Origin: Clostridiales bacterium
GTDB taxonomy: Bacteria > Bacillota > Clostridia > Oscillospirales > Oscillospiraceae
Length of the DNA stretch: 33,557 bases
NCBI GenBank assembly: GCA_021205375.1
Contig: JAJPXR010000220.1
Location: 5,589-39,145 of the forward strand
Reading direction: 5' to 3'
Both the position numbers and the translations under genes were made by a program. Below, one piece after another: positions 1 to 33,557 of the stretch (within the stretch, counting starts at the first letter, position 1; the number at the start of each line of letters is the position of its first letter). Under the pieces are notes generated by a model that saw nothing but the letters and a program-made list of their open reading frames with translations, was not told where the DNA came from and did not search any database.

Positions 1-118
1 CCCCACCCCCACCCCTCCCCCCCCCCCCGCCCCCACACCAACCGCCCACGCCCCGCCCCCCCCCCGCCCGCCGCCCCACGCCCCCCCCCGGCGGCCCCCG
101 CCCCGCCCCCGCCTCACG
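1..118. other. C-rich low-complexity contig end, probable sequencing/assembly artefact
   Basis: Almost pure C with scattered A/G/T for about 118 nt, then an abrupt switch to normal composition; looks like the reverse complement of poly-G two-colour chemistry read noise. Confidence 0.75.
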
Positions 119-182
119 GCTGAACCATGAATGGAAAAATAAGCAATATAATCAAGACACCTTGCAGCAGACACAGCACCTC

Positions 183-211
183 TTGCACACGACTCCTTTT
201 TACACTATAAT
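183..211 (+). promoter_or_regulatory. Sigma-A-type promoter for the TIR-STAND gene
   Basis: TTGCAC (183-188), 17-nt spacer, TATAAT (206-211), about 40 nt upstream of the ATG at 252; GAGGTGAT Shine-Dalgarno at 239-246. Confidence 0.7.
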
Positions 212-251
212 AATATCACTTCAACTTCCAAACTCTGTGAGGTGATCGACA

Positions 252-3200
252 ATGCCTGCCCCCACCGGCTGCCCCTTCTGCCATTCGAGCAATATTGGGA
301 TTGGCTCTGAAAAAGGCCACTGCTTCTCCTGTAACCAAGATTTCCCCCTAACCGAACAGGAAACCGAAAAGGCAACGAACCCCCTGCGGCTGTTTCTCAG
401 TTACGGCCACACGGAGCACCCCATCTGCCGGATGGTCGCCGCCGCGCTGACCCAGCGGGGCCACGACGTCTGGTTCGACAAGGACAAGCTCCACGAGGGG
501 CAGAACTGGCGAAAAGAGATTGCCGAGGGGCTGGAGAAAAGCAACGGCGTGGTGGCCTGTATCTCCGACCACTACGTGCGGCCTCGCAGTGTCTGCCTGG
601 ACGAGCTGAACATCGCCATCGGCGTGACCCGGGGCGAACACGTCCTCACCGTTCTGCTGGGGGACGAGAGCATCGTTCCCGCCTCCCTCTGCTACAACCA
701 GTGGCTGGATATGCATGACTGGGAGGACCGGATGAAGGGCGACCCAGCGGCGTTCGAGCAGTGGTTCCAGGCCAATATGCGCAAGCTGTTCGCCGCTTTG
801 GAGACGGAGGACAACCGAACCTTTTCCGGGGCCATCCAGACGTTACAGGAAAAGCTACAGGTCTCCCCCAACACCAGCCGTCAGAGCAGTCTGCTGAAAA
901 AGCCCTTCGTGGGGCGGCAATGGCTGACGAATCAGGTGGTGGCGTGGCTGGACGACCCGAAGGGCGAACGCCTCTGTTTCCTCAGCGGGGACCCCGGCGT
1001 GGGCAAGAGCGCCTTCGCCGCCAACTTCACCCACTATAACCCCCGGGTGGCGGCGGCGCTGTTCTGCTGGGCCGGAGAGAACCGATTCAACGACCCCCGC
1101 GCCGTCCTAAAAATGCTGGCGTTCCTGCTGGCCTGCCGCATCCCGGACTACCGTCGCCGTCTGCTGGCACGGCTGGACGGGGAGGACCGGCTGGGCGAGT
1201 ACAACGAGCGGGAGCTGTTTCGCGTTCTGCTGGAGGAGCCGATGCACGGCTTGATCGACGGCGAGCGGGAAACCCTCTGCATCGTCATCGACGGGCTGGA
1301 CGAGGCCGGCACCGCCGAGGAAAACTTGCTGGCGGAGACGCTGGGACGCTATATGCCCCTGCTTCCCCCGTGGCTCCGGGTGCTGGTGACGGGCCGCCCG
1401 GTGGCGGCGGTGACGCAGTCCCTGGGCAGCGGCAGGCAGATGCCGCTGGATGGCCGGAGCCAGGAAAACCTGGCGGATGTGCGACAATACTTCGAGGAGA
1501 CCCTGCGGGACCGCTGCGCCGAAACCCCGAATTGGCAGGCGTCGCTGGATGAGCTGACCCGCCGTTCCCACGGCATCTTCCTCTATGCCGAGCTGGTGTG
1601 TCAGGGCATTTTGGCGGGGAAACTGGCCCTGACCGACTGGGACAAGTTCCCGGACGGCTTGCAGGACGCCTTCACCCGCTGGTTTCAGTGGTTTTTCCCG
1701 GACAAGCGGGCGTTTGAGGCCCAGTTCGCGCTGCCCCTGGGGGCGCTCTGCGCGGTGGCGGAGCCGCTGCCCCTGGAGGAGCTGCGCCGGGTCTTTGGCT
1801 GGAACGAGAGCCAGCTCCACCGGTTCCTCCGCCGCATCGACGTGCTGCTGAACCACGGCGAGAGCGTCTTTGGCAAGGAGACGGTCACTCTGTCCCACAA
1901 ATACATTGGCGAGTGGCTGACTGACCCCCATCTCAACAGCCTGTACTTCGTCTCTGTCAACGACGCGAAGGAGGCCATGGCCGGGGCGTTCTATGACCGG
2001 TTCCAAAAAGACCCGAAGGAGCTGACCGAGTTTGAGTCCCTGCACCTGTGTGAGCTGCTATTGGATTGCGGCAAAGCTGCGGAGTGGTTTGAGGCTGTGT
2101 TCAGCGGCAATCTTTGCTGGAACATCATTAACGCCGGGGACTACTGCCAGGAGTGGGGCCACTTGGACGAGGCCATGAAGTGTTATCGTTGCGCCCTGTC
2201 CGTCACGGAGCAGGGAAAGCGCATCTTTGAAAGTTTGGAGATGTTGCGGAATTACAGCGCGTGTGCCGAACGCATTGGCGAATTGGAACGAACGGCAGGC
2301 AACCGTGGAGCGGCTCTTGACTGGTACAAGAAATCTCTGGATATCCGGGAGCGGCTGGCGGAGACCTGTGACACACCGCTGTACCAGATGGATCTGAACG
2401 TCAGCTATGAGAAACTGGGCAATTTGGCGCGAGAGGACGGGGACTGGCTGACGGCCCGGGAGTGGTACGAAAAAGGACTGGACATTACGGAGCAGCTGGC
2501 GAAATCCCGAGGCATACCGGAGGACTGGCGGGATCTGAGCGTCAGCTATGAAAATATGGGCAACCTGGCGCAGGAGGAAGGCGAACGGCAGGCGGCCAGG
2601 AACTGGTAGGAGAAATACAATTATAAACATCTGAGGCTGGTGAAGGACCGGGGTACACCGCAGGACCAGCAGGATTTGAACTTCATCTATAACAAGCTGG
2701 CATATCTGGCATGGGATGACAAAGACTGGAAGGCAGCCCGGGACTGCTACGAGAAAGCTTTGGACATTGCGGAACAGATGGCAACGACCCGCAATGTCCC
2801 GAGCGACTGGGGAGATCTGTGCATCAGCTATAACAGCCTTGGCAACCTGGCGCGGGAGGAAGGGGATCGGCAGACGGCGTGGAACTGGTGTGAGAAAGCC
2901 CTGGAAATTGCAGAACGGCTGGTAAATACCAGGAAATCGATCGAGGATTACGACTATTTGGCAATCACGCTCCTTAGCCTGGCACATATCTCCGCATCAG
3001 AGCAGGAGTGTAAACGCCTGGCGCAGCGCGGCCTCGCTATTTCAGATAAACTGTATAAGCAAACTGGGCTGCCAAAGTTCCAGAAATATTTTGATGATTT
3101 CAACAAAATATACGGTCGTGCTGAAAGCGGCGCCTATGACCAGAAGGGCGATGCAGCGTTGGAACGCGGAGATTGGCAGGCGGCGCAGGGCTGGTACGAG

Positions 3201-4352
3201 AAAGCCCTGGAGGTTCGGAAACAACAGGAAAAGGCTTGCAGTACATCAGAGAATCAACGGAACCTGCGCGTTAGCTATTTTAAACTGGGCATAGTATCAC
3301 AAGAGGCCAGAGACGTGCAGACAGCGCAATTCTGGTATGAAAAATCGCTGGACAATGCGGAGCGGCTGGCGGAAAACAGTGGTACGTATGAAGATTATCA
3401 TGATTTGATTGTCAGCCTCTGGGGACTGTCAGGTGTGTGTTCCCCTGAACAGGAGCAGGTGCGTATGGCGCAGCGTGCCCTTTCCATTGCAGAAACACTG
3501 TATAAACAAAACGGAGAACCCAGGTATCAGTCGCTGGCTGAAAAGGCCCACGAGATGTTGGATGCCCTTTTAAACAGCGTTCACGCAGTGAGCGTCAACT
3601 ATGACCAACAGGGCGATTCGGCGCTGGAACGCGGAGACCGGCAGACGGCCCGGGAGTGGTACGAGAAAGCCATAGGAATCTGGGAGCAGCTGGCAGAAAT
3701 GCGTGGCACGCCGGAGGATTGGCAGAACCTGATCGTCGGCTATCACAAACTGGGCGATCTGGTGAAGAAGGACGGCGCCCTACAGGCGGCCCGGGGCTGG
3801 TACGAGAAATCCGTGGACGTCCAAACGCGGCTGGCGGAGACCCAGGGCGACTTAGACGACTGGTGGAACCTGAGCGTCAGCGATGAGAAGCTGGGCGACC
3901 TGGCACTGGAGGATGAAAACTGGCAGACAGCCCAGGACTGGCACAGGAAAGCCCTGGCAATTCGGGAACAACTGGTGAAAGCCCGGGGTGCGCTGGAGGA
4001 CTGGCGGGGCCTGAGCATCAGCTATGAGCGGCTGGGACATTTGGCGTGGGAGAACGGAGACCGGAATGGGTGCCGGGAGTGGCACGAAAAATCACTGCCC
4101 ATTGTTGAACAACTGGCAAAGTCCAGTGGTACTATTAAAGCATACGACAATTTGACAGCTACGCTTTACATACTTGCCATTGCCTCTGACGCACAGCAGG
4201 AGCGACGGAACTATGCGCAGCGCGGCTGCTCCATTGCAGAAACCCTGTACAAGCAAACTGGGGACCCCAGGTATCAGTCGTTTATGGATGGGTTCCACAA
4301 GATACTGAAACCCAAGCGCCGTGGATTCTTTGGCAGCTTTTTCACTCTTTGA
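252..4352 (+). CDS. Zn-ribbon / TIR / NACHT-type STAND NTPase / TPR-like repeat protein, one reading frame interrupted by an in-frame TAG at 2607-2609 (possible pseudogene or readthrough)
   Basis: ORFs 252-2609 and 2640-4352 are in the same frame with no stop other than TAG between them. N-terminal CPFC...CFSC knuckles; TIR-like FLSYGHTE...DVWFDKDKL...VCLDELNIA; Walker A GDPGVGKSAFA; NACHT-like Walker B LCIVIDGLDEA; C-terminal repeats with WYEKAL...LGNLAxEEGD. Confidence 0.85.
2278..4352 (+). repeat. Helical (TPR-like) coding repeat array with an exact 141-bp (47-codon) period in three super-modules
   Basis: The codon after the conserved Trp falls at 2325, 2466, 2607, 2748, 2889 / 3195, 3336 / 3660, 3801, 3942, 4083; spacing within each block is exactly 141 nt. 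Blocks close with a cap motif AQRxxxSIxxxLYKQxGxPxxQ at about 3021, 3468 and 4215. Confidence 0.9.
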
Positions 4353-4386
4353 AATGCACGTTAAATCACCCAAAAACGCAAAACCA

Positions 4387-4413
4387 GGGCCTGCGCCGCC
4401 GCGCAGGCCCTTT
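4387..4413. terminator. Bidirectional rho-independent terminator between convergent genes
   Basis: Perfect 10-bp stem GGGCCTGCGC-CGCC-GCGCAGGCCC (4387-4410) followed by TTT on plus and T-rich sequence on minus. Confidence 0.85.
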
Positions 4414-4440
4414 CCCATTCCAATGCACTTGAAACGCGGC

Positions 4441-5010
4441 TCACCCTTCTCCCTCCGGCCCACAGAGCCGGTAGTTTTCCTCAAACTGGGGGCGGGCCAC
4501 AAAGTTGAAGCTGATGTCCGTAATTTGCCCCGCCGCGTCCCGCTGGGTCGTATACAACACCAGTGTGGCATCCCGGGCCGCGCTGAGGGGCGCGCCCCAC
4601 AGGTGGGCGTTGAAGTACCGCGCCGGGTCATTGGGGTTCAGCACCAGCCGTCCCGTCTCCAGCAAAAATTGCACTTCGGGGCAAAGCTCCTCGTCCGCCT
4701 GCCAGATGGCCACCGGGCGGCTGCGCTGTTGGTAGTCGTCCCCGGCGATGTGGCGGTGGTTCGCCAGGAAAAACGCCCGGTCGTTGGGGTAGGGGTAGTG
4801 GCGGCCCTCCACCGTGTCCACCTTGAAGTAGTCGCCGGGGTGGGCCAGCTCCCCCGCGCCGGAGGCCGCCTCCTGGCTAAACAGCTCATAGAGGCCGTCG
4901 GGCCGCAGACGAATGGCCCCCTCCCGGAGCAGGTTCTGCTCCATGGCGCTGTGTTCGCCCAGACAGTAGGCTTTTACAGTTTTGTCCGTCTTTTTGATTG
5001 CGTATCTCAT
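4441..5010 (-). CDS. Hypothetical protein of 189 aa, likely co-transcribed with the RyR/TrkA-N protein
   Basis: Complete ORF with GGAGT RBS upstream of ATG; 53-nt gap from the upstream minus-strand ORF; motif PGDYFKVDTVEGRHYPYPNDRAFFLANHRHI; no family recognised. Confidence 0.8.
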   Translation of the reverse strand: MRYAIKKTDKTVKAYCLGEHSAMEQNLLREGAIRLRPDGLYELFSQEAASGAGELAHPGDYFKVDTVEGRHYPYPNDRAFFLANHRHIAGDDYQQRSRPVAIWQADEELCPEVQFLLETGRLVLNPNDPARYFNAHLWGAPLSAARDATLVLYTTQRDAAGQITDISFNFVARPQFEENYRLCGPEGEG

Positions 5011-5063
5011 GGGTTACTCCTTGTAAGAAGGCCATGGTGAAAACCATGCCGTGTTTTCCAGGC

Positions 5064-6938
5064 TCAGGACGTCACAATGCGAGTATCCTTTCCTTTGTCA
5101 TCCTCGCCCAGTTCGTCGTAGTGGACCAGGAGGGGATGTACCTTCGCCAGGTCGTCTCTCGGCTCACCGAAAACGTATCCCTCCGAGCGCATATAGACAT
5201 TCCACCGCTTGTGTTCCAACTCCGCCAGGTGTTGTTTTTCCTCCGGCGACATCTCTTTTTCCGTTTTGCCCGCCCCCGGTATGCCGCGGGTGATCCGCGC
5301 TTTTTCGTGGATCGCGCTGGCGATGGAGGAGCGGTAATTGTATTCGTAATTCCGGAACGTCTCTTCCAGCTTCTTCTTTTCTAACGCCGCTAGTTCCGCT
5401 TTTTTTCGCTTCTCTTCTTCTGACTCCATTTCTTCCGAGGGCCCTTCTTCCGAATCCGACTGCTTCCCATACCTGAAATGGATATTGAGGGCCTTCTCCC
5501 GCAACTCGGAGTTGAGGACGGTGTTCTCGCTCCAGGCGGAGTCCAAATCGCCGATGAAGTCGATTTCGTACGCTTGCCCCTGGAAGTTTTTCAGCCCGTG
5601 CAGGGCGTTCTTTTTTTCGCCGCTCTGGACAATGGCCTTGATTTTGGGGGTGTTGTGGCTGCGCGCAAACAACATGCGCAGATAGGCAGCGGTCTCGATG
5701 TTTTTGGCGTCGTCCCCCAGGGCGACGAACACCCAGGTCGTGTCGCTTAGCTGGCTGATCGCGTCGGCAAACGCCTGTGAGCCGACGGCAACTCCCGGAT
5801 GGATGGTGATGCGGTACTCCGCCTCCCCCGGACGGAAAACGCCGTTGTATTGGTCGGACAGCAGTTCCGGACACTGGACCCGCAGCGTTTCCTCTGCCAG
5901 CGGGTCCTGGTCAAAGGCGGTGATTTGCAGGTGATAGCCGTCCATCTGGCAGAACCAGCTCAGGGCTTTGAGCAGATTGCTTCCGCACCGGCCCAGGCCA
6001 ACCAGCACCACCGAAATCAGCTTGCCGTTCTCTGTCTCCCTGGCGGTGGTGAAAAGCTCGTCCCCGCTGTCGTAGAGAAACCGGTCGATGAGGGAGCGGT
6101 CCGGGTCTATCCTGCGGACCTCCACGGTTCCCTTCTCGGCGGAGGAGAGCAGGAGTTCCCCCTCCAGATTCGTGGACTGTACATATAAGTGTGTATTTTC
6201 CCGTTTTTTGTACCGATTGAGCAGCGACAGCGCCTGTGTGGTGTTTTTGCCCTCGTCCTCGCTCAGGAGGAAAAAGTACAGCGCCTTCTTTTTGCTGTGG
6301 AACTCGTACGCTATGGCGCAAATATCCCGCTTCAGCAAAATCATTTTGTTCCGGCGGGCCTCCTCCGCCAAGGCGAGGTTTTCTTCTGGCCCCTGGTCAG
6401 AAACGCCTGTAAAGACCACCACTCTTTTTTCGTTCTTGTTGAGGAGGTCTTTCGCCAGCGTCAGCGACCTTGGGTTCAGCTCAGAGAAAACATACAGCTT
6501 CCGGTTGCGTCCGGCCAGCAAATGGAGCATGGCGAAAATATTTTGAAACAGGGAGAGGACTAAGCTAAAGGTCAGGAGCGGTGCAGCCACAAACAGGATG
6601 GCGATATAGACCGTGTATGCGTTATAAAGGAACCCGCATGTACGGGGGACCTGCTCCGTCAGGAAGGTATAATCCCCGTTTAAGAAGAACAGACAGAGGG
6701 TGTGGTAAATCGACAGGAAAATCGACTTGAAGATGCACAGCGGCTCCGCAGAGAGCGCTTCCCAGTAGACGGGGAAAAGCAGGACGGACGCAGAGCAAAA
6801 TACGGTTGCAATCAGGATATAAAGCGGGGTGAGCAGTTTTGTCATCGCGTTTTTCTGTTTCGAACGCCTGAACGCGCTCACCAGACCGACGACCAAAAGG
6901 ACGGCCGATATGGAAAAACATACTTGGAACCGGAACAT
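5064..6938 (-). CDS. Membrane protein with tandem TrkA-N/RCK-like Rossmann regions and a C-terminal RyR domain
   Basis: Several N-terminal hydrophobic helices; first region RKLYVFSELNPRSLTLAKDLL; second ISVVLVGLGRCGSNLLKAL (GxGxxG); C-terminal LAELEHKRWNVYMRSEGYVFGEPRDD, a RyR-domain-like signature. Start placed at ATG 6938 with AAAGGGGACAG RBS rather than the 6980 start. Confidence 0.75.
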   Translation of the reverse strand: MFRFQVCFSISAVLLVVGLVSAFRRSKQKNAMTKLLTPLYILIATVFCSASVLLFPVYWEALSAEPLCIFKSIFLSIYHTLCLFFLNGDYTFLTEQVPRTCGFLYNAYTVYIAILFVAAPLLTFSLVLSLFQNIFAMLHLLAGRNRKLYVFSELNPRSLTLAKDLLNKNEKRVVVFTGVSDQGPEENLALAEEARRNKMILLKRDICAIAYEFHSKKKALYFFLLSEDEGKNTTQALSLLNRYKKRENTHLYVQSTNLEGELLLSSAEKGTVEVRRIDPDRSLIDRFLYDSGDELFTTARETENGKLISVVLVGLGRCGSNLLKALSWFCQMDGYHLQITAFDQDPLAEETLRVQCPELLSDQYNGVFRPGEAEYRITIHPGVAVGSQAFADAISQLSDTTWVFVALGDDAKNIETAAYLRMLFARSHNTPKIKAIVQSGEKKNALHGLKNFQGQAYEIDFIGDLDSAWSENTVLNSELREKALNIHFRYGKQSDSEEGPSEEMESEEEKRKKAELAALEKKKLEETFRNYEYNYRSSIASAIHEKARITRGIPGAGKTEKEMSPEEKQHLAELEHKRWNVYMRSEGYVFGEPRDDLAKVHPLLVHYDELGEDDKGKDTRIVTS

Positions 6939-7139
6939 TTCTCTGTCCCCTTTCGCACCCATTTTTTGCGCCCGGAGCAATGGCGCTCATGCAGGATTTG
7001 CCGCTTCGATTTATTCTACCACATTTGCCTGCCGATTGCACCGCTTATTTCTGTTCGACAGCACATTTGATTACAGCGTGCCGTACCGGCATCGGCAACA
7101 ACAGCGTGTCAAATCGTTATCTGTCGCGCAAAAACAGGG

Positions 7140-7176
7140 CAAGGTCAGGCGACCCATTTCCGGGTACCTGACCTTG
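7140..7176 (-). terminator. Terminator of the glycan operon
   Basis: Perfect 10-bp stem CAAGGTCAGG (7140-7149) / CCTGACCTTG (7167-7176); minus-strand reading is followed by CCCTGTTTTT. Confidence 0.75.
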
Positions 7177-7293
7177 TCTTGTTCGGGGCGGGTTACCAGT
7201 CGCAAAGAAGACGTTTTTTCATCTGCCTTTGCCTCGGCCTATGTAGGCCGGAGCCTGCTATTAGATGATTCATCTTTCACGTGTGCAACTATT

Positions 7294-8733
7294 TTATTTC
7301 CTTATCTTTTTCATTACCATGTCAATTCCTTCAAACAGCATACTGTCTCTTGTGATGAGCAGTTCCAGCGCATACACAGCAACGCCCACCGCTATCTGAA
7401 TAAGCAGCACCTTGACGCCCTTCCCCAAAACAGTACCAATGAAGTAAACGACAGCGCCCATGATCCCGCCGCAAATGAAATATTTGATCGCCGGCAGGAA
7501 GCACTTGCAAAGATTCATCTGTTTTCTGATCAAAAATGCCTGAACGACCAAAACCGAAAGCTCCGCACATACGGTAGCAATCGACGCACCGATGGCGTCA
7601 AACCGCACAATCAGGACCCAGTTCAGCACAAAGTTGACCACGGCCCCTGTGAAAACAGAGATCGTATAATATTTTTCCTGCTTCGTGGGGAGAAGATACT
7701 GCTTCCCGATCACGTTGCTCATTGCAATGAAGATCAGAATTGGCGATATGACGACCATCAGCACCGCAACTTCATCGTAACCCGGTCCGAAGAAAATCGG
7801 CACAAATGTCTTTGCCACGCCGCAGATGCCAAAGAGGATCGCAAAACCAAGCATGAAAACAAAGTGAAACGCTTTCTTGATGCTCTTTTCGATCACATCC
7901 ATTTTTCCCTGCGCGAACGCATAGGACATTGCCGGGAGCATCACCGTGCCCAGAGAAGTGACAAGCATCAGCGCCACTTTGATGATTTTTGACGCCTGCG
8001 TATAATAGCCGACCTCATCGATATTGGAAGCGAATACACCCAGCATCGTTTTGTCCAGCACAGTGTATACTTCTGTCGCAAGCTGCGGCAGGAATAAAAT
8101 AAGCGACGGTTTCAAATGCCGGAGGACGTCACGGGGATGGATAGCAACCTTCACCAGGTACTTTGGAAGCGATATCCACAAGCTGATATTTCCAATAAAA
8201 ATCGGAAGCGTCAAACACATGGTATAAATCAGCACATCTTCCGACGACTTCACGAATAAAAAGACTGCAACGATTCCAGCCAGCTTTATGATCGTGTTTC
8301 GAATGACGGTTACCTTGAAATTTTCCAGTCCCATAAAAAACCAGGAAACATCAAAGGCTGTGGCGATGATTTCAATCATCAGGATCTGATAGACAGATTT
8401 ATACTCTGTACCAAGTCCAAATATAAGGAAATAAATCAGAGCAAATAGGAATACGCCTGCACAGCGCAGCAATGTGACCTGCCAGAACACCTCAGAACGC
8501 TTTTTCTGATCGTCTCTCGCAAAGGCGATTTCCCGCTGTCCGTAAATCGTCGTACCGACTGCGCCGGCAAGCATGAAATAGGTGGCAATAGACTGCGCGT
8601 AGCTGTAAATGCCAATGCCCGTAGCGCCCAGAACGCGGGAGACATATGGCGTCGTGATCAGTGGCGCGATCAGCGCCAGGACCTGGTAGGATGTGTTATA
8701 GATGTAGTTTTTTATGACGCTTGGCTTTTTCAT
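7294..8733 (-). CDS. Wzx-like polysaccharide flippase (MOP/MATE superfamily)
   Basis: 479 aa, MKKPSVIKNYIYNTSYQVLALIAPLITTPYVSRVLGATGIGIYSYAQSIATYF typical of oligosaccharide flippases; ATGA overlap with upstream ORF. Confidence 0.92.
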   Translation of the reverse strand: MKKPSVIKNYIYNTSYQVLALIAPLITTPYVSRVLGATGIGIYSYAQSIATYFMLAGAVGTTIYGQREIAFARDDQKKRSEVFWQVTLLRCAGVFLFALIYFLIFGLGTEYKSVYQILMIEIIATAFDVSWFFMGLENFKVTVIRNTIIKLAGIVAVFLFVKSSEDVLIYTMCLTLPIFIGNISLWISLPKYLVKVAIHPRDVLRHLKPSLILFLPQLATEVYTVLDKTMLGVFASNIDEVGYYTQASKIIKVALMLVTSLGTVMLPAMSYAFAQGKMDVIEKSIKKAFHFVFMLGFAILFGICGVAKTFVPIFFGPGYDEVAVLMVVISPILIFIAMSNVIGKQYLLPTKQEKYYTISVFTGAVVNFVLNWVLIVRFDAIGASIATVCAELSVLVVQAFLIRKQMNLCKCFLPAIKYFICGGIMGAVVYFIGTVLGKGVKVLLIQIAVGVAVYALELLITRDSMLFEGIDMVMKKIRK

Positions 8734-9953
8734 TGTAAGACCCTTCGCTTTTTTCTACTCCGTTGCAGGGACGAGTTCCTATTGGATAACAGGTAAATCC
8801 CTAAAATAATTACAAATGGATTGTACGCAATATCAATAAGGTACTGATTTATAATACTGGACACCGCAATCAGCACGATTATTATCGACAATTTGAGTTT
8901 TTTTTCCAATGTCACTTTTCTTGCAATATAGGTGTATGCAATCAGCATGATCGCAAATAAAATAACACCGTAAATCATAATAATCTGCAAATAGGATGAA
9001 TCAATATAAGTTGTTCCTATCTTCGTATCATAATCATAAATTTTGTACCCGTTCCCCTGCATTTTGATGGATTGACCGAACAGAGTAAATCCATACATGT
9101 CAATCACCTTTTTACCAATTTTCAGACGATTACTAAACAACTATTCATCAAGCAAAACCCAGAAATGGCTTGAGCTAGAATACAAATAAGTGATCCCCAC
9201 AGAAAAAATGCCGCAAACCAACGTAACCCATTGCGTCGCAAAGGCAAACCGTTTACTTTGAAAAATTTTTCTCTTGTAATCATACAAAAGGAACAAAATT
9301 AACGTTGCTAAAATCATCAGCTCCGAAAGTCTCGCATTACAGTATCTATCTAAAAAAGCTATGATGAAAATATGAATAATAACATCCAATAACTTCATCT
9401 TATGCTTTCTAATATAATGGTACGCGAGAATCAAAAAGAACACATGCGCTGCAAAATCCGTAGAATAAACGATTCCAAAAGAATAACGGACAGTTCCTGT
9501 ACTTGGCCGCACCGTCGAATAATTGACGATAATTCCTGACAAACTACAGAACATTGCAATTAAAAGATAAATTGTGCCTAAAATCAAATATGTCTTAACA
9601 ATTTTTTTATCATCCACACCACGGCAACCCACGGCAAGCAAAATAAAATCCAAAAGCGTTGCCGTGCTGCTCGAAAATATGGAAATTGCAGCGAACCCCA
9701 CCAAAAGCGCAATCACAGATAATTGCTTAATGTTATAACGGTCAAGAAATGCACATTTGACGAAAATCAGGATGACAGAGAAAACTCGCACCACATTAAG
9801 GAGCGATGAGATATTCATTACCCCCTTAAAGGTGGTTGTGTTATAAAAATCACACGTAAAAAGCAGGAAAAATGCCAAAAAATATGTCACATCTTTCGCT
9901 CTCAGGGACAAAGAGATTTTCCAAGCCGAGGGCTTTCTAACTGAAATTTCCAT
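8730..9953 (-). pseudogene. Wzy-like polysaccharide polymerase interrupted by an in-frame TAG (9141-9143)
   Basis: ORFs 9141-9959 and 8730-9140 are in the same frame, separated only by TAG. Downstream half carries RLKIGKKVIDMYGFTLFGQSIKM...YIDSSYLQIIMIYG, typical of Wzy C-terminal regions. Start placed at ATG 9953. Confidence 0.8.
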
Positions 9954-10065
9954 GCTCAATCACCTACTATCAAATCGCCAAAGCAAACTATATCTATATC
10001 TCTGTTGATTTTTCCCCGCAATTTGCCTTTCGGTTTTCTGATTTTAAGGATCATATTCTCACACT

Positions 10066-11112
10066 CTATCTGAATCTCATCTTCAGCTTGGCATAAAGCT
10101 CCAATCCGAACAAAAACTTCGCCTTCATACAAACAGCGGAATACTTATGCTGGTCCTCCAGGTATTTGATCTCGCAGTTCCTGATGGCCGATGAAAACGG
10201 CTCTTCCCCCAGCGTTTTTTTCAGCTCCGCATACCGTTCCGACCTGGTTTTCGGATTCTTGGGATTGAAAAAGTATTTGCTCAACTGGGATGTCAAAAAC
10301 GCCACCTCTCGGTTGGCTTCCGCAACCACAAAGGTGTGGTCTTTTCCGGTCTCTGCAATAAACCTTCGCACAAGTTCACTGTTTCGTTTCAGGATGTCCA
10401 CGGAGACCGGTTTAAACGCATGGGTCAGCGAAGACCCAACAATGCGGTAATTGTACGTATGTTCATCGTTGTAATAAAACTTTTTAACGTGGTTCAGAAG
10501 ATATAAGCTGTAAACGCCATCGTCAAACACGCCCTTGGCGTAGGGGTCAAACCGGATGTGGTTGTCCTTGATGATGGACAGCTTGACAAATTTGCCCCAC
10601 GGCGCGGCATATCCGTTCGAAAGGCCCTTCACATAGTAAGGGCTGAATTTATGGCAGAGGACATATTTTTGAATGCTCTGGATCGTCTCTGGGTCGTCTG
10701 TAAAAAAGATTTGTGAAAACTGGTGAAGGCGTTTCTGATAAGTATCCGCCATAATGACGCAATCGGACATGATGCAATCCGCACCGGTCTGCTCCGCATC
10801 GCGCATCAGCTTCTCACAGGCGTCCAATTCGATCCAGTCATCGGAATCGACAAAATACGCCCACTCGCCGCTTGCGGCGTCAATGCCCGTATTTCGTGCC
10901 TCAGAAACACCGGCGTTCTTCTTGTGGATGACCGTTACCCTTGCGTCCTTCGCCGCGTATTCATCACAAATCTGAGGACAGTTGTCCGGTGAACCGTCAT
11001 CGACCAGGATCAACTCGAAATCCGTGTAGGTCTGTCCAAGGATACTATCCACACACTGATGAATGTATTTTTCTACGCCGTAAACCGGAACGATAAAGCT
11101 GATTTTTGGCAT
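10066..11112 (-). CDS. Family 2 glycosyltransferase
   Basis: MPKISFIVPVYGVEKYIHQCVDSILGQTYTDFELILVDDGSPDNCPQICDEYA; DSDDW motif; GGAGT RBS before ATG 11112. Confidence 0.95.
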   Translation of the reverse strand: MPKISFIVPVYGVEKYIHQCVDSILGQTYTDFELILVDDGSPDNCPQICDEYAAKDARVTVIHKKNAGVSEARNTGIDAASGEWAYFVDSDDWIELDACEKLMRDAEQTGADCIMSDCVIMADTYQKRLHQFSQIFFTDDPETIQSIQKYVLCHKFSPYYVKGLSNGYAAPWGKFVKLSIIKDNHIRFDPYAKGVFDDGVYSLYLLNHVKKFYYNDEHTYNYRIVGSSLTHAFKPVSVDILKRNSELVRRFIAETGKDHTFVVAEANREVAFLTSQLSKYFFNPKNPKTRSERYAELKKTLGEEPFSSAIRNCEIKYLEDQHKYSAVCMKAKFLFGLELYAKLKMRFR

Positions 11113-11212
11113 CTTGTTAGACTCCTTCAATTGTTTTTTGCCCGTCATTGCAATGGGATCACATACCGCTCTCCCATCAGGGTTTGATCGAAACCCGACT
11201 GTAAAAGCAGCC

Positions 11213-12121
11213 TCAGCCCTTTTTGCAAACGAACTGTACGGTATCCTTCACAATATCGGCGAAGGAATGAGGCGGCTTCCACCCCAGATCCTGATACAAA
11301 AGGCTGCTGTCCATCCCCGCGTTCAGGGCATGTTTTTCATCTGGCTGCACCAGGATATCAACCTTTTTCCCTGTGACCTTTTCGGCCTCGTCCCGGACGA
11401 GGGCAGCCATCTCTGTAATGCCGGTCTGCCCGTCCGGTCCAAGGTTGTAGACGGGCTTCCAGGAATCTGGAGCCTTCTGCAAAAGAAACGTGATCGCCTG
11501 GGCGGCATCTCTGACATCCAGGAAGGAAAACTTTTGCGTTCCCCCGACAATGGAGAGGTTCTCCCCGGCCAAAGCGCTGCAAACGAATTTATAGAGCACA
11601 TTTTGGGGGACTGTATCCGTCGGTCCCATCAGCGAGGCCAGCCTCAGGCTGCAACCAGCCGTTGCGCCCTTGGAAAAATGGACCGCCTGCCGCAGCAATT
11701 CCTCTGCGCCGCACTTTGCCAGCGCATAAAGATACCCCGGCGCCAGCTCCGAATCCTCCGCCCCCAGCATGGCTTTTTCACTTCCATACACAGACTGGGA
11801 AGAGAGATTCAAAATCCCGGCGGCTCTGTTTTCCACAGCGGCCTGAAACAGCCGCCTTGAAAAATCAAGGCTTTGCGCCAGGCCAACGCCTACGGACTTG
11901 CGGCAGAACGCCCCATGGATGATGATGCAGTTCTCGTCGATCACGCCATGGCTGTTCAGCAGGTCCTCGTTGGAGAGAATACGGACATCGCGCCCTCGAA
12001 AAAGCGCCTCCGCCTTCGCTGGCGCAGAGGTCAACGCATAAATTTCATACCCGCTGCCTTCCAGTTGCCTGACCAATTCTCTGCCCAAGTATCCGGTCGC
12101 TCCGGTAATGACTATCTTCAT
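11213..12121 (-). CDS. NAD-dependent epimerase/dehydratase (extended SDR)
   Basis: MKIVITGATGYLGRELVRQL (GxxGxxG), YALAK (YxxxK) catalytic motif. Confidence 0.92.
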   Translation of the reverse strand: MKIVITGATGYLGRELVRQLEGSGYEIYALTSAPAKAEALFRGRDVRILSNEDLLNSHGVIDENCIIIHGAFCRKSVGVGLAQSLDFSRRLFQAAVENRAAGILNLSSQSVYGSEKAMLGAEDSELAPGYLYALAKCGAEELLRQAVHFSKGATAGCSLRLASLMGPTDTVPQNVLYKFVCSALAGENLSIVGGTQKFSFLDVRDAAQAITFLLQKAPDSWKPVYNLGPDGQTGITEMAALVRDEAEKVTGKKVDILVQPDEKHALNAGMDSSLLYQDLGWKPPHSFADIVKDTVQFVCKKG

Positions 12122-12165
12122 GAAACTTTACTCCTGATACATTTTGGATTCTTTGTAAAACCGAT

Positions 12166-13470
12166 TTATTGCCCCCGATGAGCAAAAAGTCTCTCCGGCT
12201 CCATCTTGACCACCATGTTTTCTCCCTTATCGTTCAAAACCGTGATGTGCTCATTTAAATAGGCAATATCCTCTGCCATCTGTTCCCGGCTGTCACACAT
12301 CATGACAAAGCGGATCATCAGTTGCCGGAGCGTATCCCCATTTGGCGTTTCTGTCCCAACCGGATACCGGCTCTCATACTCGATGACACTCGGCGTATGG
12401 TTTACAGCTTGTTCCAGGCCCTCAATCATCCCTACTTTGCCGCCTTTCGCCACAAAGGACACAATGCCACAGCATTTCCCCTTCATATAAGGGTCCTCTT
12501 TCTCCGGGCAGAAGGTGACGCTCTTCCCAAGCAGGGCGTGTTCCACAAGCACGTGCATATAATTCACGCCGTTCGTTCTCGCCAAAAAGCGATATGGGGC
12601 CTCTCCCGCCGAGCGCAGCCCCGCCTCAAAAATGTGAAATCCAGTTTCCGGGTCATACATCCCCTGAATGAACAGCACACCGTTTTTCATCCCCAGGCTC
12701 CTGCACAGGCGGAGCATGGGTTCATTCACTTGCTCCATAAAAGCGTCCAGGAACAGGGATGGAAACACACGTGCGGCGGGGATCGTTGTTACGTTTCCTT
12801 CATGAACAGCCACGGGATAACGGTTATCCATGCAGGACAGCGTCGGCACTCCGTTGCTTACCGTATAATGCGCGGTAAACTCTTCGCCCTTTACAAACTC
12901 TTCGACGATGATTTTTCCGCAATTGGAATGGGAAAAGGAATCTCCTTCCGCCTCCGTCAACTCATCCTCATTCATGCAGATATGTACCCCGGCAGATGTG
13001 GAAGCGTCCACCGGTTTGATGACAGCGGGATATTGGATGGTCTCTAAAACCGATTCCGGCAGCTTCTCCCCTGTAAAATAGGTATGCGGACACGGCACGC
13101 CGTTTTCTTCACAAAGTCTGCGGAACTGGTCTTTGCTCTCTACGCTATCCCACTGTTCTTTCGTACAATAAAATGAAAGACCATATTTTTCGGAGAGCGC
13201 CATCGCGTTCAGCAGATTAAATTCGCTGATGCCTGCCAGAACCCCGTCAACATGTTTTTCTTCGATGAGCTTGCTCAACGCCTCCAAATCGGCTGTGCTG
13301 ATCAGGACCGCCTCATCTGCGACCCGCTTGGCAGCCGAACGCTCTGGCGGATAGTAATCCGCCACTATTACATGTGCGCCATTCTCCCTCGCATATTGGA
13401 CAATATCAGTCGCTCCTACGTTGGAGCCGAGGACCAACAAGGTTTTCCCCTGAAAAAGCTGATTATCCAT
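12166..13470 (-). CDS. ATP-grasp domain ligase (paralogue 3)
   Basis: 434 aa; LLVLGSNVGATDIVQYARENGAHVIVADYYPPERSAAKRVADEAVLIST...YPAVIKPVDASTSAGVHI...GKIIVEEFVKGEE. Confidence 0.9.
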   Translation of the reverse strand: MDNQLFQGKTLLVLGSNVGATDIVQYARENGAHVIVADYYPPERSAAKRVADEAVLISTADLEALSKLIEEKHVDGVLAGISEFNLLNAMALSEKYGLSFYCTKEQWDSVESKDQFRRLCEENGVPCPHTYFTGEKLPESVLETIQYPAVIKPVDASTSAGVHICMNEDELTEAEGDSFSHSNCGKIIVEEFVKGEEFTAHYTVSNGVPTLSCMDNRYPVAVHEGNVTTIPAARVFPSLFLDAFMEQVNEPMLRLCRSLGMKNGVLFIQGMYDPETGFHIFEAGLRSAGEAPYRFLARTNGVNYMHVLVEHALLGKSVTFCPEKEDPYMKGKCCGIVSFVAKGGKVGMIEGLEQAVNHTPSVIEYESRYPVGTETPNGDTLRQLMIRFVMMCDSREQMAEDIAYLNEHITVLNDKGENMVVKMEPERLFAHRGQ

Positions 13471-13518
13471 TCAGAATTACTCCTATTTTCTTTTCTAATA
13501 CGATAAAATGCCTTGCTT

Positions 13519-14715
13519 TTACTGAACCACAACCTGTATGTGGTCATATATATGGTTCACGGTCTCATTCATTTCATCTTGATTATCAAACCTAAGCACC
13601 AATGTCCCAATCGCAAAATTTGCCGCTGTGAATACATGAACTTCCTCTCCCGCTTTAACCCACAGATCCGTCTGATATAAATGAGGACGCAGCTTTTCAT
13701 CTGTCAGAAGTCTAACAAACTTGCCATTCTTATCGCTGTGCAAAACGATCTCCGCCCAGAATCCATCATACACGGGATCGGTCATAGGCATCACTTCGTC
13801 TCCAACTGCCGCACGAACAGCATTCTTGATTAATTCCTGTCCTGTTGCGTATTCCAGCACTTCTGCCAGACGGTTGCCACCGCCTCTTGGCGAACACTCC
13901 ATTATATACGGCTTCCCATTTGCTCCTTGCCGGGCCTCAATGTTATAAATTGAGGTTTTCAGATTCAAGAGCTTTATCAATCTCTGGATCTCGCTGCGGA
14001 GGGTATCCTGGATTTCCTGCGGCATTTCACAGGGCCATGTGTATGCGCATGGCGCATAAGGATTTTCAGCATTCAAATCAAACTTCTGGTTATTAAACGA
14101 TGCAAACACCAACTCGCCATCTATGCTAAAGCTATCTGTATCCGTCGAATCGCCTTGCTTTTCAATAAACTCTTCAACAATAAACTCGCTAGAAAGGGAA
14201 TATTCCAAGGCATTTACGATTGCACCTTTCAAGGCATTTGGATCATCTACTCTAGTGACGCCTTTACTCCCGGCAGAATCTGTAGGCTTAACGATAACTG
14301 GCCAACTAAAATCATAGGCCTCTTTCAGGGCTTCCTCCAGGGATGTATATCCTTTTGCTTTTGGGACGTTAAACCCATTTTCGGTCAGAAAATTTCGGAA
14401 CAATGCTTTATTTTGCATGATTCTTACTGACTCATACGGATTTGTCGGAAGTCCGAGCTTCTCCGCGACATAAGCTGCGGTCACGACACCGGGATCACAT
14501 GCAAATGACATAATCCCGTTCACCTGTAACTCCTGCGCTAAAACCAGAACCGCTTCCTTATCAATGATGCTGACATTATGATACTCGTCCGAATATTTAT
14601 GCGCATAATTATCAGGCAAATAGTCACAGGTAATCGTGTAATACCCCAACTCATGCGCTGCTTTTATCACCGGCCGAAGATATCTTGATCCGCCAAGTAA
14701 CAGCACTTTTTTCAT
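13519..14715 (-). CDS. ATP-grasp domain ligase (paralogue 2)
   Basis: MKKVLLLGGSRYLRPVIKAAHELGYYTITCDYLPDNYAHKYSDEYHNVSIIDKEAVL...WPVIVKPTDSAGSKGVTRV...FIVEEFIE; RBS GGAGGTG before ATG 14715. Confidence 0.92.
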   Translation of the reverse strand: MKKVLLLGGSRYLRPVIKAAHELGYYTITCDYLPDNYAHKYSDEYHNVSIIDKEAVLVLAQELQVNGIMSFACDPGVVTAAYVAEKLGLPTNPYESVRIMQNKALFRNFLTENGFNVPKAKGYTSLEEALKEAYDFSWPVIVKPTDSAGSKGVTRVDDPNALKGAIVNALEYSLSSEFIVEEFIEKQGDSTDTDSFSIDGELVFASFNNQKFDLNAENPYAPCAYTWPCEMPQEIQDTLRSEIQRLIKLLNLKTSIYNIEARQGANGKPYIMECSPRGGGNRLAEVLEYATGQELIKNAVRAAVGDEVMPMTDPVYDGFWAEIVLHSDKNGKFVRLLTDEKLRPHLYQTDLWVKAGEEVHVFTAANFAIGTLVLRFDNQDEMNETVNHIYDHIQVVVQ

Positions 14716-14772
14716 GCCGCGCACCTCCATTCATAAGAATAGAGGTCTTCGATCAATGGGGTAGCGGCAATA

Positions 14773-15996
14773 TCAACGATAACTAGGAGCAGTACCCCCC
14801 CCCTGGACAATTTTCACATCTATAGATTGATTTATATTCTCCAGCATAAAATCCATTTCCTCCTGATTTTTGAACTTCAAGAAAATAATTCCGATCGCCT
14901 TGGCTGCATTGTCGAAGTATTCTACAGGGTCGCCCGGCTTCTTGTACACACATTCTTTCACGATATGTTCTTTCAGCTCTTCCGAATACTCGATTCCTTC
15001 GAAAGCGCCATTTTCCGCTGTGTGTAGATTGTGGGTGGCATAATACAACGTCCCTTTGGTTTCCTGGATGTCGATTGGCATCCCCATAGCAACGCGCACC
15101 GACATCTCAACCACATCCGTGTCAAATATCATACCCAGCAGATCGGGGATCATGTTCCCGCCGCTCCTGGGGCCAATGTCGATGGGCCACACTCTGTCAT
15201 TTTGATCGACGACCAACTCCACGTTCATCGGACCGGACACAATGCCGAGCTTATCGACCATCCTCTGCAAAGTGTCTTTCACATGTTCCGTATCCACTTC
15301 GCTTAACAGCAAAGGATAACTTTTCCCTACCGGGACCAATGGATTCACACGGTTGTCCCTGTGGCAGTTCATAAGGCCCCATTGGATCACCTTTCCCTCA
15401 TATACAAAGATGTCTCCGCCGATCAGGTACTTATGCTTCTTTTCAATATACTCTTCCACGATCAGGCGATGGGTTCTTGAAAAGGAAAATGCAAATTCCG
15501 CTGCCTGCGACAACCCGTCCCAACTGTGAAGCACGGTTGCTCCCTTGCTCCCGGAAGAGTCAACAGGCTTTACAATGACCGGAAGGCGATAGCGGCAGAT
15601 GTCCTTCTCAATTTCCTGCTGCGCTGCATAGCCGTTCGACACTGGCGCACAAAAGCCGTTTTCCTGCAAAAATCGCCGGAACTTATCCTTATTACACAGG
15701 ATTTGAACAGATTCATACGGATTCCCCGGCAGTCCCAGCTTCTCCGCCACATACGCGGCGGTGGGCGCCGCCGGGTCGGAGGCGTAGGCAAGGACGCCGT
15801 CGATTTTTTCCTTTTCTGCCACTTTCAAAACGGCTTCCTTGTCCGTCGTGCTGACCAGATAAAAGCGGTCCGCCGCGTACTGCCCCGGATTATCCGTGAG
15901 ATAATCACAGAGTACCGTGTAAAAGCCCAGTCTCTTTGCGGTCTCGATTGCAATGACCTGCTGCGCAGACCCGCCGAGTAACAGTATCTTTTTCAT
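14773..15996 (-). CDS. ATP-grasp domain ligase (paralogue 1)
   Basis: MKKILLLGGSAQQVIAIETAKRLGFYTVLCDYLTDNPGQYAADRFYLVSTTDKEAVL...LPVIVKPVDSSGSKGATVL...LIVEEYIEKKHKYLIGGD; overlaps the upstream stop by ATGA. Confidence 0.92.
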   Translation of the reverse strand: MKKILLLGGSAQQVIAIETAKRLGFYTVLCDYLTDNPGQYAADRFYLVSTTDKEAVLKVAEKEKIDGVLAYASDPAAPTAAYVAEKLGLPGNPYESVQILCNKDKFRRFLQENGFCAPVSNGYAAQQEIEKDICRYRLPVIVKPVDSSGSKGATVLHSWDGLSQAAEFAFSFSRTHRLIVEEYIEKKHKYLIGGDIFVYEGKVIQWGLMNCHRDNRVNPLVPVGKSYPLLLSEVDTEHVKDTLQRMVDKLGIVSGPMNVELVVDQNDRVWPIDIGPRSGGNMIPDLLGMIFDTDVVEMSVRVAMGMPIDIQETKGTLYYATHNLHTAENGAFEGIEYSEELKEHIVKECVYKKPGDPVEYFDNAAKAIGIIFLKFKNQEEMDFMLENINQSIDVKIVQGGGTAPSYR

Positions 15997-16847
15997 TCAC
16001 TTTTCTCCATGCCTAGTTCCGCAAAGGCCCGGTCAATATACTTCTGCTCGACCCCGTCCAGGTTTATGACCCGGCCACAGGTGTCGTACCCCATAAACGT
16101 CCCGATTTTGACATTGGCTCTGGCAGAAGCATTCTTTCGGTTGAGCGCAAATTGCACCAGGCGAACCATCATCTTACAGTCGGTCAGAAAACTGACATGC
16201 TCGATGTACCAAACGTCGTTATCCAGCTTTTCCTGCCATGTCCACACGTGGTCAATGGCCTCATGCGGCGGACACTCCAAACCGGGCCTTACGGAGAGCC
16301 GCGCCTTGTGCCTGGCATTATATCGGCCAAGGTATTCCGGCGGCAATGGCCGCGGCCCGATCAGGCTCATGTCGCCCTTCAACACAGACCAGAAATTCAA
16401 CAGCTCGTCCAGGGAAGTTTTCCGAACGAACCTGCCCCATTTTGTCACACGCTGGCCAGGCGGGAGCAGTTCTCCCTTTTCATCCACTTCATTCGTCATG
16501 TTGCGGAACTTGACGATTTTAAACGGTTTCCCGTTTCTTCCGGTCCGCTCCTGTAGGAAAAACAGCGGCCTTCCCACGTCAAAGAAGGTAACGATCCCAA
16601 TGACAAAATTAATCGGCAGCGTGACGATCACAGCAAGCAGCGAAACGATAATATCGATCAGCCTTTTTATGTATTTGGAATAAATGCCTTGCCTTGGATG
16701 GACTTTTTCCAGCTTTGCATTTATTTCCGGGAGGCGCTCCTCCGCAAGCCAATCTGCGATTTGCCAGCGCATCGCTTTGGTCAGCTCTGCCCTGTCGTGG
16801 TGTGGCGTCTCTGTTACGGCAGTCGGCCCCATTCCTTCTGTTTCCAT
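15993..16847 (-). CDS. Bacterial sugar transferase (undecaprenyl-phosphate monotopic phosphoglycosyl transferase)
   Basis: KRLIDIIVSLLAVIVTLPINFVIGIVTFFDVGRPLFFLQERTGRNGKPFKIVKFRNM...RKTSLDELLNFWSVLKGDMSLIGPRPLPPEYL. Confidence 0.96.
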   Translation of the reverse strand: METEGMGPTAVTETPHHDRAELTKAMRWQIADWLAEERLPEINAKLEKVHPRQGIYSKYIKRLIDIIVSLLAVIVTLPINFVIGIVTFFDVGRPLFFLQERTGRNGKPFKIVKFRNMTNEVDEKGELLPPGQRVTKWGRFVRKTSLDELLNFWSVLKGDMSLIGPRPLPPEYLGRYNARHKARLSVRPGLECPPHEAIDHVWTWQEKLDNDVWYIEHVSFLTDCKMMVRLVQFALNRKNASARANVKIGTFMGYDTCGRVINLDGVEQKYIDRAFAELGMEKSE

Positions 16848-16866
16848 TTGCTTATCCTCCGAAAAA

Positions 16867-17970
16867 TCACTTGCGCAAAATCAGATCGCAAATCCGCTCA
16901 ACCTCATCCAGCTCCAAATCGGCATACATCGGCAGGCACAGGATGTTCATGGAGACGTTGTGCGCCACCGGTGTTTTCTGGAGCTTGAATCTGCCGGCAT
17001 AGCACTCCAGCTCGTTTGTGGCCGGGAAGAAATACCGCCTTGCGTGGATGTCATGCCGCATCAAACGGTCGTAAATATCATCTCTGCTCTTGCCAAACAT
17101 CCTCGGATCAACGTAAATCGGATAATAAGCGTAATTAGGAACGACGCCCTCTCTCAGTTTCATCAGACGGATACCGGGAACCGCTCCCAGCCGCTCATCG
17201 TATTTCTCCGCAACCGCCTTCCGCTTTGCAATGTTTTCGTCAACGTGCCGCAGGTTGCAAATGCCCATCGCAGCGCGGAACTCATCCATCTTCGCGTTGC
17301 CGCCGATGCCGGTCACGCGGTCCTCCCCGTGGATGCCAAAATTTTTCAGTTCGTGGAGGCGGACACGATAGTCGCTGTCGCTGAACGAGATTGCCCCGCC
17401 CTCGATGGTGTTGAACACCTTGGTCGCGTGGAAGCTGAACATGCACATATCGCCAAAATTGCCCACGCCGACGCCCTTGTACGTAGTCCCAAAGGCGTGC
17501 GCGCCGTCGTAGAAGACCTTTAGGCCGTGCCGGTCCGCGATCTCCTGAATGGCTTCCACATCACACAGGTTCCCATAGACATGCACCGGCATGATGGCCA
17601 CCGTCCTGGGCGTGATTAAATCTTCAATTTTTGAGACGTCGATGGTATAATCTCGCGGGTCGATATCACAAAAGACAGGGACAAGGTTCTTTCTCACGAT
17701 TGCATGGGTCGTCGAAACAAAGGTGTAAGGTGTGGTGATCACCTCTGACCCAGCCGGAAAGTCAAACGTTTGCAGGCCCATTTCCAGAGCCAAATGTCCG
17801 TTGGCAAACAGGGAAAGCTGCGGCACGTCAAGGTAGTCCATCAACTGGTGCTGGAGCTTCTTATAGACCGGCCCCATGTTCGTCATTCGTTTCGACTCGA
17901 AAATAGGCTTGATTTCTTCAATATATTCCTCCATCGAGGCAATCGAAGACTGCGTGACAAAAGTACTCAT
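16867..17970 (-). CDS. DegT/DnrJ/EryC1/StrS PLP-dependent sugar aminotransferase
   Basis: ALEMGLQTFDFPAGSEVITTPYTFVSTTHAIV...VYGNLCDVEAIQEIADRHGLKVFYDGAHAFG...FSFHATKVFNTIEGGAI; GGAGGAAGAG RBS. Confidence 0.96.
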   Translation of the reverse strand: MSTFVTQSSIASMEEYIEEIKPIFESKRMTNMGPVYKKLQHQLMDYLDVPQLSLFANGHLALEMGLQTFDFPAGSEVITTPYTFVSTTHAIVRKNLVPVFCDIDPRDYTIDVSKIEDLITPRTVAIMPVHVYGNLCDVEAIQEIADRHGLKVFYDGAHAFGTTYKGVGVGNFGDMCMFSFHATKVFNTIEGGAISFSDSDYRVRLHELKNFGIHGEDRVTGIGGNAKMDEFRAAMGICNLRHVDENIAKRKAVAEKYDERLGAVPGIRLMKLREGVVPNYAYYPIYVDPRMFGKSRDDIYDRLMRHDIHARRYFFPATNELECYAGRFKLQKTPVAHNVSMNILCLPMYADLELDEVERICDLILRK

Positions 17971-18122
17971 TTCTCTCTTCCTCCTGCGCTTTCTACATTA
18001 CCTCCCCCGAAAGGGGGGGAAGTCGTAGTTATTCCAGTTCTTCATGATAGCTGTGCTTTGACGCTCCCTCCATGGGCGTGAAGGGAATCGTGAGCGAGGA
18101 TGGGCCTCACCCGGACTCATGC

Positions 18123-18151
18123 ATTGTACCCCTATCGGCTTGTAATGTCAA
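18123..18151 (-). promoter_or_regulatory. Near-consensus sigma-A-type promoter of the glycan operon
   Basis: Minus strand reads TTGACA, 17-nt spacer, TACAAT; about 150 nt upstream of the aminotransferase ATG at 17970. Confidence 0.8.
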
Positions 18152-18344
18152 TCGACAGATTTGCCATTTTTACACATCGAAGGATGGGGCATTTAGGGGA
18201 AATAAGCAACGGGAGAATCGAGAGCCAAAGGTGAAATTTGTTTACTTCCATTGACGCCAGCGAATGGCAACACCGCACAATTGTAAAGAAACCCTACGCG
18301 GTTTGCCGTATTTGCCAAATGGCGTTTTTCCCTGATGCAGCAAA

Positions 18345-18422
18345 ATGCGACACATGTTGTAAATTGTTGCTTGATGATTAGCACTGAAAGTGATAGAGTG
18401 ACAATGCAACGGATGTCGTGCA
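18345..18422 (+). promoter_or_regulatory. Promoter/operator module, copy A
   Basis: TTGATG-17-TAGAGT flanked by GCGACACATGTTGT (18347-18360) and GCAACGGATGTCGT (18406-18419). Confidence 0.65.
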
Positions 18423-18510
18423 ACAGGTGATGTCCGCATCGACCTGCCCCGCAGAACGGGAAAAATAGGCTTTAACACCGCAGCTTTCCGTTCAAAATGC
18501 GGAGAAAATC

Positions 18511-18588
18511 ATGCGACACATGTTGTGATTTGGTGCTTGATGATTAGCAGAAAACGTGGTAGAGTGACAATACGACGAATGTCGTACA
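18511..18588 (+). promoter_or_regulatory. Promoter/operator module, copy B
   Basis: Gap-free 78-nt copy of module A (66/78 identical by eye); GCGACACATGTTGT (18513-18526) and ACGACGAATGTCGT (18572-18585) flank TTGATG-17-TAGAGT-like (here TAGAGT at 18560). Confidence 0.7.
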
Positions 18589-18642
18589 CAGAATCTGATA
18601 GGATTCAGGCAACACATTCATTCAGTGACAGGAGGAATTTCT

Positions 18643-20439
18643 ATGATTCATATTTTCAGTAATATGAAGACAAAAGACCGGTGGCTGGCACTTTTATGCG
18701 TGCTGCTGGTCTGTGGTCAGGTGTACTTCGACCTGCGTCTGCCGGACTACACGGCAGAGATCACGGTGCTCATCAGCAGCGAGGTCACGGATTTGTCGCA
18801 ATACTTCGTTGCAGGTGGAAATATGTTGGGCTGTGCCCTGTGTAGCGCCCTGTTGACGGTGGTGGTCGGCTATCTGGCGGCCATGATCGCAGCGGACTTC
18901 TCCTTTGATGTCCGGGCGAAGCTGTTCAACAAGGTCGCGGCTATGGGCAGCGGTGAGATCAAGCAGTTCTCCACTGCCAGCCTGATCACCCGTACCACCA
19001 ACGACATCACCCAGATTCAGATGATCATCGCTATGGGCCTGCAAATGATGCTCCGCGCCCCCATCATGGCGATTTGGGCCATCATTAAAATTGTCGGCAA
19101 GAGCTGGCAGCTCTCCGCAGTGGTGGCCGCTGCCGTGGTCATTGTGGTAAGTGCAATGGTCATCCTGCTGGCGATCATGATTCCCAAGTTCCGCATTGTC
19201 CAGCGGCAAATTGATGATGTGAACCGCCTCACAGACGAGAATCTGAGCGGCATCCGGGTCGTCCGGGCCTTCAATGCCGAACAGTATCAGGAGGACAAAT
19301 TCGAAACGGCCAACAACAACCTGATGCGGACCCAGTTGTTCACCGGCAGGGGAATGGCGGTGCTTTCTCCCATTATGATGTTCGTTCAGAGCAGTGTGAG
19401 CGTCGCCATCTATTATGTGGGCGCCTGGCTCATCAACGCCATCAACATCCCTCTGAACGGCACCACGGAGGAAATCATGGCTGCCGCCTCTGAGCGCTCG
19501 GTGATGCTGGGCGAGGTCGTTTCCTTTAGCTCCTACGCTCTGTATGTCATCATGTCCTTTGTCATGCTGCTGATGATCTTCATGATGCTGCCTCGTGCGC
19601 AGGTGTCCGCGAACCGTATCAACGAGGTCATCGACTGCGACATCGCCGTGCGGGAGGGGACGGAGACGACCGCTGAGGAAACCGGGAGCATCGAATTCCG
19701 GGACGTGTCCTTCCATTACCCCGACGCCTCTGAGGACTGCCTGAAGCACATCTCCTTCTCGGCAAAGAAGGGCGAAACCGTGGCCTTTATCGGCGCCACC
19801 GGTTCCGGCAAGTCCACTCTGGCCGGTCTCGTCGCAAGGCTCTATGATGCGACAGACGGAACCGTTTTGCTGGACGGCAAGGACGTTTCCAGCTACAGTT
19901 TTGAGACCCTTTACGACAAAATCGGCTACATTCCCCAGAAGGCGACGCTGTTTGCCAACACCGTGGAGGGCAACGTCACCTTCGGCAAGAGTGGGCACAC
20001 GCTGACAGACGCCGACGTGGACGACGCCCTGGACATCGCCCAGGCCACAGAGTTCGTTCAGACGATGGACGGCGGAAAGGACGGCTGGATCGCCCAGAGC
20101 GGCTCCAACGTCTCCGGCGGCCAGAAGCAGCGGCTGTCGATTGCAAGAGCCATCGCCAGAAAGCCGGAAATCCTGATTTTCGACGACTCCTTCTCGGCGC
20201 TGGACTACAAGACCGACCGCATTTTGCGGCAGCGAATTAAGACAGATTTGCAGGGGACGACCTGCCTGATCGTGGCGCAGCGCATCGGCACCATCCGCAA
20301 TGCGGACAAGATCGTGGTGCTGGACAACGGCGCAGTCGCCGGGATCGGTACCCACGAGGAATTGATGGAGACCTGCCCTGTCTACCAGCAGATCGCCCTG
20401 TCGCAGCTCTCAGAAGAAGAGCTTGCGGCGAATGCGTAA
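18643..20439 (+). CDS. ABC exporter half-transporter with degenerate Walker B (heterodimer subunit 1)
   Basis: TM region plus NBD: Walker A GATGSGKST, signature VSGGQKQRLS, Walker B LIFDDSFSALD (Asp in place of catalytic Glu). Start placed at ATG 18643 after AGGAGG. Confidence 0.93.
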   Translation: MIHIFSNMKTKDRWLALLCVLLVCGQVYFDLRLPDYTAEITVLISSEVTDLSQYFVAGGNMLGCALCSALLTVVVGYLAAMIAADFSFDVRAKLFNKVAAMGSGEIKQFSTASLITRTTNDITQIQMIIAMGLQMMLRAPIMAIWAIIKIVGKSWQLSAVVAAAVVIVVSAMVILLAIMIPKFRIVQRQIDDVNRLTDENLSGIRVVRAFNAEQYQEDKFETANNNLMRTQLFTGRGMAVLSPIMMFVQSSVSVAIYYVGAWLINAINIPLNGTTEEIMAAASERSVMLGEVVSFSSYALYVIMSFVMLLMIFMMLPRAQVSANRINEVIDCDIAVREGTETTAEETGSIEFRDVSFHYPDASEDCLKHISFSAKKGETVAFIGATGSGKSTLAGLVARLYDATDGTVLLDGKDVSSYSFETLYDKIGYIPQKATLFANTVEGNVTFGKSGHTLTDADVDDALDIAQATEFVQTMDGGKDGWIAQSGSNVSGGQKQRLSIARAIARKPEILIFDDSFSALDYKTDRILRQRIKTDLQGTTCLIVAQRIGTIRNADKIVVLDNGAVAGIGTHEELMETCPVYQQIALSQLSEEELAANA

Positions 20440-20454
20440 GGAGGTGCGTCTATT

Positions 20455-22308
20455 ATGGCAGAAAACAATCAAAACAGACCTTCCGCCCGAACTGGCGCTC
20501 CCATGAGAAGAGGCCCGATGGGTCGCGGTCCTATGGGCGGCGGAGGCGGCAAAGCGAAGGATATGAAGGGCGCGCTGCTGAGCCTGCTTTCCTATTGCAG
20601 AAGTCAGGTGGGCATCATCGTTCTGGCGCTGGTGCTGGCAGCCGTTGGCGCAGTCTTTACCATCATTGGCCCGAACCAACTCAGTCGGCTGACAGATTAT
20701 ATTTATGATGGCCTTTCCAGTGAAATTGATATGGCTGGCGTCCGAAGCGTGGCGCTGTTGCTGCTGGGCATCTATCTGGCCAGCGCAGTCTGTAGCTTTG
20801 TCCAGCACTTCATCATGCAGACCGTGACCCAGCGGACGGCCAAACGGCTCCGCGGGGACATCGACACCAAAATCAACCGTCTGCCGCTGAAATTCTTCTC
20901 CGGCAACGCCGCAGGCGACGTGCTCTCCCGTATGACCAACGATGTGGATATGATCGGGCAGGCTATGTCCAACAGCCTTTCCAACCTGGTCACGGCAGTC
21001 GCACAGTTTATCGGCTGTCTCATCATGATGTACTACACAGACTGGGTGCTGGCGACCACCACGGTTCTGGCAACCCTCATCGGCCTGGTGCTGATGGTGG
21101 TCATCATGAGCCACTCCCAGAAATACTTCAACGCTCGTCAGGAAAGCCTGGGCACCCTGAATGGCTACATCGAGGAAATGTACGCAGGCCACGACGTCAT
21201 CCGCATCCTGAACGCAGAGGACGAGGTGCGGGATACCTTCTCCTCCCTGAACCAGGCGGTCAAGACTGCAAACTTCCGCTCCCAGTTCCTGTCCGGTCTG
21301 ATGCAGCCCCTGATGACCTTCGTCGGCAACCTGGGCTATGTGTCGGTCTGTGTGGTCGGCGCCTGGCAGATCATCAACGGCAACATCACCTTTGGCGTCA
21401 TCACCGCGTTCCTGATTTACACCCGTCTGTTCGAGTCCCCGCTGCGGCAAATCTCTCAGGCCATGACCCAGGTGCAGTCCTGCGCGGCCGCGTCCGAGCG
21501 TGTCTTTGAGTTCCTGGCCGAGGATGAGATGGAAGACGAGTCCGACAAGGTGCAGCGCATTGAGAACGTCCACGGCGAGGTGGAGTTCCGCCATGTGAAG
21601 TTCGCCTATCCCAACGCGCCGGAGAAGGAAATCATCCACGATTTCAGCGTCAAGGTGCAGCCGGGGCAAAAGGTGGCCATCGTCGGCCCCACCGGCGCAG
21701 GCAAGACCACCATGGTCAATCTGCTGATGCGGTTCTTTGAGCCGACGGGCGGCACGATTCTGATTGACGGCGTCCCGACCACCGACATTCCCAGAAGCAA
21801 CGTTCACAGCCAGTTCGGCATGGTCTTGCAGGACACATGGCTGTTCGAGGGGACGGTTCGGGAGAACCTGCTCTACAACACCGAAGGCGCTACAGAGGAG
21901 CAGATGATTGAGGCCTGCAAGGCCTGCGGCATCCACAACTTTATTCAGGCGCTGCCCAAGGGCTATGACACCGTCCTGACTGACAACACCTCCATCTCCG
22001 CCGGGCAGAAGCAGCTGATGACCATCGCCAGAGCCATGATTCAGAACAGCCCCATGCTGATTTTGGACGAGGCCACCTCCAGCGTAGACACCAAGACCGA
22101 AATGCTGACCCAGCAGGCCATGGATAAGCTGACGAACAAGCGCACCAGCTTCGTCATCGCCCACCGGCTGTCCACCATCAAAAACGCCGACATCATCCTG
22201 GTCATGCGGGACGGCGACATCGTGGAGCAGGGCAACCACGAGGAGCTGTTGAAGCAAAACGGCTTCTATGCGGAGCTGTATAACAGCCAGTTCGAGGAAG
22301 CGTCCTGA
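20455..22308 (+). CDS. ABC exporter half-transporter (heterodimer subunit 2)
   Basis: Walker A GPTGAGKTT, signature ISAGQKQLMT (degenerate), Walker B LILDEATSSVD (canonical); RBS AAGGAGGTG. Confidence 0.94.
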   Translation: MAENNQNRPSARTGAPMRRGPMGRGPMGGGGGKAKDMKGALLSLLSYCRSQVGIIVLALVLAAVGAVFTIIGPNQLSRLTDYIYDGLSSEIDMAGVRSVALLLLGIYLASAVCSFVQHFIMQTVTQRTAKRLRGDIDTKINRLPLKFFSGNAAGDVLSRMTNDVDMIGQAMSNSLSNLVTAVAQFIGCLIMMYYTDWVLATTTVLATLIGLVLMVVIMSHSQKYFNARQESLGTLNGYIEEMYAGHDVIRILNAEDEVRDTFSSLNQAVKTANFRSQFLSGLMQPLMTFVGNLGYVSVCVVGAWQIINGNITFGVITAFLIYTRLFESPLRQISQAMTQVQSCAAASERVFEFLAEDEMEDESDKVQRIENVHGEVEFRHVKFAYPNAPEKEIIHDFSVKVQPGQKVAIVGPTGAGKTTMVNLLMRFFEPTGGTILIDGVPTTDIPRSNVHSQFGMVLQDTWLFEGTVRENLLYNTEGATEEQMIEACKACGIHNFIQALPKGYDTVLTDNTSISAGQKQLMTIARAMIQNSPMLILDEATSSVDTKTEMLTQQAMDKLTNKRTSFVIAHRLSTIKNADIILVMRDGDIVEQGNHEELLKQNGFYAELYNSQFEEAS

Positions 22309-22372
22309 CAGAATACCGAAAGGGAGGGGCAACGCCCCGAAGTGTCGCTTGACGGCAAACCTTAGTTTGAAC

Positions 22373-22418
22373 GAAAAAACTGCCGACTCTGAGTTATCTT
22401 CGGAGCCGGCAGTTTTCG
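22373..22418 (+). terminator. Terminator of the ABC exporter pair
   Basis: ACTGCCG.CTC ... GAG.CCGGCAGT stem followed by TTTT. Confidence 0.7.
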
Positions 22419-22487
22419 TTGCTCAGTCTGAGCAGTCAAACCGGAATTTGAGACAGGCATAGGGTCGAAATGCCGCGCTGTCGCAAA

Positions 22488-22521
22488 AAAAATGGCCTTT
22501 GCCCTGGGGCAAAGACCATCT
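22488..22521 (-). terminator. Terminator of the oligopeptide transporter operon
   Basis: Minus strand GGTCTTTGCCCCAGGGCAAAGGCC hairpin followed by ATTTTTTTT. Confidence 0.75.
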
Positions 22522-22561
22522 TAGGAACTTTTTTATTGACTGTCGGACAAGTCCGCTTCGG

Positions 22562-22855
22562 TCATGTCCAGGCCATCACCATCAGCAAAATCAGCAGACC
22601 CAGGCCCACCACGTACACCAGACCGATGCACAGGGCGGCGCCCAGCGCGCCCAGCACATAGCTCCGCCGCTCCCGGGGGGACATAGACTGCTCTTCCCAG
22701 GGCCGCTCCTTCGTTGGAGGCTGGTCGGGTCGCCGCTCCCGGCGGAGCGAAGAGGGCAGATGCCCGAACAGGGAGGGACGGGTGACATCGCTCATATCTG
22801 CGATGGTGCGGCCGTCGTCCACGCCCTCCCAGAAGCCGCTTTTCCGCCTGCTCAT
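22562..22855 (-). CDS. Small membrane protein (97 aa) coupled to oppF-like gene
   Basis: ATGA overlap with the preceding gene's stop; single C-terminal hydrophobic helix [31 protein letters not shown]. Confidence 0.7.
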
Positions 22856-24000
22856 TCGTCGTAAAGGTGGCAGACCACAAAGTGGCCCGGCTCGACCTCC
22901 CGCTGGATGGGAGCCTCCCGCTTACACCGCTCCGTGCAGTTGGCGCAGCGGGTGTGGAACTTGCAGCCGGAGGGGGGATTGGCGGGAGAGGGGATGGAAC
23001 CTTCCAGCACGATCCGGTTCATTTTCACAGTGGGGTCAGGGATGGGAATGGCGGAAAACAGCGCCCTGGTGTAGGGGTGCAGGGGGTTGCGGAAGATATC
23101 CTCCGTGTCGCCGTACTCCACCAGATTGCCCAGGTACATGACGCCCACGGAATCGGAGATGTGCTCCACCACGGACAGGTCGTGGGAGATGAACAGATAG
23201 GTCAGTTGACGCTCCTCCTGGAGCTTTTTCAGCAGGTTGATGATCTGCGCCTGAATGGACACATCCAGGGCGGAGACCGGCTCGTCGCAGACCACGAACT
23301 CCGGGTTCAGCGCCAGGGCGCGGGCGATACAGATACGCTGCCGCTGGCCGCCGGAGAACTCATGGGGATACCGGTCCTTGTGGAAGGGCTGGAGGCCGCA
23401 CTCGTCCATGACCTGGTCGATGTAGTCGTCGAACTGGTCCTTTGGCACCAGGTTATGTTCCCGGACGGCCTCGCCGATGATCTCGCTGACGGGCATCCGG
23501 GGGGACAGGCTGGAGAAGGGGTCCTGGAAGATGATCTGCATCTTGGTCCGCATGGGCCGCATCTCCTGGGGGGACAAGTCGTAGACCTCCTGGCCGTTGA
23601 AGAGGACCTGACCGCCGGTCTTTGGCCCGGCCAGCCGGAGGATGGTCCGCCCGGTGGTGGTCTTGCCGCAGCCGGACTCCCCCACCAGACCCATGGTGGT
23701 GCCCCGCTTCAGGTTGAAGGTGACGCCGTCCACGGCCTTGACGTGGCCTACCACGTGGGAGACCATGCCGCCCTTGATGGGGAAATATTTTTTCAGGTTG
23801 TTGACCATCAGGATGTACTGAGGGTCGTAGACCACCGGCTCATAGTCCGGTTCCCTGTCGTTCTTCAGGTCGCCCGGCTGCTGGGAAATGCCCTCTGAAA
23901 CGCGCTCTACTCGCTTCTCATGCTCCTCCTGCATCCGGTTCGGGTCTTTTTCGGGATGATTCCGGCCAGCACCCTGGCCCAGACCGCTCCATATTGCCAT
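22852..24000 (-). CDS. Oligopeptide ABC transporter ATP-binding protein (OppF/DppF type)
   Basis: [50 protein letters not shown]-terminal [14 protein letters not shown] cysteine-rich tail; TAATG overlap with upstream ORF. Confidence 0.96.
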
Positions 24001-25154
24001 TACGCCTCGCCTCCCTCTTTTTTGTCATAATAGCGATAACAACTGACCTTGTGGGTGGGGGACAGACTGATCTCGCAGGGATAGGCCCCGTTGCAGCCCT
24101 CTACGCACATCTCGCAGCGGTCCTTGAAGTAGCAGTAGTCAGGCATATTGATGGGGTTGGGGACCTTGCCGGGGATGGAATACAGCTCGTCCACCTGCTT
24201 GCCCACCACGGGCTTGGAGGCCATCAGGCCGATGGTGTAGGGGTGGGCAGGATGGGCGAAAATCTCCTCGGCGGTGCCCTTTTCCACGATGCGCCCGGAA
24301 TACATGACCACCACGTAGTCTGCCATCTCCGCAATGACGCCCAGGTCGTGGGTGATGAACATGATGGAGGAGTTGATTTTGTCCTTCAAATGCCGCAGCA
24401 GGTCGAGGATCTGGGCCTGAATGGTCACATCCAGGGCGGTGGTCGGCTCGTCCGCGATGATGACCTTGGGGTTGCAGGCCAGGGCCATGGCGATCATGAC
24501 ACGCTGGCGCATACCGCCGGACAGCTCGTGGGGATACATCTTGTATACGCCCTCGCTGTTGGCGATGCCCACCATTTCCAGCAGCTCAATGGCACGGGCC
24601 TTGACATTCTCTTTGCTCATCCCGTTGCCGTCGTGGAGGGCAATGACCTCGTCCAACTGGGCGCCGATCTTAAAGACCGGGTTCAGGGAGGTCATCGGCT
24701 CCTGAAAAATCATGGAAATATAGTTGCCCCGGAGCGGCTGCATCTTTTCCTCTGGGGTCTTGGCGATGTCGTAAGCCTTGTCCCCCAGGTTCAGGCGAAT
24801 TTCGCCCTCCACGATTTGGCCCTGGGGCCGCTGGAGGAGCTGCATCAGGGACAGGCTGGTCACCGACTTGCCGCAGCCGGACTCGCCTACGATGCCCACT
24901 GTCTTGCCGATGGGGACCTCAAACGTGACGCCGTCCACGCTCTTGACGGTGCCCGCATCCGTGAAAAAGCAGGTGTGCAGGTTGTCGAACTCTACCGCGT
25001 TGGCGGGGTCGTGCATGGTGGTCAGATATTCGGACTCGGGAACGTGCTTGCGCTTGCGCTTTTTCTCCAGCTCCTGGGTGATTTTCCGGTTTTCCTTGGA
25101 GATGCGCCGGGATTCTTTCGCAGAAAGATAGCCTTCCGCTTGCTTTTTTGCCAT
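24000..25154 (-). CDS. Oligopeptide ABC transporter ATP-binding protein (OppD/DppD type)
   Basis: [68 protein letters not shown]. Confidence 0.96.
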
Positions 25155-25169
25155 TCTCGTCTACCTCCC

Positions 25170-26735
25170 TTAGCGTTTCATCTTGGGGTCAAATGCGTCC
25201 CGCAGACCGTCGCCCACAAAGTTGAAGCCCAGCACGGTGATGAGCAGGCAGACGCCCGCCGGGATCCAGATGAACCAGTAATTGGTCATCACATAGGTGC
25301 TGTTGACATCGTTGATGATGTTACCCCAGGAGGCGAAGGGGAACTTGACGCCCAGGCCCAGGAAGGACAGGGTGGCCTCGGTGATAATGGTGCTGCCCAG
25401 CATCATGGTGCAGGAGACGATGAGCTGAGGCATGACGTTGGGGATCAGGTGCCGGAAGATCCGGCGGGAGGTACGGATACCGCAGGCTTCGGTGGCCATC
25501 ATGAACTCCTGTTCCCGGAGGGAGAGGATCTGTCCCCGGACCAGCCGGGCGATGGAGGGCCAGCTCAGGAAGCCCAGCAGCAGCATCAGGAAGAGCATCC
25601 GGATCTGGGGGTCCACGTTCATGGCGTCCATGGCCGCGCCCAGAATGATCATCAGCGGAGTGGAGGGGATGCAGTAGAACACATCCACGATGCGCATGAT
25701 CAGGTTGTCCACCCAGCCGCCGAAATACCCGGAGAGACCGCCCAGCAGGATGCCCAGCACCCCGGCGATCAAAACCACGATGAAGCCAATGACCAAGGAC
25801 ACCCGTCCTCCGTACATCAGGCGGGTCAGCATATCCATGCCGTTCCGGTCGGTCCCCAGCCAGTGGGCCATGGAGGGAGAAGCGTAGGCGTCGTATACGT
25901 AGGTCTCCGTCTCCTGGTTGACCGTCCAACTGTTGGTGTAAGGCTCATACTCCACCTCGTAGCTGTAGGTCTCCCCGTCGCTGCCGGTAAAGACGAACTC
26001 GCTCTCGTCGTTCTCGATGCACGCCTGGAGTTCTTCCTTGAAGAGCCGGCTGAGGGTGTCGCTGCTCTCTGTGGCGGTGACCACAAAGCGGCTGATATAG
26101 CCCAAAATCGCCCCGTCCTGGCCGATATTGCCGTCCTCGTCCATGGTATAGGTCGCGCCGTCGGCCTCAAAGGTGGTCTCGCCCGCGAAATAGGCCAGCA
26201 GCGCCTGATACTTGACGTTGAAGCTCAGGGAGCCGCTCTCCACGCTGATGATGTCCTTGGAGGCCATCGCCACCAGCACACCGTTTGAGTAGACCGAATA
26301 GAAGGCGTCGCCTTCGCACACGGCATCGTAGGTGACGTCCTTGTAATCGAAGCTGAAATCCTCTGTACCGTCGGTCTTGTTGTAGCCCAGCAGGAAATAG
26401 GCCTGGACCGTGGTGCTGAACTCCTGACCGTCCGCCACCGTATAGCGGAAATCGTCGTTCTGGACGACACCGGCGTACTGCTTGGTCTGGAGCTGGTAGG
26501 TGTAGAACTGCTGGTTCTCGTCGTAGGGGCTAAACCAGCCGCCCACGAAGGAGAACAGGAACATGGCAATCAGCATGATCAGGCCCACCATCGCCAGCCG
26601 GTTCCGGAAGAACCGCTTGGCGACCATAGCGCCGGGGGTCAGCACCTTGACCCGGCGGTCATCGTTCAGGGAGTACTGCTCCTCCTGAGGGGGAGGGGCT
26701 GCGTTTTTACGTTCTTCTCTCTTGTTTTCGCTCAT
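25170..26735 (-). CDS. Oligopeptide ABC permease (OppC/DppC type) with a long extracytoplasmic insertion
   Basis: HWLGTDRNGMDMLTRLMYGGRVSLVIGF and EACGIRTSRRIFRHLIPNVMPQLIV (permease EAA loop); start placed at ATG 26735 after GAGGAGGAAACC. Confidence 0.94.
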   Translation of the reverse strand: MSENKREERKNAAPPPQEEQYSLNDDRRVKVLTPGAMVAKRFFRNRLAMVGLIMLIAMFLFSFVGGWFSPYDENQQFYTYQLQTKQYAGVVQNDDFRYTVADGQEFSTTVQAYFLLGYNKTDGTEDFSFDYKDVTYDAVCEGDAFYSVYSNGVLVAMASKDIISVESGSLSFNVKYQALLAYFAGETTFEADGATYTMDEDGNIGQDGAILGYISRFVVTATESSDTLSRLFKEELQACIENDESEFVFTGSDGETYSYEVEYEPYTNSWTVNQETETYVYDAYASPSMAHWLGTDRNGMDMLTRLMYGGRVSLVIGFIVVLIAGVLGILLGGLSGYFGGWVDNLIMRIVDVFYCIPSTPLMIILGAAMDAMNVDPQIRMLFLMLLLGFLSWPSIARLVRGQILSLREQEFMMATEACGIRTSRRIFRHLIPNVMPQLIVSCTMMLGSTIITEATLSFLGLGVKFPFASWGNIINDVNSTYVMTNYWFIWIPAGVCLLITVLGFNFVGDGLRDAFDPKMKR

Positions 26736-26752
26736 GGTTTCCTCCTCCTCTC

Positions 26753-27754
26753 CTATGCCGACACGCGGACCCGGGGATCGACCAGGCCATACACAATGTC
26801 GGTCAGCAGATTGCAGGCCAGCGTCAAAACCGCCAGGAAACACATATAGAACATGCTGAAGGGAATATCACCGGCCACCATCGCCTGATAGGAGGTGTAG
26901 CCAATGCCTGGGATGGAAAACAGCGTCTCGGTGATCAGCGCGCCGGAGAACAGGCCGGGTAGGGAGCCGCCGATAATGGTCACCAGGGGGATCATGGTGT
27001 TCCGGAAGGCGTGCTTGTAGATGACCTTCCCCTCAGGCAGACCCTTGGCCCGGGCCGTGCGGATGTAGTCGGCACTCAGGACCTCCAGCATATTGGTGCG
27101 GGTATAACGCATCAGGGAGCCGATGGAGATAATGACCAGCGTTGCGATGGGCAGCACCAGATGATAGGCCATATCGCAGAACTGCCCCCAGGGACCCAAC
27201 TGGGCAAAGTTGCGGCCCACCAGACCGGTCAGGTCAAACCAGCCCAGCTTGACAGAGAACACCAGCTTGAGCAGCGCCGCAAAGAAAAACGTGGGCAGGG
27301 ACATACCGATCAGGGCGATGGTGGTGATGGCGTAATCCACCCGGGAATACTGCCGGACGGCGGCGATGACGCCCAGCGGGATGGCAATGACCAGCTCCAG
27401 CAGGAAGGAGATACCGGCCATAACCACGGAGACGCCGATGACCTCGGCAAACTTCTCGGTGACGGGGACAGTGAACTTCCAACTGTCGCCAAACTGGCCC
27501 CGGATCGCCTGGCTGCACCAGCTCAGGAAGCCGGGGATGATCCCCTTGTCCAGACCGTACTGGGCGTTGAGCTGCTCCAGCCACTCTTCGTAGCTCTTGG
27601 AGCCGGGGGCGGTGGCCCGCTGCTGCGCCATGGACTGCACATAGGAGGTGGGCAGGCAGCGCATCATCGCGTAAATGATGAAGGCCACCAGAAACAGGAT
27701 CACAACAGACAACAGGATCCGTTTGATGATGTATTTGGACATACTTTGCTGCAT
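26753..27754 (-). CDS. Oligopeptide ABC permease (OppB/DppB type)
   Basis: YIIKRILLSVVILFLVAFIIYAMMRCLPTSYV; RTARAKGLPEGKVIYKHAFRNTMIPLVTIIG. Confidence 0.96.
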   Translation of the reverse strand: MQQSMSKYIIKRILLSVVILFLVAFIIYAMMRCLPTSYVQSMAQQRATAPGSKSYEEWLEQLNAQYGLDKGIIPGFLSWCSQAIRGQFGDSWKFTVPVTEKFAEVIGVSVVMAGISFLLELVIAIPLGVIAAVRQYSRVDYAITTIALIGMSLPTFFFAALLKLVFSVKLGWFDLTGLVGRNFAQLGPWGQFCDMAYHLVLPIATLVIISIGSLMRYTRTNMLEVLSADYIRTARAKGLPEGKVIYKHAFRNTMIPLVTIIGGSLPGLFSGALITETLFSIPGIGYTSYQAMVAGDIPFSMFYMCFLAVLTLACNLLTDIVYGLVDPRVRVSA

Positions 27755-27841
27755 AAACGTTTTCCCCTTTCCTTTCTATTTTTCGCGGACCGGGGATGTC
27801 CGCAGGCGTTGTATCGCCTTGTTACGCTAAAAAAATCTACA

Positions 27842-27992
27842 AACGCAAGGGAGTCGTTCCAAGGCGCTGGAGCGGCTCCTTTGCGCTTGTAGTCCGCACG
27901 TTTGTTATATCATTTGTCATATAAAATGAACAATGGCGACCGGGCCGGAGCCCGGCCGCCCACGTCTCCCGGCCTATTCAGGGGCCGGGAGA
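27842..27992 (-). promoter_or_regulatory. Intercistronic hairpin cluster between SBP and permease genes
   Basis: Perfect stems TCTCCCGGCC/GGCCGGGAGA (27965-27992) and CCGGGC-CGGA-GCCCGG (27940-27955), then an imperfect long hairpin (about 27842-27889) followed on minus by a T-tract. Confidence 0.6.
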
Positions 27993-28019
27993 AATCGCTT
28001 GTCAAACAGGGTCAGTCGC

Positions 28020-30287
28020 TCAGTTCATCTCGATGAGCTCGACCTCAGACATCCAGCTCCAGTAAGGCGTCATATCAGACGTGACGGTGTCGGTGTTGAC
28101 CCGCTCGGTGGAGACCAGGTAGTTTTCGCTGCGCTGGTAGACGGGGATCTCAACGCCCCAATCCAGGATGATCTCCATGGCGCTCTTGTACAGCGTCTTG
28201 CGGAAGGTCTGGTCGGTGGACTGGCGGGCGGTCATGATCAGCTCGTCCAGGTCTGCATCGTTGATGGCGTAGTAGTTGGTGGAACCCGCGCTGTGATAGA
28301 GCTGATACATGTCGGGGTCGGTGGAAGCCTGCCATGCGGCGACCCACATATCGGCCTCGCCGGACTGGTAAGCGGCGTACAGCTCAGAAGCGTCGGCGTG
28401 GTCGTTGATGGTCAGGGTGATACCGATGGTGGCCAGAGCGTCAGCGGCGTTGCTCAGCAGCAGGAAGGAGGGGTGGTCACCGGTGCCGGAACCGCCGATG
28501 TGGACGGTGTAGGTCAGGGAAGCACCCTCAGGAGCGGCGGTGACAACGCCGTCCTCCACGGTGTAACCGGCGGCGGCGAAGTAGCCCAGAGCGGCGTCCA
28601 GAGCGGCGGCATACTTGTCGTCCACGCTCATGTCATCGGTATAGATGCTGTTGCCGTCCACGTCCACGGAATAGGCCACCTGATAGCCGTCGTCCGTGAC
28701 CTGGGGGGCTGCCCAGCTTGTGCTGGAAATGGGATAGTTGATGACGGAAGCGGTCTCGCCGTAGTAGGAGTCGATGGACTCGTCACGGTAGACGGAGAAA
28801 ACAGTGGCGAACGCCTTGCGCAGCGCCTTGGAAGCATCGGAAGAGGCGTCGTCGCCCACCTTCACGTTGTCCGCGCAGATACCGATGTAGCCATAGCCGC
28901 GGAAATCGTACAGATAAGTGGTGATGACATCACCGACCAGCTCGCCGTTGGAGTTGTAGGTGGTGATCTCGTCTGCCCGCTCAGCAGAATAGGCGGGGTC
29001 GGCGATGTCCACAGTGCCGGTGACGATGCCGGAGATCTTGTCGTCCTCAGAGGTGATCTCCATGAAGTTCAGATACTGGGTAGCAGGCTCGCCCTTGAAG
29101 TAATAGGGGTTGGCCTCCATGTAGACCACGCCGTTGGAATACTCGTTGAAGATGTAGGGACCGGCGCCCATGGGAGCGGGGGTCTTATCCTTGATGCTGC
29201 TCAGGTCGCCCTTGGTGAAGCCGAAGGAGTGGCCGTCGTAGTCATACAGGCTCTCGTCCCCGTAGTAAGCCAGCGGGGTGATGGGCAGGGACAACTGATA
29301 GATGAAGGTGGCGTCCAGCTCGGTGGTGATAACGTCCATGCTGTAGTCGCCGGTGCGGACGATGCCGGAAACGTAGTCGGCGGACTCGCCGGTCTCGATG
29401 CCGATGGAGTAGGCGTCATAGTCCTCCATCAGGTCGAACAGGGAGGTGTAAGCAGCCTCAGTGTCGGACAGAGTGGCGTAGTCGCCTGCATAGCTCTCCA
29501 CCAGCAGGTTCCAGAAGTCCTCGGCGGTGGCGTCCGCAGCCAGGCCCTCAAAGCCCCAAGCGGCGGCGGCTGTGGCAACGTCGCCCTCCTCAGCAACGCC
29601 TGCGTCCACGCAGTAGTCCACGATCTCCTGGGCGAAGGCGGTGCCTGCCTGGGTCAGGTCGGCCCAGAAAGCGGTCTGGGTCTCTTCATCCCAATAGGTG
29701 AAGTCGGTGTTGTCCTGACCGGCTGCGGCCAGCAGGTCGAACAGGGTGCTCATGCCGCTGCGGTAGGCGTCCAGGCCCTCGATGGGGCAGGAATACAGCG
29801 TGGTGGAGCCGTCATAGGTGGGATCCAGGAACACATACATGGCGAAGATCACGTCGTCGATGTCGGCATAGGTGCCGTCGGAGAACTGGATGTCGTCCCG
29901 CATGGTCACGCTGTAGGTGACGGTGCCGTCGTCGTTCTCGGTGACAACGATGTCAGAGGTGCCATAGTAAGTGTAGTCGGTGCCGTTGTAGGAGAGATTA
30001 TAGCCCTCGATGCCGCTGAGGACAGGCTCGCCCACGCGGTCGGTGTACATCAGGAACGCCTGGGTCATCTCCTCCACGTTGACGTCGTCCACGCTGGCGG
30101 CGAAGAACGGAGAGAACTTCTGTTCCAGACCGGTCACGCTGGCCACCAGAGTGTCGCTGTCCTCCTCGGTGGTGGCGGCACTGCTGTCGGTGGATGTGTC
30201 AGCGCTGCTGCTGCCGCCGCAGGCGGCCAGGGACAGGACCATCGCCAGCGCCAGGATCAGCGCAAGCAGTTTCTTGGCTTGTTTCAT
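28020..30287 (-). CDS. Oligopeptide ABC transporter substrate-binding lipoprotein (SBP_bac_5 type)
   Basis: [28 protein letters not shown] lipoprotein signal; [25 protein letters not shown]; start placed at ATG 30287 with AGGAGGAAGC RBS. Confidence 0.93.
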
Positions 30288-30335
30288 TTTGCTTCCTCCT
30301 TGTTTTTTCCCAGTCTCCGCCACCGAAAGGACATT

Positions 30336-30381
30336 CTCTGTTCCGTGTGCAACACGGAACAGAGCGGGAGCGCTCCCGCTC
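30336..30381 (-). promoter_or_regulatory. Structured leader of the SBP gene: two overlapping perfect palindromes
   Basis: CTCTGTTCCGTGT-GCA-ACACGGAACAGAG (30336-30364) and GAGCGGGAGCGCTCCCGCTC (30362-30381), sharing 3 nt. Confidence 0.6.
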
Positions 30382-30422
30382 GCCTTGCGGCCAGTTCTCC
30401 GGCCGGCGATACTGTTCATTTT

Positions 30423-30451
30423 ATAATAGTCTTTTTATGATAGCTTGTCAA
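30423..30451 (-). promoter_or_regulatory. Near-consensus promoter of the SBP/oligopeptide transporter operon
   Basis: Minus strand TTGACA, 17-nt spacer, TATTAT. Confidence 0.78.
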
Positions 30452-30490
30452 TTTCATAATTCAAAATTTTCGGATGTTCCAAAAACTTTC

Positions 30491-31033
30491 TTAAATTTCC
30501 CCAATTTTCTCCCATCGCATGTTTGAAAGCGCCCTTCTCGCGGTGAGAATGCCTGAAAATGCCAGGATTTCCAGGCAGAGCAGCCCCAAAACAGGAAGCA
30601 ACGCTTCGCCGCCGCCCGCGAGGAACACATCCAGCAGCTCCCCCAGGACGGTCAGGGCGGTCCCGACGGCGGCGACAATCGCCCGCCGGGGAATGCTGCC
30701 CACCGTCTCCTCATAGACATAGGCCCGGAGGGGGTCGCCGCCTGTGACCAGGCGGCCAATGCCCCAGCCCATGCTGACAGAGGCCACCATCTGGACCACA
30801 TAGGGGAGGATGACGTAGGCGCGCTGCTGCATCCCGGTGCCGGGGATGCAGCCCGCGGCGACAGTGGCGGCGAAGGACGCCGCCCAGAGAACGGCCAGCC
30901 CCGCCATGGCCCGGCGGCGGCTTTTGCCCCCGTCCTGATAAGCGTAATGGTCCCCGGTGTAGACATACTCTCCGCTGGCGGTCCGGTGGAACTCGTCCGT
31001 ATGGGCGTTGACGCCCCACTTGCGCCCCGCCAT
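30491..31033 (-). CDS. Hypothetical membrane protein (180 aa), coupled to the M3 peptidase gene
   Basis: Several hydrophobic helices; ATGA overlap with upstream ORF 31033-32736. Confidence 0.78.
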   Translation of the reverse strand: MAGRKWGVNAHTDEFHRTASGEYVYTGDHYAYQDGGKSRRRAMAGLAVLWAASFAATVAAGCIPGTGMQQRAYVILPYVVQMVASVSMGWGIGRLVTGGDPLRAYVYEETVGSIPRRAIVAAVGTALTVLGELLDVFLAGGGEALLPVLGLLCLEILAFSGILTARRALSNMRWEKIGEI

Positions 31034-32736
31034 CAGGCAATGCCCGTCAGGTCAAAGTTCGCCAGCCATTCCCTTGCGGCCTGACAAACCTCCCGGAGGC
31101 AGCTCTCCTCAAAGGGACTCTTCAATCCGGCGTTTTTCAGCAGGTCAGTGAAGGTGGCGGAACCGCCCTGGCTGGTGTAGGCCATATAGTGCTGCCAGGC
31201 GTCGGGCAAATTCTTTTGGATCATGGCCCAAAACTCCAGAGAGACCGTCTGGGCCAGGCAGTAGTCGATGTAGTAGAAGGGAGACGAGTAGATGTGATGC
31301 TTCAACTGCCAGTGCTCTCCCTCGCTGTAGAAGGGGATCTCGCCGTCCAGCCGCATCCAGGGCATATAGGTCCCCATCAGCTCCTTCCAGACCCCGTGGC
31401 GCTGGGCGGGCGTCAGGTCGGGCTGCTCGTAGACGATGTGCTGGAAGTGGTCCACCATCGTCCCATAGGGGATGAAGGTCAGCGCGCCGGACAGGTGGCT
31501 GTAATAGAACTTCCGGGTGTCCTCCCCAAAGAAGCCCTCGGCCCAGGGCCAGGCGAAGAACTCCATAGACATGGAGTGGACCTCGCAGGCCTCCATGCTG
31601 GGCCAGCGGGAGGACAGGGGGACCCGCTTCCGGTTGAGGTACTCGGCAAAGGCGTGGCCCGCCTCGTGAGTGACCACCTCCACATCTCCCTGGGTGCCGT
31701 TGAAGTTGGCGAAGATGAAGGGGACCTCATAGTCCGGCAGGCTGGTGCAGTAGCCGCCGCCGGCCTTGCCCTCGGTGCTGAGCACATCCAGCAGTTCGCC
31801 GTCCAACATGACGCGGAAAAATTCGCTGGTTTCCGGGCTTAATTCATCGTAAAACTTCTTCCCCTGGGCCAGGATGTCCTCCGCCGACCCCTGGGGCCGG
31901 GGATTGCCGGAGCGGAACTCCAGGGCGTTGTCCGCAAAGCTCATGGGGTATTCCTTCCCCAGCCGTTTGGCCTGCTCCCGATAGATGCTGTCCGCCACAG
32001 GGACCAGATACTTCACCACGGCGGCCCGGAACTGCTCCACGTCCTCCTTGGTGTAGCAGTTGCGGCCCATGCGGTAGTAACCCAGGGTGGTATACCCCTC
32101 GTACCCCAGCTTTTTGCCCATCGTGTCCCGCAGGTGGACCAACTGGTCATAGATGCTGTCCATGCGGTCCTGGTGGTCCTTGTACCACTGGCCCTCCGCT
32201 TTCCACGCGGCCAGACGGCGCTCGTCGTCCGGGTCGCTCTTGAAGGGGGTCATCTGGCTCAGGGTGTACACCCCGCCCTCAAAGGGGACTTGGGCGGAGG
32301 CCAGCAGCTTCTCGTATTCCTGGGTCAGGTCGTTCTCCTGCTGGAGTTCGGGGACGATCTCCGGTGAAAAGGCTTTCAGCTCCAGCTCCGCGTTGGTGAA
32401 CATCAGCTCGCCGTACTCCCTGGCAAAGTCGGCCCGGAAGGGGCTGGCCAGCAGCGCCAGCGTCCACTCCTGGCTGACCGCCTGGAGTTCCGGCGTAGCG
32501 GCGTTCCAGAATTTAGATTCTTCGTCGTAGAACCCATCCCGCGTGTCGATGGAATGGCGGATGCTGGCCAGCGTCGCCTGGGTGTTGATGTGTTTTTCCA
32601 GTTCCTGTTCCTCCAGGAACACCTGTCGGGCTGTCTCGTAGTCCGCCGCGCTTTGCAGCCGCTCGGTCAGAGCGGTCTGCTGGTTTTTCAGCGCCTCCAG
32701 GTCCGGGCGCTCGTACTTCATCTCAGAAAATTTCAA
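31033..32736 (-). CDS. M3 family metallopeptidase (oligoendopeptidase-like)
   Basis: HEAGHAFAEYLN zinc-binding motif; MKFSEMKYERPDLEAL N-terminus typical of this family; TTG start 8 nt after GGAGG is preferred over the 32751 GTG, which lies in the RBS. Confidence 0.92.
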   Translation of the reverse strand: MKFSEMKYERPDLEALKNQQTALTERLQSAADYETARQVFLEEQELEKHINTQATLASIRHSIDTRDGFYDEESKFWNAATPELQAVSQEWTLALLASPFRADFAREYGELMFTNAELELKAFSPEIVPELQQENDLTQEYEKLLASAQVPFEGGVYTLSQMTPFKSDPDDERRLAAWKAEGQWYKDHQDRMDSIYDQLVHLRDTMGKKLGYEGYTTLGYYRMGRNCYTKEDVEQFRAAVVKYLVPVADSIYREQAKRLGKEYPMSFADNALEFRSGNPRPQGSAEDILAQGKKFYDELSPETSEFFRVMLDGELLDVLSTEGKAGGGYCTSLPDYEVPFIFANFNGTQGDVEVVTHEAGHAFAEYLNRKRVPLSSRWPSMEACEVHSMSMEFFAWPWAEGFFGEDTRKFYYSHLSGALTFIPYGTMVDHFQHIVYEQPDLTPAQRHGVWKELMGTYMPWMRLDGEIPFYSEGEHWQLKHHIYSSPFYYIDYCLAQTVSLEFWAMIQKNLPDAWQHYMAYTSQGGSATFTDLLKNAGLKSPFEESCLREVCQAAREWLANFDLTGIA

Positions 32737-32797
32737 GTTGCGTTCCTCCACAGTATTCTGCCGCCGCGCCGACGGCGTATTGCGAATGATAAAGGGA

Positions 32798-32826
32798 ATT
32801 ATACTTCACTTCCCGACATTTTGCAA
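32798..32826 (-). promoter_or_regulatory. Promoter of the M3 peptidase gene
   Basis: Minus strand TTGCAA, 17-nt spacer, TATAAT. Confidence 0.65.
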
Positions 32827-33047
32827 CCCCTTGGGGTCTCCGCTGAAGCCTCCCCGCTGGGAATTTCCTTCGGTCACAACAGAAGCGGGTTCGGTGGAGA
32901 CAGGCAGGGAGGCACGAAGTGCCGCTTGACGGCAAATGTCGATTTTCTCCGGGAAGTTGGCAAAAGCTATTCCCAATCGCGCACATAATATGATATACTA
33001 TTAAAAATCGTGTTTTCGGCAGAAAAAAACAGAAAGGACCGGGCGCT

Positions 33048-33557
33048 ATGAGTCAATATTCAATTTTGCTTGTGGACGATGAGGAAGATGTGCTCCGGGT
33101 CATTTTGCGCAAATTGGACTGGGAGAACCTAGGCTTTTCTATCGTTGGCTATGCAAAAAATGGAAGGGAAGCGCTAGAGCTGGCAGAGGATCTGCAGCCC
33201 GATGTGGTGATGACTGACATCAAAATGCCCTACATGGACGGGCTGGAGATGGGCCGCCGAATAAAGGAGATCTGTCCCCAGGTCAAAATCGTCATTTTTT
33301 CCGGTTTTGACCGGTTCGAGTATGCCCAGGAGGCCATCAAGCTGGAGGTGGAGGAGTATATTCTCAAGCCCATCGACGCCGACAAGCTGCGCAGCGTGTT
33401 CCTGCGCCTGCGGGAAAAACTGGACCGGGAGCGGGCCGAAAAAAGGGACATTGACAAGCTGCACCAGTACTATATGGAAAGCCTGCCGGTGCTACAGGAA
33501 AATTTTTGGTTCTATAATAAATGTTGGGGTCAGGTAAAGCACCTGGCCCCAAATTCA
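33048..33557 (+). CDS. Response regulator (receiver domain), 3' end missing and possibly interrupted
   Basis: MSQYSILLVDDEEDVLRVILRKLDWENLGFSIVGYAKNGREALELAEDLQPDVVMTDIKMPYMDGLEMGRRIKE...ILKPID; open to the window end, so absent from the supplied ORF track. Confidence 0.88.
   Translation, partial: MSQYSILLVDDEEDVLRVILRKLDWENLGFSIVGYAKNGREALELAEDLQPDVVMTDIKMPYMDGLEMGRRIKEICPQVKIVIFSGFDRFEYAQEAIKLEVEEYILKPIDADKLRSVFLRLREKLDRERAEKRDIDKLHQYYMESLPVLQENFWFYNKCWGQVKHLAPNS

Follow-up and report, generated by a model that had tools for sequence, protein, structure and literature searches.

A TIR-NACHT-TPR gene next to a RyR-domain membrane protein with a gating-ring fold: a candidate Thoeris-like immune module in a gut bacterium

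Does a bacterial TIR protein pass a signal to a membrane protein carrying a ryanodine receptor (RyR) domain, or do the two genes lie side by side as independent neighbours? The question is raised by a three-gene set, a mobile unit in a gut bacterium, in which a TIR-NACHT-TPR gene converges on an operon encoding a RyR membrane protein and a 189-aa protein, here termed P189. The window, i.e., the whole stretch of 33,557 nt that was analysed, comprises positions 5589–39145 of contig C6, a 39-kb contig in a draft genome of 262 contigs that is probably an Oscillospiraceae MAG. An earlier note on this DNA had proposed a TIR/NACHT/TPR sensor, a 189-aa ORF and a RyR/TrkA-N multi-TM protein, and every one of them is present. 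The window begins with an N run and low-complexity, C-rich sequence, which leaves the 5′ flank of the TIR gene uncertain; the extremely C-rich positions 1–115, straight after the N gap, probably arose artificially, during assembly or sequencing, where scaffolds were joined. Positions 7294–17970 of the minus strand hold a polysaccharide gene cluster (flippase, glycosyltransferase, epimerase, sugar transferase, DegT aminotransferase, and an unusual run of three consecutive ATP-grasp genes). Our preferred reading, to which we give a probability of about 60%, is that the set forms an immune (conflict) module that, like Thoeris, works in two steps.

The first part of the sensor gene (252–2609, plus strand; ORF calling and Pfam) encodes 785 aa. 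Its N-terminus carries a zinc-ribbon-like CxxC...CxxC motif, followed by a TIR domain (aa 48–161, positions 393–734; TIR_2, E = 8e-20). Residue E118 (codon 603–605) occupies the position of the NADase glutamate, and a glutamate is found here in all 34 TIR domains compared. The TIR domain is followed by a NACHT/NPHP3_N-type STAND NTPase (aa 223–382, positions 918–1397; NPHP3_N, E = 5e-20) with a Walker A motif, GDPGVGKS, at aa 246 and a Walker B motif, CIVIDGLD, at aa 343, and then by TPRs that run up to aa 785. At this point an in-frame TAG (2607–2609) splits the TPR region; the same frame stays open for another 580 codons (2610–4352, plus strand; ORF calling and Pfam), which encode further TPR repeats and include a GTG-start ORF at 2640–4352. 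The sensor of the related locus L048 lacks this stop and is an uninterrupted protein of 1143 aa. Reading the TAG as a sense codon was rejected: TAG also terminates other genes of the window and relatives carry a sense codon at this site, so that a nonsense change or a MAG error is the simpler explanation. With this in-frame stop, the sensor encoded in the window may have no activity. According to the Avs profiles it is not a member of that group (Avs1b, E = 0.018, 10 bits of a 1924-position model), and the match of Avs1b to the L048 sensor is likewise very weak (E = 4e-4).

The presumed partner is encoded on the minus strand at 5064–6980 (ORF calling, Pfam and structural model). Homologues favour the ATG at 6938 as the likely true start, giving a protein of 624 aa. 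An AlphaFold model built with 45 homologues as input (pLDDT 90.6) shows hydrophobic helices at the N-terminus, a pair of Rossmann units and the helices of the RyR domain. In this model the hydrophobic N-terminus (6513–6938; helices 2–40, 52–75, 82–98 and 117–156) looks like the S5-P-S6 part of channels. The TVGYG K+ selectivity filter is absent from the protein, and the consensus of the P region reads [DN]G[DE][FY]. The tandem Rossmann region (aa 157–505, positions 5466–6512), with a conserved GxGxxG at aa 328–333, adopts an RCK-like gating-ring fold: Foldseek searches with the model returned the gating rings of TrkA, CASTOR and Slo1/Slo2 with probability 1.00 at whole-length TM-scores of 0.3–0.4. 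The modelled relationship thus lies at the level of the fold, and by sequence the TrkA_N match in Pfam is sub-threshold. Like TrkH-TrkA, CASTOR and Slo1/Slo2, the window protein has a tandem Rossmann gating ring beneath transmembrane helices; unlike them, it lacks TVGYG and carries an additional RyR domain at its C-terminus. That it acts as a membrane pore effector has about an even chance of being right. No RyR protein was found on plasmids. The same genome encodes a second RyR-like protein on contig 85 (L004:192–2129; RyR 8e-4, below the cut-off), which contains a K+ channel domain (Ion_trans_2, 1.7e-14) with a TVGYGDT filter and has no evident TIR ORF beside it.

The RyR domain spans aa 582–638 (5067–5237, minus strand). 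Its Pfam score, 27.1 bits for PF02026, falls just below the cut-off of 27.4, but comparison with solved RyR structures confirms it (2.8e-9 for the Bacteroides thetaiotaomicron RyR domain, 7e-9 for RyR1). Residues H590, W593, H615 and D632 are invariant in 76 of 76 homologues of the RyR protein and correspond, with identical spacing, to H75, W78, H100 and D117 of RyDEP, which bind ADPR/cADPR (PMC13232231). Conservation of this pocket in the aligned sequences supports predicted binding of an ADP-ribose-type ligand. The same residues lend themselves to a different explanation, namely that the TIR protein alone causes abortive infection by NAD depletion while the RyR protein serves as self-protection or off-switch, binding or hydrolysing NAD products or restoring ion balance: H590 and D632 match the catalytic pair H75 and D117 of RyDEP, and some bacterial TIR defence NADases work without a separate effector, as PMC12847820 describes for SpbK. 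However, an enzyme that degrades a signal would not need a membrane gating-ring protein, and among eight other phage RyDEP homologues tested none cleaved the signals whereas six bound 2′/3′cADPR (PMC13232231), which makes an off-switch unlikely. Hypothetical proteins in phage records GU396103, OP867024, MK919473 and OP413831 (Aeromonas, Gordonia, Arthrobacter, Klebsiella) match the window's RyR domain and are likely RyDEP-family candidates for counter-defence.

If a TIR-made signal reaches the RyR domain, the two genes should be associated beyond this locus. Some 85,000 species genomes were scanned, yielding 80 loci with the RyR protein, for which TIR genes were detected with a profile seeded with Pfam-confirmed examples. 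In this survey, which rests on about 20 kb fetched per locus, greedy ORF calling, truncated contigs and MAG data, a TIR gene was present in the fetched stretch of 24 loci. Across 50 genomes with a TIR density of 190 in 113 Mb, 18 of 50 RyR loci had a TIR gene compared to 1.7 expected, i.e., TIR genes are about tenfold enriched near RyR/TrkA-N genes (P ~3e-15, a value uncorrected for kinship and for a general tendency of defence genes to cluster). Most TIR genes at RyR loci (23 of 28) lie within 3 kb of the RyR gene, 22 of the 23 on the same strand; gaps of 10–70 bp are common and many loci are operon-like. With RyR proteins clustered at 60% identity, the arrangement spans 19 of 40 clusters, and on the RyR tree the TIR label is so scattered that well-supported branches require a minimum of five changes. 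Co-occurrence of TIR and RyR/TrkA-N genes, as suggested in the earlier note, therefore exceeds chance, but its STAND component does not hold as a general feature, since most partners are LRR, TPR or WD40 proteins (TIR-LRR, TIR-BspA-LRR, TIR-TPR and TIR-WD40).

The same association emerged from searches with queries other than the RyR protein. A P189-only search of order, class and family samples found eight other genomes, in three of which (L039, L147 and L149) an RyR gene is adjacent; L039 and L149 also have a TIR gene. L149 is a compact operon of TIR-TPR, P189 and RyR, L147 has RyR followed by P189, and in L039 a kinase protein with an RyR motif precedes P189, convergent with a TIR-kinase gene. 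In L147 and L149 the large protein is named RyR by its TM/Rossmann layout, an EHRRW motif and weak similarity to the window protein in BLAST; neither of the two scored E = 0.1 or better with the Pfam RyR profile. A sensor-only search of 331 genomes of the family showed the NACHT sensor to be rare (2/331) and added one relative, L146, where a single TIR-NACHT-TPR protein (7809–11249) ends in a RyR domain (PF02026, 96.7 bits, E = 1e-27; 1e-38 to 1e-39 against RyR1/RyR2 structures). The second His is replaced in this fused copy, which may therefore use ligand differently. Downstream of the fusion (L146:11356–18053) lie genes for a 589-aa protein, a PP2C phosphatase and a 1395-aa kinase/RyR-motif/Card1-like protein. 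Here, as in L039, there seems to be a RyR system based on a kinase. Chance neighbourhood is ruled out by the enrichment, the bias in strand and adjacency, and the TIR-RyR fusion. The independence of the two units, which the earlier note had allowed for, is unlikely given the enrichment, the operonic loci, the recurring trio and the TIR-NACHT-TPR-RyR fusion, and TIR and RyR are very probably functionally linked.

In about 56 of the 80 RyR loci the fetched stretch contains no TIR gene; Tubulin_2/transglutaminase, Clp-FtsH, Card1-like or unremarkable neighbours are found instead, suggesting that the RyR protein may also respond to other inputs. A recurrent operon, in up to 20 loci (L035, L068, L072, L103, L106, L109, L123 and others), consists of Tubulin_2 (c6), a 740-aa protein (c4), a membrane/transglutaminase protein of about 1900 aa (c1) and the RyR protein. 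A Clp-FtsH double AAA protease adjoins RyR proteins in 10 loci, including L056, L055, L060, L067, L102 and L112; the L112 operon additionally encodes a 94-aa RyR-only and a 110-aa TIR-only protein. Card1-like CARF nucleases occur in six loci (L046, L060, L082, L090, L111 and L120), in several of them directly beside the RyR gene, e.g., at L120:8633–9898. Wide occurrence of the RyR operon in housekeeping contexts apart from TIR/STAND genes had been named beforehand as speaking against a joint system. The share of homologues without TIR, about 70%, counts against it; the TIR link is nonetheless beyond chance. The same share, together with the K+ channel paralogue L004, would fit a RyR protein that is a general stress or ion-homeostasis sensor of NAD metabolites, brought near TIR genes through shared variable islands. 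Since same-strand gaps of 10–70 bp, a conserved trio and a TIR-RyR fusion exceed what island clustering provides, we regard this explanation as improbable.

The complete trio is kept in the window and in two related MAGs (L047/L127 and L048), although the sensor gene of L047 is split over two contigs. These two closest RyR loci share 82% and 68% overall identity with the window's RyR protein and 94–95% with its P189. The neighbours on the RyR side vary, being polysaccharide genes in the window, ABC transporters in L047 and a type III-B CRISPR-Cas set in L048. Between the window and L047, synonymous divergence is near-equal across the three genes (dS 0.25–0.29), and P189 is under the strongest purifying selection, with a dN/dS of about 0.12 compared to 0.31 for TIR and 0.38 for RyR. 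In L048 the dS of P189 is below that of the neighbouring genes, indicating that some recombination around it is likely.

P189 is the second gene of the RyR operon (4441–5010, minus strand, ORF), separated by a 53-bp gap. Pfam gave no match up to E = 10 across nine members. The structural model is confident (pLDDT 90.1); its fold has no match in the PDB and resembles only predicted phage and giant-virus proteins, one of them a phage protein named PGDYG (Foldseek probability 0.95, but E = 0.19). Membership in PGDYG (PF14083) was rejected, as it is without sequence support and the resemblance is at the level of fold only; a genome search with PF14083 had no match anywhere and is uninformative for P189. 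P189 itself was not found in phages or viral contigs. It adjoins RyR genes in L039, L047, L048, L076, L147, L149 and the window, in several arrangements. In L148 it adjoins a PP2C gene. We would guess that P189 regulates the RyR protein in an accessory role; a toxin-antitoxin-like pair of P189 and RyR with TIR as an independent neighbour in this clade, to which this adjacency and the high conservation of P189 could point, is highly improbable, because P189 is missing from most RyR loci, its homologues L037, L038 and L139 have no adjacent RyR gene, and TIR is present in L039 and L149 too.

TIR domains of relatives make NAD-derived signals. In the Thoeris-like reading, the NACHT and TPR parts of the sensor would detect an intruder and oligomerise, and the TIR domain would produce an ADP-ribose-type signal from NAD+. 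The RyR domain, the probable receptor of this product, would take it up in its H/W/H/D pocket, whereupon the tandem RCK gating ring could open or deform the membrane part, which may be an ion-conducting pore, leading to growth stop or cell death; P189 might adjust the response of the RyR protein. Domains, catalytic and ligand residues, gating-ring fold, linkage and fusion are the observed basis of this model. Against it count the convergent layout here versus the co-directional one elsewhere, the rarity of the NACHT sensor, the TAG and the missing K+ filter. The module may serve in phage defence; the only context bearing on this is the type III-B CRISPR-Cas set beside L048.

As in Thoeris, a TIR protein with the catalytic Glu lies beside an effector with a nucleotide-pocket domain, and the pairing of a membrane part with an ADPR-binding domain is reminiscent of the TM-macro form (PMC11204291). 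In contrast, the receptor here is RyR on a tandem-RCK ring rather than SIR2-SLOG (ThsA) or TM-macro, and TIR is fused to NACHT-TPR (LRR, TPR or WD40 elsewhere), whereas ThsB of Thoeris is small. The trio of the window has no SIR2, SLOG or macro match and thus falls outside the definition of Thoeris effectors; given its presumed Thoeris-like working, we class it as a variant of TIR-signal immunity. RyDEP shares the H/W/H/D ligand residues and their spacing, but RyDEPs come from phages and remove the signal by degradation or sequestration (PMC13232231), whereas here the domain is part of a bacterial membrane protein paired with TIR. The sensor resembles Avs/NACHT STAND defence proteins in combining an effector domain, a Walker A/B STAND NTPase and repeats; it differs in its very weak match to Avs1b only and in its RyR partner. 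Animal ryanodine receptors have the RyR domain (R12/RyR repeats) in common with the window protein, but carry paired repeats in a giant Ca2+ channel, compared to a single copy on a bacterial RCK-like protein. The literature searched describes no bacterial TIR/RyR-channel operon; an earlier prediction is possible, the likely place being Burroughs et al. 2015, NAR.

More tentatively, with somewhat less than even odds, these loci represent a bacterial cADPR-type axis, in which a RyR domain, as direct receptor of the TIR product, controls the gating of an RCK membrane channel that acts as immune effector. Such an axis would be a mechanistic counterpart, and possibly an ancestor, of animal cADPR-ryanodine-receptor signalling. 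A decades-old debate concerns the direct action of cyclic ADP-ribose on ryanodine receptors. With a RyR domain that retains an intact pocket on a gating ring beside a TIR enzyme, and with a relative that joins a RyR domain to such an enzyme in one protein, direct binding and gating become testable in simple systems. TIR-based immunity gains a probable new effector class, and phages would have reason to carry RyR-domain proteins as counter-defence. The recurrent pairing and the fusion suggest a bacterial version of cyclic-ADP-ribose-to-ryanodine-receptor signalling.

Follow-up and report, generated by a model that had tools for sequence, protein, structure and literature searches.

A probable recent nonsense lesion in the sensor repeats of a TIR-NACHT-TPR gene from a Clostridiales genome

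The window analyzed here, a 33,557-bp stretch of scaffold C6 in the draft genome G000, carries near its left end a plus-strand gene whose single translated frame (252-4352) comprises 1366 codons and a terminal stop at 4350, and is broken internally only once, by a TAG at 2607-2609. A candidate sigma-70-like promoter is located upstream on the same strand (184-211, with TATAAT at 206-211); it matches the consensus at 10 of 12 positions, although chance alone would yield ~1.2 sites of this quality in the region scanned, and the leader is conserved in the sister species G014. The 785-codon 5' part (252-2606, plus strand) encodes a zinc-ribbon-like N-terminus (CPFC..CFSC, read by eye), a TIR domain, a NACHT/NPHP3_N NTPase, and the first tetratricopeptide repeats (TPRs), with Pfam matches to TIR_2 (8.1e-20), TIR (2.9e-7), NPHP3_N (5.4e-20), AAA_16 (5.5e-12) and TPR_12. 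The NACHT model itself matches just under its cut-off (4.4e-5), whereas NPHP3_N and AAA_16 exceed theirs, and Walker A (GDPGVGKS) and Walker B (IVIDGLDE) motifs can be read in the NTPase. Beyond the stop the same frame continues for 580 codons (2610-4352, plus strand) through a TPR array. The truncated 785-residue product would contain the zinc ribbon, TIR, NACHT and three to four TPRs, and would lack the rest of the C-terminal repeat sensor.

The TAG is exactly in phase with the TPR units, whose motif recurs every 141 bp (2325, 2466, 2607, 2748 and 2889), and stands at a residue encoded in the other units by TAC, TAT, TGT or CAC, and which is mostly Tyr, with Cys once and His twice. The 580 open codons that follow have a chance probability of ~3e-12 at the local base composition (none of 2000 shuffles remained open over this length), there is no second stop or frameshift downstream, and TPR models of Pfam match on both sides of the TAG. 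This improbably long open run, together with the TPRs in both halves, shows that we are dealing with one interrupted gene. The earlier note had read the open reading frames at 252-2609 and 2640-4352 as one frame, had placed the stop at a conserved Tyr in the 141-bp register, and had identified a TIR-STAND protein that keeps TIR and NACHT and loses its repeats; all of this is borne out. The GTG at 2640 is merely the first start-like codon after the stop, and its use as a gene start is unsupported.

Three cap-like modules (YDxLAxxLxxLA...LYKQTGxPRYQ) are present in the array at 2890-4350, compared with one in the related species G003, and the sensor seems to have grown through duplication of blocks of TPRs together with a cap. 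The 3' flank is occupied by two minus-strand genes, both common to G003 and G014. The first (4441-5010) encodes a 189-residue protein that adjoins the TIR-NACHT-TPR gene in those species too (dN/dS ~0.12-0.15) and has no family match in Pfam or NCBIfam; the second (5064-6980) encodes a 638-residue protein with weak, below-cut-off matches to TrkA_N and RyR. Both are possible partners of the TIR-NACHT-TPR gene.

Within the genus set of 32 genomes, which includes G000, the gene is carried by two other species, G003 and G014. The G003 ortholog (MSHH01000043.1) is 76% identical over the first 785 residues and has an uninterrupted frame of 1143 residues, with Tyr (TAT) at residue 786, the equivalent of the stop. 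The G014 ortholog is 86% identical, but its array is interrupted by an assembly gap between two contig ends, so that the position of the stop is unreadable; both parts of the gene that are present are open. More distant homologues with TPR arrays likewise have long open frames (G321, 1151 residues; L073, 1039 residues; L074, 1021 residues), and searches of viral contigs with both halves of the gene found no relatives. Comparison with close homologues, as the earlier note had proposed, therefore shows the stop to be private to G000 among those relatives that are readable at this point.

The stop is not the only unusual feature of its repeat unit. The TAG-GAG-AAA is followed at 2616-2636 by TAC AAT TAT AAA CAT CTG AGG (Y-N-Y-K-H-L-R), at a place where the other units have mostly A/S-L-x-I-x-E-Q/R. 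The ~20 bp directly after the stop (TACAATTATAAACATC) are aberrant, AT-rich and private to G000, and the 22 nt following the TAG have a GC content of 23%, among the lowest 0.8% of 22-mers in the frame. The 141-bp register runs through unshifted. This patch (2610-2636, plus strand, EKYNYKHLR) is found nowhere else in the window with 3 mismatches allowed or in the 32 genus genomes at up to 3 mismatches, and the first 20 kb of the scaffold contain matches to it of 9-10 bp only. The suggestion in the earlier note that a single C-to-G change explains the stop is thus incomplete, as the adjoining patch matches no repeat unit or relative and the state of the unit goes beyond what one base change would produce.

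One conceivable source of both stop and patch is mutagenesis of the sensor by a diversity-generating retroelement (DGR). DGRs are known to target STAND sensors (PMC10907252), and NAY-type codons abound in the patch, but the genome, in an assembly that is 95% complete, yielded neither a reverse transcriptase (PF00078) nor a template repeat matching 2601-2650 when C, G and T were allowed to derive from A. At this level of completeness the evidence for absence is strong but not absolute, and we consider the DGR reading to be extremely improbable and largely refuted.

A more serious alternative is that the frame is intact in the true genome, with both the stop and the odd patch arising from a local error of the consensus within the repeat array of a draft assembly. 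An N-gap (C6:5579-5588) ends just before window base 1 and is followed by ~110 bp of C-rich junk (1-111), with a 22-bp word (CCTCACGGCTGAACCATGAATG) flanking the gap and junk on both sides (to C6:5700); the G014 sequence is uninterrupted at the homologous place and lacks the poly-C junk. The gap and the poly-C artefact indicate poor assembly support within 2.5 kb upstream of the stop. The G014 assembly likewise broke inside the TPR array, the stop coincides with an unrelated-looking patch of 20 bp, and there is but one lesion in 1366 codons, all of which would fit an error. Against this, the rest of the frame is clean, the register is kept across the patch, and the TPR units are too divergent for a simple confusion of repeats. 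Comparison of G000 with G014 over 56,451 codons also revealed few candidate stops, which by position mostly do not resemble broken genes. We regard an error as a real contender that is nonetheless rather unlikely.

The same comparison, which set 63 G000 stretches (675 kb) against 928 kb of G014 and aligned 148 coding stretches, bears on whether the TAG might be decoded. A short TIR-NACHT product, or a mixture of it with rare full-length protein, could in principle be made on purpose through suppression or downstream reinitiation. In favor of this, the frame downstream of the TAG is without further lesions. There is also a second private in-frame TAG on scaffold C6, in a PTS EIIB-like gene. TAG terminates 13 of the 134 G000 genes shared with G014, however, and thus serves this genome as an ordinary stop, and it is not enriched among the internal stops in the compared frames (7 TGA, 4 TAA, 2 TAG). 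Most internal stops lie near frame starts or in antisense frames, the antisense assignment being certain for the two on locus L033 and a matter of judgement for the others. The TAG in the PTS EIIB-like gene (L033:2937-2939, minus strand, outside the window) replaces a serine codon of G014 and cuts off the last 14 residues.

Reinitiation and readthrough driven by RNA structure are unsupported as well. The relatives of the gene are fused and uninterrupted, the RNA following the stop is no more stably folded than shuffled sequences (z 0.14), the GGAG overlapping the stop has no start codon at a good distance, and the GTG at 2640 has just a GAGG 3 nt upstream. The earlier note had also proposed looking for an amber suppressor tRNA, and none with a CUA anticodon is present among the 29 tRNA genes found, an incomplete set in which tRNA-Tyr is missing too and which on its own is weak evidence. 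The best match to PylS scores 25.4 bits against a cut-off of 178.15, and matches below the cut-off occur in most control genomes as well. A deliberate split or readthrough of the gene is improbable. More improbable again is a regulated break, in which most of the population would produce TIR-NACHT protein lacking the sensor, the full receptor being restored by rare events of readthrough or reversion; if true, this would be a way of keeping a costly immune receptor mostly off. Among the four options listed in the earlier note, inactivating mutation and sequencing or assembly error stand, and readthrough by a suppressor or by recoding finds no support.

Substitution patterns offer some indication of the age of the lesion. 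In comparison with G003, the TIR-NACHT region has a dN/dS ratio of 0.23-0.30 and the C-terminal cap one of ~0.26, which shows both the upstream and C-terminal parts to be under purifying selection. Assigning the G000 lineage half of its synonymous distance from G014 (0.24) and assuming a transition bias of 2, we would expect the 580 downstream codons to have acquired ~10.5 additional stops if unconstrained over the whole G000 branch, and there are none. This leaves a young lesion, an error, or a 3' part that continues to be translated. A clean downstream frame is equally expected from an error or from translation continuing past the stop. The patch, which a point mutation does not explain, counts against a plain nonsense lesion.

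Weighing these observations, we consider it likeliest, with a probability of roughly 0.6, that a chromosomal gene of the TIR-NACHT-TPR type (STAND, NLR-like) has recently acquired a nonsense lesion private to this genome. Known STAND proteins sense the trigger through their C-terminal repeats, oligomerize through the NTPase and act through the N-terminal domain (PMC10907252). By analogy with these families, the TPR array of the intact relatives would be the sensor, NACHT the oligomerizing switch and TIR the effector. In G000 translation would end after three to four TPRs, with most of the sensor gone; the likeliest consequence would be a loss of sensing and hence a null allele. In this strain the gene has probably lost its function, although constitutive activity of the truncated product is possible in principle and would be selected against. 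So read, the locus is a clean example of the loss of an NLR-like defense gene, in which one lesion takes away the sensor but spares the effector, and it holds no pointer to a new decoding or immune mechanism. It is also a caution for the annotation of draft genomes, where a gene of this kind may be recorded as two proteins.

PADLOC models gave no match to the NACHT region or to the whole protein, and literature searches returned nothing on stop codons in TIR-STAND sensors. The gene resembles the antiviral STAND proteins of the Avs/bNACHT type in having an N-terminal effector, a central STAND NTPase and a C-terminal repeat sensor, and differs from them in placing a TIR effector behind a zinc-ribbon-like N-terminus and in having most of its sensor cut off by the stop. 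The G003 ortholog corresponds in domains, start, unit register and the two neighboring genes, but has its open 1143-residue frame, a single C-terminal cap and Tyr in place of the stop. A verrucomicrobial TIR-STAND protein with WD40 repeats (L077) likewise carries a TAG in frame within its C-terminal repeats, at codon 930 after 8001, in a conserved repeat position and with 380 open codons beyond. With its WD40 sensor it is a distant relative (37%), and the two TAGs are presumably independent lesions.
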